Shown here in pieces: positions 1 to 64,000 of a stretch of DNA of 64,000 nt. This DNA is from Phycisphaerales bacterium (GTDB lineage Bacteria > Planctomycetota > Phycisphaerae > Tepidisphaerales > Tepidisphaeraceae): assembly GCA_020853095.1 (NCBI GenBank), contig JADYZN010000014.1, positions 62,001-126,000 on the forward strand, read 5' to 3'. The stretch's first letter is position 1; every line of letters starts with the position of its first letter. A program made the translations under genes and the position numbers. The notes under the pieces were generated by a model, which was not told the origin of the DNA, made no database searches, and was given only the letters and a program-made list of their open reading frames with translations.

Positions 1-1
1 A

Positions 2-1033
2 CCGCTGTTGCTCAGCGAATCCCGCCGCATCGACGGCCGGGGCGTCACCCCTCTCCAGCGGGTCAACATCCGCCAGCCCATCGGCACCAGCGTGCGCTCC
101 ATTGATGCGCTGCACACCTGCGGCCTCGGCCAGCGGATGGGCATCTTTTCCGGCCCCGGCGTCGGCAAAAGCACCCTGATGTCCTCCATCGCCAAACACA
201 CCAGCGCCGATGTCTCGATCATCGCCCTGATCGGTGAACGCGGCCGCGAGGTGCAGGAATTTCTCCACAACAGCCTCGGCCCCGACGGCATGGCCCGCTG
301 CGTCGTCATCGTCTCCACCAGCGATGACCCCGCGCTGCTGCGCGTCCGCGCCGCCAAAGTCGCCACCACCATCGCCGAATACTTTCGCGATCAGGGCCTC
401 AACGTCCTGCTTCTGATGGATTCGCTGACCCGATTGTGTCAGGCCCAGCGCCAGATCGGCCTTGCCGCACGCGAACCGCCCGCCACCAAGGGCTTTCCAC
501 CCAGCGTTTTCGCTTTGATTCCCGAACTGCTCGAACGAGCCGGTACGACCGCCATCGGCTCGATCACCGGATTTTACACCGTGCTGGTCGAGGGGGATGA
601 TTTCAACGAGCCGATCCCCGATGCCGTCAAAGGCATCACCGACGGCCACCTGTGGCTCAGCCGCGCGCTGGCCAATCGCGGCCATTTCCCCGCCATCGAC
701 GTTCTGCAAAGCATCAGCCGTGTTCGCGGGGATGTGACCGATTCAAGCCACGTGCGCATGGCCCGTCGCATCCTGTCGCTGACGGCCGTCTATCACGAAA
801 TTGAAGACATGGTGAACATCGGCGCGTACGTCGCCGGAACCAATCCCGAATTCGACCTGGCGGTCCAATCCCGCCCCAAAATCGTGCAGTTTTTACAACA
901 GGAGCCGACCGCCCCCAGCACGCTGGATCAATCCTTCAAACAACTGGCCGAACTGGTGGCCTGGATCGATCAGATGGACAAGGCGTTCAAGGCGCAGGCG
1001 GCCAAACTCGCCCGCCAGCCGGCGCGAAATTGA
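2..1033 (+). CDS. fliI: Flagellar export ATPase FliI (5'-truncated by window)
   Basis: ATPase of the flagellar type III export apparatus; it works at the cytoplasmic base of the flagellum and releases substrates from their chaperones. The frame is open from the left edge, so roughly the first 100 residues are missing (343 visible; the family is about 430-450). Visible are the Walker A loop GPGVGKST near visible residue 55, a Walker B strand in LLLMDSLTR near 140, and the GSITGFYTVLVEGDD stretch typical of the F1-beta-like FliI/YscN family. It heads an operon with fliJ, a MotE-like gene and fliK, which favours FliI over F1 or Rho homologues. Confidence 0.95.
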   Translation, partial: PLLLSESRRIDGRGVTPLQRVNIRQPIGTSVRSIDALHTCGLGQRMGIFSGPGVGKSTLMSSIAKHTSADVSIIALIGERGREVQEFLHNSLGPDGMARCVVIVSTSDDPALLRVRAAKVATTIAEYFRDQGLNVLLLMDSLTRLCQAQRQIGLAAREPPATKGFPPSVFALIPELLERAGTTAIGSITGFYTVLVEGDDFNEPIPDAVKGITDGHLWLSRALANRGHFPAIDVLQSISRVRGDVTDSSHVRMARRILSLTAVYHEIEDMVNIGAYVAGTNPEFDLAVQSRPKIVQFLQQEPTAPSTLDQSFKQLAELVAWIDQMDKAFKAQAAKLARQPARN

Positions 1034-1063
1034 ACGCCCTCGTAGAGTGGAGAACCGCATTCG

Positions 1064-1540
1064 ATGCCCAAATTCAGCTTCCAACTCGAAGGCGTGCTCA
1101 AACATCGCAAGCACATCGAACGGCTGCGCCAGCGCACGCTGGCCGAGGCGCAATCCCAGATGACGCAGTTGCAGGCCCAGTTGCGCCAACTCGATGAAAC
1201 AGCGCGACAGGCCGGCGTCGATCTGCGTCAAAATCATCTGACCGGCCGGCTCGACATGAATTTCCTGGCCGCCCACCGGCGATTCACGCTGGCCTCCCAG
1301 CGTCAGGCCCTGGCGTTGGCCCAGAAAATGGCCCTGGTGCAACGGCAGGTGCTGGAAGCACAGTCCGCCCTGGCCCATGCCGCCAAACAACGAAAAGTCA
1401 TCGAAAAACTTCGCGAACGCCACCACGAGCGCTGGTCCACCGCACTGGGTCGGCGCGAACTGAGCGAACAGGATGAAATCGCCATGCAGCTCAGCTATTG
1501 GCACGGCGTCGAACTTGAAGAAGCGGAGCCGGTGGGATGA
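1064..1540 (+). CDS. fliJ: Flagellar export chaperone FliJ
   Basis: A 158-residue, almost wholly helical and strongly charged protein rich in Gln, Arg and Glu, as expected for the antiparallel coiled coil of FliJ, the stalk-like partner of the FliI ring. The N-terminal FSFQLEGVLKHRKHIE resembles the FliJ start (phenylalanine, then L..VL..R). It begins 30 bp after fliI and overlaps the next gene by 4 bp (ATGA), so it is probably translationally coupled. Sequence identity in this family is low; the call rests mainly on length, coiled-coil character and position. Confidence 0.82.
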   Translation: MPKFSFQLEGVLKHRKHIERLRQRTLAEAQSQMTQLQAQLRQLDETARQAGVDLRQNHLTGRLDMNFLAAHRRFTLASQRQALALAQKMALVQRQVLEAQSALAHAAKQRKVIEKLRERHHERWSTALGRRELSEQDEIAMQLSYWHGVELEEAEPVG

Positions 1541-2205
1541 AAAAAATCTTCAACGTCCTGGTTTTGACCCTCGCGATCAACTTCCTCGCTTTGGCGGGTG
1601 GAGCGGGTTGGCTCTATCGTGCCGGCCGGCTCAATCGCGAGAACGTTCACGCCATCAAGGAAATGCTCTTTCCGCCGCCACCCCCCAGCGACGTGAAACT
1701 CGAAACCACCACCCAGCCGGCCACCCAGCCCGCCGCCCGCCTGGAAGAACTTCTCGCCCGCCACACCGGCCGAACCGCCTCCGAGCAGATCGAATTCATC
1801 CGCCACACCTTCGACGCCCAGATGGTCCAGCTCGACCGTCGCCAGCGCGAATTGGACGACTTGCAACGGCAGGTTGACCTCGCCCGCGAACAAATGGCCC
1901 GCGACCGTTCCCAGTTGGAACAGGAACGTCAGAAACTCCAGAATCGCGAACAGGAAGCCGCCCGGCTGCAAACCGACCAGGGCTTCCAGGACAGCCTGCT
2001 GCTCTACCAATCCATGCCCGCCAAACAGGTGAAAACCATCTTCATGACCCTCCCCGATGACGTGGTGATCTCCTATCTCCAGGCGATGCCCCCCCGGTTG
2101 GCTTCGCGCATCTGCAAAGAATTTAAGAGTCCGGAGGAAATCGGCCGAATTCAATCAGTGTTGGAGAAGATGCGCCAGGCCCAAGCCTCAAGCAAGGAAC
2201 CGTAA
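1537..2205 (+). CDS. MotE-like flagellar protein (membrane anchor, coiled coil, MgtE-N-like C-terminus)
   Basis: 222 residues. An N-terminal membrane segment (about residues 5-27) is followed by a Pro/Thr-rich linker, a long coiled coil (about 75-145) and a C-terminal helical domain. The C-terminal pattern (SMPAKQVKTIFMTLPDDVV, then YLQAMPPRLASRI) matches the repeat found in MgtE N-terminal domains and in the MotE family, which in other bacteria stabilises stator protein MotC or sits next to flagellar genes. The start overlaps fliJ by 4 bp. Role inferred: membrane-anchored structural or stator-associated component. An exact orthology claim would need a profile search. Confidence 0.7.
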   Translation: MKKIFNVLVLTLAINFLALAGGAGWLYRAGRLNRENVHAIKEMLFPPPPPSDVKLETTTQPATQPAARLEELLARHTGRTASEQIEFIRHTFDAQMVQLDRRQRELDDLQRQVDLAREQMARDRSQLEQERQKLQNREQEAARLQTDQGFQDSLLLYQSMPAKQVKTIFMTLPDDVVISYLQAMPPRLASRICKEFKSPEEIGRIQSVLEKMRQAQASSKEP

Positions 2206-2207
2206 CC

Positions 2208-3509
2208 ATGCCCGCCGATGTGCAACAACTCATCAAGACCACCCGATCGACCCCGGCCAAGGCCAAAAAGCCCGCCGCCAATGGCGCTGGCGAGGACTTT
2301 GGTCAGATTCTTAAACAGGCGAACAAACCCAAGCCCAAGCCTTCTCCGGATGCCGAACAGCAGCCTCAGCAGGTAGCAAAAAAGCAGGAACCTGCCAAAA
2401 CCGAATCGGCCGATCATACGGCTGAATCAGCACCGGAAGAAGTCAACCAAGCCGAGGCTCAGGCCGACCCTCAAACCGACGCCCAAGCCGAGCATCCGGA
2501 TGAGCATCACGAACCAACCGCCGAAGAATACGTCGCGGCCGCACAGGTGGTCACGCCGCAACCGGTGGTCCTGAAACAAAACGAGCCGACCAAATCCGAA
2601 CCGCAACCGCAATCTGCCGTTTCTCAGGCCGAACCGACGGCCGTCGTCGCGCTCAATGGCCAAATGCCTGATATGCCCGACCATCAATCGGCTGACAAAA
2701 CAACCCCACCCCCTGTCGCGACCAATCCCCAGGCTTCTCCCGATCCTGCTGCGCAAGCCAAGCCTCAACCAGCACTTACATTGGGTCAATCCGTCGCGAC
2801 TTCATCGGATGATTCGGATTCTCCATCGACGGACCACCACAAGGCCCAACAAGCCAATCCGCTGCCGAATCCCGATTCGAATGCGATGAATGCTGAAATG
2901 GCCGTTGCGCAAACTGCGGCGGCCGTCGCCGACACGGATCATTCGGCCGTTGCGAAATCGGACCTGAATAACGCCAAGATCGACCTGGTGATCGCCCCTC
3001 TGGGCGATTCGGTCGCTCCCAAACACGCTCCAGCCGCCACCAACAATACGCCGGCCGTACCCCTTCCCACGGCTCATGAAGCCCAGTTCGCGCAGGACAA
3101 TCATCCCAAAATCATTACCGCCCTGCGCAGCGAAATCGCCGGCTCCAATGGAACCATGCACATCCGCCTCGATCCGCCCGAACTCGGTGCGCTGCAGGTC
3201 ACGGTGCGCATGCGGGATGGCATCATGAGCGCCGCGTTTGAAACTTCCAATGACGAGGCGACCAAACTGCTCAGCCGCAGCATGACCCAGCTCAAGCAGG
3301 TGCTCGAATCGCAGGGTGTCAGCATCGACAAGCTGCACGTCCAGCAAAGCTCACGTTCCGACAAGCCCACCACCGGCGATGAGCATCAACAGCAACACCA
3401 CCATCAGGATGGCAATTCGGCCCGCCAGGACCAGCAACGCAAGGAAATGATCCGCCGGATGTGGCGCCGGCTGGGCGTCGGCAACGACCCGCTGGACCTG
3501 GTGGCCTGA
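2208..3509 (+). CDS. fliK: Flagellar hook-length control protein FliK
   Basis: 433 residues. The first 290 are low-complexity, rich in Ala, Pro, Gln and Glu, as in the variable ruler region of FliK. The C-terminal part (about 300-375) is the conserved Flg_hook domain: LRLDPPELGALQVTVRMRDG followed by a helix containing LLSRSMTQLKQVLESQGV. FliK is an exported ruler that switches export specificity from hook to filament by contacting FlhB. It starts 2 bp after the MotE-like gene and is the last gene of the visible flagellar operon. The His/Gln-rich tail (HQQQHHHQDG) is a local peculiarity. Confidence 0.9.
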   Translation: MPADVQQLIKTTRSTPAKAKKPAANGAGEDFGQILKQANKPKPKPSPDAEQQPQQVAKKQEPAKTESADHTAESAPEEVNQAEAQADPQTDAQAEHPDEHHEPTAEEYVAAAQVVTPQPVVLKQNEPTKSEPQPQSAVSQAEPTAVVALNGQMPDMPDHQSADKTTPPPVATNPQASPDPAAQAKPQPALTLGQSVATSSDDSDSPSTDHHKAQQANPLPNPDSNAMNAEMAVAQTAAAVADTDHSAVAKSDLNNAKIDLVIAPLGDSVAPKHAPAATNNTPAVPLPTAHEAQFAQDNHPKIITALRSEIAGSNGTMHIRLDPPELGALQVTVRMRDGIMSAAFETSNDEATKLLSRSMTQLKQVLESQGVSIDKLHVQQSSRSDKPTTGDEHQQQHHHQDGNSARQDQQRKEMIRRMWRRLGVGNDPLDLVA

Positions 3510-3561
3510 ATATAAATTTTAATGCCAAACCAATCCGCGAGACGATGATAATATGTAATAG

Positions 3562-3996
3562 TTATTCCAGAATTGTACTTTGGATCCGCTTCTGGAGGCG
3601 ATCATCGGCGTTTTCAAATTCCGCCAGACGGTCTTCAGACAATTCCTGTAGAAATTCTGAGCCGTTGATGAACAGCCCCTTTGCCGGCTGGAATGAATAG
3701 ACAGTCGTGCATAAAATTGGAACTGATTTAAGCCCCTGACGGGGTAGAAAAAGAATAAATTGCTTTTTCATCCCAAAATCGACGCATTGCAAAAGGCCAA
3801 TGCCTGTATGGGAAATATCCCGGGTCAAGACTTCCAGAGGATGGTCCGCCACCGCATCCCGCAGGGGGATCATCGCTAATTTGGATTCGATCTCAATTCG
3901 CAGCGATCTGCGTTTTTCGCTCCCGCCACCACGGCCAACGCTATGAGCACGCAGGCCCTCGATAACCTGCGCAAAGGTTTGCGTACTGAGCTGCAT
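3562..3996 (-). CDS. PilZ-domain-like protein
   Basis: 144 residues. The middle shows a PilZ-like arrangement: an arginine-rich segment (EKRRSLRIEIESKLAMIPL, about 27-45) and then RDISHTGIGLL (about 59-69), which corresponds to the D/N-x-S-x-x-G motif of c-di-GMP-binding PilZ domains, followed by beta-strand sequence. The start has AAGGGG upstream on the minus strand. Position beside the flagellar operon would fit a c-di-GMP-responsive motility effector, but that link is inference. The PilZ motif is slightly degenerate, so ligand binding is uncertain. Confidence 0.7.
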   Translation of the reverse strand: MQLSTQTFAQVIEGLRAHSVGRGGGSEKRRSLRIEIESKLAMIPLRDAVADHPLEVLTRDISHTGIGLLQCVDFGMKKQFILFLPRQGLKSVPILCTTVYSFQPAKGLFINGSEFLQELSEDRLAEFENADDRLQKRIQSTILE

Positions 3997-4206
3997 GATT
4001 ACCCCTTATGTCAGAACCTCGTCTTCAATTCCTTTATCGGAGGTGAGTTCAGTCGAGCATTAAAATCTTTCGAGGTTATCGGAAACCATCGTTTATTTTG
4101 AGCCGGGGGATAATTTCGGCGACAAGTTGTTCTGGCAATTGGAGTTGCTTACAGTTAATGTAGTGGAAGTTTTGATGTCATGTAGGGACTTTGGAGGTCT
4201 TTTTCG

Positions 4207-6165
4207 ATGACTTTGCTGGACCAGATTAAACGCCCGTCCGATTTGCGTGCCTTGTCGATGGATCAACTGGCGGTTCTCGCCGGCGAGATGCGTGAGCGTA
4301 TCTTTTCCGCCGTCAGCAAGAACGGCGGGCATCTGGCTTCCAATCTTGGCGTGGTGGAGCTAACGCTTGCGCTGCACTACGTTTACGATTTTGGGCCTTA
4401 TCCATCCGGTCCGGATCGGTTGTTGTTTGACGTCGGCCATCAGTGTTATCCGCACAAGATGCTGACCGGCCGGGCGGGGGATTTTGACAAGCTTCGCAAA
4501 AAAGGTCACGTGGGTGGGTTTCCCTCGCCCGATGAATCGCCTTACGACCTGTTTGCCGTCGGCCACGCCGGGACCGCCATAAGCACCGCCGTCGGCATGG
4601 CGCGGGGTGATGCGATTCAGAATCGTAACAATCACGTTGTGGCGATGGTGGGCGATGCTTCGATCGTCAATGGCATGTCCTTTGAAGGCCTCAATGGCGC
4701 CGGCACGCTCAAACGCCAGTTGCTGATTATTCTCAACGACAACGGCATGAGCATCAGCTCGCCGCAGGGGGCTTTCAGCCAATACCTGGAGCGCGTGCGC
4801 GTCAGCACCACCTTCGGCGAGGCCAAAAAACTGGCCGAGAAGGTCATGGGCCGGCTGCCCAGCAGCGTTGGCCAGACCGTACAGGATGTCTGGCGGCACA
4901 TCGCCGAAGGATTTAAGAGCGCCATCTGGCCGGGGCAGATTTTTGAAACGCTGGGGTTGATGTATCTTGGCCCGATCGACGGGCATGACCTGCCGGGGAT
5001 GATCAACATGCTCGGCGAGATCAAGCACGTTCAGCAGCCGATTTTGCTGCACGTCAAGACGGTCAAAGGGCAGGGTTGTGAGATTGCCTGCACCGACCCG
5101 ACCAAGTTTCACAGTCCCGCCGCGTTTCAGGTCAACGGTTGCCGGGTGGAGATCAAAAAAGGGTCGGGCAAGAGTTGGACCAACGCCTATGCGGATGCCA
5201 TGATTCAACTGGCCCGTGAAGACGACCGGGTGGTGGCCCTGACGGCCGCCATGCCCGATGGGACGGGCCTTAGCAAATTCGAAAAAGAATTTCCCAACCG
5301 CTATTTCGACACCGGCATCTGCGAAAGCCATCTGACCGGCATGGCGGCGGGGATGTGCAAGGCGGGCCTGCGGCCTTTCGCGGCGATCTATTCAACTTTT
5401 ACCCAGCGGGCGTTTGATCAAATCTGGCAGGAAGTGGCGTTGCAGCATCTGCCGGTGGTCATCTGCATGGATCGGGCGGGTTTTGTCGGTGACGATGGGG
5501 CGGTGCATCACGGGTTTCTGGATCAGGCTTTTTTACGGCCGCTGCCCGAGATCGTGCTGATGGCCCCCAGCGACGAGGCGGAATTGAATCGCGCTTTGAA
5601 ACTGGGGTTGTCCCTTGAGACTCTCAGCGCGGTGCGTTATCCGCGCGACACGGTTCCGGCACAGAATTTTGAGGATGTGATCGACCCATCGCTTCAGCCG
5701 GCGGCCCGACAGCCCTGGACGGCCGGCCGCAGCAGGATTTTGCGTCAAGGCGAGGATGTCACCCTGATCGTTTACGGCGTGCTGGTTGAGAATGCCATGG
5801 CGGCGGCGGAGTTGCTGGCGGCCGAAGGAATTTCCGCAACCGTCATCGACGCCCGTTTCTGCAAGCCGCTGGATGGCGAGATGATCAAATCCGCTCTTCG
5901 TCCCGGCCACGCGGTGTTGACGGTTGAAGATCATTCCCTGCAAAACGGTTTTGGCAGCGCGGTGCTGGAATATGCCGTCGCTCATCAGCTTCCCACTCGC
6001 CACCTGAGTCGCCTGGGTCATCCCGACCGCCTGATCGCCCACGCCAGCCGAAAGGAACAACTGGCCGAAGTGGGCCTTGACGCGGCCGGAATCGTGCGAA
6101 GCGTCAAGGATGCCATCCGTGATGCGGCCCAAAGCGCTGAATCGCTCCAGACGCAGATGGCTTAG
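4207..6165 (+). CDS. dxs: 1-deoxy-D-xylulose-5-phosphate synthase
   Basis: Condenses pyruvate with glyceraldehyde-3-phosphate in a thiamine-diphosphate-dependent reaction, the first step of the MEP isoprenoid route. 652 residues, slightly longer than the usual 620-640. Recognisable: NGGHLASNLGVVELTLAL near residue 38, the ThDP/Mg region (VGDASIVNGM ... ILNDNGMSIS), the catalytic-glutamate segment GICESHLTGMAAGM, and DRAGFVGDDGAVHHG in the transketolase-type domain. It departs from the common family text at two places: GDA where GDG is usual, and ESH where EQH is usual. A strong GGAGG lies 8 nt before the ATG. Apparently monocistronic. Confidence 0.93.
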   Translation: MTLLDQIKRPSDLRALSMDQLAVLAGEMRERIFSAVSKNGGHLASNLGVVELTLALHYVYDFGPYPSGPDRLLFDVGHQCYPHKMLTGRAGDFDKLRKKGHVGGFPSPDESPYDLFAVGHAGTAISTAVGMARGDAIQNRNNHVVAMVGDASIVNGMSFEGLNGAGTLKRQLLIILNDNGMSISSPQGAFSQYLERVRVSTTFGEAKKLAEKVMGRLPSSVGQTVQDVWRHIAEGFKSAIWPGQIFETLGLMYLGPIDGHDLPGMINMLGEIKHVQQPILLHVKTVKGQGCEIACTDPTKFHSPAAFQVNGCRVEIKKGSGKSWTNAYADAMIQLAREDDRVVALTAAMPDGTGLSKFEKEFPNRYFDTGICESHLTGMAAGMCKAGLRPFAAIYSTFTQRAFDQIWQEVALQHLPVVICMDRAGFVGDDGAVHHGFLDQAFLRPLPEIVLMAPSDEAELNRALKLGLSLETLSAVRYPRDTVPAQNFEDVIDPSLQPAARQPWTAGRSRILRQGEDVTLIVYGVLVENAMAAAELLAAEGISATVIDARFCKPLDGEMIKSALRPGHAVLTVEDHSLQNGFGSAVLEYAVAHQLPTRHLSRLGHPDRLIAHASRKEQLAEVGLDAAGIVRSVKDAIRDAAQSAESLQTQMA

Positions 6166-6258
6166 TTTTTGTTGAGGGGTGGTTTACTGAAAGCCACCGA
6201 CGAATTGAATTGAATTGTTGGAATGGGGTCGGATGGTGCGAAGTGGACCGTCGGCGGG

Positions 6259-6519
6259 TTATTCATACACGTTGCTTCGTTTTGCGATGGTGATGACAAA
6301 AACCGTGACGGCTCGATCGTTGATTGTGTACACCACGCGCAGGTCGCCAACGCGATATCGGTAAGAGCCGGACAGCTTCCCTTTCAATGCCTTGATGTTG
6401 TTTCCCTGACGGGGATGTTGTTCGAGCCATTGGAAACATCGGGCCAACTTTTTTGCCAGGGGTTTGTCACATCGCTCGAAGAAGTTCTGAGCCTCTCGCG
6501 ACAGCTCGACTTTATACAT
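6259..6519 (-). CDS. RelE/ParE-family toxin
   Basis: 86 residues with the compact RelE/ParE pattern: an N-terminal helix pair (SREAQNFFERCDKPLAKKLARCFQWLEQHP), then KALKGKLSGSYRYRVGDLRVVYTI and a last strand ending in KRSNVYE. Family members are either ribosome-dependent mRNA interferases (RelE) or gyrase poisons (ParE); the sequence alone does not decide. Its start lies 8 bp inside the 3' end of the upstream antitoxin, the normal antitoxin-toxin order with coupled translation. It lies between dxs and lptD with no mobile-element remnants visible. Confidence 0.85.
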   Translation of the reverse strand: MYKVELSREAQNFFERCDKPLAKKLARCFQWLEQHPRQGNNIKALKGKLSGSYRYRVGDLRVVYTINDRAVTVFVITIAKRSNVYE

Positions 6520-6742
6520 CGGAACGCACCTTGCCCCACGGTCGGGTGCGGCCGGATTTGATGTCCTTCATCCCACGCTTATAAGAGGCCGTGAAGCCGG
6601 GGATCGAAAGCAGCTCCAAGGTGGCGGCATCCGTTTCGCGGGTCTTCACGAATTCCAGAAATTCGGAGGCAACGTGCAGTTGCGGTTCCGATAGGGTGTC
6701 AATCAGAGCTTTGGCTTTCTGGCGGAGCGTGAGGGTACTCAT
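6512..6742 (-). CDS. Antitoxin of type II TA pair
   Basis: 76 residues. The N-terminal helices (MSTLTLRQKAKALIDTLSEPQLHVASEFLEFVKTR) resemble the short DUF2281/AbrB-like or Phd-like antitoxins that precede RelE/ParE toxins; the tail is basic and ends KSGRTRPWGKVRSDV. The 8-bp overlap with the toxin gene supports the assignment. Such antitoxins normally autorepress the operon through the N-terminal domain; no clear palindrome was seen upstream. The family-level name is uncertain; the role rests on size and position. Confidence 0.72.
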   Translation of the reverse strand: MSTLTLRQKAKALIDTLSEPQLHVASEFLEFVKTRETDAATLELLSIPGFTASYKRGMKDIKSGRTRPWGKVRSDV

Positions 6743-6826
6743 GGGCTTGATTTTAGGCCCAAGTCACCTGGACGTCGAGATTTATAATGTCCACAAGAAA
6801 TGTGGATTGGGTGCGAATGACATGAT

Positions 6827-9727
6827 TTACCGCTCGCTTGGCCGCAGGGCGTCGGTGGTCAGGCCGTAGGCGACGCCTTCGGGGAGGACGTTCAATGTGA
6901 GGCTGCTTTCATCGTTGGCGGCATCATAGGAGAATCGGAGCGCCGCGAAGAACCGGTCGAACCGCCGGATGATCGTCGCGCTGCTGGAGACGTTGGTCCT
7001 GGCACCAAAATCGAAACTCTGGCTGAGGGCCAGCGAATACTTGGTGCTCAGCTCATAATAAATCGCGGCGGTGGTGATGTTGGAGTGCAGTTCTTCGATG
7101 TAACGGTTGCCCAGGTAATACGACACCCTCGGATCGCGTGAGACCGCCAGCCCGATCGAGGCGGTCGCCAGTTCCCCTTTTTCCCAGTTGTATTGAACGT
7201 CCGACAGCAGCGCGGTGGTGTCGCTGATGCGCCAGGTCATGTCGGCGTTGATGCTCTGACGCGGGATGGAAGCCTCCGGCAGCGACGGGAAAAACAATCC
7301 CCGGAACGATGCCGGCGCCATTTCGCGGTCGGTGGGGCGGTTGGCGAAATAATTGGCTTCGATGTTCAACGTCAGGAAATCGACGCTGCGCCATTTTCCC
7401 GGCCCGCCGCGTTTGGTCTGCCAGCGCTGGTGCAGGGCCATCTGAATGGCCGACACATCCACGATCTTGTCCACATCCTCATCGTAGATGAAGACCTGGT
7501 TGCGGTCGGTGGTTTGCGCGGACGTGAACAGGTGCAACTCCGGTTCGACGACGTGGCGCAGACGATGAACGTCCAGCAGGTCCGACTGGGCGGAATCATC
7601 CACCGCCCAGAACGCGGTCGTCATCCGCATCCCGGCGCCGCCCAGGACGCGGTTTTCCACTTTTCCGGCGGGGCTGTCGCTGTATGCGATGTATCGGCCC
7701 AGGACATACGGGGCGACTTTGAATTCGCCGGCGCTGAACGGGAAGGTCACCTGCTGGCGAAAATCGCCCCGGCCGACGTATTTGTCCGTGTGGCCGGTGG
7801 TCCCGACGGCCGGCATCCCCGGCGACTGGCCCGGCGCGAACCCCTGCTGCAGCAGCGACGCCTCGCTGTCGCGCATCCGCAGGCCGGCCACCGTGTTGTC
7901 GCTGTAGAACGTCAGCGAATCCTGCGCGAAGCTGTCGCCGATGCGGTGATAGCCGATCTCCGGCAGCTTTTCGAGTTCAAACTGCTCCTGCAGATAATCG
8001 GCGTTGGTGACAAAATCGTTGGGCTGGGCCACGATCGCCAGCGTCAGGGCCTCGGTGCCGCGCTGACGTTTGACGTACGCGCTCAGGTCGTGCGGCTGGT
8101 TGGAATAAAAATCACGCTCGAACCATTCTTCCAGAAACGTCGGGTCCGACGCCATGCCGGTGCGCAATTGCACCTGCCAGTCGTCGGGGAAAAAGTGTTG
8201 GTGCATCCACAAAAACCGGCCGCGAATTTCGCGTTTGGGGTCCACGTCCAGTCGATCGGCGCCAAGATCGTCGATGCCGCGGTCGTAGACCACGTAGCCG
8301 GTCATGTTGCCGTTGAAATTCCAGGGGTCGCGGGTGGTGCGGGTGATGAATCCGCCCCCATAACGGGCGTCGATGCCGGTGGCCGGGCCGCGGTCGCCCA
8401 GGTAATCCAGCCGGTAGGCCACGTCCAGGTCCGGCGGGTGCGGCCGGCCGAGGGTTTCAAAAAGCCCCCACTGGGTGCGCGCCCCAAATCCGAACCGGTT
8501 GGAATTTTCCAGTTGAATCTGCCGCAGCGGCGTCCCCTGATCGGTGATCGACCCGCCCACCACCGGCAGGTAGAAAATCGGGACGCCAAAGGTGTTGAAG
8601 GTGGTGTTTTCGGTCCGGAACGTCGAGCGCGGGCCGCCATCGGGCGCGGTGTTGTCCTGGCGGACGTAGGCGCGGTCGGCCTCGATGGAATAGGAGGGCG
8701 TGGCGAACGAACTGGTCGTCAGTTGGACATCCTGTGCGCTGTATTCGCGCAAGCCATCTTCCAGGGCCAACTGCCGGATCGTGCGGGCGCGGACGATGAT
8801 CGGCATCTGCTGCTTGGGATCAATCGTGTGCAACACCGCATCGGTCAGGATGGCCCGGTCGGTGGACAGCTCATAATACGCCCGCTCGGCTTCCAACTTG
8901 GCCTCTCCCTGTGCGGCGTTGGCGGGGGTGTAGATGATCCGCACATCCCCTTCCAGATAAACGGCGGTGATGACGTCGCGCAATTCGGTGTTTTTGCCCG
9001 GTTGAATGGCGTCGCCGGGGCGGTTGAGGGAGGTGAACAGCACCGCCCGCTTGGATTGCAATTCAAGCAGGTCACCTTCCTTGCCCCGTTGATAGAGCGT
9101 GATGCCATCCGGCACGATCACCGCAACGTGCCCCTCGGCCGTGGTCGTCACCTGAAATCGGCCGGGCATTTCAAACGTGACCGGCTCGCCCGCGCCCGAT
9201 CGCCGTCGACTGTTGGCGGCCGGTTCGGTCGGTTGCGAAGCCGCCGGTGCGGTTGTCGGGGAGGTGGTGGGGAGTGGTTTGCCCTCGATGACCGACTGGC
9301 GAACCTCCAGTGCGCGAACGAACGCCGGCGAATCCTTTCGATCCACCGCCAATCTCTGGTCGGCGACAATTCGGATTGACCCCCGGACCGTGGCGGTCAC
9401 GAACAACACCGGCCCGCTTCGGCGGATCGACGATTGTTCCAGCAGGGCATCATCCAGCAAAACCACCTGCACCCGCTGCTGGTCCAGCGACACCCCCTGG
9501 ATCGGCGTCAACCAGATCACCGCCCGGCCGCTGGTCATTTTGGTGCGGTCCAGCTCAATCGTGACCGGGCCGTCCAATTCGACGATGTTGGTTTGTCCAT
9601 CCGTCCAGGTGTAGGCGGTTCGGCCTTGAAGCGTCAGGGACTCGCTGGGGGGCTGGTACTGTCCCCGGACCCGCGCCGGCCAGCACGCGATGGCGAGCAA
9701 TGTCACTGCAATCGCGATTTGCCGCAC
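6827..9727 (-). CDS. lptD: LptD/OstA-like outer-membrane assembly protein
   Basis: About 966 residues. After a signal peptide (hydrophobic core IAIAVTLLAIACW, cleavage after RVRG) come OstA/LptA-like beta-jellyroll segments (TLQGRTAYTWTDG, and EGDVRIIYTPANAAQGEAKLEAERAYYEL). A large beta-barrel follows, with many alternating Tyr/Phe strands (YLPVVGGSITDQGTPLRQIQ; FKVAPYVLGRYIAYSDS). LptD inserts lipopolysaccharide into the outer leaflet. I chose the GTG at 9727, which has AAGGAG 7 nt upstream, over the in-frame TTG at 9766. No partner lptE is visible. Divergence from proteobacterial LptD is considerable, so the substrate is inferred. Confidence 0.8.
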   Translation of the reverse strand: MRQIAIAVTLLAIACWPARVRGQYQPPSESLTLQGRTAYTWTDGQTNIVELDGPVTIELDRTKMTSGRAVIWLTPIQGVSLDQQRVQVVLLDDALLEQSSIRRSGPVLFVTATVRGSIRIVADQRLAVDRKDSPAFVRALEVRQSVIEGKPLPTTSPTTAPAASQPTEPAANSRRRSGAGEPVTFEMPGRFQVTTTAEGHVAVIVPDGITLYQRGKEGDLLELQSKRAVLFTSLNRPGDAIQPGKNTELRDVITAVYLEGDVRIIYTPANAAQGEAKLEAERAYYELSTDRAILTDAVLHTIDPKQQMPIIVRARTIRQLALEDGLREYSAQDVQLTTSSFATPSYSIEADRAYVRQDNTAPDGGPRSTFRTENTTFNTFGVPIFYLPVVGGSITDQGTPLRQIQLENSNRFGFGARTQWGLFETLGRPHPPDLDVAYRLDYLGDRGPATGIDARYGGGFITRTTRDPWNFNGNMTGYVVYDRGIDDLGADRLDVDPKREIRGRFLWMHQHFFPDDWQVQLRTGMASDPTFLEEWFERDFYSNQPHDLSAYVKRQRGTEALTLAIVAQPNDFVTNADYLQEQFELEKLPEIGYHRIGDSFAQDSLTFYSDNTVAGLRMRDSEASLLQQGFAPGQSPGMPAVGTTGHTDKYVGRGDFRQQVTFPFSAGEFKVAPYVLGRYIAYSDSPAGKVENRVLGGAGMRMTTAFWAVDDSAQSDLLDVHRLRHVVEPELHLFTSAQTTDRNQVFIYDEDVDKIVDVSAIQMALHQRWQTKRGGPGKWRSVDFLTLNIEANYFANRPTDREMAPASFRGLFFPSLPEASIPRQSINADMTWRISDTTALLSDVQYNWEKGELATASIGLAVSRDPRVSYYLGNRYIEELHSNITTAAIYYELSTKYSLALSQSFDFGARTNVSSSATIIRRFDRFFAALRFSYDAANDESSLTLNVLPEGVAYGLTTDALRPSER

Positions 9728-9871
9728 CAACGGACTCCTTCCCTGGGGGTTGTCGAACTGTACCAATCGAGCGGGGGCATTATAAAAGCGGCATAAGCAG
9801 CGTCAAACCGGCCTGACAAGGATTGCGCGGAGTGTGTCATCGCCAGTGAATCGGATACAATCGCGGGACTT

Positions 9872-12700
9872 ATGATTTACCGCATTGACGTTCGCGCTGC
9901 ATCACAGGCCGAAGGCACGGCCGCCGCCGATCCGCTGGGGGAGGCCATCCGCCACCAGATCGAGGAATTTGGCACGCAGGTCGGTTCCATCCGCACCAGC
10001 CGGATTTTTCTGATCGACAGCGATGCGCCGCGGCAGCAGGTGCGAAAAGCCGCGCAGGAACTGCTGGCGGACCCGGTGGTCGAACGGGCCGAACTGATCG
10101 AAAATCCGCCCGCGGATGAGGGGCATTCCCGAATCGAAGTGCATCTGAAACCCGGCGTCATGGACCCGGTCGCGGCATCGACCGAGCTGGCATTGGCGGA
10201 CATGGGCGTGGCGGCCAGGCAGGTTCGCACCGGGCGAGCGTATCTCATCGAAGGAATCATCCCGCGAACCGAGTTGCAGACCATCGCCTCCCGCGTGCTG
10301 GCCAATGGCGTCATCGAGTCGATTCATTTTGAACCTTATATTCCCGATCGGTTTTCGGCAGGCCATCAATACCTCTTCAAGCTCGTTCACGTTTCGTTGC
10401 GCGAACTGGACGATGCCCGGCTGATGAAACTCAGTCGCGAGGGGCACCTGTTCCTGTCGCTGGATGAGATGAAGGCGGTTCAGGATTATTTTCGCGAACA
10501 AAACCGCGAGCCGACCGACATCGAATTGGAAACCCTGGCGCAAACCTGGTCGGAGCATTGCGTCCACAAGACCCTGAAAAGCGCCGTCGAGGTCACGGTG
10601 CAAGATGCCGATGGGCAGCCGGTCGAGACCCGTCGATATGGAAATCTCATCAAGGAGACCATCTTCGACAGCACGATGAAGCTGATGAATCGACCGCGGG
10701 GCGATGAATTTTGCCTGTCGGTCTTCAAGGACAACGCCGGTGTCGTGGTGTTCGATGAGTTGGATGCGGTCTGTTTCAAGGTTGAAACCCACAACCATCC
10801 CAGCGCCATCGAACCGTACGGCGGCAGCGCCACCGGCGTCGGCGGCGTCATCCGCGACATCCTGGGGACCGGCCTGGGGGCGCGGCCGGTCGCCAATACG
10901 GACGTCTTCTGCGTCGCCTATCCCGACGACCGGCGCTCCGGCCTATTGCCAAAGGGTGTCATTCACCCACGCCGGATATTGCGGCAGATCGTCGCGGGGG
11001 TGCGCGATTACGGCAATCGGATGGGGATTCCAACCCTCAACGGCGCGGTCTATTTCGACAATCGGTACATCGGCAACCCGCTGGTCTTCTGCGGATGCGT
11101 GGGGATGATTCCGCGGGATAAAATCGCCAAGGAAGCACGCCGGGGAGATGCCATCGTCGTCATGGGCGGCCGCACCGGACGGGATGGCATTCATGGGGCG
11201 ACGTTTTCCTCGGCCGAATTGACCGACACCCACGCCGATGAGTTTTCCCATGCCGTCCAGATCGGCAACGCCATCACGGAAAAGAAAATGGCGGATGTCA
11301 TCATGGAGGCCCGCGACCAGGGGTTGTTCAGCGCCATCACCGATTGCGGGGCCGGCGGGCTGTCCAGCGCGGTCGGCGAAATGGGTGAAAAAATCGGCGC
11401 GGTCGTCCATCTGGAACAGGTTCCGCTGAAATATCAGGGGTTGCGCTACGATGAAATCTGGATCTCTGAAGCGCAGGAACGCATGGTCCTGGCGGTGCCG
11501 GCGGATTGCGTGGAGCCGCTGTTGAATTTGTCCCGATCCGAGGATGTGGAGGCGACCGTCATCGGGCAATTCGGCACGCCCGGCGAGGAACTGATCCTGC
11601 AATACAATTCCCACGAAGTCGGCCGCCTGGCGATGAAATTCCTGCACGATGGCATCCCTATGCCCACGCGAAAGGCGATTGTTCGACGGCATGGCGCGCC
11701 GGATGAGCCATCGATCGCGTCCCAAAGTGCGGATGCCAGCGCCAATGTGACCGGACGGTTGATTTCGATTCTGAAGCATCCGAATGTCGCCAGCAAACAC
11801 TGGATCATTCGGCAATACGACCATGAAGTGCAGGGTGGATCGGTCATCAAGCCGTTGATCGGACGGCATCAGATCGGCCCCGCCGATGCGGCGGTGATCC
11901 AGCCCAAACTGGGTTCCCATCGCGGCGTCGCGGTCGCCTGCGGCATGGCGCCGCACATCGGCGATCCATATCGGATGGCCATCGCATCCATCGACGAGGC
12001 GGTGCGGAACATCGTCTGCGTGGGGGCGGACCTGGGCAAAATCGCGGTGCTGGATAATTTCTGCTGGCCCAGCGTGGACGATGAAACAACGATGGGCGCG
12101 CTGGTGGCGGCGTGCGAGGCGTGCCGGGATGCGGCGCTGGCCTTTGGCATTCCGTTCATTTCCGGCAAGGACAGCCTGCACAACCAGTTCACCGACCAGG
12201 AGACCGGCCGGGTGATTCGGATTCCCAATACGCTGCTGATCAGCGCCATGGCGGTGCTGGACGATGTGCGGCAATGCGTCACGATGGACCTGAAGGAAAC
12301 CGGCGATGACCGATTGTTGCTGATCGAGCCGGCCGGAACCGGGTTGTCGGATTATCTGGCCGTGCATCGGGCCATCTCGCAGGCCATCGGCAAGGGTCAG
12401 GTGCTGGCGTGTCACGATGTCAGCGAAGGGGGATATTTGACGGCCGTGGCGGAAATGGCGATCGCATCGGGGCTGGGCGCGCGCCTAGACGATGCCCCGC
12501 CGGCCGCGTTGTTCGCCGAGGGCAATGCGCGGTATGTCGTTCAAGCAACCCGTGACGTGGAGGCACAATTGCGTTCATCAGGCGTTTTGGTTCGGCCGAT
12601 CGGCCGGTTGGATGCAAAGTCCAATCACCTGCTGATCGGGCCGGAAAAGATCGGCGTTGACGAACTGACGCGGGCGTGGCGTGGCACGTTGGACTGGTGA
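9872..12700 (+). CDS. purL: Phosphoribosylformylglycinamidine synthase, PurS-PurS-PurL fusion
   Basis: ATP-dependent conversion of FGAR to FGAM in purine synthesis. 942 residues, against about 730 for the small PurL that normally works with separate PurS and PurQ. The extra length is N-terminal: two PurS-like modules (about 1-80, IDSDAPRQQVRKAAQELL; about 86-160, VHLKPGVMDPVAASTELAL). The PurL core starts near 195 and carries TWSEHCVHKTL, VETHNHPSAIEPYGGSATG and a second AIRS-like half with FISGKDSLHN. A separate glutaminase PurQ would still be needed and is not in this window. The ribosome-binding site is weak. Confidence 0.93.
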   Translation: MIYRIDVRAASQAEGTAAADPLGEAIRHQIEEFGTQVGSIRTSRIFLIDSDAPRQQVRKAAQELLADPVVERAELIENPPADEGHSRIEVHLKPGVMDPVAASTELALADMGVAARQVRTGRAYLIEGIIPRTELQTIASRVLANGVIESIHFEPYIPDRFSAGHQYLFKLVHVSLRELDDARLMKLSREGHLFLSLDEMKAVQDYFREQNREPTDIELETLAQTWSEHCVHKTLKSAVEVTVQDADGQPVETRRYGNLIKETIFDSTMKLMNRPRGDEFCLSVFKDNAGVVVFDELDAVCFKVETHNHPSAIEPYGGSATGVGGVIRDILGTGLGARPVANTDVFCVAYPDDRRSGLLPKGVIHPRRILRQIVAGVRDYGNRMGIPTLNGAVYFDNRYIGNPLVFCGCVGMIPRDKIAKEARRGDAIVVMGGRTGRDGIHGATFSSAELTDTHADEFSHAVQIGNAITEKKMADVIMEARDQGLFSAITDCGAGGLSSAVGEMGEKIGAVVHLEQVPLKYQGLRYDEIWISEAQERMVLAVPADCVEPLLNLSRSEDVEATVIGQFGTPGEELILQYNSHEVGRLAMKFLHDGIPMPTRKAIVRRHGAPDEPSIASQSADASANVTGRLISILKHPNVASKHWIIRQYDHEVQGGSVIKPLIGRHQIGPADAAVIQPKLGSHRGVAVACGMAPHIGDPYRMAIASIDEAVRNIVCVGADLGKIAVLDNFCWPSVDDETTMGALVAACEACRDAALAFGIPFISGKDSLHNQFTDQETGRVIRIPNTLLISAMAVLDDVRQCVTMDLKETGDDRLLLIEPAGTGLSDYLAVHRAISQAIGKGQVLACHDVSEGGYLTAVAEMAIASGLGARLDDAPPAALFAEGNARYVVQATRDVEAQLRSSGVLVRPIGRLDAKSNHLLIGPEKIGVDELTRAWRGTLDW

Positions 12701-12707
12701 CATCGGG

Positions 12708-14366
12708 ATGCCATCGACACACACTTTGTCATCGAATCGGGCGGCGGGGGGACATTTGATCTGGTCGGCGCTGCTGATATTTCTGGCGGCGGTCGTGCTG
12801 CTGGGGTGGCGGGTTGGGGCCTCGCCCTTGTCCGGCACCGAGGGGCATCGCGCCATCACGGCCCATCAGATGCTGCGAAGCGGAGAATATCTGGTTCCCA
12901 AACTGTACGGCTACACCTATTTGAAAAAGCCCCCGTTGGATTACTGGATTCTGGTCGGATTTGAGCGCGTGCTGGGGGCGGCCGAATGGGTATGGCGACT
13001 GCCCAGCGTGCTGGCGGCCGGGCTGCTGGGGGCGGCGCTGGTGTTGTTCAGCGGCCGCTGGTTTGGCCGGATGGCCGGATGGACGGCCGGGTTGGCCTAT
13101 CTGGCGATGGTTCCCCTCTGGTCGCAGACGCGCAGCGCGGACATCGATTCGCTCAACGCGCTGGCGACCAACCTGGCCGTCTTGGCGATGGTGGATTTGA
13201 TCTGGTTTTCCAATGCCGATGGACTGGGCCGCCGCGGCGCGATGGCGCTGGTGGCAACGATCGCGATGGCGGCGGGATTGATGCTCAAAGGTCCGGCGTG
13301 CCTGCCGCTGGTGATCGGCCTGTTGATCGGGTCTGCGATTTTGAACCGTTCATTCAAGCCGTTTTCCACCGGTTGGGTTTACATCATCCTGCTGTTGGGA
13401 TTTGCCGTGTTGGTGGTTTGGTATGGAACCACCCGTTCGATCATCGCCACGCAAGGCCTGGTTCCCGATCCCGGCGGCGAAGATGAGGCGATGCGCCGAA
13501 TGCTGATCCACAACTGGAATCAGGTCGTTCCCGCGTTGTTGCTGGGGCCGTTGGTTTTTCTATACATGCTGCCGGCGTCGGCGGGGATTGTTGTACCTTT
13601 TTTACCGGCGGTGATCAGGGTGATGACGTGGCCGCAGCGTCTGGTTGCGCGATCGCTTGCCGGCGCGATCCTGGCGGCGTTTGTGATCTGCTTCATCTCC
13701 GGTATGGACAATCCCCGCTATGCGTATCTATACGTTGTGCCGGTTTGCCCGCTGGTGGGGCTGATGGCGCAATTGTGGCGAAGAGGTGAACTGACAACGA
13801 CCATGCGAAACGTTCTGGGTTCGATCCTGCTGGCGACATCGGCCGCGTTGGGCGTGGCGGCGATCGCGTTTGTCGCGTTGACCGGCCGGTTGACGCAATG
13901 GAACATTCCGATGGCCGGTGCGATCGGCATGACGGGCGTCGTCGCCGTGGTCGCGATGGTCGCCTGGCGTCGAAATGCGTATCGGCCGGGGGTCATCGGA
14001 CTGATGATTCTGCTGGCGTTGGCCGCGCTGGCGTTCGGCGAATACAAAAACCGCGAACGATCCGGGCGATCGGCCTATCAGGCGGCCGGGCGGTTGCGTC
14101 AACTGATCGGTGATGGAACGCCCATCGCGACCTGGTATACGGTGTGGGCGCAGCCGGAACTGTTTTATTATGCGAATGCCGATGCCCGGCCGATGCCGCC
14201 CGAAGAACTGCGTCAGCTCGATCATGGATGGATGCTGCTGTTTCGCGACCGGGATCATAACCCCGATGAGTGGGATTCGGTTCTTGGATTGAAGGACCAA
14301 TCACCCAGACAAGGCCACATCCTGCGGTTGAACAAAGCCCAGGTGCTGGTGATTCATCGGGACTAA
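12708..14366 (+). CDS. ArnT/PMT-type membrane glycosyltransferase
   Basis: About 552 residues with a dozen hydrophobic segments. The first extracytoplasmic loop reads SPLSGTEGHRAITAHQM, then YLVPKLYGYTYLKKPPLDYW, the typical GT-C arrangement (acidic residue after TM1, then KPPL.YW) of the ArnT/PMT_2 family. These enzymes use lipid-linked sugars to glycosylate lipid A or other envelope targets on the periplasmic side. The ATG at 12708 is 7 bp after purL stops; an in-frame GTG at 12681 would overlap purL. It converges with the next gene and overlaps it by 4 bp. Substrate unknown. Confidence 0.8.
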   Translation: MPSTHTLSSNRAAGGHLIWSALLIFLAAVVLLGWRVGASPLSGTEGHRAITAHQMLRSGEYLVPKLYGYTYLKKPPLDYWILVGFERVLGAAEWVWRLPSVLAAGLLGAALVLFSGRWFGRMAGWTAGLAYLAMVPLWSQTRSADIDSLNALATNLAVLAMVDLIWFSNADGLGRRGAMALVATIAMAAGLMLKGPACLPLVIGLLIGSAILNRSFKPFSTGWVYIILLLGFAVLVVWYGTTRSIIATQGLVPDPGGEDEAMRRMLIHNWNQVVPALLLGPLVFLYMLPASAGIVVPFLPAVIRVMTWPQRLVARSLAGAILAAFVICFISGMDNPRYAYLYVVPVCPLVGLMAQLWRRGELTTTMRNVLGSILLATSAALGVAAIAFVALTGRLTQWNIPMAGAIGMTGVVAVVAMVAWRRNAYRPGVIGLMILLALAALAFGEYKNRERSGRSAYQAAGRLRQLIGDGTPIATWYTVWAQPELFYYANADARPMPPEELRQLDHGWMLLFRDRDHNPDEWDSVLGLKDQSPRQGHILRLNKAQVLVIHRD

Positions 14367-16216
14367 TTTTGTCCCGCCGTGCCGCTCGCGGCCAATCGCG
14401 ACAGTTGCGCCGGCGAGAGGTTGTAGGCGAACAGGTAGATCGATCCGTGCAACACATCCAGCGGTTCGGCCTGTCGAAGCTCGGTATAGTATCGAAACCA
14501 ATCCTCCGGCAGATAAATCCCCTGCAAGGTGGTGGCGCTGACGGCGATGACCCCCGGTTTGCCCGGCAGATCAACCGGCGGCCCCCAGGGATAACCCTGG
14601 GGCATGTTGATGTAGTCGATCTGATAATACGCCGGGTCGGCGATCCCGAAATAGGACAGATAAAGCGGAATTTCAGGATGCTTGCGCTGCCAATTCGCCA
14701 GCGCCGGCAAATCCTGCCCCCAGTCCAGGTTGGAATCGCCCAGCAGGTTTAATCCACCCCGCTGGCCGCCGGCGAAACTATTGAAAAAGGGGATGTAATC
14801 CGGATAGGCCAACCCCGTCTCGGCCGCCAGCGCGATGCCCAAAGCCGCCAGGGCCGGTCTGAACGTGCCGGGTCGAAATCTCCATAGTTTCGCCGCCACC
14901 ACGCCCGCCGCGACGAACAGAAATGGGTAGACCCCCAGCACGTGCCGCAGCCCCAGGTTCAAATTTCCCCTCATGGCGAACAGCATGTAATACGCCACCG
15001 GCGTCATCAGGCAGGCCGAAATCCACCAGCCATTCCATCGCCGCCAAAATCCACGTTGGATGGCCAGCCAGAGGCCGCCCGCCAGCCCAAGCCCCAGCGC
15101 GGCGATCGTTCCCAATGGCGTTTTAACCAGCAGGGCAAAGGGGAAGTAATACCAGACCCCTTGGTTTTGGATGTGACCGAGGATGAAATTTCGTCGGGCG
15201 ACGGTGGTGGCGTTCTGATACAGCAGCCCATAGATCCACCCCTGCGGCAAAACCCGATGACGTTCCATCCAGGCCGAAGCGGCGACAATCGGGCTGTCGG
15301 CGGGATGGCCCGAAATCTCGTTGAGATGGATCATCTCATCGAATTTCATCGGCCGGCCGCCCGGGGCCGTGGTTTCAAAACGAAACCCATAACACGCCCA
15401 GGTCACCCCCCAACAGGCCGTCATGCAGATCACGCCGATGCCGCCGACCGCCAGCAATTTGGCCCACCACGCGCGGAACGTTCGGCCAAAACAATCCCAC
15501 GGCCCGCCCAGGATCGCCCGGCCGATCAACAACATCGCCACCAGCGGCCCCAGGATCAGCGCTGAAAGTTTGATGTTGATCGCCGCGGCCGCCAGCAGCG
15601 CCATCGCCAGCACACGCCCCCAGCTCGACCGCCGGCCGGTGCGCCAGGTGGCATACACCAGCGCGAACATCGCCAAGGCGAACGGGACATCGTTCTTCAT
15701 CAACGGCCCGTGCGCCAGAAAATTCGGGTCCAATGCGAACAGGGCCGTCGCCGCCACCGCCGCGATCGCGCCGCCCAGACGCCATGCCCACCAGCCGATC
15801 AACGCCCCCAGCCCGGCCGCCGCCAGAGCCATCATGAATCGCATCCGCCCGATGAACCAGACTGGATCATTGCCGGGGGTTCGATACAGGGTGTTGACGG
15901 TCCACGCATAACGCTGGGTGATGTCCCGCGTGATGATGTCCCATTCAGGCCCGTTGAGGTTCACGTCAAGCGCCGATTTTCCCAACGGCAGGCTCGCCCA
16001 GTATTGCCACAAGGGGGGATTTTCTGGAACCAGCCGATAGTCGTGATGCCGCGCGCCCACCCACGCCCCCAGCCCCTCCAGCGGCTCATCGAACGTGGCC
16101 GATTTTTCCGATTTGGCCCTCAGTCCCACGACCAGATAGACCAGCAGCAACCCCGCGCACAGCGCCATCGCCGTCCACCTCGATCGCCGGTCCCGAAGAT
16201 CGCCCGCTGTTGTCAT
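14363..16216 (-). CDS. Polytopic GT-C-like membrane protein
   Basis: About 617 residues with an N-terminal TM helix and many more hydrophobic segments. Loop 1 contains SATFDEPLEGLGAWVGARHHDYRL followed by ENPPLWQYWASLPL, the acidic residue plus PPLWQ pattern of PMT-like GT-C transferases. The soluble C-terminal part includes GLNLLGDSNLDWGQDLPAL, often seen in large planctomycete membrane glycosyltransferase-like proteins. I chose the ATG at 16216 over an in-frame TTG at 16252. It is convergent with the previous ArnT-like gene, so the two are not one operon. Donor and acceptor unknown. Confidence 0.72.
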   Translation of the reverse strand: MTTAGDLRDRRSRWTAMALCAGLLLVYLVVGLRAKSEKSATFDEPLEGLGAWVGARHHDYRLVPENPPLWQYWASLPLGKSALDVNLNGPEWDIITRDITQRYAWTVNTLYRTPGNDPVWFIGRMRFMMALAAAGLGALIGWWAWRLGGAIAAVAATALFALDPNFLAHGPLMKNDVPFALAMFALVYATWRTGRRSSWGRVLAMALLAAAAINIKLSALILGPLVAMLLIGRAILGGPWDCFGRTFRAWWAKLLAVGGIGVICMTACWGVTWACYGFRFETTAPGGRPMKFDEMIHLNEISGHPADSPIVAASAWMERHRVLPQGWIYGLLYQNATTVARRNFILGHIQNQGVWYYFPFALLVKTPLGTIAALGLGLAGGLWLAIQRGFWRRWNGWWISACLMTPVAYYMLFAMRGNLNLGLRHVLGVYPFLFVAAGVVAAKLWRFRPGTFRPALAALGIALAAETGLAYPDYIPFFNSFAGGQRGGLNLLGDSNLDWGQDLPALANWQRKHPEIPLYLSYFGIADPAYYQIDYINMPQGYPWGPPVDLPGKPGVIAVSATTLQGIYLPEDWFRYYTELRQAEPLDVLHGSIYLFAYNLSPAQLSRLAASGTAGQN

Positions 16217-16312
16217 GGCTGATAAAGTGGGATCAGTTGAGTTGGATTGCAAGCGCCAAGGTTCTTCGCCCTCATGCCCCGCGATCCATAAAAATGAGCC
16301 GGGGGTAATCTT

Positions 16313-16765
16313 TTATCTTCTTGACCCCGAACGCCGGCCGGCGGTTTCCTTGTGTTTGGCGGCGGGGGATTTCAGGATGTGCCGGGCCTTGTTCAGGTCG
16401 GCCACCTTGAATATCCCGCTGGTCTTGCCGCCGGGCGCGCCGCTGGTGCAATAGGCGTAATTGATGTTGATGTGATTCTGCCCCAGCAACGTCGCCACAT
16501 CCGCCAGCGCGCCCGGCTGATTGGACAATTCCAGGCACAGCACCTCGGTTTCGTTCATCGGCAGGTTCAGCTTCGTCAGCACCTGCCGGGTTCTGTCGGC
16601 ATCATCCGACACCACGCGCAACACCCCGTGCTCCTGGGAGTCCACCAGCGTCATGGCGACGAGGTTGACCTTTTCCTCGGCCAGCGCCTTGGTGATCTGC
16701 GCCAGCACCCCCGGTTTGTTGACCAGAAAAACGCTGAACTGGATCTCGCTTCGCAACTGGGTCAT
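16313..16765 (-). CDS. Tandem ACT-domain protein
   Basis: 150 residues made of two ACT modules: about 8-70 (FSVFLVNKPGVLAQITKALA) and about 76-140 (LELSNQPGALADVATLLGQN, then ININYAY), each with the conserved Pro-Gly before a helix, plus a short basic tail. ACT domains bind amino acids or similar small ligands, and standalone double-ACT proteins are usually regulatory. AGGAG precedes the ATG. It is the first gene after the divergent membrane protein and reads in the same direction as the lon group. Ligand unknown. Confidence 0.85.
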   Translation of the reverse strand: MTQLRSEIQFSVFLVNKPGVLAQITKALAEEKVNLVAMTLVDSQEHGVLRVVSDDADRTRQVLTKLNLPMNETEVLCLELSNQPGALADVATLLGQNHININYAYCTSGAPGGKTSGIFKVADLNKARHILKSPAAKHKETAGRRSGSRR

Positions 16766-16804
16766 GATGGACGCTCCTGTGAAAAAAACGCCCCGACTCG
16801 CATT

Positions 16805-17161
16805 TTACCTGACCGTGTTGGCGTTGATCACGTCATTTTGCGTCGGCTTGATCGTCAGCAGCCGATCCAGCCGGGTGATCCGCAGCAATTCCATCAATCG
16901 CGCCCCCACCCCGCACAGGATCAGCTTTCCGCCGATCGCCGCCAGCTTCTTGTGCAGCGTCAGCACGATCCCGATCGCCTGGCTGGAGAGGTATTGCACG
17001 GCCTCGAAGTCCAGCACGATCAGCCGCTTGTCCTGCTGATCCACCAGCGGATACAGCTCCTCGCCGATCTGCTGGAGCTGCGATGGGTCCATCAACGAGG
17101 CGATGCGGAATTCCACGACCGTATACTTCCCGATTTGCTGAAGAATGTATGCCGAGTTCAT
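16805..17161 (-). CDS. STAS-domain protein (anti-anti-sigma-factor-like)
   Basis: 118 residues from the ATG at 17161. The STAS fold is recognisable: a beta start YTVVEFRIASLMD, a central strand LIVLDFEAVQYLSSQAIGIV in which the two Ser are at the position phosphorylated in SpoIIAA/RsbV-type proteins, and GGKLILCGVGARLMELLRIT. Such proteins are partner-switching regulators that release sigma factors or act in stressosome-like systems. The frame extends upstream into lon, but the ATG lies 7 nt beyond the lon stop, which suggests cotranscription with lon. Confidence 0.85.
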   Translation of the reverse strand: MNSAYILQQIGKYTVVEFRIASLMDPSQLQQIGEELYPLVDQQDKRLIVLDFEAVQYLSSQAIGIVLTLHKKLAAIGGKLILCGVGARLMELLRITRLDRLLTIKPTQNDVINANTVR

Positions 17162-17168
17162 AATTCGT

Positions 17169-19673
17169 TTAATGTCTGCCGTGCCGCGATGCGTTATTTG
17201 ACTTGCGCAAATGACCCGCTCGTCTTTTTTGTCCATTTTTCCCATGCCCGTTGGCCCGCTTTGCCGGCGGGTCGCCCCCTTTGCGGATCGACTGGCCCAG
17301 CGCGATCTGTAAAACCTGGTCGGTGTTCTCCACGAAATGAAATTCCAGGGAATTTTTCACCTCGGCCGGTATTTCCGTCAGGTCTTTTTCGTTGCGTTTG
17401 GGCACGATGACCTGTTTGATCCCGGCTCGTTTGGCCGCCAGCGTTTTTTCCTTCAATCCGCCGATCGGCAGCACAAGCCCACGCAGCGTGATCTCGCCGG
17501 TCATCGCCAGATCGTGCCGAACCGGCTTGTTCAAAAGCAACGACGCCAGCGCCGTGAACATCGCCACGCCGGCGCTGGGGCCATCCTTGGGGATCGCCCC
17601 GGCCGGAACGTGAATGTGAATGTCGCTTTCGGACAGCAACTGCGGATCGATTCCCATCGCCTTGGCCCTCGACCGCACCAGGCTGAACGCCGCCGTCGCC
17701 GATTCCCTCATCACGTCGCCGATCTGGCCGGTCAGCGTGATCAATCCCTTGCCGGGCATGCGGGAGGCTTCGATGAAAAGAATCTCCCCTCCATAAGGGG
17801 TATAGGCCATGCCGGTCGCCACCCCAGGCACGCTGGTGCGCGACGCCAGTTCCGGTTCGAATTTCACCGGCCCCAGGGTTTGGGTGACGGTCTCCCGGCT
17901 GACAATCGACTTGTCGGTCTTGCCGCCGACGACCTCCGCGGCGATCCCGCGGGCCACCGATCCGATGTTGCGCTCCAGATTGCGAACGCCCGCCTCGCGC
18001 GTGTAGCTTTCGATGATCCACCGCAGCGCGGCATCCTGGAACTTCACCTGTTTGCCGGTCAGCCCGTTGGCTTCCAGTTGGCGGGGGACCAGATAGCGTT
18101 TGGCGATGTCCAGCTTGTCCGACTCGGTGTAACCGGGGATTTCGATCACCTCCATCCGGTCGCGCAACGGGCCGGGAACCGTGTCCATCGTGTTGCCGGT
18201 CGCGATGAACAGCACCTTCGACAAATCAAACGGCACGTCCAGATAATGATCGGTGAACGTGTGGTTTTGGGCCGGGTCCAGCACCTCCAGCAGCGCCGAG
18301 GCCGGATCGCCCCGGAAATCCGCCCCCAGTTTGTCCACCTCGTCCAGCATCATCACCGGGTTGCGCGTCCCCGCTTTGCGCAATTCCGCGATGATCCGCC
18401 CCGGCATCGACCCGATGTACGTCCGTCGATGCCCGCGAATGTCGGCCTCATCGCGCACGCCCCCCAGCGCCACGCGGATGAACCGCCGGCCCATCGACTC
18501 GGCGATGCTCTTGCCCAGCGACGTTTTGCCCACGCCCGGCGGCCCGACAAAGCACAGAATCGCCCCCTGCCCGTCCGGCTTGAGTTTGCGCACCGCCAGG
18601 TATTCGATGATCCGCTTCTTGACCTTGTCCAGATCAAAATGGTCCCGGTCCAGAATCTTGCGCGCCTCGACCAGGTCCAGCTTGTCATCCGTGGTGATCG
18701 ACCAGGGCAATTCGCTCAAAATCTGCAAATAGGTGCGAATCACTCCATATTCCGGCGACGCGGAAGGAATCGACTCCAGCCGCGACAGCTCGCGGTTGGC
18801 CTCCTTCATCACGTTTTCCGGCAGCTTGGCCGCAACCAGCCGCTCGCGCAGCGTCTCCACCTCGCCCCCGCCCAGCGCATCCCCTTCACCCAGTTCCTTG
18901 CGGATCGCCTTGAGCTGTTCCTGCAGGTAATAGCGACGCTGGGATTTGTCGATGTTCTCCTTGACCTGCGACTGAATCTTGTTTTGCAGTTCCAGCACGT
19001 CCAGTTGCGTGGCCATGCGGGATGCGATCATCCGCAGCCGTTTTTCAACGTCCAGTTCCTCCAGCATGCTGACCTTTTCGGCCGTCTCCGCCTGCAGGTT
19101 GGCCGCCAGAAAATCCGCCAGCGCCGAGGGTTGTGTGATGCTGTTCAACACCTGCGCCGCCTCGTCGGGCGTGTTGGGGCTGAGTTCAATGACGCGATTC
19201 GCCTGCTGTCGCACCGAGGCCACCAGCGCATCGAGTTCCGGCCCGCCGGTCAGTTGATCTTCCAATATCTCGATCCGACCCACCGCGAACGGCGTCGTCT
19301 GTTCAAGGGAGACCAACCGAAACCGCGCCAACCCATGCACGATGATCGACTGGTTCCCATCGGGCAGTTTGAAGAGCTTCAAAATGGTCGCCGCCACGCC
19401 CACGGCATGCAGGTCCGCCTGTTGCGGGTCTTCGGTTTCGGCGTTGCGCTGGGTGATGACGCCAATCAATTTGTCCCCCGGCATCACCTCATCCAGCAGA
19501 TTTTTGCTTTTTTGCCGTCCGACGTTCAGCGGCATCACCGTGCCTGGAAACACCACGATGTTCCGAATCGGCAAAATCGGCAGCAGGTGCGGGATGGAGA
19601 GCTGCTGGCCGTTGCTTCCGGTGCGAATCACCGTGCGGGTGGGGGAGCGTTCAATGATTTGTGAGTCGGCCAT
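17169..19673 (-). CDS. lon: ATP-dependent protease Lon
   Basis: 834 residues. Domains in order: LON substrate-binding domain (about 30-230, [21 protein letters not shown]), coiled-coil linker, AAA+ module with Walker A GPPGVGKT near residue 375 and Walker [10 protein letters not shown], and a C-terminal serine-lysine protease with PKDGPSAG (Ser near 699) and [14 protein letters not shown] (Lys about 43 residues later). Degrades damaged and regulatory proteins. The tail after residue 800 is Lys/Arg/Gly-rich. It sits between hsp20 and a STAS gene on the same strand, a proteostasis and stress cluster. Confidence 0.97.
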
Positions 19674-19730
19674 GTTAATTTTGTCGCGTTGGGCAATTGT
19701 TCGTAAATTCCGCCGTCATCCGTTTGAATC

Positions 19731-20156
19731 TCACGGCGTCTGTTTGGGCAGTTCGATCCACAGCATTCCATCCCGATAGGTGGCGTTGATCGTCTCGCGG
19801 GAGACATCCACCGGCAGTTCCACCAGCCGGCTGAAGCCGCCGTGGTCGATTTCCATTAAATGAACCCGCACTTTCCCGGCCGTTTCCGCCTCGGTGCGGT
19901 CGGGGTGGTTGGGAACCTCCCGCGTGCCGCGGATCGTCAACTGATGATCCACCACTTCCAGGTGAATCTTGGTTTTATCCACGCCGGCCAGGTCCACGCA
20001 GACCAGGTAGGCCGATTCGTTTTCGTACAAATTCACCGCCGGGGTCCAGGTCTCGTTGCGACAAAAACCGTAATACCCTTTCTGCATCGCATCCAACAGG
20101 CTCCCCATCTGGCGGGAGGCGGTCTTGAACGGTTCGGCGGCGAGTTCCAATACCAT
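19731..20156 (-). CDS. Hsp20/alpha-crystallin small heat-shock protein
   Basis: 141 residues from the ATG at 20156, which has GGAG upstream; the frame extends further 5' but that part does not look coding. The alpha-crystallin domain spans about 38-138: WTPAVNLYENESAYLVCVDL, then VVDHQLTIRGTRE and FSRLVELPVDVSRETINATY, ending GMLWIELPK, with the usual final strand pattern. It is an ATP-independent holdase. A promoter-like TTGGCC-N18-TATGAT lies just upstream. Its position before lon suggests shared stress control. Confidence 0.93.
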   Translation of the reverse strand: MVLELAAEPFKTASRQMGSLLDAMQKGYYGFCRNETWTPAVNLYENESAYLVCVDLAGVDKTKIHLEVVDHQLTIRGTREVPNHPDRTEAETAGKVRVHLMEIDHGGFSRLVELPVDVSRETINATYRDGMLWIELPKQTP

Positions 20157-20186
20157 AATCTCACTCCAGGCGGTTAAGACCCACTT

Positions 20187-20216
20187 ATCATATAGGTGAT
20201 TCGCCTTCCCGGCCAA
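20187..20216 (-). promoter_or_regulatory. Putative sigma-70-type promoter of hsp20
   Basis: On the minus strand: TTGGCC (20216-20211), 18-bp spacer, TATGAT (20192-20187), about 30 bp before the chosen hsp20 start. Three of the four most conserved -10 bases match. No CIRCE element was seen. Confidence 0.45.
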
Positions 20217-20346
20217 TCCGCAAACTTCGATCTGCCGTAAAAGATGAATGAATTTGACTTTAGGCCGCGCCAACGCCAAAATCGACCTTGGGTTCGGGAC
20301 CGCGAATTGCATACGCGGCAGGGGGGTTGCTCAGGAGACTTCTTTG

Positions 20347-22011
20347 ATGCGCACACCCGTGAAACACCTGGCTCTGGTACTGGCAACGTCCGCCACATGC
20401 CTTTTTGGCACGCTTGTCACCGGCTGCGACCAGCTCGATTCGGCCGTCGGCATTTCCGATCGGTCGGTCGATAACAGTATTTCCCAAGCCGAGTTACAAC
20501 GACTCGCCGGCGGCGATGGCTGGATTGCCACGTTGCAAAAGGCGGCCTCCGAAAAAGGCGCCTCGCCCGCGCAACGCGCCCGTGCCAATGGTTTGTTGGC
20601 CGATGCCGAATTCAATCAGGCCCGCCAGCACCTGTCCAAGGCTCGTGATCTGCGGCTGGAGATGAATCGCCTGATTTGGACGATCTCCGATCTGGCTCAG
20701 CAGATTCAGTCCAACAACGCCCTGATCGAAGGTTTCCTCAAGCTCGAGCCGGTTGAGGCCCGCAAGCAGATCGCCGCCCAAGTGGCTGCCGCCCAGGGTG
20801 GCCCCGATCAGCCGGCGTGGTTTAAGCACAACAATGCGCCCTTGCCGACGGTCAGTTTCGTCAAACAGGAAATCTCCCGCCTGCAGGGTGAAATTGCCGG
20901 GCTTCAGGACAAAATCAAGGACCTTTCCGGCCAGCGATCCCAGGCGTTGGAACAGGCCGAGGCCGCCAACTCCAAAAGCGAACAGCTAAAAGGCCAGGAA
21001 TCGGTGGATGCCTACAAGCAGGGGGCCGACCTGCGGCAAAAAGCATCGCAACTGGCGACGCGGATCGATCAGGCCAAGTCCGAAATCGCGTCGCGTAACC
21101 GCGATCTGGAAGTGGCATTTGGACAGGAAGCGGTCCTGAACGATGTCCTTAAACAATATCAGGCACAGCTCAAGCAGGTTGAAGATGGTTGGAGTACCGC
21201 GCAGGCGAAAATTCAGGATTTAACCCAACTGTCCCGCCAGATCGCCCAGGGCAATGCGGACCATACGGCCGATTCGATCCAGGGCCGGGGCGTTCGGTTG
21301 GTGGAATTGAGCAAGAATGTTCAAACGGAACTGGACGCCGCCCGGCAGCTTTTGGCCGATTCGGCCTCACATTTTGACGCCGCCGCATCGGCCGCTCAGG
21401 ATTTGAGCCGCGATCTGAGCGCCAAATTGCGTGATCCGGCCAGCGCCGCCGCCCCGGAACGCAGTGCCTGGAAACAGTTGCAGGAAGCGTTCCTGCCATC
21501 CGGATTCAAGTTGCGACAAGCGGAGGCCCAACAAACGTTGGGCATGCTCCATGCCGAGCAGGCGGCCCAATTGGCTCAACAGGTCGAGGTCCAAACGGCA
21601 CTGAAAGCCGCTGTTGACAAAGCCGGCGTTTCTATGCCGACAGAACTGGCGGATGCCGAATTGGCCACTCAGCTTCAGAATGCCCGTGCCGAAGCCCAAA
21701 AAGAATATCAGGCGGCCGATGAATTGCTGTTGAACATCGTCAACACCGAATCCAATCAGGACCGCAAAAACGCGGCGTTGGTGCAGCGTATTTTGACCCA
21801 ATATGGCTGGTATCAACTGGAAAACGAGGCTGGCAACAAGGAATCGGCCCAGCAACACCTGGCCGAGGCGGTGAATGCGGCCAAGCTGGCGGCGGAGGCG
21901 AAGGCTCCATTGCCATCGCTGCCGCCTGAAGTGGCCGTGGCTGCGGTTGTCGCGACGCCCGGGCCGGGCATGCCGGGCGCAACCCCGGAAAATTCACCGG
22001 CGGCTCAATAA
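20347..22011 (+). CDS. Coiled-coil lipoprotein of unknown function
   Basis: 554 residues from the ATG at 20347 (AGGAGA upstream); the frame starts earlier but that part is unlikely to be coding. A lipoprotein signal ends in LVTGC (Cys near residue 24), so the mature protein should be lipid-anchored. The rest is almost all helical and Ala/Gln/Glu/Lys-rich, with heptad-like segments (EISRLQGEIAGLQDKIKDL; AELATQLQNARAEAQKEYQ), and ends in a Pro-rich tail. This looks like a periplasmic structural or tether protein. A weak TTGACT-N17-CAAAAT promoter lies at 20254-20282. I do not recognise the family. Two terminator-like hairpins follow it. Confidence 0.75.
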   Translation: MRTPVKHLALVLATSATCLFGTLVTGCDQLDSAVGISDRSVDNSISQAELQRLAGGDGWIATLQKAASEKGASPAQRARANGLLADAEFNQARQHLSKARDLRLEMNRLIWTISDLAQQIQSNNALIEGFLKLEPVEARKQIAAQVAAAQGGPDQPAWFKHNNAPLPTVSFVKQEISRLQGEIAGLQDKIKDLSGQRSQALEQAEAANSKSEQLKGQESVDAYKQGADLRQKASQLATRIDQAKSEIASRNRDLEVAFGQEAVLNDVLKQYQAQLKQVEDGWSTAQAKIQDLTQLSRQIAQGNADHTADSIQGRGVRLVELSKNVQTELDAARQLLADSASHFDAAASAAQDLSRDLSAKLRDPASAAAPERSAWKQLQEAFLPSGFKLRQAEAQQTLGMLHAEQAAQLAQQVEVQTALKAAVDKAGVSMPTELADAELATQLQNARAEAQKEYQAADELLLNIVNTESNQDRKNAALVQRILTQYGWYQLENEAGNKESAQQHLAEAVNAAKLAAEAKAPLPSLPPEVAVAAVVATPGPGMPGATPENSPAAQ

Positions 22012-22095
22012 ATATTGCAGGCGATATTTTTTATGAGATACCCTATTGCATCCCCTGATGAAAATGGTATTATGTAAACCATCTTAATGAATTCA

Positions 22096-22187
22096 CCACG
22101 GTGAGTTGAAAAGATTCAACCGTGGCTTTTGCCGGAGGTATCCCCGAAGAAGGTTCCCCCCCTCCTTCTTCAACCTCCGGCACTTTT
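22096..22187 (+). terminator. Two consecutive intrinsic terminator-like hairpins
   Basis: First hairpin: CCACGG (22096-22101) pairs with CCGTGG with an inner TTGAA/TTCAA stem, then CTTTT at 22126-22130. Second: GCCGGAGG (22131-22138) pairs with CCTCCGGC (22174-22181) with an inner GAAGAAGG/CCTTCTTC stem, then ACTTTT. Both should end transcription from the lipoprotein gene 85 bp upstream. Confidence 0.65.
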
Positions 22188-22215
22188 ATGCGCTCATTTT
22201 CCGTTGGCCAAAAAG

Positions 22216-22252
22216 AAACGGGATGCGATTGTTGACCAATCGCATCCCGTTT
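22216..22252 (-). terminator. Perfect 16-bp hairpin, probable terminator of the deoxyhypusine-synthase-like gene
   Basis: Arms 22216-22231 and 22237-22252 are perfectly complementary (16 bp) around the loop TTGAC. Read on the minus strand, the stem is followed by CTTTTTGG, a terminator T-run, 30 bp after the gene ending at 22283. On the plus strand it is followed by GGGTTTTA, so it could act both ways. Confidence 0.75.
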
Positions 22253-22282
22253 GGGTTTTATGACACAGGCAGAACCGCGGGT

Positions 22283-23392
22283 TCAACCCACGGCCGCCGG
22301 TTCCAGAAGGGTGTTCCACTTTCGGCCGGTTCGATTCTTCCAGCCACCTTTGTGATAGGCGTATCCGACGATCAGGGGCATCGCCAGGGTGGCTTCGCTG
22401 AAGACCATCTGTTCGTAAACGGTGTCCACCTTGCCCCAGCTCGACGCTTCCTTGAGGGTGGAGCTGGACAAGGCCCCATCCCGCACGTCCGCCACGGTGA
22501 TCTGGATGGCGTATTTGTGCATCGGGGCATCGTGTCCAAGCACTTCGGCGGCGACGACGATGTCCTGGGTGAAATTCTTGGGGACGCCGCCGCCGATCAT
22601 GAAGATGCCGGTTTCGCGGTTTTTGATCTTGAGCTGGGTCAATTCGTAAAAATCCCTGCCGCCATCCCAACTGGCGACCGGCGCGCCATTGGCCGCCGCC
22701 TGGATCGCCACCAGCCCAAAGCCGGCCGAGCAATCCGAGAAGGCGGGGCAGAAGATCGGCACATCCCGTTGAAACGCTTCGTAGATGATCGAATCATCGC
22801 ATTTCGGCCCGCCGTTTTTATCCAGGTATGCGCCAAATTCGTGCAACAGTTCACGGCTGGAATAGGGGCGCGCTTCGAGCGATTCGAAGATTTTCTGCGT
22901 CGCTTCATCGCAGATTCGCAGGTCTTCCTCGCTGATGAGGGTGTCGTAGATGCGGTCCAGGGCATGTTCGCGCAGCTCGCCGTCGTACAGGCCGCTCTTG
23001 AGGCGGTCTTCGGCGACGTAATGGCGGAAGCCCAGGGCTTCAAAGAAGTCCTGATCCACCATGTTGGCGCCGGTGGAGACGATGGCGTCGACCATGTTGT
23101 TGCGGATCATGTCCACGACGATCTTTTTCAGGCCCGCGCTGATCAGCGACCCGGCCAGGCAGAGGATCACGCCGCATTCCTTGTCGCGCAACATGCGGTC
23201 ATAAATCTCGGCCGCCCGGTTCAGGTCGCGGGCGCTGTAGGCCATGTGTTTCATGGCCTCGACCAGCGGGACGATGCCGGCCATTTTGGTCACATCCACG
23301 TGCTCGATGGTGCCGAATTGCAGGAATTTCCGCTTGTCGGCCGCATCGTGCGCCTTCAGGGGCTGGGTGTTGAGCGTCTTGTCGTTTGCCAT
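22283..23392 (-). CDS. Deoxyhypusine synthase-like protein
   Basis: 369 residues. The start is fixed by a GGAGG six nt before the ATG at 23392, although the frame is open much further upstream. Similar to deoxyhypusine synthase: VILCLAGSLISAGLKKIVVDMI near the NAD-binding N-terminal part, GAPVASWDGG and IFMIGGGVPKNF in the middle, and SSWGKV near the C-terminus, where the Lys corresponds to the enzyme lysine that carries the aminobutyl intermediate. Bacteria lack eIF5A, and bacterial members are thought to act on polyamines (homospermidine-type reactions), so the reaction here is inferred. It is preceded by a structured leader (23431-23509) and followed by a strong hairpin; apparently monocistronic. 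Confidence 0.85.
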   Translation of the reverse strand: MANDKTLNTQPLKAHDAADKRKFLQFGTIEHVDVTKMAGIVPLVEAMKHMAYSARDLNRAAEIYDRMLRDKECGVILCLAGSLISAGLKKIVVDMIRNNMVDAIVSTGANMVDQDFFEALGFRHYVAEDRLKSGLYDGELREHALDRIYDTLISEEDLRICDEATQKIFESLEARPYSSRELLHEFGAYLDKNGGPKCDDSIIYEAFQRDVPIFCPAFSDCSAGFGLVAIQAAANGAPVASWDGGRDFYELTQLKIKNRETGIFMIGGGVPKNFTQDIVVAAEVLGHDAPMHKYAIQITVADVRDGALSSSTLKEASSWGKVDTVYEQMVFSEATLAMPLIVGYAYHKGGWKNRTGRKWNTLLEPAAVG

Positions 23393-23430
23393 GGCAAAAC
23401 CTCCAAATACGAGTGTCCGGTCGATACAAA

Positions 23431-23509
23431 AAAAGCCACCTCGATCCGCTACGGTGTACCCGAAAAGTCGATTTTCGGATACCCGCCATTGCGGGTCGGG
23501 GTGGCTTTT
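23431..23509 (-). promoter_or_regulatory. Structured leader with intrinsic terminator (candidate attenuator or riboswitch)
   Basis: On the minus strand a 14-bp helix (23509-23496 with 23444-23431, one G-U pair) closes a junction holding two hairpins: ACCCGC/GCGGGT with a 4-nt loop (23496-23481) and CCGAAAA/TTTTCGG with a 5-nt loop (23478-23460). The 3' arm of the closing helix runs into seven T residues. It lies 39 bp upstream of the start codon and 30 bp before the strong ribosome-binding site of the deoxyhypusine-synthase-like gene. No known riboswitch class was recognised. Confidence 0.6.
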
Positions 23510-23519
23510 GACGGATGGC

Positions 23520-23547
23520 ATTGTCATGCAAAAAGCGGCAGCGTCAA
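23520..23547 (-). promoter_or_regulatory. Putative promoter upstream of the structured leader
   Basis: Minus-strand TTGACG (23547-23542), 16-bp spacer, GACAAT (23525-23520). Transcription would begin a few bases before the closing helix of the leader, so the whole structure would be transcribed. The -10 is only a 4/6 match. Confidence 0.4.
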
Positions 23548-23572
23548 GAGTTGGTTGAAAAATCGGCATTTC

Positions 23573-23602
23573 TTGACAATCGCGGGGGGGATGTGCTACG
23601 GT
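23573..23602 (+). promoter_or_regulatory. Putative promoter of the secreted protein gene at 23741
   Basis: TTGACA (23573-23578), 18-bp spacer, TACGGT (23597-23602). The gene-free stretch 23393-23740 holds, from left to right, the leader of the minus-strand gene, its promoter, this plus-strand promoter and about 135 bp of unremarkable 5' untranslated sequence. Confidence 0.35.
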
Positions 23603-23740
23603 CGATGACCCTGCGGAAAGTGTTATCCCGCGTAGACTTACAACCTGATGCCGCATGGGTGCATCGGCCGGCGTGAACGTCAAATGGAACGACCGGCCCT
23701 GGGTTATGCACCAGCAACCGGCCCGCTGGAGAATGGTTTG

Positions 23741-24880
23741 ATGAAGCGACACCTTGGCGCACTGTTGGGGCTTGTGCTGGCGTGGGGAACGGGTTCCTGG
23801 GCCACGGCCCAATCCGCCGATCTTCCTGACAATCTCAAATCCGCCGCCTCGCTGGGTCCGGCGGAGATTCAGACCGTTGATGCGTTTGTGAAGGCGCAGA
23901 TGCAGCGACTGGTCAGCACAGATGCCGCCGCCCAGTCGGGCGCGCGCGACACGTTGATCAACCAGGCCACCCTGCGCGGCAAACCTCCGGAAGCCGCCTA
24001 TCTGGACGCCTACGCCGCCGCGCTGGATCAGTCGATCCGCCAGCAGGTGTCGGCGGACGCCCCGTTGCGGGTGCGGTTGAACGCGGCGATCGTGACCGCC
24101 CGCGTCGCCGAGATGGCTTCCAACACCCGTCTTGTGGATTCGACGCTGCATTGGCTGGATGACAAGGAAACGCCGGTGGTGTTGTGGGGGATGAAGGGTG
24201 CGAAATTCGTTTTGCCGCCGATCCTGGACAACGAACCACTGGCCAGGCAGGTGAATTTGCCGCAGGCGATCGTGAAAGCGGTCGAACGGACCCAGTCCGG
24301 GCCGGTGTTGCAGGAGGCGTATTCAGCGCTTTCGCTTGGCGTATTCAACGCCAATGCGCCCACCATCAAGTCGACTTGGCTGAATCAATCCATGCCGGCG
24401 CTGTTTGAGCTGCTGGCCGACCGGGTGAAACAATATGCCGCCGGCGTGCCGCAGGATCCGCAGGCGGAAAACCTGGCGACCGCGATGCTGGTGCATCCGC
24501 AGGTCTGGCCCATGTTGACGGCACAGCAACAAGTCCAGGCGGTGCAGGCGATGAGCGACCTGATTTCCCTGGGGGCCGCCCGTTTCGCGGCGGCGGGGAA
24601 CAACGCTCCCGAAGCCGAAGCGATGGCCGCGATGGTTCAGGGAACCGCCAAGGCGATCTGGGTGGTTGGAACGCGGACAAAAAGCGCAGCGCTGGTGGAA
24701 TTGGCCACCCAGTTGAGCAAGACCGATGCCCGGTCCTCCAGTAAGGAAACGGTGGAGATGGCCGGCCGGGTGCATCCGCTGTTGGTGGCGATCGCTGAAT
24801 TTAAGGGCCTGACCCCGCCGCCCGCGCTGGATGCCCAGGGATCGGCTTCCGCGCCGGCCGCCGGTGGTGCGGGCCAGTAG
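23741..24880 (+). CDS. Secreted Ala-rich helical protein, unknown function
   Basis: 379 residues from the ATG at 23741, with GGAG about 11 nt upstream. A signal peptide (MKRHLGALLGLVLAWGTGSWATAQ) predicts export. The mature part is helical, with few charged clusters and no motif I recognise; segments such as RLNAAIVTARVAEMASNTRLVDSTL and AALVELATQLSKTDARSS suggest a solenoid-like helical repeat. The C-terminus is Ala/Pro-rich. It lies 38 bp before a peptide-binding protein gene on the same strand, so they may share a transcript. Confidence 0.7.
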   Translation: MKRHLGALLGLVLAWGTGSWATAQSADLPDNLKSAASLGPAEIQTVDAFVKAQMQRLVSTDAAAQSGARDTLINQATLRGKPPEAAYLDAYAAALDQSIRQQVSADAPLRVRLNAAIVTARVAEMASNTRLVDSTLHWLDDKETPVVLWGMKGAKFVLPPILDNEPLARQVNLPQAIVKAVERTQSGPVLQEAYSALSLGVFNANAPTIKSTWLNQSMPALFELLADRVKQYAAGVPQDPQAENLATAMLVHPQVWPMLTAQQQVQAVQAMSDLISLGAARFAAAGNNAPEAEAMAAMVQGTAKAIWVVGTRTKSAALVELATQLSKTDARSSSKETVEMAGRVHPLLVAIAEFKGLTPPPALDAQGSASAPAAGGAGQ

Positions 24881-24918
24881 AGGGCGGCCACGGGAACAAA
24901 AAGGTCAAAGCCCATCGC

Positions 24919-26571
24919 ATGAGGCGATTGTGGATCATTCCATTGGGGTTGATCGCCCTGTTGGCGGCGGTGATCGCCTGGTCGGGCGGGAAAACCGTCC
25001 CCCGCGCCGATTTCACCTTCATCAATCGCGGCGACGTGGGAACGCTGGACCCCAACCGCATGTCCTGGTTGCAGGACATTCGCCTCGCATATGCTCTCTG
25101 GGAAGGGTTGTACACGCTGGACCCGGCCACGCTTCAGCCCATCCCCGGTTGCGCGGACACAATCGACATCAGCCCTGATCGCAAGACGTACACCTTTCAT
25201 CTTCGGCCCAATGCCCGCTGGAGCGATGGCTCGGCCGTGATGGCGGCGGATTTTGTCTTCGCCTGGCGGCGGATGTTGCGCGAACCGGGGGATTATACTT
25301 ATCTTTTTTTCTACATTGTCGGGGCCAGACAATACAGTGAACAGTATCAATCGGATCCAAACGCCGCTGATTTTGACGCGGTTGCGATTCACGCGACCGA
25401 TCCGCGAACGTTGCGGGTGACGTTGGAGCATCCGGTGGCGTTCTTCGCCGATTTGTGCGCATTCCCTCCGTTTTTTCCGCTCAATGAAAAGTCGATGCGG
25501 CCGTTTGAAAAGCGGGATTCGGCCGGCCGGGTTTCCTATGGACGCGGCTTCACGCGCGAGCCGCACCTGGTGGGCAATGGGCCGTATCACCTGTTGTTCT
25601 GGGATTTCAAACGGCGGCTGCGGCTGGAGCGATCTGAAACGTACTGGAACGTGTCACAGGTCCACAGCCGCACGATCGACATCCTGAGCGTGGACGATCC
25701 GATGGCGTCGTTTCAGACTTACGAAAGCGGCGGGGCGGACTGGGTGGCGGACATCACCGGCGAAATCGCGGCCGAGTTGCGGATCAAGGGAAGGCCGGAC
25801 CTTCACATTTTTCCCGGTTTTGGAACCTATTTTTATTCCATCAACTGCAAGCCCAACCTGCCGGATGGTCATAAAAATCCGTTTGCCGATGCGCGGGTTC
25901 GGCGGGCGTTTTCGATGGCGGTGGATAAAAACCCGATCGTCCGGACGATCACGCGCATGGGGGAACAAACCGCATCCAATTACATTCCCACCGGCATCTT
26001 CGCGGAGTATCCATCGCCCAATGGATTGTCATTTGACGTAACCAAGGCCCGGCAACTGCTGGCCGAGGCGGGTTATCCCGATGGCAGGGGGTTTCCCCAC
26101 GTCACGCTGATGTACAACAACGAGGCCCACCACGGCGACGTGGCCCAGAACGTGCAGCACCAGTGGTCGAAAAATCTGAACGTGTCGGTGGGGCTGGAAG
26201 GACTGGAGATCAAGGTTTTTCGCGAACGTCTGCACAACAAGGATTACGCCATCGCCCGCGCCAGTTGGATCGGCGATTACAACGACCCCTCCACCTTCAC
26301 GGACAAATATCTTTCCTACAGCGAAAACAACGATTCGGCCTGGTCCAACGCCGAGTACGACCGCCTGTGCCGGCGGGCCGCCGTGGAGGGCGATGCGAAA
26401 AAACGATTGGACATGCTGGCGGCTGCCGAGGCGATTTTGCTCAACGAAGCGCCGATCATCCCGATCTATTATTACGTCAACGCCTACCTGTTTCGCGGCA
26501 ACGTTCACGGATTGCCGTTGAACCCCCGCAACATGGTCATGCTCCAGTCGGTCCGGGTCGGCCGGCCGTGA
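24919..26571 (+). CDS. Oligopeptide ABC transporter substrate-binding protein (OppA-like)
   Basis: 550 residues of the SBP_bac_5 family, which binds peptides outside the inner membrane for an Opp/Dpp importer. An uncleaved or signal-type hydrophobic N-terminus (LWIIPLGLIALLAAVIAW) has no lipobox Cys. Family text is clear: FINRGDVGTLDPNRMSW, YALWEGLYTLDPATLQPIPG, and TYTFHLRPNARWSDGSAVMAADFVFAWRRML. The C-terminal lobe has DYNDPSTFTDKYLS. No permease or ATPase genes are adjacent, so it would have to work with a transporter elsewhere. Confidence 0.92.
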   Translation: MRRLWIIPLGLIALLAAVIAWSGGKTVPRADFTFINRGDVGTLDPNRMSWLQDIRLAYALWEGLYTLDPATLQPIPGCADTIDISPDRKTYTFHLRPNARWSDGSAVMAADFVFAWRRMLREPGDYTYLFFYIVGARQYSEQYQSDPNAADFDAVAIHATDPRTLRVTLEHPVAFFADLCAFPPFFPLNEKSMRPFEKRDSAGRVSYGRGFTREPHLVGNGPYHLLFWDFKRRLRLERSETYWNVSQVHSRTIDILSVDDPMASFQTYESGGADWVADITGEIAAELRIKGRPDLHIFPGFGTYFYSINCKPNLPDGHKNPFADARVRRAFSMAVDKNPIVRTITRMGEQTASNYIPTGIFAEYPSPNGLSFDVTKARQLLAEAGYPDGRGFPHVTLMYNNEAHHGDVAQNVQHQWSKNLNVSVGLEGLEIKVFRERLHNKDYAIARASWIGDYNDPSTFTDKYLSYSENNDSAWSNAEYDRLCRRAAVEGDAKKRLDMLAAAEAILLNEAPIIPIYYYVNAYLFRGNVHGLPLNPRNMVMLQSVRVGRP

Positions 26572-26585
26572 GGTTCAACGCTTTG

Positions 26586-26607
26586 AGCCTATCCGGACAG
26601 GCTTTTA
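26586..26607 (+). terminator. Short hairpin terminator after the OppA-like gene
   Basis: AGCCT (26586-26590) pairs with AGGCT (26599-26603) around ATCCGGAC, followed by TTTTA, 15 bp after the stop codon. The stem is short, so termination may be partial. The hairpin reaches to the stop codon of the convergent ompH-like gene. Confidence 0.45.
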
Positions 26608-27195
26608 TCCCCGGGATTTGTATTTGGCGTCCAGCAGCGCGATGACATCCGCGCTGATGTCCGCTTTTTGCGAGGCGAACAGGACGTTCCTTCCCGCGAT
26701 GATCGAACGAAGTTGATCGCCGGTGATCGCGTCCAACGTCGGCGGAAACTCCGGATGTTGTTCGGCCAGGACCAGGTCCAGCCCCCGCTGGGCGGCGATT
26801 TCGCCGACGGCGGCCTCGATTTTTTCAAACAACGTCTTCATCTGCTCCTTCTGCGTCCGGTCGATTTCCATCTGCATCAGTTCCTTCCAGGCGCGGTAGT
26901 CGATGGCCGCCTTGAGATATTCCTGATTGCGGGATTGAAATTCCGGGCTGTCGGGTTTGAGCAGGTCGCGGGCCTGTTTTTTCGAGTTGAGGTCTTCCTG
27001 CTTCTGGTGGTCGGTGGCCTCAAGGGATTTGCGGTCGTTTTCGATCTTCTGCTTGAGGTCCTTGGTCTCCTGCATCTCGCTGAAGATGCGGGCGGTGTTG
27101 ACGATGGCGATTTTCAGGTTTTCCTGAGCCCGCACCGGGGCGGCCATCGCGAAAATTGCCAGAAGCACGACAGGAACCAGGCGGCGAGTGGACAT
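26605..27195 (-). CDS. OmpH/Skp-family periplasmic chaperone
   Basis: 196 residues. Signal peptide (LVPVVLLAIFAMAAPVRAQ), then the OmpH/Skp pattern: KIAIVNTARIFSEMQETKDLKQK, a long charged coiled coil (ENDRKSLEATDHQKQEDLNSKKQ), and a closing AAVGEIAAQRGLDLVLAEQHP. Skp escorts unfolded outer-membrane proteins across the periplasm as a jellyfish-like trimer. An AAGGATG ribosome site precedes the ATG. Together with the LptD-like gene it supports a diderm envelope with beta-barrel proteins. Confidence 0.88.
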   Translation of the reverse strand: MSTRRLVPVVLLAIFAMAAPVRAQENLKIAIVNTARIFSEMQETKDLKQKIENDRKSLEATDHQKQEDLNSKKQARDLLKPDSPEFQSRNQEYLKAAIDYRAWKELMQMEIDRTQKEQMKTLFEKIEAAVGEIAAQRGLDLVLAEQHPEFPPTLDAITGDQLRSIIAGRNVLFASQKADISADVIALLDAKYKSRG

Positions 27196-27346
27196 TGAAG
27201 TTCATCCTTTCCATGGGGATCAGAGCCACCGGCGGCGGGGAATTGCCCAGAGTCAATCCCATCACGACGCCCCGGCGCCCCATCCCGCAGGTGAAGGATG
27301 AAGCATAATCGACGATTGGGCGGCCTACAACTTTTTGGACCGCGAC

Positions 27347-29218
27347 CTATTCCACCGTCACGCTTTTGGCGAGGTTTCGTGGTTTGTCCACGTTGCACCC
27401 GCGGGCCAGCGCCGCGTGATAGGCGATCAACTGCAGCGGCACCACCGTCAACAGCGGTTGCAGGCATTCCATGACATCGGGCACCTCGATGACGTGTTCG
27501 GAATAGCGTCGGATGTGCGTATCCCCCTCGGTCGCCACCGCGATGATTTTGCCGCCGCGGGCGCGGACTTCCTCGATGTTGCTGATGACCTTGTCGTACT
27601 GCGATCCGCGCGTGGCGATGAAGACGACCGGCATCCCGTCGTTGATCAACGCGATCGGGCCGTGTTTCATCTCGGCCGCGGGCATCCCCTCGGCGTGGAT
27701 GTAACTGATTTCCTTGAGCTTTAACGCCCCCTCCAATGCCACCGGATAATGATAACCGCGGCCCAGGAACAGCCAGTTTTCCCGTTCGCAGAACTGTTCA
27801 ACGATCCCGCGGATGTGGTCGCTTTGTTCCAGCACCTTGGTCATCTGGTCGGGGATGGCGCACAGGCCGTCGATCACCTCCTGGCATTGCGCCTGGCTCA
27901 TGAACCGCCGCCGGCCGACGTACAGCGCCAGCATCGCCAGCACGACGATCTGGCAGGTGAACGCCTTGGTGCTGGCCACGCCGATTTCCGGCCCCGCGTG
28001 CAGATAAATCCCCGCATCGGTCTCCCGCGCGATCGTTGAACCCACGGCGTTGATGACGCCCAGCGCCAAGGCCCCTCGTTCCTTGGCCTCGCGCAGCGCC
28101 GCCAGCGTGTCGGCCGTCTCGCCCGACTGGCTGATGGCCACCACCACGGTTCCCTCTTCCACGATCGGATTGCGATAGCGGAACTCCGAGGCATAGGTGC
28201 ATTCGGTGACGATTTTGGCCAGGTCCTCCATCAGGTAATCGCCCACCAGCCCCGCGTGCCACGCCGTCCCCTGGCCGGTGAGAATGATCCGGTGGGCGCG
28301 AATCAGTTCGCGCGTGTATTTGGAGACGCCCCCCAGCACGATCCGGCCGTCTTTTTGTTCCGCACGCCCGCGAAGGGTGTTGCTGATGGCGGTCGGCTGC
28401 TCAAAAATCTCCTTGAGCATGTAGTGCGGATAATCCCCCAGCTCGTATTCCTCCAGCTTGTTTTCCAGTTGCGACACCACCGGGCTGATCGCGATGTCGT
28501 CGATCGTGCAGGTGCGAAACGCCTCCGGCTTCAGGATCGCCATCTCGTTGTCGTTCAGATAAATCACCTGCGTGGTGTGTTCGACGATCGCGCTGGCATC
28601 CGATGCGACGACGTATTCATCCTTGCCGACGCCGATGATCAACGGGCTGCCCTTGCGCGCCACCACCAGCGTGTCCGGCTCATCCTTGCAGATCACCGCG
28701 ATGCCGTACGTCCCTTCCACCTGGTGCAGCGCCCCCTGCACGGCACGCTGCAACAGCGAAACGCCGGCCGGGATGTGGTTCTGCGCCTTCATCTGGTCGT
28801 ACAAATCCCCAATCAGAACGGCCAACACCTCGGTGTCGGTCTGACTGGAAAACTGGTGTCCCTTGCCGGACAGGAATTTTTTCAGCGCGGCGTAGTTTTC
28901 GATGATTCCGTTGTGAACCAGCGCGATCCGGCCGGAATTGTCCAGGTGGGGGTGGGCGTTGCATTCGGTGGGGGCGCCATGCGTGGCCCAGCGGGTGTGC
29001 GCCATGCCGATGAAGGCATCGGGCATCGACTGGCCGTTTTGAATCGTATTTTCCAATACGCTGATCCGGCCCACCGCCCGGCGGATGTGCAGGTCGCCGG
29101 CGGTGTCGATCACCGCCACGCCGGCCGAGTCATATCCCCGATATTCCAGCCGCTTCAAACCCTCCACCAACAGCGGTTGAGCGATCTTCCGGCCAACGTA
29201 CGCAACGATTCCACACAT
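27347..29218 (-). CDS. glmS: Glutamine-fructose-6-phosphate aminotransferase (isomerizing)
   Basis: 623 residues (family about 600-625). Catalytic Cys directly after the initiator Met (MCGIVAYVG), then the class II glutaminase domain (about 1-230; RWATHGAPTECNAHPH). Two SIS sugar-isomerase domains follow (about 300-620; ILTGQGTAWHAGLVGDYLME; VVVAISQSGETADTLAAL) and the usual ending PRNLAKSVTVE. Makes glucosamine-6-phosphate for peptidoglycan and lipid A. GGAGGG sits 7 nt before the ATG. No glmS ribozyme-like leader was seen. Confidence 0.97.
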   Translation of the reverse strand: MCGIVAYVGRKIAQPLLVEGLKRLEYRGYDSAGVAVIDTAGDLHIRRAVGRISVLENTIQNGQSMPDAFIGMAHTRWATHGAPTECNAHPHLDNSGRIALVHNGIIENYAALKKFLSGKGHQFSSQTDTEVLAVLIGDLYDQMKAQNHIPAGVSLLQRAVQGALHQVEGTYGIAVICKDEPDTLVVARKGSPLIIGVGKDEYVVASDASAIVEHTTQVIYLNDNEMAILKPEAFRTCTIDDIAISPVVSQLENKLEEYELGDYPHYMLKEIFEQPTAISNTLRGRAEQKDGRIVLGGVSKYTRELIRAHRIILTGQGTAWHAGLVGDYLMEDLAKIVTECTYASEFRYRNPIVEEGTVVVAISQSGETADTLAALREAKERGALALGVINAVGSTIARETDAGIYLHAGPEIGVASTKAFTCQIVVLAMLALYVGRRRFMSQAQCQEVIDGLCAIPDQMTKVLEQSDHIRGIVEQFCERENWLFLGRGYHYPVALEGALKLKEISYIHAEGMPAAEMKHGPIALINDGMPVVFIATRGSQYDKVISNIEEVRARGGKIIAVATEGDTHIRRYSEHVIEVPDVMECLQPLLTVVPLQLIAYHAALARGCNVDKPRNLAKSVTVE

Positions 29219-29436
29219 ATTGTTCCCTCCAAGCCCTTCTTTAGTCAGTGGTAATGAACCAAAACAGGTCGTACCATCGTAGAATATTCAGTGTAGCCGC
29301 GCTTTGGCCGGCGGCCAAGAAAAATCGACCCAAATTAACGGCCTGTTATTTAATCGGACCGTTCGGTTGCAACAATTACCGGGGTTGTGTCGATTTGTGA
29401 CAATTGGGCGATATGAAATCATCCAGGAAGGTCCAC

Positions 29437-30798
29437 ATGGATTTATTTGCGGACGTTCGCGACAAAAACATTCGCAAGGTGGCTCCGCTGGCCGTGCGTA
29501 TGCGTCCGCGAAATCTGGATGAATTTGTCGGCCAGCGGCATTTTCTCGGACCTGGCAAACTGCTCCGTCGGATGTTGCAGGCCGACCGCCTGAGCAGCGT
29601 CCTGTTTTATGGTCCGCCCGGAACCGGCAAAACCACACTTGCGCTGCTGATCGCCCAATACAGCAAAGCCCATTTTGAACAGGTCAACGCCGCCGCCGTC
29701 GGGGTGAAGGAAGTCCGCTCGCTGCTCGACGCCGCGCGGGAACGTCTGGCCACCGGCGGGCGGCGAACGGTTCTTTTTGTCGATGAAATCCATCGCTTCA
29801 ACCGCGCCCAGCAGGATGTTCTTCTGGGAGACGTTGAAAGCGGCCAGGTTTTACTGGTCGGCGCCACCACCGAAAATCCGTTTTTCGCCGTCAATTCCCC
29901 CCTCATCAGTCGAAGCCAGATATTTCAATTCGGCCCGCTGGGCGAACAGGACATCAAAGAGCTGCTCACCCGCGCCATCGCCGATCCGGATCGTGGGTAT
30001 GGCAAATTGTCCATCCGGATCGACGACGCCGCACTCGATCACTGGGCCACCACCAGCGATGGCGATGCCCGCCGGGCGCTGGGGGCGCTGGAGGTGGCGA
30101 TCCGATCCCAGATCGCCGAACAGGGTGAAGAACATCCCATCCACATCACGCTTTTGATTGCCGAAGAATCCATCCAGCGCAAAGCGATCGTGTACGATGC
30201 CACCGGCGATGAGCATTACGACGCCGCCAGCGCGTTGATCAAATCCATGCGCGGCAGCGATCCGGATGCGGCCGTCTATTGGGTGGCCCGGATGCTCGAG
30301 GCGGGCGAAGACCCCCGTTTCATCGCCCGCCGGATCGCCATTCTCGCCAGCGAAGACATCGGCAACGCCGACCCCCGGGCGCTTCAGGTCGCCGCCTCCG
30401 CCTATTCCATCGTCGAACGGATCGGAATGCCCGAGGCTCAACTGACCCTTGGACAGGCCGCCATTTACATGGCCACCGCTCCCAAATCCAACGCCTCCGC
30501 CAAGGCCATCTGGTCCGCCATGGATGATGTTCGCAACGGCCGAACCCTTCCCGTCCCTCGTCATCTGCGCGACACGCATTATTCGGGCGCAACCCGTCTC
30601 GGTCACGGCAGCGGCTATCAATACGCCCACGACCATCCCGGCGGATATGTCCAGCAGGATTATCTGGGGGTTGATAAAGAATATTATGTGCCCACCGATC
30701 GCGGTTTTGAGGCCGAAATTGCCGCCCGAATGGCCCGGTTGAAGCAACCTCAACCTGACAATTCTCCCAACGAGATGGAGAATAATGTGTCTAAATAG
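29437..30798 (+). CDS. rarA: Replication-associated recombination protein RarA (MgsA), AAA ATPase
   Basis: 453 residues from the ATG at 29437 (AGGAAGG upstream). AAA+ clamp-loader-like ATPase that acts at stalled replication forks. Features: PLAVRMRPRNLDEFVGQRHFL, Walker A GPPGTGKTT near residue 55, Walker B VLFVDEIHRFN, sensor region GATTENPFFAVNSPLISR, and the C-terminal MgsA domain (SDPDAAVYWVARMLEAGEDP; YSGATRLGHGSGYQYAHD). The next gene starts 50 bp later on the same strand. Confidence 0.95.
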   Translation: MDLFADVRDKNIRKVAPLAVRMRPRNLDEFVGQRHFLGPGKLLRRMLQADRLSSVLFYGPPGTGKTTLALLIAQYSKAHFEQVNAAAVGVKEVRSLLDAARERLATGGRRTVLFVDEIHRFNRAQQDVLLGDVESGQVLLVGATTENPFFAVNSPLISRSQIFQFGPLGEQDIKELLTRAIADPDRGYGKLSIRIDDAALDHWATTSDGDARRALGALEVAIRSQIAEQGEEHPIHITLLIAEESIQRKAIVYDATGDEHYDAASALIKSMRGSDPDAAVYWVARMLEAGEDPRFIARRIAILASEDIGNADPRALQVAASAYSIVERIGMPEAQLTLGQAAIYMATAPKSNASAKAIWSAMDDVRNGRTLPVPRHLRDTHYSGATRLGHGSGYQYAHDHPGGYVQQDYLGVDKEYYVPTDRGFEAEIAARMARLKQPQPDNSPNEMENNVSK

Positions 30799-30848
30799 GA
30801 TATGATGGTCTGATGTTCATGGGGGAACCGGGGTTGAGGGATTGCGAT

Positions 30849-31448
30849 ATGGCCGAGGGTAGCAACAAAACCATCATCCGACGGCAGCTTCGCGAAAAGC
30901 TGGCCGCCATGCCCGTCGACCTTCGTCATCGCAAAAGCATCGCCGCCTGTGATCTGATCGCCGCCAGCCCTGAATTTCATCAGGCTTGGGTCATCATGCT
31001 CTTTTTGAGTACATCCGAGGAGGTTGATACCGCCCCGTTGGCCTTGCGGGCCTGGCAGGCGGGCAAGACGGTCGTCGTCCCCAAAGTATCGTGGGATCAG
31101 CGGCGGATCCTGCCGGTGGAGATCAACAGCCTACAGACCGGCCTGACCGTCTCCGGCTCAGGCGTCCGTGAGCCGCTGGCCGGCAAGCCGGTCCCGCTTG
31201 AATTCATCGACCTGGTGATCGTCCCGGGGCTGGGTTTTACCGAAAAAGGCCATCGCATCGGGCGCGGGATGGGATTTTACGACCGGTTCCTTGCCCAGAG
31301 CGATTTTCTGGGTTTGTCGTGCGGCCTCTGTTTTCAGGAACAGGTCGTCGAGGAATTGCCGATGCTTGACCATGATATGCCACTGAGTATGCTGGTCAGC
31401 GACCACGGAATTCGACGATTCAGCACAAGCTGTATCCGCCAGCCGTAA
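30849..31448 (+). CDS. 5-formyltetrahydrofolate cyclo-ligase
   Basis: 199 residues from the ATG at 30849 (GAGGG upstream). Converts 5-formyl-THF to 5,10-methenyl-THF using ATP. Family signatures: RQLREKLAAM near the N-terminus, IMLFLSTSEEVDT, VVPKV, and the substrate loop GLGFTEKGHRIGRGMGFYDR. Located 50 bp after rarA on the same strand, an arrangement that may be an operon. Confidence 0.9.
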   Translation: MAEGSNKTIIRRQLREKLAAMPVDLRHRKSIAACDLIAASPEFHQAWVIMLFLSTSEEVDTAPLALRAWQAGKTVVVPKVSWDQRRILPVEINSLQTGLTVSGSGVREPLAGKPVPLEFIDLVIVPGLGFTEKGHRIGRGMGFYDRFLAQSDFLGLSCGLCFQEQVVEELPMLDHDMPLSMLVSDHGIRRFSTSCIRQP

Positions 31449-31511
31449 GATGGATTGCGGATGGTTGAAATTTCATGATCTTCCTCACTTGAGAACATGG
31501 AGGTTCTCCAC

Positions 31512-32543
31512 ATGTCTCGTAAACAAACGCGAATCAGCCGGGCTTTGATCGGCATTCTGGGCGTGGCGGTGGTGCTGGGCCTGGTGTCCTATTTCCACAA
31601 TGTCAACAAGAGCAAGGCGTTGGAAACCGCAAACGCGCCGCAGCCGTTGCCGGTGACCCCCGCGGTGGCGCCGCACGCGCCGCAGGCTGTTCCGCCGCCG
31701 ACATCCCAACCCGCGCCGGTGGTGTCGCGCACGCCGGATGCAACCCACACGGCCGTCAACCCCGCGCAGCCCGCCGAGCCGGGCACGCTGGCCGAGGGAC
31801 AATCCAAAATCCAATCCGGCGACCTGTTGGCTGGCCGGCAGATCATCAACGACCTGCTCCAGAGCGGCACGCTTTCACCGGCCGAATCGGCCGCCGCCCG
31901 ACAGGCTATCGCCCAGGCCAACCAGACTCTGATTTTTTCCGCCAAGCGATTTCCGAACGATCCGTTTGGCGGAACCTACGTCGTCAAGCCGGGAGACAAC
32001 CTCGCCAAGATCGCTCAGAACCATGACATGACCTGGGAACTGCTGGCCCGCATCAACGGCTTGAACGACCCGCGAAAACTCCGAGCCGGGGCGACGTTGA
32101 AAGTGATCAAGGGGCCGTTTCACGCCATCGTGACCAAGAGCGCTTTCACCATCGACATGTACCTGGGGTCGGCCGGCGAAAAAGGTTCGATGTACGTCAC
32201 CACCTTCAACGTCGGCCTGGGCCGCAACGATTCCACCCCGACCGGCTCATGGATCGTCACGCCGCAGAACAAGTTGAAAAACCCCAAGTTCTGGGGCGCC
32301 TCGGACCTGCCGCCGGCCGAGGCGGACGATCCGAAAAACCCGCTGGGTGAATACTGGATCGGCCTGGAAGGAACGGACGGCCACGCCGTCGGCAAACAAT
32401 CCTACGGCATCCACGGGACCATCGAACCGGATTCCATCGGCAAACAGGAATCGCACGGCTGCATCCGCCTGCGAAATGGCGAAATCGATCTGGTCTACGA
32501 GATGCTCGTCGAAGGCAAAAGCACGGTCATCGTAAAGGATTGA
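31512..32543 (+). CDS. LysM-containing L,D-transpeptidase (YkuD family)
   Basis: 343 residues from the ATG at 31512, which has GGAGG nearby; an in-frame ATG lies at 31497. Order: N-terminal TM anchor (LIGILGVAVVLGLVSYF), Ala/Pro-rich linker (30-95), helical segment, LysM (about 155-200; YVVKPGDNLAKIAQNHDMTW), and YkuD catalytic domain to the end, with GIHGT and SHGCIRLRNGEI holding the catalytic His and Cys. Such enzymes make 3-3 crosslinks or attach proteins to peptidoglycan outside the inner membrane. It indicates that this organism has peptidoglycan. Confidence 0.95.
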   Translation: MSRKQTRISRALIGILGVAVVLGLVSYFHNVNKSKALETANAPQPLPVTPAVAPHAPQAVPPPTSQPAPVVSRTPDATHTAVNPAQPAEPGTLAEGQSKIQSGDLLAGRQIINDLLQSGTLSPAESAAARQAIAQANQTLIFSAKRFPNDPFGGTYVVKPGDNLAKIAQNHDMTWELLARINGLNDPRKLRAGATLKVIKGPFHAIVTKSAFTIDMYLGSAGEKGSMYVTTFNVGLGRNDSTPTGSWIVTPQNKLKNPKFWGASDLPPAEADDPKNPLGEYWIGLEGTDGHAVGKQSYGIHGTIEPDSIGKQESHGCIRLRNGEIDLVYEMLVEGKSTVIVKD

Positions 32544-32593
32544 CCCGGCTTCCCGCCGCGTGTCACGCTGGATCAACTCATGGCCGCAAACCC

Positions 32594-34045
32594 TTATTGC
32601 GGCATGTGCCGGCCGGGCTTGAGAATCTGCACTTTCACCACTTCACTGGGCAGCAGCTTGCCGGCGTTGATCCGCTCATCGGGATCAAACGCCCGTTTGG
32701 TCCGTTGAAACTGCTCCATCGTCGGCTGATCGAACTGATAGTTCATCAGGTGCAGCTTTTCGATTCCCACCCCATGTTCGCCGGTGACGGTTCCGCCGGC
32801 GTCGATGCAGAATTGCAGGACTTTCTCGGCTGCGCGCAGCGTGTTCTGCACCTGGTTGTCATCCCGGTCATCGTACAAAAAAATCGGATGGACGTTGCCA
32901 TCGCCTGCGTGGAAGACGTTGGTGATCTGAAGCCCGTATTCCCGGCCGATCTGGTCGATCTTTTCCAGGACCGAGGCCAGCATCGAACGGGGCACGCACG
33001 CATCCTGCGTACAATAGCTGTGGCTGATCCGACCAATCGCCCCAAAGGCGCTCTTGCGGGCCTTCCAGAGCGCCGCCCTTCGGGCCGGGTCGGCGCTGGT
33101 CTCCAGGCTGGTGGCATGGTTGGACCGGCAGATCTCCTCGATCTGCTTCATCTGCCCATCCAGTAACGCTTCGATCCCGTCGATCTCGATCAGCACCAGC
33201 GCTTGTGTCGCGGGGTCAAAACCGAATCGATACGCATCCTCGATCACCCGCACCATGCTCCCGTCGAGCATCTCCATCGCGCAGGGCAGATGTCCATCGG
33301 CGATGATCTTGCTGACCGTGTGGCACGCATCGGCCGTGCGGCCGAACGTCGCCACGATGGTGCGAAACCCCTGGGCCTTGGGCGCCAATCGAACCTGAAG
33401 CCGCGTGATGATACCGAACGTTCCCTCGCTGCCGCAGATCAATCCCGGCAGGTCCATCGCGGGCGATTCGTAGCATCCCGCCAACGCGCCGGTGCGCAGG
33501 ATCGTTCCATCCGCCAGCACCATCTCCATCCCCAGCACGTGATTGGATGAGACAAAATCCTTCAGCGTGTGAATCCCCCCGGCATTGGTGGCCGCGTTGC
33601 CGCCGATGGTCGATGCCTTCTGCGACGATGGATCGGGCGCGAAATGATACGCCGACCCGCCCGGCAGCAGTGCCACCGCATCGGTCAACGCGGTGTTCCG
33701 CACGCCCGCCTCCACGTCCGCCACGCGATTGCGCAGGTCGATCGAATGGATGCGGTTCATCCGGCTGGTGGAGACGATCACGCCGTTCTCAAACGCCACG
33801 CACCCTCCCGCCAGCCCCGTCCCCGTCCCGCGCGGCACAATCTGCACCCCCGCGGCCGCCAGCAGCTTCACGATCCGCACCACCTGCTCGGTGTTTGTCG
33901 GAAAGACCACCGCCCCCGGCCTGGCCCGTGCGATGGTGAATCCATCAAATTCATAGACGAACAACTCGGAGGGATCGACCATCAATCCGCCCGCCGGCAA
34001 TATCCCGGCCAGTTCCGCCTGCAATTCAGCCGTCATCATCTCCAT
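32594..34045 (-). CDS. FAD-linked oxidase, GlcD-like
   Basis: About 483 residues from the ATG at 34045; the frame extends to 34132 but the extra part looks non-coding. FAD_binding_4 domain (FPTNTEQVVRIVKLLAAAG, PRGTGTGLAGGCVAF), then a FAD-oxidase C-terminal domain (NVFHAGDGNVHPIFLYDD, GTVTGEHGVGIEKL, and an ending like FDPDERINAGKLLP). Members oxidise glycolate or D-lactate; the flavin subunit GlcD needs GlcE/GlcF in some hosts, and these are absent here. Divergent from dut. Substrate not decided by sequence alone. Confidence 0.88.
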   Translation of the reverse strand: MEMMTAELQAELAGILPAGGLMVDPSELFVYEFDGFTIARARPGAVVFPTNTEQVVRIVKLLAAAGVQIVPRGTGTGLAGGCVAFENGVIVSTSRMNRIHSIDLRNRVADVEAGVRNTALTDAVALLPGGSAYHFAPDPSSQKASTIGGNAATNAGGIHTLKDFVSSNHVLGMEMVLADGTILRTGALAGCYESPAMDLPGLICGSEGTFGIITRLQVRLAPKAQGFRTIVATFGRTADACHTVSKIIADGHLPCAMEMLDGSMVRVIEDAYRFGFDPATQALVLIEIDGIEALLDGQMKQIEEICRSNHATSLETSADPARRAALWKARKSAFGAIGRISHSYCTQDACVPRSMLASVLEKIDQIGREYGLQITNVFHAGDGNVHPIFLYDDRDDNQVQNTLRAAEKVLQFCIDAGGTVTGEHGVGIEKLHLMNYQFDQPTMEQFQRTKRAFDPDERINAGKLLPSEVVKVQILKPGRHMPQ

Positions 34046-34185
34046 AGCGTAGCCTTGGCCGATCCATTTTTCGACCATCCGAACGACCTGAATTTGTCTG
34101 AAAATTGCTCCAATGAATACTGTTCCGGCCATGAGGCATTGGCCGATAACATCAAAAGTGCCTTGATTGGCAGGTGGAGAACGAT

Positions 34186-34632
34186 GTGAAACCCATACAG
34201 GTCAAAATCTCGCGGATTGGGGGCGGTACCGTTCCCCTGCCGCGAAAAATGACCGAACACGCGGCCGGATTTGACGTGTCGGCGGCGGTCGACCGGCCGG
34301 TGGTGGTCAAAGCAGGCCAGATTCATCGCATTCCCTGCGGTTTTGCGATGGCGCTTCCGCCCGGATACGAAGCGCAGATGCGACCCCGCAGCGGGTTGTC
34401 CAGCAAACATGGCGTGACGCTGATCAATTCCCCCGGAACCATCGATTGCGACTACCGGGGTGAAATCCAGGTGCCGCTGATCAACCTTGGCCCGGCCGAT
34501 TTCACGGTCGAGCCGGGGATGCGCATCGCGCAAATGGTCATCGTCCCCGTGCCGCCGGTTCAACTGGTCGAGGTGGACGCCCTGGATGAGACCTCCCGCG
34601 GCAGCGGCGGTTTTGGACACACGGGACATTAA
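34186..34632 (+). CDS. dut: dUTP diphosphatase
   Basis: 148 residues from the GTG at 34186, which has GGAGA five nt upstream and matches the family start (KPIQVKISR); an in-frame GTG at 34174 is less likely. Trimeric dUTPase motifs: HAAGFDVSAA (motif 1), MRPRSGLSSKHGV (motif 2), SPGTIDCDYRGEIQVPLINL (motif 3), RIAQMVIVPV (motif 4) and a glycine-rich GSGGFGHTGH C-terminal arm (motif 5). Hydrolyses dUTP to dUMP. It lies 23 bp upstream of ftsK. Confidence 0.96.
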   Translation: MKPIQVKISRIGGGTVPLPRKMTEHAAGFDVSAAVDRPVVVKAGQIHRIPCGFAMALPPGYEAQMRPRSGLSSKHGVTLINSPGTIDCDYRGEIQVPLINLGPADFTVEPGMRIAQMVIVPVPPVQLVEVDALDETSRGSGGFGHTGH

Positions 34633-34655
34633 ACGAGCAACGAGCGACGAAAATC

Positions 34656-37121
34656 ATGGATCGGACCAATCTCTGGCGACGGGTTGTACTGTTCAGCGCC
34701 ATCGGCGCATGGGCCTTTTTATTGCTTGCATTGGGAAGTTTTCATCCCACCGACTGGCCCAGCCATGAAATCTATCCCTATCCACCCATTCAAAACCTCT
34801 GCGGCAGCGCCGGGGCGTTCGTGGCGTATTACACGTTTTTGTTCATCGGGCAGGGGGTTTTCCCGATCCTCTTCTTCGCCGGCATCTGCCTGACGATCAC
34901 GCTCTTTCGGGATGGGGTCTCCGACCTGTGGCTGCGGACCACCGGTTTGGTCCTGTTGACGGTGGCTTTTGCAACGACCATCCATCATTTTCATCCCGGA
35001 TCGCACAATGGCTTCCCCGAAGGGCAGGGGGGCATCGTCGGCATCGGGGCCGCCAGTTTCCTGCAATCGCATTTCAGCACCATCGGAACCCGCCTGATCC
35101 TGGCGACCATCTTTCTGGTCGGCCTGCTGCTGGCGGCCGATGACCTGGTGTTGCGCGCACCCGGTCTGGCCGGTGGGGTGATCAACAACGTCAAAGACCG
35201 CGCCCCCAACATCCGCTGGAATTTCATCTCCTTCCCGAAACTCCCCTCATTGCCCCGGTTTGTAACCAGGGAGTCATCGGTCGCCGCGACCGTACCATCG
35301 CGATTGCCGGCGCACAAAGAGGATGAGGATGAGGAGCCGTTGAAATTGCCGGTTTTGCTGGAACGAAACAAATCCGCGAATCTGTCGGATTCGGAAATCG
35401 AGTTGACGTATCACAACGATGAGCCGGCCGCCGCATCGCAGGAGAGCGCCTTTGTGGATGAAGGCGATCCCCAGCCTTCGGTGGCCGCGACGGTTCCGCC
35501 GGCCGAGGAACAGGTGGTCCAGGCTCCACCTCCGGAATTGAAAAAAGAGATTATCGTCAAGCTGCCCAACTCCGTGAAACCCCGGCAAACCTCTCCGCCG
35601 CCCCCTCCGCCCAAGGAATTGGGCGAATATCACCTGCCGCCGTGGGATTGTCTGGCCGAGCCGGAACAGGGGTTTGCCGAATCGCAGGAAAAATACGTCC
35701 GCGAAAAGGCGGCCGTCCTCGAACAGGCCTTGCGCGAGTTCGACATCGACGCCCACGTGGTCGAAATCGACACCGGGCCGGTGATTACGATGTACGAATT
35801 GAGCCTCGCCCCCGGCATCAAGGTCTCGCAGATCACGGCCTTGTCCAACGACATCGCCCGCGCCCTGGCGGCCGTCAGCGTCCGCATCGTCGCGCCCGTT
35901 CCGGGCAAGAGCACCGTCGGCATCGAAGTGCCCAACGCGCAAAAGGAAAAAGTTCGTTTCAAAGACCTGATGCAACTGGCCCCCGAAGCCACGCGCAAGA
36001 TGATGATCCCGCTGTATTTAGGTAAAGACGCCAGCGGCGAACCGTTGATCACCGACCTGGCCGGCATGCCCCACTGTCTGATCGCCGGCACCACCGGTTC
36101 GGGCAAGTCAGTCTGCATCAACACGATCATCATGTCGATCATGTACACCCAGCGACCGGACGTGGTGAAGCTGATCCTGGTCGATCCCAAGGTCGTGGAA
36201 ATGGCCCCGTTCAAGGACATTCCGCACCTGATGTGCCCGGTGATCAACGACACAGGCAGAGCCACCAGCGTATTGGAATGGGCCTGCGAGAAGATGGACG
36301 AACGGTACGAATTTCTGGCCGAGGCGGGCGTTCGTAACATCGCCGGGTATAACAAGTTATCGCGTGAAGAGCTGATCGAACGATTCCAGCCCCAAACCCC
36401 TGAGGAAGAAGCCAAGATACCCAAGCAGATGCCGTATATCGTCATCATCATCGACGAATTGGCCGACTTGATGATGACCAGCGGCAAGGAAGTCGAGACG
36501 TTCATCGTCCGTCTGGCCCAGAAAGCCCGCGCGGTGGGGATACACCTGATCCTCGCCACCCAGCGCCCGCAGGCCACCGTTGTCACCGGCCTGATCAAGT
36601 CCAACATGCCCAGCAAAATCGCCTTCCGCGTCGCCAGCAAGATGGACAGCCGGATCGTGTTGGACCAGAACGGCGCCGAACTGCTGTTGGGACAGGGAGA
36701 TATGCTCTTTTTGCCGCCGGGCGCCAGCAAGCCCATCCGTTCGCAGGGCACTTATATCGACGACAAGGAAATCCGCGAAAGCGTCAAACTGCTTCGTCAC
36801 ACGGCCGAGGCCCAATACGAGCCGGAACTGGTGCAGATCAAGAGCCACATCGGCATCGACGGGGAGATGGAAAAGGATGAATTGTTCGAAGATGCCGTCC
36901 GCATCGTCCTTGAAACCAAACGCGGCAGCGTCAGCCTGTTGCAACGCCGCCTGACCATCGGATACAGCCGCGCCTCCAGACTGATCGAAATGATGGCCGC
37001 CACCGGCATCGTCGGCGACTACAAAGGCTCCCAGGCCCGCGAAGCGATGTTCACCGTCGAAGAATGGGAAGCCATGAAAGCCGCCCAACGGGCGGACGCG
37101 GAGAGTGGGATGAGCGTGTAG
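34656..37121 (+). CDS. ftsK: DNA translocase FtsK/SpoIIIE
   Basis: 821 residues. N-terminal membrane domain with about four TM segments (20-180), acidic and Pro-rich linker (200-340), alpha domain, RecA-like motor with Walker A GTTGSGKS near residue 480 and Walker B YIVIIIDELADLMM. The C-terminal winged-helix gamma domain (LFEDAVRIVLETKRGSVSLLQR) reads polar sequences. Pumps chromosome ends through the septum. It probably forms an operon with dut. The restriction-modification island begins just after its stop and runs on the other strand. Confidence 0.97.
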   Translation: MDRTNLWRRVVLFSAIGAWAFLLLALGSFHPTDWPSHEIYPYPPIQNLCGSAGAFVAYYTFLFIGQGVFPILFFAGICLTITLFRDGVSDLWLRTTGLVLLTVAFATTIHHFHPGSHNGFPEGQGGIVGIGAASFLQSHFSTIGTRLILATIFLVGLLLAADDLVLRAPGLAGGVINNVKDRAPNIRWNFISFPKLPSLPRFVTRESSVAATVPSRLPAHKEDEDEEPLKLPVLLERNKSANLSDSEIELTYHNDEPAAASQESAFVDEGDPQPSVAATVPPAEEQVVQAPPPELKKEIIVKLPNSVKPRQTSPPPPPPKELGEYHLPPWDCLAEPEQGFAESQEKYVREKAAVLEQALREFDIDAHVVEIDTGPVITMYELSLAPGIKVSQITALSNDIARALAAVSVRIVAPVPGKSTVGIEVPNAQKEKVRFKDLMQLAPEATRKMMIPLYLGKDASGEPLITDLAGMPHCLIAGTTGSGKSVCINTIIMSIMYTQRPDVVKLILVDPKVVEMAPFKDIPHLMCPVINDTGRATSVLEWACEKMDERYEFLAEAGVRNIAGYNKLSREELIERFQPQTPEEEAKIPKQMPYIVIIIDELADLMMTSGKEVETFIVRLAQKARAVGIHLILATQRPQATVVTGLIKSNMPSKIAFRVASKMDSRIVLDQNGAELLLGQGDMLFLPPGASKPIRSQGTYIDDKEIRESVKLLRHTAEAQYEPELVQIKSHIGIDGEMEKDELFEDAVRIVLETKRGSVSLLQRRLTIGYSRASRLIEMMAATGIVGDYKGSQAREAMFTVEEWEAMKAAQRADAESGMSV

Positions 37122-37158
37122 GAGGAGGCGGCGCATTCCAGTAATCTGAGGGCATCGC

Positions 37159-37584
37159 TCAGGCGACGCCGGATTTCTGCAATACGCGGCGAAGTCGCAC
37201 GATGGTTCGTTGCCGCCGTGGACTGGTCAGGTCATGTTCCCAAATTCGCATGACTCTCCACCCTTTTTTTCGCAGCGTGCGATTGACAAGCCGATCACGC
37301 CTTTTATTTCCCGCAAGTTTGTTCTGCCAAAATTCCTGGTTGTTCGCCGGTTGTGTGGCATGTTGCGGGCAGCCATGCCAGAAACAACCATCCACGAACA
37401 ACACCACACGCTGGGTGCGAAAAACGAAATCGGGTTTGCCGAACAGGGGCGGATGCCGCCGCCAGCCGGTAATTTTGTGGTGCAACAGCAGGGCCACCAT
37501 CGACAATTCCGTCCCTCGGTTTCCCCGGCTCCGAATGGCCGCCATGACCTGTGATCGCTTGGCGGGTGTGAAGACGTCAGCCAT
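37159..37584 (-). CDS. vsr: Vsr-type mismatch endonuclease (very short patch repair)
   Basis: 141 residues from the ATG at 37584, 8 bp inside the upstream gene. Vsr pattern: FTPAKRSQVMAAIRSRGNRGTE at the start, then FGKPDFVFRTQRVVLFVDGCFWHGC with the catalytic Asp and the Zn ligands His/Cys, and WRVMRIWEHDL at the end. Vsr nicks T:G mismatches that arise from deamination of 5-methylcytosine and usually accompanies a cytosine-5 methylase, here 2.6 kb upstream in the same direction. Confidence 0.95.
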   Translation of the reverse strand: MADVFTPAKRSQVMAAIRSRGNRGTELSMVALLLHHKITGWRRHPPLFGKPDFVFRTQRVVLFVDGCFWHGCPQHATQPANNQEFWQNKLAGNKRRDRLVNRTLRKKGWRVMRIWEHDLTSPRRQRTIVRLRRVLQKSGVA

Positions 37585-37948
37585 CGATTGATCCGCGACA
37601 CAACAGGGCCAGTTTCCGCCGATGCTCCAACTCATCGGGAGTGTGTTCGCTCATCTGGTCGTACAGGCCGCACCACTGCGCATCGGAAGGATACACCTCA
37701 TCCCCATCAAGTTCGCCCGCTTCAATACGCCGCCACGCCTCAGTCGCCAATGGAACCAGCGACGCTGGCCATCCGCCGTCAGGTTCATCCCAACTGTCGG
37801 GGTGAAGCTGAGGGAAAAGGTATGCCAGCGACGACCATGCGCGGATAAATTCATCTTTCGGTAACGAATCCAAAGGTTTAATCAGGGTGGAAATCAATTC
37901 CAATTCTGCGCAGTCAATCGAATCGGGGATGTAAAGTGAAGCAGCCAT
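37577..37948 (-). CDS. Small unknown protein of the restriction-modification island
   Basis: 123 residues from the ATG at 37948 (weak ribosome site; the frame extends 5' into the HNH gene). Acidic and rich in Trp, Leu and Pro (FIRAWSSLAYLFPQLHPDSW; WRRIEAGELDGDEVYPSDAQWCGLYDQMSE). I do not recognise a family. It lies between the HNH nuclease and vsr, overlaps vsr by 8 bp and is probably cotranscribed with both, so a role in restriction control or immunity is possible but unproven. Confidence 0.6.
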   Translation of the reverse strand: MAASLYIPDSIDCAELELISTLIKPLDSLPKDEFIRAWSSLAYLFPQLHPDSWDEPDGGWPASLVPLATEAWRRIEAGELDGDEVYPSDAQWCGLYDQMSEHTPDELEHRRKLALLCRGSIDG

Positions 37949-37991
37949 AATAAACACGACTATACCAAGGGATACCTTGTTTGCCAGGGGC

Positions 37992-38966
37992 CTATTCCCA
38001 TTTTGCAACACAGTGTTCGAGATGCCACTTGCAGGCATCAGGATGGACTCGTAATGACGGGTTTGAAGCCTCCGAAATAGAGTGATCAACAAATTGTTTT
38101 AGGAATTCGTTCTCCCTTAACTGTTGAATGCGGATGGGGACATGAATGGTGCGGTTACTGGTGATCCCAAAAAGCCCCTGATCGAACGCCCAGTGCAGCG
38201 TTCGTGTTAGCGCCACTCCATTTCGAATGTCGTCGGTACCTCCTTCACCGAGAGGCACCACATGTGCGGATTCAACTTCGTATAGTGAGTCTGGACCTTC
38301 AATGCAGATGCCGCTCACAGCGCATCTATGACCATACTCCCTGCGTACAGATTCGCGAAATACCGAACTACGCGCAATGCGGATTTGCCGCGATTCCGAT
38401 CGTCGCACCTCCGGATTTAGAATATGGAATGGTCCCTGAGCAAATCGTTCAACATCCTGCTTGGCATTGATGAGAAGCTCACGGGTCAACGGCGTTTGAT
38501 CCTGATACAATCTCCCCCAACGATGGGTGCCAAGCAGGCTGCTAATTTCATCAAAATCATGTGTGTTGCGACGTATTAGAATAAACCGAAATCTATCAAG
38601 CTCATCAATTTTGCGTTGAAATACCATTACGTCACCAGCGGATGCGCGGGTTCTCAGCGGAGCAATTCCTTCGGTAAGTCTGCTTTCTGGTGGACGTCTA
38701 TTGCCCCAAGTCTGAAATTGATAACGAATTTTTCCGCTTGCAACATGTGTGACGTCATCATACATGTCGACATGTAATGACTGGTCAATCGTTGGATATA
38801 GAGCGGAAGTTCTAGTCTCATCCAACGCTGGCAAAAAACATCGTAATTCTTTTGGGAAGACCATCCCGCCTTGATGGCCCGGCGCTGCGGAAGTGTCGTT
38901 ATGTGCGAGAATCTTGAAAAATGGAGCATCCCATCTGGAATCCCCGATCATTTCATGAATTGCCAT
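37992..38966 (-). CDS. HNH restriction endonuclease (predicted)
   Basis: 324 residues. The C-terminal third is an HNH_2-type nuclease: YGHRCAVSGI with a Zn-type Cys, then ESAHVVPLGEGGTDDIRNGV, HWAFDQGLFGI. The N-terminal 180 residues are unassigned and may bind DNA. It starts 32 bp after the cytosine methylase and is visibly AT-richer than its neighbours, as common for restriction genes. HNH nucleases of this layout occur as type II or methyl-directed enzymes; being next to a methylase and vsr, a cognate type II enzyme is most likely. Recognition site unknown. Confidence 0.8.
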   Translation of the reverse strand: MAIHEMIGDSRWDAPFFKILAHNDTSAAPGHQGGMVFPKELRCFLPALDETRTSALYPTIDQSLHVDMYDDVTHVASGKIRYQFQTWGNRRPPESRLTEGIAPLRTRASAGDVMVFQRKIDELDRFRFILIRRNTHDFDEISSLLGTHRWGRLYQDQTPLTRELLINAKQDVERFAQGPFHILNPEVRRSESRQIRIARSSVFRESVRREYGHRCAVSGICIEGPDSLYEVESAHVVPLGEGGTDDIRNGVALTRTLHWAFDQGLFGITSNRTIHVPIRIQQLRENEFLKQFVDHSISEASNPSLRVHPDACKWHLEHCVAKWE

Positions 38967-38998
38967 GCCATGTACTCCGCTTTATTTCGTAACTTTCC

Positions 38999-40264
38999 TT
39001 ACACCAGTTGTGGACAGTCCAATAGCTCGAATAGTAAAGGAAGGCAATTGGAGGCAGATTGATTCTGTGGCGAAGCATATAGCGATTCAACCAAACGCTT
39101 TGCGATCCGCTCGATTACAGGGACGACAACCGAGTTTCCAAATTGCCTGTAAGCCTGTGTGTCCGACACCGGGATTTTGAAATCGGGGGGATATCCCATG
39201 AGATTCGCGCATTCGCGCGGCGTCAACCGGCGGGGATTTTTCCCTTGTCCCTGTGAAATGAGGATCTCAGATCCATCCTTGTGATAACGGGCGCTCAGCG
39301 TGCGGGCCACATCTTGACGCGTGACCAATCCATAGCCAAACCCATTGCCAGCCTCTTGGTGTTTGCGGGCATAATTTTGGAGATAGTTCCAAAGATGGTC
39401 TGTAAGCGTATATTTTTCCGGGACCCGCCGCTCCAAAATACTGCCCAGCCTGGGGCCATCGATGGGAAATTTGGGGAAATCAAACGCGCGGTTCGGCTTG
39501 AAACCAACCAAAAAGATTCGTTCGCGATGCTGTGGCACAACCGAAGCCGCATCAATCACCTTGTACCGGACCTGATACCCCAGTTCTTTCACAAGAGTAT
39601 CGTGGATAATGGCGAATGTTCGTCCCTTGTCATGACGCAGCAGGTGCTTGACGTTTTCCAGGACGAATGCGCGAGGTTGGTGATGATCCAGAATGGCGGC
39701 AATCGAGAAAAAGAGATTGCCCTGCCGTTCATCCTCAAAACCGTGTTTTCTACCAAGGCTGTTCTTTTTCGAAACTCCTGCCAAGCTGAATGGCTGGCAC
39801 GGAAACCCCGCGCAAAGAATGTCAAAAGTCGGAATTTCGGCAACCGGCTTGGTGTTAATGTCCCCCCAAGGTTCCTCCCCGAAGTTGGCGGCGTAAGTTT
39901 GGCGGGAGAAGCGGTCCCAATCACTGGAAAAGACGCATTTTGCCCCGGTACGTTCAAAAGCGAGCCGGAAACCACCGATACCGCAGAACAGATCGATGAA
40001 TCGCAGGGTGGAAGGATCGCTGTGATTGGGACGATCAACCCGGCGCGGCCGAATGTCACGGGAGCGGGGTTCGCCTTCGCTTGATCTCCCGCCGCTGGCG
40101 AGGATGAAATCAACCACGGCCTTCGGTGGAGCGTCCCGCAAGTTGCCGTCGAACCGAGCGGATTTCCGACCCGATCCGGATTTACGGATGGGCGGTTGAT
40201 CCCCACGGCCGGTTGTAGGACGATTTCGTAACGTTTTTGTTTTGTTGTCCAATTTTATTGCCAT
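38999..40264 (-). CDS. DNA (cytosine-5-)-methyltransferase
   Basis: 421 residues from the ATG at 40264. All core C5 motifs are present: I ([19 protein letters not shown]), IV with catalytic Cys ([11 protein letters not shown]), VI ([10 protein letters not shown]), VIII ([13 protein letters not shown]), a target-recognition region (about 285-360), and X ([24 protein letters not shown]). An unusual basic N-terminal extension of about 85 residues precedes motif I. It is the first gene of the restriction-modification island, with the HNH gene 32 bp downstream. Resembles Dcm-like enzymes; site unknown. Confidence 0.95.
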
Positions 40265-40450
40265 CACAGAGCATCATCTTACCGGCTGGCGGGCCGAAGC
40301 GCAAATCTGACGGCCGTCTATACCGGGAATATCCATCGCATTTGGCTGGCGGGGGTGTCGATGCCAGACTTGTATGACGAATATATGCGTCTTTTTCGCA
40401 AATATCCTGGCTCTCTGGCATCGTGATCCCAACCTCCCTACCCTATCCCC

Positions 40451-41209
40451 ATGGAACACATCGAAGGCCGGGAGTCGGTTTTGGCCGCGTTGGGGGCGTT
40501 TCAGAGGCGGTTTCAGGTCATATTGGTTCGGCATGGGATTCATCAGGAGAAGATACAGGACATTCTGGATTTGGCGGCCGAGCGGAACGTGCCGGTGCGG
40601 GTTGTCGATTCGGGGCAGTTGAACGATCTGGCGCATGGGGCGAGCCACGGCGGGGTGCTGGCGGTCTGTTCGTCCAAGCCGCGGACGACGCCGGAGGAGC
40701 TGTATGAACGACTGCGACAACTTGACCGGCCGGCCATGCTGTTGCTGTTGGAAGGGGTGGACGATGCCCGGAACCTGGGGTTTACGTTGCGCACGGCCGA
40801 GGCGTTGGGGGTGGATGCGGTGCTGATCAAGCGGCATTTATGGGATTTTGACCCGGTGGAAGTCGCCCGGCCGGCATCGGGGGCGTATGAGCGGCTGCCG
40901 TTGGTGCAGGTGGATGACCTGTCGGTCATTCAGGAGCTTCAGCGGATGGGGTTGCGGTTGTTCGGCTGTATCGCGGGGGCGAAACGGTCGATGTATGACG
41001 TCGATCTGACGGCCGGCGCCATCCTCGCGATCGGCGGCGAAAAACGGGGCCTCAGCGGGGCCGTGCGGTCGATTTGCGACCGCCTGATCACCATTCCCAC
41101 CATCGGCGGGGCCAGTTCGCTCTCATTAACCCACGCGGCCGCCATCGTGCTGGCCGAGGCGTTTCGCCAGCGGCGATTCAAGGCGACCGAGCATCATCAG
41201 GAGGGATGA
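40451..41209 (+). CDS. rlmB: SpoU/TrmH-family RNA 2'-O-ribose methyltransferase
   Basis: 252 residues. N-terminal RNA-binding domain (EHIEGRESVLAALGAFQRR; VRVVDSGQLNDLAHGASHGG), then the SPOUT knot: LLLLEGVDDARNLGFTLRTA (motif 1), IGGEKRGLSG (motif 2) and IPTIGGASSLSLTHAAAIVL (motif 3). Matches the RlmB layout (23S rRNA Gm2251), although motif 3 has SLSL where SLNV is common, so another target is possible. It ends next to the convergent catabolic operon and has no evident operon partner. Confidence 0.87.
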   Translation: MEHIEGRESVLAALGAFQRRFQVILVRHGIHQEKIQDILDLAAERNVPVRVVDSGQLNDLAHGASHGGVLAVCSSKPRTTPEELYERLRQLDRPAMLLLLEGVDDARNLGFTLRTAEALGVDAVLIKRHLWDFDPVEVARPASGAYERLPLVQVDDLSVIQELQRMGLRLFGCIAGAKRSMYDVDLTAGAILAIGGEKRGLSGAVRSICDRLITIPTIGGASSLSLTHAAAIVLAEAFRQRRFKATEHHQEG

Positions 41210-41228
41210 TGAGCGATTGTCCGCTTTA

Positions 41229-42617
41229 TCAGCCACCTTTGTCGGATTCGACCAACCTGTCGCCGGTTGTCATGGACTGGTCTTGTAAGATTGAAAACGC
41301 CTCGGACAGGAACGGGCTTTGCCAGTATGAATACAGGTGCGGATGGCATTTTTCGCTGGGCACAAGATACCCGCACGCGCCGTTGACCAGGTTCATCGCC
41401 GCGACGGGTCGATCCGGCCAGCGCTGGCGCAGGGCGATTTGCCATTGGGAATAAGCTTCGTTGGGGTGACCGAACAGCAGCGCCCCGCCGATGCGCCACG
41501 CCCACAGGGGCATTTCGCAAACCGGCTGTTCGCCCAGGAACTGGACCAGCAGCAGTTTGCGGCGAAGCCGTTCACGGATGGCCGGATCGGTGGTTCCAGC
41601 GAGTTTTTCGGTGATTTCGGCCGGGCTGGGTTGCGGTTTGACCGGCAGGGGGATGCGTGTTTCGACGGCCTCCACGGTTGTGTCAACTGGCGCGGGCCGG
41701 TCGGCCCACACGCCCAATCGGGCGCCGGATTCCACGACTCGATCAAATTGGAGCGATTTGCCGGGCGGTCGCATTCCAAAGAGCGTGGCCAGCGCCGCAT
41801 ATCCAAGCCGTGTGCCATGCTGATCAGCCACGGCGACATCACCGACATATTGTAATGCGGGGGCCATGTCGCCGGAGGCGCCTGGCAGGAACAGGCAAGG
41901 GGCCTGCGTCGCACTCTCGACCGTCTGCCGCATCGCGCCAACGTAATCGGGCGAGATCAGACGATTATCCCACGCCAGCGTCGTGGGATGGCAGGCATAA
42001 TTGACAATCGTCGCCATCGTCCGCCGGCTTTCGATGCTGGTGATCCGGCCGACCAGGAGCGTCGGGTCGCCGGGGATGGATGGATTGAAGCCCACCACGA
42101 ATTTGTCAGGCTCGACGGGATCGATCATGTCCCGGTTGGCGGCCAGGTCGCACCAACCATATCGCCAGTCCATCAGGGCCGGTTGCGCCTTATTCAGCGC
42201 CTCGCGGGCCGCATCCAGCAGGATCGGGCCTAATCCACGGACGTAAGGATCGACCAAATTCCCGCCGGCATCATCGCAATCGCCCACGAAAATCGACGGT
42301 CCCGCGTGGGTGTGTGACAGGCAGATCATCACGCGACTGGAATCGATCGACAGGCCCTTGAGCACCTCGCCTCGAAGAATCCATTCATCGGTTGGCGATT
42401 TGAACCACCCCAGGTCGATGCCGATCAGGATCAGCGGCGGCGACTGCTCATCCGAAATCGAAAGCACGGTTGCGGTCATCGGGCGATGAACGCCTTTGGA
42501 GGCGGTGTGCGTCGCCGCGCCCCAGTTGTGGGAATGGATGCCTGGCGGCGGCGTGATGTCCCGCCGGGCCACACCGATCCGGCCACGAAATACCCGATCC
42601 ATCAAAGGCGTGGCCAT
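41229..42617 (-). CDS. Neutral/alkaline ceramidase-like hydrolase (no signal peptide)
   Basis: 462 residues. The first half follows the neutral ceramidase N-terminal domain: IGVARRDITPPPGIHSHNWG, MICLSHTHAGPSIF (a Zn-binding His pair) and later NYACHPTTL and LFLPGASGDMAP. No export signal or C-terminal Ig-like domain is visible, so it is probably cytoplasmic. Many bacterial relatives in sugar clusters have no known ceramide role. It is the last gene of the GntR-led operon; its ATG overlaps the SDR stop by 1 nt. Substrate uncertain. Confidence 0.78.
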   Translation of the reverse strand: MATPLMDRVFRGRIGVARRDITPPPGIHSHNWGAATHTASKGVHRPMTATVLSISDEQSPPLILIGIDLGWFKSPTDEWILRGEVLKGLSIDSSRVMICLSHTHAGPSIFVGDCDDAGGNLVDPYVRGLGPILLDAAREALNKAQPALMDWRYGWCDLAANRDMIDPVEPDKFVVGFNPSIPGDPTLLVGRITSIESRRTMATIVNYACHPTTLAWDNRLISPDYVGAMRQTVESATQAPCLFLPGASGDMAPALQYVGDVAVADQHGTRLGYAALATLFGMRPPGKSLQFDRVVESGARLGVWADRPAPVDTTVEAVETRIPLPVKPQPSPAEITEKLAGTTDPAIRERLRRKLLLVQFLGEQPVCEMPLWAWRIGGALLFGHPNEAYSQWQIALRQRWPDRPVAAMNLVNGACGYLVPSEKCHPHLYSYWQSPFLSEAFSILQDQSMTTGDRLVESDKGG

Positions 42618-43441
42618 TACCGTTCATCCTTTCGCAATGTGGTCGCGCTGGTCAATGACAATCCACCATCCATCAGGATCGAGGTTCCGGTCATGTGCCG
42701 GTTGTCCGGATCACAAAGATGAGCAACTTGAAAGGCGACTTCCGCCGGCGAGATCAGCCGGCCAACCGGCACGATCCGCAGGCCCGATGCGCGCTGTTCG
42801 GGGTGATCGCGCCAGACGGCCCCGGTGAGGCCGGCATCGACGTATCCGGGCGCCACCTCGTTGACGAGAATGTCAAATTCGGCCAATTCCAGGGCCATCG
42901 TCTTGCAGAGCATTCGCAGCGCCGCCTTTGAGGCACAATAGGCGGGGATGTGAGTGTGTGGCGCGTGCGCCGCCCAACTGCCGATGAAAACCACCCGTCC
43001 GGGTCGCTGCAAAGCCCGCAATCGCAGGATGGCCGCCTGCGCCAGATGGAAGGCCCCGTCGAGATTGACGCGCAGGTCGCGACTCCATTGGTCGGGCGTA
43101 ATTTCGCAGGTCGGCGCCAGCGTGACGACCGCGGCGTTGGGGATGATCAGCGTGGGCGGACCCAGATCCGCTTCGACCTGTTCCACCCAGCGGCCGACCT
43201 GCTTCCAGTCGGTGACATCGACCCGATCGTAACGGCAACGCCGGCCAAGAGATTTCAATGGTTCCAGGCGCGGGCCGGCGTCCGCATCCGGCCGGATGTC
43301 ACCCAGGGCGACGTCGGCGCCCCGTCCGGCAAGTTCGATCGCGATGGCCGAGCCGATGTCGCCCAGTCCGCCGCTGATGATCGCGACCTGTCCGGCCAGG
43401 TTTTGTTCCCGATGACTGTTGGATGGTTTGGTTGTGTTCAT
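42617..43441 (-). CDS. Short-chain dehydrogenase/reductase
   Basis: 274 residues of the classical SDR type: NAD(P)-binding GGLGDIGSAIA near residue 25, NAAVVTLAP (NNAG-like), an active-site Ser in VVFIGSWAA, YCASK (Tyr and Lys), and an ending GTSILMDGG. Acts on a hydroxyl or keto group of a small substrate, here probably a sugar-acid-like intermediate. Its stop TAA overlaps the ceramidase-like ATG and its own ATG directly follows the enolase-type stop (TAAATG), showing tight operon coupling. Confidence 0.92.
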   Translation of the reverse strand: MNTTKPSNSHREQNLAGQVAIISGGLGDIGSAIAIELAGRGADVALGDIRPDADAGPRLEPLKSLGRRCRYDRVDVTDWKQVGRWVEQVEADLGPPTLIIPNAAVVTLAPTCEITPDQWSRDLRVNLDGAFHLAQAAILRLRALQRPGRVVFIGSWAAHAPHTHIPAYCASKAALRMLCKTMALELAEFDILVNEVAPGYVDAGLTGAVWRDHPEQRASGLRIVPVGRLISPAEVAFQVAHLCDPDNRHMTGTSILMDGGLSLTSATTLRKDER

Positions 43442-44620
43442 TTACCAATCTCCCACGCTTCCATCTGAGTAAAACGACCGCTGAAGCACTTCCTGCTGGA
43501 ATGGATGCTCGCGCACCTTTGCCTCGTTGATCTCAATGCCCAGCCCGGGCCGCTGTGATGGACGGACGATCCGGCCCCTGGGTTCCACGACAAACCCCTC
43601 GCTGACCACCTCCTGCCGCCATGGGACATCCTGGTGAACGCTTTCGCAGATGATGTAGCTGGGCGTGGCGAATCCAAGTTCCAGCGAGGCCGCCGTGCTG
43701 ACCGGGCCTTGCGGATTGTGCGGGGCCAGCGCCACCCGATACGCCTCGGCCATCGCCGCGATCCGTCGCGCCTCGCTCAGGCCGCCGCAATGCGTGATGT
43801 CCGGCTGCAGGACGCTGGCGGCCCGCTTTTCCAGCAATTCGCGAAAACCGTGCTGCGTGATCAGCCGTTCGCCCGTGGCGATGGGCGTCTTGACGGCACG
43901 CTGAACCTCCGCCAGGCCATCGATCGATTCCGGCCAGCAGGGTTCCTCAAACCAGTACAGGTTGTAAGGTTCCAGCGCCCTGGCAAAGAGAATGCCCATC
44001 CGCGGGGTGGGCCGTGCATGACAGTCAACCATGATGTCGATGTCATCTCCCACCGCCTGACGCATGGCCGCGACGCATTTTTCGGCGTATCGAATCGGGC
44101 GCATCCCCTCCAGTGGCAGGGTCTCAGGGACCGCCATCGTCTTGAACGCGGTGAACCCATCGGCGACGGCCCCCTGCGCGAGATCGGCGAACCGCCCCGC
44201 GTCGGCCGGGCTGGTTTGATAAAAATCCTCCATCTTTCCGCCACCCAGATGACAGTAAAGACGAACGTGGTCGCGCACCGGCCCGCCCCAGAGCTTGTGG
44301 CACGGCACGCCAAGGGATTTGCCCAGGATGTCCCACAGCGCGATGTCGATGCCGCTGATGGCCGTGCCGCGGACGATCCCGTTGCCATGCCAGAAGTGCT
44401 GGCGGTACATCATCTGCCAGAGATGCTCGATGCGCGTGGGGTCCTGGCCGATCAGGAGCTGGCTGATGTCCTCGATGGCGCCGACGACGGATCGCGTATG
44501 CCATTCCAGCGTCGCCTCGCCCCAGCCGTACAGGCCATCCTGGTCGGTGATGACCTTGACGAAAATCCAGTTGCGCATCCGCGCGTTGCAGATGTGCGTC
44601 TCGATGGCCTTGATTTTCAT
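43442..44620 (-). CDS. Enolase-superfamily dehydratase (D-galactonate dehydratase-like)
   Basis: 392 residues from the ATG at 44620. Strong resemblance to the DgoD/mandelate racemase group: [35 protein letters not shown], then metal ligands in [22 protein letters not shown] and TGERLITQ, a catalytic His in LAPHNPQGP, and the family ending [12 protein letters not shown]. Such enzymes dehydrate acid sugars to 2-keto-3-deoxy acids. It anchors the functional reading of the operon as acid-sugar catabolism. Exact substrate unknown. Confidence 0.92.
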
Positions 44621-44669
44621 GCTTCCACCTCGATGACCTTTGCCGGCCACAAAAATGCGTGCCAAACTC

Positions 44670-45794
44670 CTACCATTGTCTTGAATCCGGAACGTTCATC
44701 CAAGCCCCATCGTTCAGGATGGATTGCTGGCTGATCAGCCCCGGCAACGTCATGTCCAGTGCCTTGTGAATGTCGATGGGGCAGGGGATTTCACCCCTGA
44801 TGGCCGCGATGAAGTCCTTCAGGACGAAATAATCCCCGCCGCCATGTCCCGCGTATCGCAAGACTTCCGGCGGATTGCGCCAACCTTCCGGCAGATGGCG
44901 GGCATAGGGTTCCTGCATCATCAGCGTCTGCGCATCCAGCCAGACGTTCTTGTCGGCGTTCACGCCGCGAAGCCATATCTTGTCCCGTTCATGTTCGCTG
45001 CGCGCCGATTCGTAGCTGCCATCGGTCCCCTGGAGCTGATAGTTGGCCGTCGAGTGGGGGCGATCCGACACGATGTCGTAGCGGATTTTGATCAACCTGT
45101 TCTTCCGGGTCTTGGCGAGCATCACCACCGAGTCGCACCCGTACGGCTTGCCCCGCGGATCAAGATGGTGCGAACCGCTGTCCTCGCAGCAGACCCGTTC
45201 CACCCGATCCCCCTCCATCCAGCTCAGGATCGGGCCAAGGCTGTGGGTGGGATAGGGGACGCCGCGATGGGAATTGAGTTCAAGCCGCCATGGGGTCTGC
45301 TCAAGCAGGTCCTTCAATTCATGGATGTATTCCCCCTCGGCGTAATACACCTCTCCGAACATCCCCGCCTTCACCAGCCCCCGCACGAACTGGTTTGGCC
45401 GCATGTAGATGTAATTCTCGGCCATCATGTAGATGGCTTTGGACTGGTTGCCCGCCTTCACCAACTGCCGGCATTCATCAATGGAGATGGCCGCCGTGAC
45501 TTCGGACAGCACGTGGACGTTGCGCTCCAATGCCGCGACCGCCTGGCGGGCATGAAACTGCATCGGTGTGGCGATGAGAACCGCGTCCAGCCTGCACGAA
45601 TCGAGCATCCGTTGGTAATCGTCAAACGCCTGCTCGGCGCCCATCTGCGCCTTGCACGTTTGCAGCACCTCGTTGTTGGTGTCGCACACGGCCGCCATGG
45701 TCACGTTCAACGCCTTCAGCGAATCCGTGAAATTTCCGCCGCGTCGGGCCGCGCCCACCACGCCGATCCGAATTTGATCCTTTGCCTGTTTCAT
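44670..45794 (-). CDS. Gfo/Idh/MocA-family oxidoreductase
   Basis: 374 residues from the ATG at 45794, which overlaps the GntR stop by 4 bp (ATGA). N-terminal Rossmann fold ([19 protein letters not shown], then [20 protein letters not shown] and [10 protein letters not shown]), C-terminal GFO_IDH domain ([44 protein letters not shown] shows the usual Lys-to-His region). Uses NAD(P) to oxidise a sugar, polyol or glycosidic substrate. It is the first enzyme gene after the regulator. Confidence 0.9.
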
Positions 45795-46747
45795 AATGAA
45801 GACTCCCGTTGGTTGAATTCCATCACTTGTTTCAATACCGGATGCTGGCGCAGCAGATGCGCTTCCAGCGCTGTCTGCGACTCGGGCAGATCGCCCGCCA
45901 GGATGGCCTGCAGGATGCGACGGTGCTGATGCACGGTTTCGATTCCCGACGCCCGATCCATGCCTTCCCAGGAGAACAAAAAACGATAATATCGGCCGAA
46001 ATTCGCAAAAAAGTCCCGGATGTACCGGTTCCGGCTGGCTTCGATGATCCAGGCATGAAACCCATCGTCGACCCGTGGCGGCTCGGTGGGATCGGCCAAC
46101 ACGACATTTCCCGCCAGATACGTTTCCATGGCCGATCGCCCCTCGGCCGATTGCAGCTTCTGCCAGCTCAATCGCAGCGCCATGCACTCCAAAGTCAGAC
46201 GTACCGCCGCGAAATCATCCATGTCTTTTTGAAGGAACGGCCGCAATCTCCAACCGCGCCGGGGGATGTGTTCGATGACCCCCTGGCCCGCCAGCCGATG
46301 AAACACCTCCCGCACGGTGGTCGTGCTGACGGCGAATTGGCCGGCCATCGCCTGCTCACGCACGAAGGTCTCGCGACCTTCCAGACTTTGCGCAACCAGA
46401 TGCCGGCCGATCGCTTCGACATAATCCATCGGCGGATCGACAGGCGGATGTTTCCCCTGTGCTTTCTTCCGATTGGACGATTTCTGATCACGATGTTCAG
46501 CCTTGCGTGAGGAGGGATCAATGTGATCCTTACCCTTTGCCGATCGCGAGTTGATTCCAATTCGCGCCCCGGCCCCTCGCTTTTCCAGCAACCCCTCCTG
46601 TCGCAGTTGGTGCAATGCGGTCCGGACGGGGCGCGTGCTCACGCGGTAATGCACCGCCAATCGCTCCAACGTCGGCTCGCATGGCAACGGCTGTCCGCTG
46701 GACAATCGTTCCCGCAAATCCTGCTCGATGTACTGCGACCAATTCAC
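45791..46747 (-). CDS. GntR-family regulator with two winged-helix domains and FCD domain
   Basis: 318 residues. Unusually, two GntR-type winged helices are visible: one at about 1-65 (LPCEPTLERLAVHYRVSTRP, then HQLRQEGLLEKR) and one at about 105-172 (GRETFVREQAMAGQFAVSTT, then FHRLAGQGVIEHIPRRGWRL), joined by a basic Ser/Lys linker. An FCD-type ligand domain follows (about 180-305; FAAVRLTLECMALRLSW). It starts with GTG at 46747 and heads the operon down to 41229. A perfect palindrome lies 14 bp upstream. It likely represses until an acid-sugar-type ligand binds. Confidence 0.9.
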   Translation of the reverse strand: MNWSQYIEQDLRERLSSGQPLPCEPTLERLAVHYRVSTRPVRTALHQLRQEGLLEKRGAGARIGINSRSAKGKDHIDPSSRKAEHRDQKSSNRKKAQGKHPPVDPPMDYVEAIGRHLVAQSLEGRETFVREQAMAGQFAVSTTTVREVFHRLAGQGVIEHIPRRGWRLRPFLQKDMDDFAAVRLTLECMALRLSWQKLQSAEGRSAMETYLAGNVVLADPTEPPRVDDGFHAWIIEASRNRYIRDFFANFGRYYRFLFSWEGMDRASGIETVHQHRRILQAILAGDLPESQTALEAHLLRQHPVLKQVMEFNQRESSL

Positions 46748-46761
46748 GGAAAATCAATATA

Positions 46762-46783
46762 TTGACATTATATGTAATGTCAA
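46762..46783. promoter_or_regulatory. Palindromic operator (probable GntR-regulator site)
   Basis: Perfect inverted repeat TTGACATTA (46762-46770), TATG, TAATGTCAA (46775-46783). On the minus strand it contains a TATAAT that would serve as the -10 of the regulator operon, and on the plus strand a TTGACA that could be a -35 toward the cytochrome gene. A bound regulator would block both. It lies in the 136-bp divergent interval 46748-46883. Confidence 0.75.
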
Positions 46784-46883
46784 ATTATCGATTCCAGCTT
46801 CTTCCCATCACGTTGCAACGATAAAAATCATTTTGTAGGGTATTTCACACAATGAGTTTTCAAATGAAAGGCACAAACAATTT

Positions 46884-47471
46884 ATGAAAATCAAAATCCG
46901 CTCCCGTCGGTTGTTGGTAGCCGTTGCCTCGCTGGTTGCCGCCGGTTGTGTGGCCAGTGAGCATACGCCGCAGGCGACCACGCAGGTGGTTGAATCGACC
47001 CAGCAGCCGCGCATCGTCGCCGACTCGCGAATCGCGGCCGGGCGGTATCTGGTCCGCGTCGGCGGATGCAACGACTGCCATACGCCCGGATACATGCAAA
47101 ATCCATCCGCCATCCCTGAATCGCAATGGCTGACCGGCGTGCCGTTGGGATGGCAGGGGCCGTGGGGAACCACCTACGCGGGCAATCTTCGGTTGTTGGT
47201 GCATCAGATTGACCAGGAGGCCTGGGTGAAATATCTGCACACCCGAACGGCCCGGCCGCCCATGCCGTGGACGGCCGTCAATGCCATGTCCGATGAGGAT
47301 TTGCGGGCGATGTACGTCTACATCAAAAGCCTCGGCCCGGCCGGCGAACTGGCGCCCGCTTATGTACCGCCCGGCGAAGAACCCAAGACCCCGTTCCTGC
47401 AATTGTCGCCGGTGATGCCCAAATCCAAGCCGGCCTGCGATGCCTGTTCGGCGCCGGCCACCCAACCCTGA
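46884..47471 (+). CDS. Monohaem cytochrome c lipoprotein
   Basis: 195 residues. Lipoprotein signal ending VAAGC (Cys near 22), a linker, then a class I-like cytochrome c domain with one haem site CNDCH near residue 63 and later RPPMPWTAVNAMSDEDLRAMY, which provides a candidate Met ligand and the terminal helix. It is likely membrane-anchored in the periplasm and donates electrons to an oxidase or dehydrogenase partner. A possible second Cys pair CDAC lies near the C-terminus but lacks His. It is divergent from the GntR operon and 31 bp before the LrgA-like gene. Confidence 0.88.
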   Translation: MKIKIRSRRLLVAVASLVAAGCVASEHTPQATTQVVESTQQPRIVADSRIAAGRYLVRVGGCNDCHTPGYMQNPSAIPESQWLTGVPLGWQGPWGTTYAGNLRLLVHQIDQEAWVKYLHTRTARPPMPWTAVNAMSDEDLRAMYVYIKSLGPAGELAPAYVPPGEEPKTPFLQLSPVMPKSKPACDACSAPATQP

Positions 47472-47502
47472 TGGGCCGCGATCCTGGATTCATGGAGCAT
47501 CG

Positions 47503-47850
47503 ATGTACGGGCTGGCGATCCTGTTGTTTTTTAATTTCGTCGGGGTGTTGCTGCACGAATGGGCGCGCATTCCGTTGCCCGGGAGCGTGTTGGGTTTGAT
47601 CCTGTTCGCGGCGGGCCTTTTCAGCGGCCTCATCAAACTTCAATGGGTTGAATCGACGTCGCATCTGCTGTTGCGGCACATGCTGCTGTTTTTCGCGCCG
47701 GTGGTGGTGGGGGCGATGGCGTTGTCGGGCATCCTGCGACAGCAATGGCCGAGCATCACGCTGGCGCTGACGGGCAGTTTGCTGATCGGCATGCTCATCA
47801 CCGGCTGGACGGCCTCGGCGCTGATGCGGGGGCGCGATGATCAACCCTGA
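47503..47850 (+). CDS. CidA/LrgA-family holin-like membrane protein
   Basis: 115 residues from the ATG at 47503 (GGAG upstream). Four hydrophobic segments and the family stretch LPLPGSVLGLIL-like IPLPGSVLGLILFAAGLFSG, then LLRHMLLFFAPVVVGAM. CidA/LrgA proteins are inner-membrane proteins tied to murein hydrolase control or to metabolite export (pyruvate/glycolate) in other bacteria. It overlaps the LrgB gene by 14 bp, the standard pair. Confidence 0.9.
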   Translation: MYGLAILLFFNFVGVLLHEWARIPLPGSVLGLILFAAGLFSGLIKLQWVESTSHLLLRHMLLFFAPVVVGAMALSGILRQQWPSITLALTGSLLIGMLITGWTASALMRGRDDQP

Positions 47851-48547
47851 CGTTTTTCGCAACCCGTTGTTCGGCGTCTCGGTGACGGTGATCGCCTATG
47901 CGCTGGCCTCGGCGGTGCATCGGCGGTTTCACTGGGCGCATGCCCTGTTGCTGACGTGCGGCGGGATCGTCGCGTTGTTGCTGGCGGGGGGGATACCTTA
48001 CGAATCGTACAAGGTGGGCGGGGACCTGATCGCGTTTTTTCTGGGGCCGGCGACGGTGGCGCTGGCGGTTCCGCTGTACAAGCAATGGCGTCGAATTCGC
48101 AGCCATGCCGGGGCGGTGCTGACATCGGTGGCGGCGGGGTCGATTGGCGGGCTGGCCAGCGCCGGGCTGCTGGTCTGGCTGGCCGGCGGGTCGAGACTGA
48201 TCCTCTTGTCGATGATGCCCAAATCCGTGACCACGCCGATCTCGATTGAATTGTCCCGTGAATTGGGCGGATCACCGGAACTGACGGCCGTCCTGACGGT
48301 TCTGGCGGGCCTGCTGGGCAGCGTCATCGGGCCGGCGACGCTGCGCCGGTTGGGGGTTCGTCGCGACCTGGCGATTGGACTGGCGATGGGAACATCCTCT
48401 CACGGCATCGGCACGGCCCGCGTGATCCGCGAATCCGAACTTCAAGGCGGCGCCAGCGGACTGGCGATGGCCTTGGCGGGGATATTCACATCATTATGGC
48501 TGGTGCCGGTGTATTGGTGGCTTGGCGCGCACGCGGGACAGATGTAA
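47837..48547 (+). CDS. LrgB/CidB-family membrane protein
   Basis: 236 residues with about seven hydrophobic segments. Family text: FFLGPATVALAVPLYKQW, LLSMMPKSVTTPISIEL, LTAVLTVLAGLLGSVIGP and GTSSHGIGTARVI are close to LrgB/YohK. It works with the CidA/LrgA-like partner encoded by the overlapping upstream gene. Function in planctomycetes is not established; by analogy it takes part in murein-hydrolase control or small-carboxylate transport. Confidence 0.93.
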   Translation: MINPDVFRNPLFGVSVTVIAYALASAVHRRFHWAHALLLTCGGIVALLLAGGIPYESYKVGGDLIAFFLGPATVALAVPLYKQWRRIRSHAGAVLTSVAAGSIGGLASAGLLVWLAGGSRLILLSMMPKSVTTPISIELSRELGGSPELTAVLTVLAGLLGSVIGPATLRRLGVRRDLAIGLAMGTSSHGIGTARVIRESELQGGASGLAMALAGIFTSLWLVPVYWWLGAHAGQM

Positions 48548-48559
48548 AAGGATCAAACC

Positions 48560-48922
48560 ATGCCAACTCATGCCATGCACAACTCGATGGAACAGGCGAT
48601 TCATGCGGGTCGATTGCAACCGACCATGAATTTCAATCAGAAAGTGTGGGCGTTGACCTCCCGGATTCCGGCCGGCTCGGTGACGACTTATGCCAGCATC
48701 GCCCGCAAGCTGGGCACGCGCGCCTATCGGGCGGTGGGGCAGGCGCTGCACAACAATCCCTATGCGCCGACCGTGCCATGCCATCGCGTTGTCGGAAGCG
48801 ACGGCCGGCTGACCGGTTATGCACACGGCCTGCGGGCCAAACAAAAAATTCTGGCATCCGAAGGGGTCAAAGTGGTTCACAATCGTGTGAACCTCGCGGA
48901 GTCGATGTTTAACTTCCGCTGA
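48560..48922 (+). CDS. Methylated-DNA-protein-cysteine methyltransferase (catalytic domain only)
   Basis: 120 residues. The DNA-binding/active-site domain of the Ogt/AGT family: FNQKVWALTSRIPAGSVTTY, AYRAVGQALHNNP, and the active site VPCHRVVGSDG with the acceptor Cys. The N-terminal RNase H-like domain of Ogt/Ada is absent, as in short single-domain members. Repairs O6-alkylguanine by one-time alkyl transfer. It starts 12 bp after the lrgB-like gene. Confidence 0.9.
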   Translation: MPTHAMHNSMEQAIHAGRLQPTMNFNQKVWALTSRIPAGSVTTYASIARKLGTRAYRAVGQALHNNPYAPTVPCHRVVGSDGRLTGYAHGLRAKQKILASEGVKVVHNRVNLAESMFNFR

Positions 48923-48940
48923 TCGCCCTCCATTGGCGCA

Positions 48941-49150
48941 TTACGCAGCCTGAACCGACTCGATGCTGGTGATCTGCCGCAGCACGATGTCGGTCCATCC
49001 ACCTCGATTGAAAACAATGAAAAAGCGGGTGTCGGTGGGCACCGCCAACTGCGGATCCGTGACGTCAAAATGTTTGCCATCCGCGGTATTGACCCGGAAC
49101 GGCTCAAATGGCTCACGATCCAGCCGTGCGCGAAGTTCGTTTTTCGTCAT
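48941..49150 (-). CDS. Small unknown protein
   Basis: 69 residues from the ATG at 49150; other in-frame starts lie at 49156 and 49165. Reads MTKNELRARLDREPFEPFRV, then HFDVTDPQLAVPTDTRFFIV and VLRQITSIESV, a compact mixed alpha/beta protein. I believe similar short proteins are common near other genes in planctomycetes, but I cannot name a family. It lies between the alkyltransferase gene and rpoD, on the rpoD strand. Confidence 0.6.
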   Translation of the reverse strand: MTKNELRARLDREPFEPFRVNTADGKHFDVTDPQLAVPTDTRFFIVFNRGGWTDIVLRQITSIESVQAA

Positions 49151-49201
49151 GGCCATTACAACCATCCTTTGACCGAATTTATCGTACCTGGCGACTTGTG
49201 C

Positions 49202-50974
49202 CTACGTATGGGCCACGCTTCCAGGCAAAAAGCCTTCGAGTTTTCGGGCGCGTACCGGATGCTGGAGCTTGCGAATCGCCTTGGCTTCAACTTGGCGCAC
49301 GCGCTCGCGCGTCACCTTGAAAATCCGGCCGACTTCCTCCAGCGTGTAGGTATACCCGTCGCCGATGCCGTATCGCAGCTTGATGATCTCGCGCTCACGG
49401 TAGGTCAGCGTCTTGAGCACCTGCTCGATCTTGTCCTTGAGCATCTCCTGCGCCGCCGACTCGACCGGGTTGTCGGCCTTCTCATCCTCGATGAAATCGC
49501 CGAAGTAGCTGTCTTCGCTTTCGCCCACCGGCCGGTCCAGCGAAATGGGATGGCGGCTGATCTTCAAAACCCGCCGGGTTTCGCTGACGCTCATCTTGGC
49601 GCGCTTGGCGATCTCCTCGATGGTCGGTTCGCGTCCCAGTTCCTGCATGAGCTGCTTGCTGATGTTTCGTAGCTTGCTCATGGTCTCGATCATGTGGACC
49701 GGGATGCGAATCGTCCGCGCGTGATCTGCGATCGCCCGCGTGATCGCCTGGCGAATCCACCACGTCGCGTAGGTGCTGAACTTGTAACCCCGGCGGTATT
49801 CGTACTTGTCCACCGCGCGCATCAGCCCCGTGTTGCCTTCCTGGATGATGTCCAGGAACGACAGGCCGCGGTTGCGGTATTTCTTGGCGATGGAAACCAC
49901 CAGCCGAAGGTTGCCCCCCGACAGCTTTCGCTTGGCGTCCTCGTATTTGAAATAAATCTTGCGGACCGCCGTCACCCGCTTGTGCAGGGATTGCGCATCC
50001 TCCAGCACCAGGTCTTCCAGCCCCGAACGCTCCTGAAGGCAGACCTCCAGGTCCTCGCCCGGATCCTTGACCTTTTCCAGCTCGTCAATCCGCTGCTCCA
50101 GCTCCAGCATCTTTGTCGAGATGCTCGTCAGCTTCTTCATCAGCGGCGTCACCTTGCTGGTGCGCAGCGACAATTCTTCAAGCAGTTTCACGCTTCGACG
50201 GCGGCGCCGGCGGATCGCCAGCCGCAACTCGTCCAGTTCCTTGCGGACTTTGCAGACACGCAGCGAATCCCAGTCCTCGCGGTTGCGACCCAGCATCGCC
50301 CGCACCGAACCGAGGTTCAGCGGGATGCGCTGGCCGATCGTTCCCTTGTCCGCCTGGTCCTCGGCCGTCGAAATTTTCATCGTCCGGTCAAAGGGCAGAT
50401 CGCCGTCGTCCACCTGTTGCAGAATTTCCACCGCCGATTGAAGACAGTAGTCGCTCTCCAACACCTTGGAACGGAAAATCTTGCGGAAAATCTCGATCCG
50501 CTTGGCCAGCCCGATCTCCTGCTCGCGGGTCAGAAGGGGGATTTCCCCCATCTGCGTCAGATACATGCGAACCGGATCGTCGATGCGCTTGGTCGATGCT
50601 TCGGCCAGTTCGGCGTCGATGTTCAGATCGACTTCTTCCTCTTCCCCGGCCGCGCCTTCAGGCAGAAAATCGTCGGCCTCCTTCTTGGACGACGATGCCG
50701 CCGTGAGACTGGCCGACGCTTTGACCGTAGCCGGCTTGGGCTTGGGGCCTTTTTGAAATTCGCCGATATCCGCTTCGTCGATGAGCTTGATGCCCATCTC
50801 GTCGATCGTCATCAGCAGCGAGTCGAGCTTGTCGGGCGACACCACCTCGTCCGGCAGCCGCTCATTGAGTTCCTCGTACGTCAGATATCCCCGTGACGTG
50901 CCCATCTCGAGCAACGCATTGACCCGAAGGTCTACTTCTTCCTGCGAACCAGACCCAATCAAGGGCGTTTCCAT
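49202..50974 (-). CDS. rpoD: Primary RNA polymerase sigma factor RpoD
   Basis: 590 residues from the ATG at 50974, with AGGA at a proper distance; the frame is open 160 nt further upstream. Acidic region 1.1 ([20 protein letters not shown]), region 1.2 ([20 protein letters not shown]), a long non-conserved region, region 2 ([40 protein letters not shown]), region 3 ([18 protein letters not shown]) and region 4 ([35 protein letters not shown]). Region 2.4 and 4.2 are typical housekeeping sigma-70. It lies downstream of dnaG on the same strand, the classical macromolecular-synthesis pair. Confidence 0.97.
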
Positions 50975-51167
50975 AATCATTCCTGCACTCTTGCTAGCAA
51001 ACCCATCAGCGGCCGCCATCTCCAGGCCAAGGTCCTCAGGGATGTTCCTGAGCCCTGCAACGCGAGTCGTTGCGACCGCCCATCCAAATTGTATTACTGT
51101 CGGATGCGATAAATTTACCCTGCAAGCGATCATCGCGCCGCCTGGGCCGCATCCACTGTCCCATATT

Positions 51168-53018
51168 CTAGGCCCGCCGCAGGTCTCCCTGCCGGGCTTT
51201 TTCCTGCAAATTTTTCAGCAAATCCACCTCGGACTCCGCGGCCTGCGATTTGGCATCGTTTGTACGCCGCAGGGAGGCCACCAGTTTTTGTCGTTCCATC
51301 CGATCTTGTTCGGACACCAGATGATCCACCGCATCCATCAGCAACCGATCCAAATCCGTCCATTGTTCGGTTTCGTGGATCAGTTCCACCGCAAGGCCCG
51401 ATAATTCCGTCGAGTCCAACGTTCCGAGAAACTCCATGAAAACCGGCTCACCTTCATCTCGCTGATGATGCCAGTATGCTTCGGCCAGTTTCTGGCGTAA
51501 CGGATCCCTAAAGTCTTGTACGTTCAGATGTTGCTGCACATCGTGCCAACGTTCCGGTTGGGCCAGCAATGCCCCCAGAACCCACCGTTCGGCCCGGTCG
51601 CGAGCGCTGAGAACCGTTTGCTGATACGAAACCCCTACTGTCGGCCGGGAATCAAGCATCGCTTGAGGTTTTCGTTGCCCGCGTGAGCTTCCACGGCCAA
51701 ATCGCCGGTTCAATTCCTCCATCGGAATGTCGGTCTGACGGCTGACCCGCGCCAAAATGGCACCCCATCGCAGCGAATCCACCGGCCCGCTGCCGCGAGC
51801 GCCGGCCAGCATCGCCAGATATTCCTCAACCGCCTTCTGCTGGCTGGTCAGTGATCCATCGCCCGCCAGCCGCTGCTGCAATTGCCGCCATGTATATGAT
51901 AAAGCGTCCTGAGCCTTGTCAAATAATTGCTCAAATTCCGACGCCCCATGCTCCATCAGAAATTCATCGGGATCGACCCCGGCCGGCATCGAGGCGATCA
52001 AAATTTCCACCGGTTGGGTCAAAAACAATTCCACCGCCCGGTTCGTCGCCAGGTCGCCGGCCGAATCGGCGTCAAATAACAACACGATCCGATCCGCAAA
52101 ACGTCGCATCAATCCGACGTGTTGTTCGGTCAATGCCGTTCCCAGCGATGAGACCACGTTGCTCACGCCGAACTGGTGCGCCATGATGACGTCGGTGTAA
52201 CCCTCAACCACCATCAGCGTCCGCTTCTCGACGGCCCGCTGTCGCGCCAGGTCCATTCCATAAAGCGATCGGCTCTTGGAAAACAGCGGCGTTTCGGGGC
52301 TGTTGAGGTATTTGGCGGGGTCTTGCGACCCCGGCATCACCCGTCCGCCAAAGGCGATGATTCGACCCGATTCATCACGGATCGGAAACATCAGCCGATT
52401 GCGGAACGTGTCATAATACCCGCCATCCCGCTCGCGCTGTTTGACCAGGCCGGCATGCATCAGGATATCCGGCGAATACTTTCGCCCGACGGGGCTGGTC
52501 AATAACCCATCCCAGGCATCGGGCGCGACTCCGATTTGGAATCGGCGGATCGACTCGTCATTAAACCCTCGTTGTTGAAGGTATTGCCGGGCCGCCTTCC
52601 CCTGGGTGGGATGGGACAGTAACTTTTCAAAGAACACGCAAGCGGCAGACTGCGCTTCAAGCAGCACCTGCCGCCGGCTGAATTTTTCGCTCGACCCGCC
52701 TTGGCGGGGCATTTCGATGCCGGCCCGCTCACCTAGCAGACGCATCGCATCCATGAATTCGATGCGATCCCGTCGCATCACGAAATCGATTGCATTGCCT
52801 CCAGCCTTGCAGCCGTAACAGTGATAAAACTGCTTGGTCGGACTGACATGGAACGAAGGCGTTTTTTCCTGATGAAACGGGCATAACCCCACAAAGTCTT
52901 TTCCCCGCCGCTTGAGCGCTACCGTCTGGCCGATCAATTCGACGATATCGGTGGCATGCAAGACCGAGGTTTTGAACTCATTTCCAGTGCGGTTTGCGCT
53001 CAAAAGACCTCCAGGCAT
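51168..53018 (-). CDS. dnaG: DNA primase DnaG
   Basis: 616 residues from the ATG at 53018. Alternatives are a TTG at 53045 and a TTG at 53003 that has GGAGG just upstream, so the true start may be 53003. N-terminal zinc finger ([11 protein letters not shown] ... [10 protein letters not shown]), TOPRIM core ([28 protein letters not shown]) and a C-terminal helicase-binding domain. Synthesises replication primers. A perfect-spacing promoter sits at 53137-53165; rpoD follows 193 bp after its stop. Confidence 0.96.
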
Positions 53019-53136
53019 ATCATGGCCGGGGCCAAAATCAGGCAACAGCGCCCACCGGTCGTCGGTGTTCCCTTAGACGACGTAAGTTGATTCACTACAA
53101 CGACTAACATCAAAATCGACTGCGTGCGAACGCTCA

Positions 53137-53165
53137 AATATAACACCGTTTTGGGGGCGGGTCAA
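53137..53165 (-). promoter_or_regulatory. Sigma-70-type promoter of dnaG-rpoD
   Basis: Minus-strand TTGACC (53165-53160), 17-bp spacer, TATATT (53142-53137), with transcription expected near 53130, about 110 nt before the primase start. Five of six consensus bases in each box. Confidence 0.7.
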
Positions 53166-53211
53166 ATATCAGTATTGATAAAAACATCCTAACTACATTA
53201 TAGGACATAAG

Positions 53212-54642
53212 TTAAGGCGAGATTGTTTGATTGGCCTGCCGCTCGATCTGGAGACGAACCATCAACCTGAGGATTCGTCGAATCCGATCGGCCAATGCTT
53301 CTGGTGGTGGCCCGGCCAGCGATTGCCATTGGTCGGCATGTTCCCGCAAATAGCGCTGGGCCTCGGTTTGTGACAGCGGCAAATCGACTGCGAAAGGCGC
53401 TTCATCCAATCCGCACAAAGCCAGCGCGATACGAATCCGCATCGACCGATTGGCCGACAACAGAGATCGAAAATCGTCGCGCGACAACGTTCGCAACGCG
53501 GCGGCGGATCGAAACAGCGAATCGAGCCGTTCGATGGCCGGATCGGTGTATTGGTTCGGATCGGCAGGAGGGGCGAACGGGCCATCCATCCCGGCCGGCC
53601 GGGTGGTGGCGATGGGGCTGGCGGTGTCCGGATTGTAAAAGCGTTCCCAACCGGCGGGCGGGTCGTGGGGCAGTGGCAACATCGAACGGATTGCCTGATC
53701 GACCGCATCGGCCGCATCCGAACGATTGGCCAGCAACGCCGCTCCGATCAGGGTTTGCACGGATTCACTGGTGGCTTTCAGATCAATCCAACGGGCCTGC
53801 GGATCATCGGTCAATGGTTCGCCGCTGAGTTGATACGCCAATGCCCAAAGGCCCGCTGAATGGCGGCGGTTGACAGCAAATCGCACCCGAAGCAGCAGAT
53901 CGATCGACTTGTTGGCGGCGCGGGTGGCGGCGGCATCTTGCAGGCAATCGCCCGCCAGATACAGCGCCAGCGTGGCATTGCGAAAATCATTGGAATCCAG
54001 TTGCAACAATCGTCGGGATTGGGGCTGATCGCTCAGGATCGTCGGCCAACCGCCGGTGCCGACCTGTTGGCGCAACAGCCAGAACAATGCCCGATTGGTG
54101 GATCGTCCAAGTCGTTCATCATTTGGTGCCTGATCGCGCAGAATCAGATACAGCCCCAGCGCGGCGATGGTGGAGGATCGGTCGGATGCGACGGTGGATG
54201 GTTCTCGTCCTCCGGCCGATGCGCCGAAGATCGCGATTTTGGGTATCCGGCCATTGGCCTGTTGAGCGGCGGCCAGCCCATGTGCCACGTTGAGGGCGGC
54301 GTCGAACAATTGAGGGTCGTCCAACTCCCTGGCGGCCAGCGCCAGGATCAATCCGGCGGCCGGCGTGGCGGCGGCGTTGAGATCGACCGCCGGTGCGTCG
54401 GCCGTCGTTCCCGGCGAGGCGGGCTGGGTTGCGGGCCATGCCCAACCATACGGCCGGCGAACCGCCATGTCGGCCAGTTGTCTACATTCGCGGTGGAGTT
54501 GTTCGATCCATTGTGAGGTTGATTGAGTGGCGGGGGGGGCCGTTTGTTGTGCATTGGCGCGGCCAATCCAAGTGCAGATGACGATCAGGATGACCCAAAC
54601 AATCATCCGGTTTTTCGATGGCTTGCACCCGTACGGCATCAT
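53212..54642 (-). CDS. Secreted alpha-helical-toroid protein, possibly pectate-lyase-like
   Basis: About 476 residues. A signal peptide follows a short basic N-region (MIVWVILIVICTWIGRANAQ). The rest is helical, with the shared pattern RALFWLLRQQVGTGGWPTIL, in which GGWP is the hallmark turn of PL10-type pectic-acid lyases and other (alpha/alpha)-barrel enzymes; LLLRVRFAVNRRHSAGLWAL resembles the later conserved segment. The catalytic acid/base residues cannot be assigned with confidence. Start choice is uncertain (54642, 54639 or 54606), and a TATAAT-like box overlaps the first. Divergent from yjbQ. Confidence 0.6.
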   Translation of the reverse strand: MMPYGCKPSKNRMIVWVILIVICTWIGRANAQQTAPPATQSTSQWIEQLHRECRQLADMAVRRPYGWAWPATQPASPGTTADAPAVDLNAAATPAAGLILALAARELDDPQLFDAALNVAHGLAAAQQANGRIPKIAIFGASAGGREPSTVASDRSSTIAALGLYLILRDQAPNDERLGRSTNRALFWLLRQQVGTGGWPTILSDQPQSRRLLQLDSNDFRNATLALYLAGDCLQDAAATRAANKSIDLLLRVRFAVNRRHSAGLWALAYQLSGEPLTDDPQARWIDLKATSESVQTLIGAALLANRSDAADAVDQAIRSMLPLPHDPPAGWERFYNPDTASPIATTRPAGMDGPFAPPADPNQYTDPAIERLDSLFRSAAALRTLSRDDFRSLLSANRSMRIRIALALCGLDEAPFAVDLPLSQTEAQRYLREHADQWQSLAGPPPEALADRIRRILRLMVRLQIERQANQTISP

Positions 54643-54710
54643 GGCATTATAAGGGTTTGGCCGTGCCATGGGTGCGGAATGGAATGACAAAAAAAGTCGA
54701 TTGGAGCGAC

Positions 54711-55121
54711 ATGAAGCGGTTTATTCTTGAATTGTCCACCGATGGATGCGGGGACATCGTCAATTTGAACAACCTGGTCGCCGAGCAGATCCGCGATCAG
54801 GCCGGCGAGGGTGTGGTGCATCTTTTCGCCATTGGCTCGACGGCGGCGTTGACGACCATCGAATTTGAGCCGGGCCTGGTTAAACACGATTTCCGCGCCG
54901 TGATGCAACGTCTGGTTCCGGACGATGACCATTACGAACACGAAGCCACCTGGAACGACGACAACGGCCATTCCCACGTCCGCGCATCATTGATCGGCCC
55001 CAGCCTGCTGGTCCCCATCCACAAAGGCTCGCTGGTGATCGGCGAATATCAACAGGTGGTCCTGATCGACTTCGACACCCGCCCCAGGCGTCGGAAAGTG
55101 GTGGGGACGGTGATGGGATAA
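54711..55121 (+). CDS. yjbQ: YjbQ/UPF0047 family protein
   Basis: 136 residues from the ATG at 54711 (GGAG upstream; family about 130-140; in-frame ATG also at 54684). Family text: GDIVNLNNLVAEQI, GVVHLFAIGSTAALTTIEFEPGL, then HYEHEATWNDDNGHSHVRASLIGPSLLVP with the conserved His-x-His region and GEYQQVVLIDFDTRPRRRKV. Members have weak thiamine-phosphate-synthase-like activity; the biological role is unsettled. It is the last host gene before the integrated element, whose left attachment repeat begins 63 bp after its stop. Confidence 0.92.
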   Translation: MKRFILELSTDGCGDIVNLNNLVAEQIRDQAGEGVVHLFAIGSTAALTTIEFEPGLVKHDFRAVMQRLVPDDDHYEHEATWNDDNGHSHVRASLIGPSLLVPIHKGSLVIGEYQQVVLIDFDTRPRRRKVVGTVMG

Positions 55122-55184
55122 ACCACACCACCAACCCCCGGCGTGTGGCCGGCGTCCATTGAAGCTCTGCGGATGCGATCTGAA

Positions 55185-55206
55185 ATGGGCCCGACAAGAT
55201 TCGAAC
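55185..55206 (+). repeat. attL core repeat (3' tRNA-Ile fragment)
   Basis: 22-bp sequence identical to 62790-62811; it reads ATGGGCCCGACAAG then ATTCGAAC. Only the 3' tRNA end (acceptor strand, T-arm part) is here; the rest of the tRNA is missing, so this is the displaced original 3' end. The core is in frame with the 59 codons that follow it. Confidence 0.92.
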
Positions 55207-55386
55207 AGCACTTCACTTTCAACTGAAAAACAGCGAATTCGAGATACGGGCGCAGTAAAAAGCGCAGCAGATTCCGACGATTCGGCCTTCGCTTCGGCGG
55301 TCGCGGCCATCATGACGCTGCCGCTGGATGATCGGGAAAAAGCCGAAGCGGTTCGGAGGCTGTTGGCCGGGAAGGGGGCGGAATGA
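55207..55386 (+). other. Detached integrase C-terminal tail (59 codons)
   Basis: From the core codon frame (TGG GCC CGA CAA GAT TCG AAC, 55186-55206) the reading frame stays open for 59 further codons to TGA at 55384-55386, which overlaps the next gene start as ATGA. Encoded text includes SAFASAVAAIMTLPLDD and REKAEAVRRLLAGKGAE, a plausible amphipathic helix domain, not random translation. In the integrated copy no good start lies upstream (only a TTG at 55159). In the excised circle it would continue the integrase frame exactly, giving 433 + 59 = 492 residues. Confidence 0.75.
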
Positions 55387-55604
55387 GTCTCATCGCCGCG
55401 ATTTACATTCTGCGGGTGGTGTCGTGCTGGTTGCGGGCCGGAACACGGCCATACGCGGCCTCTGGCGGGCGTTTGGTGCGTTGGACGGCCTGCGAGTCTT
55501 TCGGAGTCCAAAACGCATTTAAGGGGCATAAGAACGCGATTAAAGGGCATGTTTGCCAACGGATGACAGGGGATGACCTATCGACAGGGAGCATCCAGCG
55601 ATGA
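55383..55604 (+). CDS. Small unknown protein of the element
   Basis: 73 residues. Starts in an ATGA overlap with the end of the integrase tail frame and ends in an ATGA overlap with the next gene, so it is translationally embedded in a left-end operon. The first 17 residues are hydrophobic (SLIAAIYILRVVSCWL); the rest is basic (GVQNAFKGHKNAIKGHVC). No family recognised. Confidence 0.5.
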   Translation: MSLIAAIYILRVVSCWLRAGTRPYAASGGRLVRWTACESFGVQNAFKGHKNAIKGHVCQRMTGDDLSTGSIQR

Positions 55605-56308
55605 AGCGATCCACGACCCCGAAGAAGGCTGACGACATCGTTGCGGCGACGGCGGATCAGTCATCGCGGCAGATGACCGTAACCATGCCCCGCGACAAGG
55701 CCGGGCGGCGGCGACAGGCCAAGTCGATCTATCTGCGGACGATCGGGGCGAGCATCCTTGAATCGCAGATGTCGCCGATGGTGACGGACAACGGCGCACA
55801 AGCGGCCTTGGTGTTTGTCGAAGCGATGATGGAGTCGATACGACCCCGCAATGCCATCGAAGAAATGCTGGTGCTGCAAATGGCGTGGACCCATGCTCGG
55901 TTGGGCAATCTGTCGTCACTGGCCGGACGACAGGCAAGCGTCGAGGCGGCGAAGATGATCCACGAAGCGGCGGACCGGGCGGCCAACACGTTTCGACGGC
56001 AGATGCTCGCCCTGGCCGACTACCGACGCCCGGCGCGATCGGATGCGTTCGTGGCGATCAAGCAGGCCAATGTGGCTCAACAACAGGTGGTGCAGAATGT
56101 CGAAAACCCAAATTTTCAAACAATCGCAACAAGCGGAGTTGACGCCGGAGCGGCTGGCCCGGTTGCGGCGACACGTTCAGCGCGTCAAGCCCTGGCAATA
56201 CAGCACCGGCCCAAAGACGGCGGCGGGCAAGGCAAAGACAAGGATGAACGGATGGAAGCATGGCCAGCGGAGCGCGGAGACGCGGGCGATGTGGAAGCGG
56301 CTGAATGA
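55601..56308 (+). CDS. Helical protein of unknown function
   Basis: 235 residues. Basic N-terminal 50 residues, then a helical core (QAALVFVEAMMESIRPRNAIEEMLVLQMAWTHAR). Segments such as SVEAAKMIHEAADRAANTFRRQ and DAFVAIKQANVAQQQVVQNVENP resemble unnamed proteins of mobile elements. It starts in an ATGA overlap with the previous gene. Its last 70 codons are overlapped, in another frame, by the gene at 56097, whose product looks better conserved there. The C-terminal part may thus be unconstrained, or a frameshift may join the two. Confidence 0.6.
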   Translation: MKRSTTPKKADDIVAATADQSSRQMTVTMPRDKAGRRRQAKSIYLRTIGASILESQMSPMVTDNGAQAALVFVEAMMESIRPRNAIEEMLVLQMAWTHARLGNLSSLAGRQASVEAAKMIHEAADRAANTFRRQMLALADYRRPARSDAFVAIKQANVAQQQVVQNVENPNFQTIATSGVDAGAAGPVAATRSARQALAIQHRPKDGGGQGKDKDERMEAWPAERGDAGDVEAAE

Positions 56309-56417
56309 GGCGTTGCGGATGCTGCGGGATGAGGATCGGCGAGCGGCGGATACGCTCGTCGGCGCGGCCACGGCGGGCGACTGGATCAAGCGGATCGTGA
56401 CGGAGTTGGAAGCGTGA
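56097..56417 (+). CDS. Small basic protein with TGPKTAAGKA motif
   Basis: 106 residues. Contains RVKPWQYSTGPKTAAGKAKT followed by RMNGWKHGQRS, a pattern (GPKT..GKA.. N..KHG) seen in many short unnamed bacterial proteins, and a helical end DRRAADTLVGAATAGDWIKR. It overlaps the 3' part of the previous gene by 212 bp in the +1 relation. Because the recognisable motif is in this frame, I take it as a real gene. Function unknown. Confidence 0.6.
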   Translation: MSKTQIFKQSQQAELTPERLARLRRHVQRVKPWQYSTGPKTAAGKAKTRMNGWKHGQRSAETRAMWKRLNEALRMLRDEDRRAADTLVGAATAGDWIKRIVTELEA

Positions 56418-56473
56418 AAACGTGGCGGTAAAATTCGCATGATCGGGAAGGCCGGATTGATCCCCGGCCTGAT

Positions 56474-56525
56474 GATCCAGAGGCTTCGAGCCGTTCCTCA
56501 CCTGTCCGGTTTGGGCCTCTGGATC
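56474..56525. repeat. 11-bp perfect inverted repeat
   Basis: GATCCAGAGGC (56474-56484) and GCCTCTGGATC (56515-56525), spacer 30 bp, between the gene ending at 56417 and the likely starts at 56532/56550. Not followed by a T-run, so a leader structure or protein site is more likely than a terminator. Confidence 0.55.
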
Positions 56526-56549
56526 GACCCGATGGAAAGACGGGTGAGC

Positions 56550-57335
56550 ATGTTGGATGATTACACACCCCAAGATGTTCTGAAACTCATTGAGAAACTA
56601 CGCGACCAAGGCGATGAGATCGAGAGGATCGCCAGCGATATAAAGGCGGCGGTGTCGGGCGATGACGCGGCGGTAGAGGCCGGGAAGCGATTGAGCGGCC
56701 CGGAGGAATGGGCGAAGATCGAGGCCGCCCATGCGAAAGCGAAGCGAAGCGGCAAGCCATTTGACGCGGGGCTGCTGAATGGAGCGTTCGCCGGATGGGA
56801 GACAAAATTCATCGCCGCGATTGTTGCCGTTGGGCAGAGTTATCGAGCGCTGGCATCCGCGGCGGCTCACTTCGGGTTTGATTCTTCTCCGTTCGCGGTA
56901 TCCGACCGCATCGCCGAATTGACGGCGGCGGGGCATCTGAAGGCTGATCGCAATGATGGGAGTAACGGGTATATATCGGCCCGGCGCATCTGGACGGAAT
57001 TTCTCCGCGATGCGCCCTTCCCGGAAGATGCCGCGCTGAAGTTGGAAGCGGACATGAAGCGGCGGATCGAGGAGGCGAAACAATCGCCCGCGATCAAGAA
57101 TTACGCCAAAGAGGCGAGATCAAAGAAACAACGGCTGGGCCGCGCCTCCGTGGACGCCGGAGAATCGCGCAAGAGACACGGCATTCTTGCGAAATACCAT
57201 AAGCGGAAGGGAGTGCAGCAAAAGGTATTTTGTGAACAAGAGGGTATCAGCCTGGCCTACCTGCAAAAATGCCTGGCATGGGGCGGCATGCGCAAAACCC
57301 GAAGCGCTAACAAAATACCGTCAAGCACCAAATGA
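56550..57335 (+). CDS. Unknown element protein with HTH-like C-terminus
   Basis: 261 residues from the ATG at 56550; in-frame ATGs exist at 56532 and 56439, but the inverted repeat at 56474-56525 argues for a downstream start. N-terminal coiled-coil-like helix (DVLKLIEKLRDQGDEIERIA), a middle part with Gly/Ala helices (FIAAIVAVGQSYRALASAAA), and a basic C-terminus in which QQKVFCEQEGISLAYLQKCL looks like a helix-turn-helix. Could be a regulator or replication accessory protein. No family recognised. Confidence 0.55.
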   Translation: MLDDYTPQDVLKLIEKLRDQGDEIERIASDIKAAVSGDDAAVEAGKRLSGPEEWAKIEAAHAKAKRSGKPFDAGLLNGAFAGWETKFIAAIVAVGQSYRALASAAAHFGFDSSPFAVSDRIAELTAAGHLKADRNDGSNGYISARRIWTEFLRDAPFPEDAALKLEADMKRRIEEAKQSPAIKNYAKEARSKKQRLGRASVDAGESRKRHGILAKYHKRKGVQQKVFCEQEGISLAYLQKCLAWGGMRKTRSANKIPSSTK

Positions 57336-57462
57336 TTTGTTATTTAGTTTCTCGGCATTTCCGACATTCCGTGACTTTCCTAGGTAATTCGGCTTATTTC
57401 CTGTCAGATGGGGTGCACTAACAAAATACGCCATCATTTGTTAGCCATTGTTAATTGTTAGC
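57307..57462. repeat. Cluster of TAACAAA/TTTGTTA-type repeats
   Basis: CTAACAAAATAC occurs twice as a direct repeat (57307-57318 and 57418-57429); the opposite orientation occurs as ATTTGTTA (57335-57342), ATTTGTTAG (57436-57444), ATTGTTA (57447-57453) and ATTGTTAGC (57454-57462). They fill the 144-bp AT-rich gap before the excisionase-like gene and suggest a regulator or Xis binding region. Confidence 0.6.
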
Positions 57463-57479
57463 GCCCATAAAAAGTGGGC

Positions 57480-57740
57480 ATGAATACTTTCACTCATGCC
57501 GCCAGCGGGCAAGCTGGACCGGAGACCGCGCCGGGAGTCAACGCGGAACTGCTCGACGTAAATACCGTGGCGAACCTTCTCGATTGTTCGCCAAGGCACG
57601 TCACACGATTAAGCGATACCGGGCGAATGCCGCCGCCTCGTAAACTTGGCGCGCTGGTGCGATGGAGCCGCCGGGAAGTGATGAACTGGATCGCTTCGGG
57701 GTGCCCCGCGGTGCAGAGCGAAGGGAGGGCCGGGCGATGA
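57480..57740 (+). CDS. Excisionase-like HTH (helix-turn-helix 17 type) protein
   Basis: 86 residues. MerR/excisionase-type winged HTH in the second half: LLDVNTVANLLDCSPRHVTR, then LSDTGRMPPPRKLGALVRWS and REVMNWI, the classical pattern of DNA-binding excisionases. The start is ATG 57480; a GTG at 57474 is in frame. It overlaps the next gene (ATGA). It is likely the recombination directionality factor or a regulator that binds the repeats just upstream. Confidence 0.82.
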   Translation: MNTFTHAASGQAGPETAPGVNAELLDVNTVANLLDCSPRHVTRLSDTGRMPPPRKLGALVRWSRREVMNWIASGCPAVQSEGRAGR

Positions 57741-58192
57741 CCATCTGCGAAGCACAAAGCGAAGGGGAGAGGCGGAAGCGGGAGGGCATGGACCTGGCAG
57801 CGATGCACAAGCAGCGCGCCATCCGGTGCGGCCAGTTGGCGATGCTGGCGGCGGGTTTGTCGCGGCAAAGCCGAACATGCAGCGCAAACGATATGCCCGA
57901 TGACCTGGGCGTTAAGTACGCCAATGGTGGTAAATGGGTTGGATCGGCGGTGCTGGGCCTGTCCCGATGTGGCATCACCGAAAAGGCGGGCCACACCGAA
58001 TCGCTTCGGCCTGCCCGTCATTGTGGCGACCTAAAGCTCTGGCGAATCATAGACGTGGCCAAAGCCGCCGCGTTCATCCGCCAGTGCCGCGACTGGCTGG
58101 CACGCAACCCGCCGCCGGAACCATCGCCCGAAACCCCGTTCGATTATGAGCCAAATAAAACACCCGGCGCTGGAACGCCGGGCACACTCTGA
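57737..58192 (+). CDS. Unknown element protein
   Basis: 151 residues from the ATG at 57737, in an ATGA overlap with the excisionase-like gene. Basic N-terminal helix, then GKWVGSAVLGLSRCGITEKAGH and a helix DVAKAAAFIRQCRDWLARNP, then a Pro-rich tail. The Cys residues do not form an evident metal site. No family recognised. A GC hairpin (CCCGGCG/CGCCGGG) overlaps its 3' end but has no T-run. It leads directly into the replication genes. Confidence 0.55.
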   Translation: MTICEAQSEGERRKREGMDLAAMHKQRAIRCGQLAMLAAGLSRQSRTCSANDMPDDLGVKYANGGKWVGSAVLGLSRCGITEKAGHTESLRPARHCGDLKLWRIIDVAKAAAFIRQCRDWLARNPPPEPSPETPFDYEPNKTPGAGTPGTL

Positions 58193-58205
58193 AGGATTTT
58201 GACAA

Positions 58206-58772
58206 ATGAATGATACCAAGAATCCGGGCGTACCGCGCCCAAAATTATCGGATATTCTCAATGGCGGGACCGACGCCCTGCGCAATGCGTGGAACAGCGC
58301 CGATGCCGCCGATGATTTCAAGCTGCTGCCGAGGGGGGAGTACGTCGCCCACATCATCAGTGGCCAGTTGACCAACAGCAGCAGCAAAGGAACGCCCGGC
58401 TACAAGCTGGCATTCAAAGTGATCGAGGGCGAACACGCCGGGCGAATGTTCTGGCACGACATCTGGCTAACCCCGGCCGCGATGAGCATGGCCAAGCGAG
58501 ACCTGGGCAAGCTGGGCGTCACATCCCTTGAGCAATTGGAATCGCCGCTGTCGCCGGGCATCCGCTGTAAGGTGAAGCTGGTCATCCACACCGCCGACAA
58601 TGGTAACGAGTACAACCGGGTGAAGTCGTTCGACGTGCTGGGGATCGACAAAGCCGAAGCCGATCCGTTCGCGCCGACGGATGATGACGCACCGGCGGGC
58701 GATTCGGGGAATTATGCGCCGTCGATGTTCCCACCGTCCGGCCCAAGGGAGGGCTTACCCGATGCACACTGA
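58206..58772 (+). CDS. DUF669-type protein (phage replication-associated)
   Basis: 188 residues. Matches the DUF669 layout: PRGEYVAHIISGQLTNSSSK, GYKLAFKVIEGEHAGRMFW and DIWLTPAAMSMAKRDLGKLG, then VKLVIHTADNGNEYNRVKSF. An acidic Pro-rich tail follows, similar to the tails of single-strand-binding proteins. Members lie in replication modules of phages next to primases and helicases and are thought to act like SSB. Its end overlaps the primase start by 11 bp, so they are coupled. Confidence 0.8.
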   Translation: MNDTKNPGVPRPKLSDILNGGTDALRNAWNSADAADDFKLLPRGEYVAHIISGQLTNSSSKGTPGYKLAFKVIEGEHAGRMFWHDIWLTPAAMSMAKRDLGKLGVTSLEQLESPLSPGIRCKVKLVIHTADNGNEYNRVKSFDVLGIDKAEADPFAPTDDDAPAGDSGNYAPSMFPPSGPREGLPDAH

Positions 58773-59760
58773 AACCGATTGCAAATACGGATTCCGCATC
58801 GTCGGGCCATGCAGCGGCGAACGGCGGTTGATCGACGCCGCCGCCGCGTTCAACGCCTACGCCGTTTGCGATGATCGCGCCGACGTGGGCAAGGAAGCCT
58901 ATCTGTCGGCGTTCTGGTTCGGCGATGACTTCCGGTCCCACCTCATCGCCAGCGGCTCCACAAAGGGCTTTACGGGCGTCTGCTGGACGCCTTGGCTTTG
59001 GTGGGACATCGACAACACCGGCAACGTGGAACAGGCCCGCATCGACGCCGCCAAGCTGGCCAATGGGCTGGTCGAGAAATACGCCCTTGATGAAGATGAT
59101 CTGCTGATTTTCTTCAGCGGTTCCAAGGGATTTCATGTTGGCTTGCCGACTTCGATCATCGCCAACGCCGCGCCGTCGGCGATCTTCAGTCGCATTGCCA
59201 AGACGTTTTGCCAGCAATGGGCGTCAGCGACCGGCATTACGATTGACAGCGGCGTTTACGATCAAGTGCGGGTGTTCCGCGCCCCCAACAGCCGACACCC
59301 CAAAACCGGCCTGCACAAACGACAGGTGACGCTGGCGACGCTGATGGAGTTGAACGCATCCACCATCGCCAAGCTGGCCGAAAACCCTGAAGTGTTCGAG
59401 ATACCCGGCACGACGGCCAGCACCAAAAGCGACTGGAACCCATCCGCCGATTGGAACGCCGCCGCCGATCTGGTGCGGCAACAGGATGAAGCGAAGCAAC
59501 AGCGGCGGGAAGCCGTCGCCGCCGGATCAACCGCCGCGACGTTGAACCGCCTGACGCTGAATTTCATCCGCGATGGAGCGGCCCAGGGGGATCGGCATCG
59601 GTTGTTGTACTCCGCCGCCCGCAATCTGGCGGAGTTTGGATGTCCGCCGCCGCTGGCCCATGCCCTGCTGACCGAAGCGGCCTTGGATACCGGCCTGCCG
59701 CCCAAGGAAGTGCATCGGCAAATCGAGTGCGGCCTGTCCGATGGAGGATTAACCCGATGA
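58762..59760 (+). CDS. Archaeo-eukaryotic-type primase (small element primase)
   Basis: 332 residues from the ATG at 58762, with AAGGGAGGG upstream. The AEP core is visible: catalytic DxD in WLWWDIDNTG near residue 82, SGSKGFHVGLP near 119, and a third acidic site with DSGVYDQVRVFRAPNSRH. The C-terminal third (TAATLNRLTLNFIRDGAAQG; HRLLYSAARNLAEFG) looks like a PriCT-type helical domain. Primes DNA synthesis of the element, probably with the ATPase that follows it in an ATGA overlap. Confidence 0.85.
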   Translation: MHTETDCKYGFRIVGPCSGERRLIDAAAAFNAYAVCDDRADVGKEAYLSAFWFGDDFRSHLIASGSTKGFTGVCWTPWLWWDIDNTGNVEQARIDAAKLANGLVEKYALDEDDLLIFFSGSKGFHVGLPTSIIANAAPSAIFSRIAKTFCQQWASATGITIDSGVYDQVRVFRAPNSRHPKTGLHKRQVTLATLMELNASTIAKLAENPEVFEIPGTTASTKSDWNPSADWNAAADLVRQQDEAKQQRREAVAAGSTAATLNRLTLNFIRDGAAQGDRHRLLYSAARNLAEFGCPPPLAHALLTEAALDTGLPPKEVHRQIECGLSDGGLTR

Positions 59761-60701
59761 ACGCACCCAAAGCCAACTACCGCGCCGGATCGGATGTGCT
59801 GGAATCGTGGCGTGATGATGTCCTGTCGGGCAATCCGCCGGTGATCTGGCCCATCGGTTCGGGCGCTCTGGCCAACGTCGAAATCGGGCCGGGTCGCGTC
59901 CTGCTGATCGGCGGCGCGCCCGGCTCCGGCAAGACCGCCTTCATAATGCAGGGGATCATCGACGCCCTGCGCATCACGTCGTCGCTTCGGGTGGTGGTCT
60001 GCAATATCGAGATGTCGACCGGCGTGCTGCTGGATCGCCAGTTGTCACGGCTGGCGGGCGTCGATCTGACCGCGATCATCCGCCGCAAGCTGACCGAAAA
60101 GCACGCCGACCGGATCGACCAGGCGATGAACACGCTTCAGAGCGTGGCCGACCGTATGGCGTTCGTGGGCGGACCGTTCGATCTGGAGAATGTCGCCGCC
60201 ACCGTCGATGATTTCGGGGCATCATTGATCGTGCTGGACTACATCCAGCGTATCGCGCCGCCGGGCAAACACGACAGCCGGCGCGGATCGGTCGATGCCA
60301 CCATGAACTATCTCCGCCAATTCGCCGACGCCGGTATGGGCGTGGTCGTGGTGTCGGCGGTAAGCCGGGCGAAGGATGACAAAGGACGAAGCAGTTACAC
60401 GGGATCGGGCTTGAACTTGGCATCGTTTCGCGAATCTTCGGAACTGGAATTCGGGGCCGATGACGCCTTCATCATTCACCCGGCCGACGATGACGCCGAA
60501 GGGGATGCGGTGACGCTCAAGCATTTGAAAAGCCGTCATGGCCAGTGCCGTGACATTGCCCTTACGTTTGATCGTCCGCATCAATCCTTCACGCCTACAG
60601 GCGACGATCCATCGCGCCGTCAACAATCGGGGCTGAAGGCCGATCTGCAAAAGATGTGGAACCGCACCGCCGCCGCCGGGGAGGATGACGATGAGCAATG
60701 A
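59757..60701 (+). CDS. DnaB/RecA-like replicative ATPase of the element
   Basis: 314 residues from the ATG at 59757 (ATGA overlap with the primase). RecA-fold core: Walker A GGAPGSGKTA near residue 51, a Walker B-like segment SLIVLDYIQRIAPPG, and GMGVVVVSAVSRAKD (sensor strand typical of DnaB C-terminal domains), then ADDAFIIHPADDD. No N-terminal DnaB domain is present, so this is a helicase-core-only version. Acts as helicase or loader for the element. It overlaps the next gene by 11 bp. Confidence 0.85.
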   Translation: MNAPKANYRAGSDVLESWRDDVLSGNPPVIWPIGSGALANVEIGPGRVLLIGGAPGSGKTAFIMQGIIDALRITSSLRVVVCNIEMSTGVLLDRQLSRLAGVDLTAIIRRKLTEKHADRIDQAMNTLQSVADRMAFVGGPFDLENVAATVDDFGASLIVLDYIQRIAPPGKHDSRRGSVDATMNYLRQFADAGMGVVVVSAVSRAKDDKGRSSYTGSGLNLASFRESSELEFGADDAFIIHPADDDAEGDAVTLKHLKSRHGQCRDIALTFDRPHQSFTPTGDDPSRRQQSGLKADLQKMWNRTAAAGEDDDEQ

Positions 60702-61131
60702 ACCCCGCATCCTGCCCGGCTGCACCGTGCTGCCGCCGATGGAGGATAATACGCCGCGCCCACCACGATCATCGGCAGCACCACCGAAGGGAAGGAATCG
60801 CAAAGGGGACCGCCGAAAGACCGGTGACCGCTTCGGTGTGCTTAATGCGTTCGTCGATGCGGGGCTGGCCGATCTGACGCGCACCGAGGCGTTGACGTGG
60901 CTCGTCCTCTACCGCGACACTCGCAACGGCACCGCCCGCACCAGCGCGGCCGACATTGCCCGGCGAATCGGAGCCAGCAAACGGGCGGTGCTGTCGGCCA
61001 TCGGAACGCTGCAACAACAGGGGCAGGTCAAGCGAATTTATCGGGGTGGAATGAACCGGGGCGTGTCGGTCTACAGCGTCCATTCAACGCCGAAAATGAT
61101 GGGGAACAAGGTGAAGCCAGCTTCACCTTAA
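60691..61131 (+). CDS. Winged-helix replication/regulatory protein of the element
   Basis: 146 residues from the ATG at 60691 (GGGAGG six nt upstream). A basic Pro-rich N-terminus, then a winged helix: LTRTEALTWLVLYRDTRNGT, SAADIARRIGASKRAVLSAI, GTLQQQGQVKRIYRGG. Similar to the helix-turn-helix parts of phage replication initiators. The first 18-bp palindrome of the iteron array lies inside its last codons, which suggests autoregulation or origin binding. It overlaps the ATPase gene by 11 bp. Confidence 0.7.
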   Translation: MSNEPRILPGCTVLPPMEDNTPRPPRSSAAPPKGRNRKGDRRKTGDRFGVLNAFVDAGLADLTRTEALTWLVLYRDTRNGTARTSAADIARRIGASKRAVLSAIGTLQQQGQVKRIYRGGMNRGVSVYSVHSTPKMMGNKVKPASP

Positions 61132-61197
61132 CGGGTGAAGTGGGCTTCACCAGGCAGGTGAAAAAAGCTGTCATTTACAGGTGAAGTGGGCTTCACC
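61110..61197. repeat. Iteron-like array of 18-bp palindromes
   Basis: Three near-identical 18-mers of form GGTGAAG-NNNN-CTTCACC at 61110-61127, 61134-61151 and 61180-61197; a degenerate fourth copy starts at 61157 (GGTGAA conserved, GCT conserved). Starts are spaced 24, 23 and 23 bp. The array lies across the stop codon of the winged-helix gene and is a candidate replication origin or operator array of the element. Confidence 0.75.
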
Positions 61198-61219
61198 TAT
61201 CCCATAAGGGACCATAATA

Positions 61220-61258
61220 GCGTACTCGCATATTATGCGTCCCGCATATGGAGTACGC
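61220..61258. repeat. Nested palindromes upstream of the XRE gene
   Basis: GCGTACTC (61220-61227) and GAGTACGC (61251-61258) form an inverted repeat. Between them sits the 13-bp palindrome CGCATATTATGCG (61227-61239). AT-rich and non-coding. Possible regulator, arm-type integrase or origin site. Confidence 0.55.
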
Positions 61259-61267
61259 AGAAAAGAC

Positions 61268-61305
61268 TTGACGCGGTGTCGATTATAGTGCATAGTTGGC
61301 AACTA
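61268..61305 (+). promoter_or_regulatory. Promoter and palindromic operator of the XRE-integrase unit
   Basis: TTGACG (61268-61273), 17-bp spacer, CATAGT (61291-61296). The 13-bp palindrome TAGTTGGCAACTA (61293-61305) overlaps the -10 and abuts the XRE start codon, a typical autoregulatory site. This is the best promoter for xre and int. Confidence 0.55.
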
Positions 61306-61509
61306 ATGAAAAACAGCCAGAGCATGACGGCGGTTTTACTCAAGGCGATCAAACAGAGTGACCAATCGCTCTACGCCATCGCCAAGGCGACGGGTATGCA
61401 AAAGACAGCGCTGGGGCGGTTTGTTTCGGGCAAGCAATCACTTCGATTGGACTTCGCCGACAAGCTGGCATCGTATCTGGGGCTGGAACTGGTGAAGAAG
61501 GACAGGTGA
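61306..61509 (+). CDS. XRE-family HTH regulator
   Basis: 67 residues from the ATG at 61306. The Cro/C1-type helix-turn-helix fills the protein: LLKAIKQSDQSLYAIAKATG, MQKTALGRFVSGKQSL, RLDFADKLASYLGLELVK. It stops 3 bp before the integrase gene, so both are transcribed together. It is likely the repressor or switch of the element that controls integrase and possibly, in the circle, the genes beyond the attachment site. Confidence 0.88.
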   Translation: MKNSQSMTAVLLKAIKQSDQSLYAIAKATGMQKTALGRFVSGKQSLRLDFADKLASYLGLELVKKDR

Positions 61510-61512
61510 AGC

Positions 61513-62817
61513 ATGGCATCGGTTGTGAACTACGACGACGGTTTGAAGCGGATCGAATTCGCCTACGGCCCACGTCAACCCCGCAAGACAATCCGACTGG
61601 GGCGCGTCAACGCCAAGGTGGCCGCGTCATGGCTGGCCAAGGTCGATGCGATGATCGCCGACAGGCTGGCCGGGCGCCCGCATGACGCCGAAGTGTCGAA
61701 GTGGCTTGGCGATCTGGATGAATCCATGCTCGCCCGCCTTCGGGCTGTCGGGCTGGCCGACGGCGTGGGGCTGTCGCAAACGACACTGGGGGAGTTTCTG
61801 GAAAAGTATTTCGCCGCCATGACCGCCAAGCCGGGAACCCGGCTGGCCTATGGGCATGTTCGCAAGAACCTGCTGGGATACTTCGGAGCAACCAAATCGG
61901 TACGCGCCGTTACCACTGCTGACGCCGACAACTGGCGGGCGTGGCTTGTGGAGCATGAAAAGCTGTCGCCCGCCACGGTGTCACGACGCACAGTTGCTGC
62001 CCGCACCATCTGGCGCAAGGCGGTTCGGTGGAACATCGCCCGCCGCAATCCCTTCGAGGGCATCCGAGCCGGGCATCAATCCAACGAGAGCCGCAAGCGG
62101 TTCATCACCCGCGAAGTGATCGACGCCATCATCGAACACACCCCCAGCGCCGAATGGCGGGCGATTATCGCCCTGGCCCGCTACGGCGGCCTGCGCTGCC
62201 CATCGGAGATTTACGCCTTGCGGTGGGGTGATATCGACTGGGATCGGGGAACGATCCGCGTCCCATGCCCGAAGCTGGAATATCTGGACGGCCACGGCTA
62301 TCGGCTTGTGCCGCTGTTCCCGGAACTCCGCGAACACCTGCTGGCCCTGTTCACTGAATCACCCGAAGGGGCGGAATATGTCATCAGTACATGCCGACAA
62401 GGCGCGATGAACCTTCGGACACAATTCGAGCGACTTATCGCCCGTGCCGGGCTGACGCCCTGGCCCAAGCTGTTTCACAATCTTCGGGCAAGCCGGGAAA
62501 GCGAACTAATGCGGGAATACGATCTGGCCACCGTCTGCAAGTGGATCGGCAATTCGCCCGCCGTCGCCGCCAAACACTACGCCATGAGCGTCGATCTGGA
62601 CGCCGATTTCCGCCGCGCCACGGGCTTGGAACAGGCGCAGCAAAAAGCGCAGCAAATTGCGCAGCAGGCAGCGGAAAGCAGCGATGGTCAGGAAATGACC
62701 TTTACCCCCTCATTCAACGAAAAAACCCCCGAAACCGGGGGTTTGGTCGATCCCTGTCTATTGTCGCTAAATGCCGACAAAACAAGGGGATGGGCCCGAC
62801 AAGATTCGAACTTGTGA
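61513..62817 (+). CDS. int: Tyrosine recombinase (integrase), truncated at the att site
   Basis: 434 residues. N-terminal arm-binding part, SAM-like core-binding domain (about 92-185; TTLGEFLEKYFAAMTAKPGT) and catalytic domain with the first Arg in YGGLRCPSEIYALRW near 226, HNLRASRESEL near 322, and the Tyr in AAKHYAMSV near 356. After residue 380 the tail is low-complexity (QQKAQQIAQQAAE). The last codons cross the attachment core (GWARQDSN) and stop at TGA one codon later. The sequence at the other end of the element continues the same frame for 59 codons, so the protein is probably longer in the excised circle. Confidence 0.93.
   Translation: MASVVNYDDGLKRIEFAYGPRQPRKTIRLGRVNAKVAASWLAKVDAMIADRLAGRPHDAEVSKWLGDLDESMLARLRAVGLADGVGLSQTTLGEFLEKYFAAMTAKPGTRLAYGHVRKNLLGYFGATKSVRAVTTADADNWRAWLVEHEKLSPATVSRRTVAARTIWRKAVRWNIARRNPFEGIRAGHQSNESRKRFITREVIDAIIEHTPSAEWRAIIALARYGGLRCPSEIYALRWGDIDWDRGTIRVPCPKLEYLDGHGYRLVPLFPELREHLLALFTESPEGAEYVISTCRQGAMNLRTQFERLIARAGLTPWPKLFHNLRASRESELMREYDLATVCKWIGNSPAVAAKHYAMSVDLDADFRRATGLEQAQQKAQQIAQQAAESSDGQEMTFTPSFNEKTPETGGLVDPCLLSLNADKTRGWARQDSNL
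62720..62744 (-). terminator. Intrinsic terminator for tRNA-Ile, embedded in the integrase gene
   Basis: Arms 62723-62731 and 62736-62744 (9 bp, loop AAAC). Read on the minus strand the stem runs into six T residues, 46 bp beyond the 3' end of the tRNA. On the plus strand no T-run follows. It lies inside the integrase reading frame, so it belongs to the element. Confidence 0.75.
62790..62811 (+). repeat. attR core repeat (within tRNA-Ile and integrase)
   Basis: Identical over 22 bp to 55185-55206. It forms the 3' end of the intact tRNA-Ile gene on the minus strand and codons 426-433 region of the integrase on the plus strand. Confidence 0.92.
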
Positions 62818-62864
62818 CCTCGTCCTTATCAGGGACGCGCTCTAACCAACTGAGCTACGAGCCC
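62791..62864 (-). tRNA. tRNA-Ile (anticodon GAU)
   Basis: 74 nt, minus strand. Acceptor GGGCTCG/CGGGCCC (one G-U), D arm GCTC/GAGC, anticodon stem CGTCC/GGACG with loop CTGATAA (anticodon GAT), T arm ACAAG/CTTGT with loop TTCGAAT, discriminator A. CCA is not encoded. The 3' part is supplied by the integrated element, which restores the gene. Confidence 0.97.
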
Positions 62865-62878
62865 GCATCGAGGGGGAA

Positions 62879-62906
62879 ATTGTAGGATACGGACAACGCC
62901 TGTCAA
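62879..62906 (-). promoter_or_regulatory. Promoter of tRNA-Ile
   Basis: Minus-strand TTGACA (62906-62901), 16-bp spacer, TACAAT (62884-62879). Transcription should start near 62872, about 8 nt before the mature tRNA. Confidence 0.75.
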
Positions 62907-62985
62907 CCTTGCGGTTTTCGGAATGAACCCGGGTGTGTCGGGTTGGGAGTTGATGGTGAGTTCATGACCTGACATGGGAGGAACC

Positions 62986-63327
62986 ATGCGTAATCCACGG
63001 CCCACAAGCAAGCGTTTGAATCCGGTCGCCGCGGCAATGACGGATACCGTGGCCGGCCGGGATTTGCCGGTCATGGAAAGTTTGATCGGGGTCATCCTTG
63101 TCGCTTTGATCATGCTGATGCGAACGGATTCGCATCCTGGAGGATCGGAAGGTCCGAATGCCACCCATGTGGGATGGACGGCGGGAACGACCGCATCGGC
63201 CCCCGTGTCGGCGGCACAGGTCCCTGACAATGCGCTCTCCGATGAGCAGCGCAACCAGGTGGTGGCCGATGCGTCCGAGATCAGCCGCTTTGGAATTTTG
63301 GGTGTCGAGCAGGCCAAGGAATACTAA
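62986..63327 (+). CDS. Small single-pass membrane protein, unknown
   Basis: 113 residues from the ATG at 62986 (GGGAGG upstream). A basic N-terminus, one TM helix (LIGVILVALIMLM, about 37-50), and an extracytoplasmic Ala/Ser/Thr-rich part ending in DEQRNQVVADASEISRFGIL and GVEQAKEY. No family recognised. It is followed 6 bp later by the Sel1-repeat gene, so the two are probably cotranscribed and may work together. Confidence 0.6.
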   Translation: MRNPRPTSKRLNPVAAAMTDTVAGRDLPVMESLIGVILVALIMLMRTDSHPGGSEGPNATHVGWTAGTTASAPVSAAQVPDNALSDEQRNQVVADASEISRFGILGVEQAKEY

Positions 63328-63333
63328 CGACGG

Positions 63334-63987
63334 ATGGGAGGTGATCGCATTGATTCCTGGACGCAGGCCGCTTTTGCCGGACTTCCCGAAGAGGAGTATC
63401 TCCATGCCTATTGTCTGTGGTATGGCATTAAGACCGATCAGAATGATATCGGGGCGGCGAACTGGTTCTTCAAGGCCGCGGAGGCGGGGTATGTCCCGGC
63501 GATGTACATGGCCGGCATAGTTAGTGAATACGGCAGCGGTGTGCCAACGGATGTGTTCGAGGCGGCTCGGTGGTATCGCAAGGCCGCGGAGGCGGGGAAT
63601 AAACATGCGATGTCCAGCCTCGGCTGGTTGTACGCGAATGGCCGGGGTGTGCCGACGGATTATGCCGAAGCGGCTTTCTGGTATCGCCAAGGTGCGGAGG
63701 CGGGGAACATAGAGGCGATGTATCGGCTCGGTGTGATGTACGAGGAGGGCCGTGGTGTCCCAAAGGATGCTGCCTTGGCGTTCAAATGGTGTCGCGAGGC
63801 GGCAGAGGCGGGAGAAATGTGGGCGATGTACGATCTCGGTGTGATGTACGAAACCGGCCACGGCGTGCGGCAGGATGAGGCCGAGGCGATCAGGTGGTAT
63901 CGCAAGGGGGCGGAACGGAAGAATCCATATGCGAAAAATGCCTTGTGGCGTCTGACGGGCCAGCGATGGCCGGCCGATCAGCCATGA
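63334..63987 (+). CDS. Sel1-like repeat protein
   Basis: 217 residues, with about five consecutive SEL1 repeats of the form A..W(F/Y)(R/K)KAAEAG...AMY.LG..Y..G.GV, for example at about 45-80 (WFFKAAEAGYVPAMYMAGIV), 81-116, 117-152, 153-188 and a final half repeat. Such alpha/alpha solenoids are protein-protein adaptors, often extracytoplasmic. No signal peptide is seen here; the preceding small membrane protein might localise it. 13 bp remain between the stop codon and the window end. Confidence 0.9.
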   Translation: MGGDRIDSWTQAAFAGLPEEEYLHAYCLWYGIKTDQNDIGAANWFFKAAEAGYVPAMYMAGIVSEYGSGVPTDVFEAARWYRKAAEAGNKHAMSSLGWLYANGRGVPTDYAEAAFWYRQGAEAGNIEAMYRLGVMYEEGRGVPKDAALAFKWCREAAEAGEMWAMYDLGVMYETGHGVRQDEAEAIRWYRKGAERKNPYAKNALWRLTGQRWPADQP

Positions 63988-64000
63988 TGCGGGTCCGATA

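Follow-up and report, generated by a model that had tools for sequence, protein, structure and literature searches.

A 7.6-kb element located at the 3′ end of a tRNA-Ile gene carries its attachment site within the reading frame of its own integrase gene, and comparison with related elements shows that integration strips a conserved tail from the C-terminus of the enzyme, which excision must bring back. Four observations, all made by comparing sequences, show this: the layout of the element ends, its recurrence among relatives, the constraint acting on the tail codons, and the contiguous genes of free relatives. We consider it probable that these features belong to one device, in which an attP made up of coding DNA throughout lies in the element's lambda-like integrase gene, the tail is severed there, and the form of the enzyme reflects the integrated or excised status of the element.

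The element and its two ends

The source genome comprises 3.6 Mb on 77 contigs. Within the window, by which we mean the whole stretch of 64,000 nucleotides that was analysed, the element is delimited by two copies of the 22-bp repeat ATGGGCCCGACAAGATTCGAAC. The relevant features are the following.

55185–55206, unstranded: left core copy (attL), 22/22 identical with the right copy
62790–62811, unstranded: right core copy (attR), within the int frame and the 3′ end of tRNA-Ile
62791–62864, minus strand: tRNA-Ile(GAT), the integration target, detected by ARAGORN, antisense to the 3′ end of int
61513–62817, plus strand: integrase gene in its integrated (short) form, 434 aa, PF00589 tyrosine recombinase with lambda-Int-like layout
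55207–55386, plus strand: integrase tail, 59 codons followed by TGA, in frame with int and contiguous with it in the circle only
55285–55368, plus strand: conserved distal tail AFASAVAAIMTLPLDDREKAEAVRRLLA, a predicted two-helix hairpin (helices of the L195 model; pN/pS 0.23 against L076)
55383–55604, plus strand: 73-aa ORF, ATGA overlap with the tail stop, no homologues in the fetched loci
55601–56308, plus strand: 235-aa ORF, ATGA overlap with the 73-aa ORF, no homologues in the fetched loci
61306–61509, plus strand: 67-aa Cro/C1-type HTH protein directly 5′ of int, homologues in 43 fetched loci

The tRNA gene runs leftwards and the integrase gene rightwards onto its antisense strand. The codon frame is the same in both repeat copies. 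On the right, the integrase ORF crosses the core as GWARQDSN and is terminated after a single Leu codon by the TGA at 62815, while on the left this frame stays open for 59 codons past the core. Its stop codon (TGA, 55384–55386) overlaps the ATG at 55383 as ATGA, and a second overlap of this kind (55601–55604) joins the 73-aa to the 235-aa ORF. Joining the element ends creates an ORF of 492 codons. The shared frame of the repeat copies, the 59-codon tail with its ATGA overlap and the 492-codon ORF had been noted in the initial annotation and were all re-found, every coordinate given there being correct.

The integrase contains a tyrosine recombinase catalytic domain (PF00589, E 9e-10), which is complete in the integrated form, and matches the phrog_1 integrase family with E 1.4e-36. 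In the alignments of the integrase family the R, W, G and Y columns of the catalytic domain are invariant. A predicted model of the homologue L195 has full-length lambda Int as its nearest solved structures (1z1b being the nearest fold), and its alignment with 1z1b and 1z1g points to an N-terminal arm-binding domain. Besides int, the window harbors HTH_17, primase-, DnaB- and DUF669-like genes, and no terminase or capsid gene was found in it.

Two further observations concern the tRNA locus. A hairpin (AAACCCCCGAAACCGGGGGTTT, 62723–62744) resides inside int shortly 5′ of the core and is followed by a T run on the minus strand; it may thus be the element that provides the restored tRNA-Ile gene with a terminator. 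An empty tRNA-Ile site was not seen in the sister species G001, whose left flank lies on another contig. In this species a decayed integrase end (…GGWARQDSNL, L262 at about 8540–8740) adjoins tRNA-Ile, left over from a similar element that occupied this site.

Recurrence of the layout and constraint on the tail

Homologues of the integrase were present in 72 of 101 relative genomes. Named relatives belong nearly all to the Planctomycetota, and no homologue was detected at E 1e-5 in named phage and plasmid collections. In a non-identical set of 202 homologues from genomes and viral contigs, at least 108 terminate antisense within a tRNA or tmRNA gene, with 26 target types. A tree of 196 sequences contains a clade of 130 that includes the window's integrase, with 97 members ending in a tRNA or tmRNA and six contiguous free forms. 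About a dozen of the 130 stop before the tRNA or are devoid of both tRNA and tail, some of them perhaps through decay; others are cut by contig ends. The relatives are not independent, and counts are given here instead of a probability.

An upstream core copy was detectable in 31 integrated elements, that of the window included. All 31 possess an open tail in the int frame, and the tails are homologous. In the subset of 28 whose core measures 16 bp or more, between 41 and 135 open codons (median 60) follow the left core in the int frame; the medians for the remaining two frames are 18 and 22.5 codons. Counted at these positions, 41 or more open codons were found in 28/28 int frames versus 18/56 of the others. 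At the right end of these elements the int frame stops a median of about five codons past the core. The codon phase of the core varies: of the elements for which both ends were observed, 23 use one phase and 4 another, phase 1 being that of most elements and phase 0 that of the window's group, and the third phase occurs in the free form L195. Since the tail is in the int frame under every core phase observed, frame continuity itself has been kept. Because dozens of planctomycete relatives share this layout, coincidence seems a poorer explanation than a built-in switch. L146 carries tail-like sequence (10183–10500) that overlaps the end of int but is read in a different frame; this copy is possibly frameshifted or decaying.

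Coding constraint on the tail, for which a check across relatives had been proposed, was evident against L076, an element at tRNA-Leu whose integrase is 60% identical. The distal 28 codons share 21 of 28 residues and gave a pN/pS of 0.23 in the int frame, compared with 0.85 and 2.15 in the shifted frames. For the same pair the catalytic domain gave 0.32 and the linker just 5′ of the core 0.75; pS is near saturation in this comparison, so that all these ratios are rough. The values indicate that the distal tail is as constrained as the catalytic domain. One group of elements (L041, L047, L048, L055 and L056) has shortened tails under weak constraint, with pN/pS between 0.6 and 0.96.

Free relatives with a long integrase were also sought. 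An HMM derived from left-end tails only matched the C-terminus of contiguous integrases from viral contigs (L200, L195/L196, L190/L191, L198, L183 and, weakly, L192), and at least six free or phage contigs carry integrase and tail in a single frame. The contigs L192 (7,355 bp) and L193 (7,437 bp) possess exact terminal repeats of 69 bp and 123 bp, respectively, which mark them as closed circles of about 7.4 kb. In L192 an unbroken enzyme of 505 aa reads straight through attP into the tail, and in L193 the int gene spans the closed ends. Integrases of free relatives stopping before or at attP, or a tail free of coding constraint, had been named beforehand as speaking against a C-terminal swap; free relatives read into the tail and the tail is constrained in the int frame, so that neither was found and the swap proposed in the initial annotation is strongly supported.

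Apart from the tailed integrase, L192 contains genes for a terminase small subunit, a prohead protease, an HNH protein, a DnaB-like and an HTH_17 protein, and by its gene content looks like a phage satellite. In L115 (2–1147 and 10001–11308) tandem elements reside at tRNA-Glu. Here the integrase of the upstream element continues into the tail that belongs to the downstream one, and thus a tandem copy regains the long form within the chromosome. L079, a candidate for a contiguous gene, was rejected, as it terminates at tRNA-Val and hence represents an integrated copy.

The attP region and the proposed switch

Repeats resembling arm-type sites are located on both sides of the core.

62634–62671, plus strand: putative arm-type tandem 12-bp repeats, int side, GGCGCAGCAAAAAGCGCAGCAAATTGCGCAGCA, 15/16 match to the tail-side copy
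55249–55272, plus strand: putative arm-type repeats, tail side, GGCGCAGTAAAAAGCGCAGCAGA, matching the int-side copy

In the window GGCGCAGCAAAAAGCGCAGCA lies 156 bp 5′ of the core and GGCGCAGTAAAAAGCGCAGCA 42 bp 3′ of it, and the match of 15/16 compares with a shuffle maximum of 13. Repeats on both sides of the core beat all 15 shuffles in 9 of 17 elements; they are element-specific in sequence and alike in position. We read them as arm-type sites. With such sites on either side of the core and inside the frame, the entire attP would be coding. AlphaFold, given 36 sequences for the integrase of the free form L195, produced a model (mean pLDDT 82) with a confident enzyme up to residue 377, a disordered linker (378–455) including the core, and two helices beyond it (463–474 and 477–489). 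According to this model attP is predicted to sit in a disordered linker that is followed by a two-helix hairpin.

On this basis the following course of events is proposed. In the circle, the enzyme would consist of the catalytic part, a disordered linker bearing attP and the conserved two-helix tail. When the circle recombines with the 3′ end of the tRNA gene, the int gene would be severed in the linker; the integrated copy would end one to a few codons into the antisense tRNA, with the tail codons at the opposite end, and excision would reunite them. Integration from the circle is probably the task of the tailed form. The tail-less form made afterwards is probably altered, most likely with reduced activity or stability, in line with reports on Mx8 (see below). 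With a long form in the circle and an altered short form once integrated, the state of the enzyme would mirror the integrated or excised status of the element. The observations are compatible with a switch that acts on activity, stability or directionality, and Mx8 provides a precedent for it.

An unlikely though not negligible alternative is that the layout serves compactness only: arm sites were recruited into the int coding sequence, the tail aids folding or stability, and both forms act alike. The linker, being disordered and holding the arm repeats, is a tolerant place for DNA sites, and certain tails are short and weakly constrained. However, arm sites need no conserved hairpin beyond attP, the hairpin is kept in frame across differing core phases and many tRNA targets, and Mx8, which has the same arrangement, exhibits activity differences.

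We regard it as highly improbable that the tail is kept mainly to couple, in the circular form, the translation of the left-end genes to that of int. Coupling of these genes to the int promoter had been suggested initially, and for the window it is plausible, given the ATGA overlaps at 55383 and 55601. As a general reason for the layout it did not hold up, since a stop-start overlap at the tail exists in only 9 of the 31 elements. Furthermore, the left-end ORFs are not conserved, coupling does not require a conserved peptide, and several of the 31 elements already look strongly tail-constrained without a downstream gene. Finally, although antisense tRNA 3′ ends often yield spurious peptides (e.g., xxLEPxT or RQDSN) and 59 open codons alone are fairly frequent by chance at 60% GC, a chance open frame over the tRNA 3′ end with no coding meaning was rejected as having virtually no likelihood, because the frame is open in 31/31 elements, the tails are homologous, the distal tail has a pN/pS of 0.23, and contiguous free forms exist.

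Comparison with known systems

The arrangement described here has several counterparts. In the integration-dependent immunity of mycobacteriophages, integration swaps the C-terminal codons of the gene carrying attP; there this gene encodes the repressor, whereas here it encodes the integrase. The archaeal suicidal integrases (SSV, pTN3, pT26-2) likewise have attP inside the integrase gene (PMC8371274), but their N-terminal part is split from the catalytic part, resulting in two inactive pieces, while here only the tail is lost. Thus, the analogy to fuselloviruses drawn in the initial annotation applies to the position of attP and is otherwise loose; splitting of the fusellovirus type was rejected, the catalytic domain being whole in the integrated form. 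In streptococcal ICEs inserted in rumA, attR lies inside the integrase gene and the excised form has another C-terminus (PMC4701971). These enzymes differ in that they belong to the serine recombinase family and are not tRNA-targeted.

The closest likeness is to myxophage Mx8 (and Mx9), in which a tyrosine integrase also carries the attP core inside its reading frame. Integration of Mx8 creates a new int 3′ end and changes the specificity (PMC6070905); the last 112 residues give way to 13 others, and the resulting enzyme has lower activity (PMC4701971). In both systems a long element-encoded C-terminus is exchanged for a short host-encoded one (59 codons versus one in the window, medians of 60 versus about five among its relatives). 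Mx8 Int likewise reads through a GLEP-type stretch, and the 67-aa Cro-like gene 5′ of int (61306–61509) resembles in its position uoi, annotated as excisionase, 5′ of Mx8 int. Homology to Mx8 Int was looked for and not found: the profile scored 2 bits and the tail 0.3 bits, and tblastn gave no match in phages. As Mx8 Int is not recognisably related, the resemblance is one in working principle and not proven descent. Unlike Mx8, the elements described here have a hairpin tail conserved across the clade and putative arm repeats flanking the core in frame at either side, and they use many different tRNA and tmRNA genes as targets. For a further step we see even chances: that in this large planctomycete lambda-like clade, independently of Mx8, severing and rejoining of the hairpin acts as an in/out sensor setting the direction of recombination, and that the location of attP in a disordered linker lets the switch move along with the integrase to new tRNA and tmRNA targets.

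No planctomycete case of attP inside int was found in the literature searched. In the clade, which spans many planctomycete families and many tRNA types, this arrangement is the norm. It provides long and short integrases in natural pairs, with which the control of recombination direction by a C-terminal tail can be studied. The layout also allows attP to be predicted and the true full-length protein to be recovered from integrated copies, in which only the short, tRNA-truncated form is visible. Very few elements have been reported to carry an attachment site within the integrase gene (PMC4701971). While the principle is known from these cases, the clade-wide conserved tail and the apparently fully coding attP are new here.
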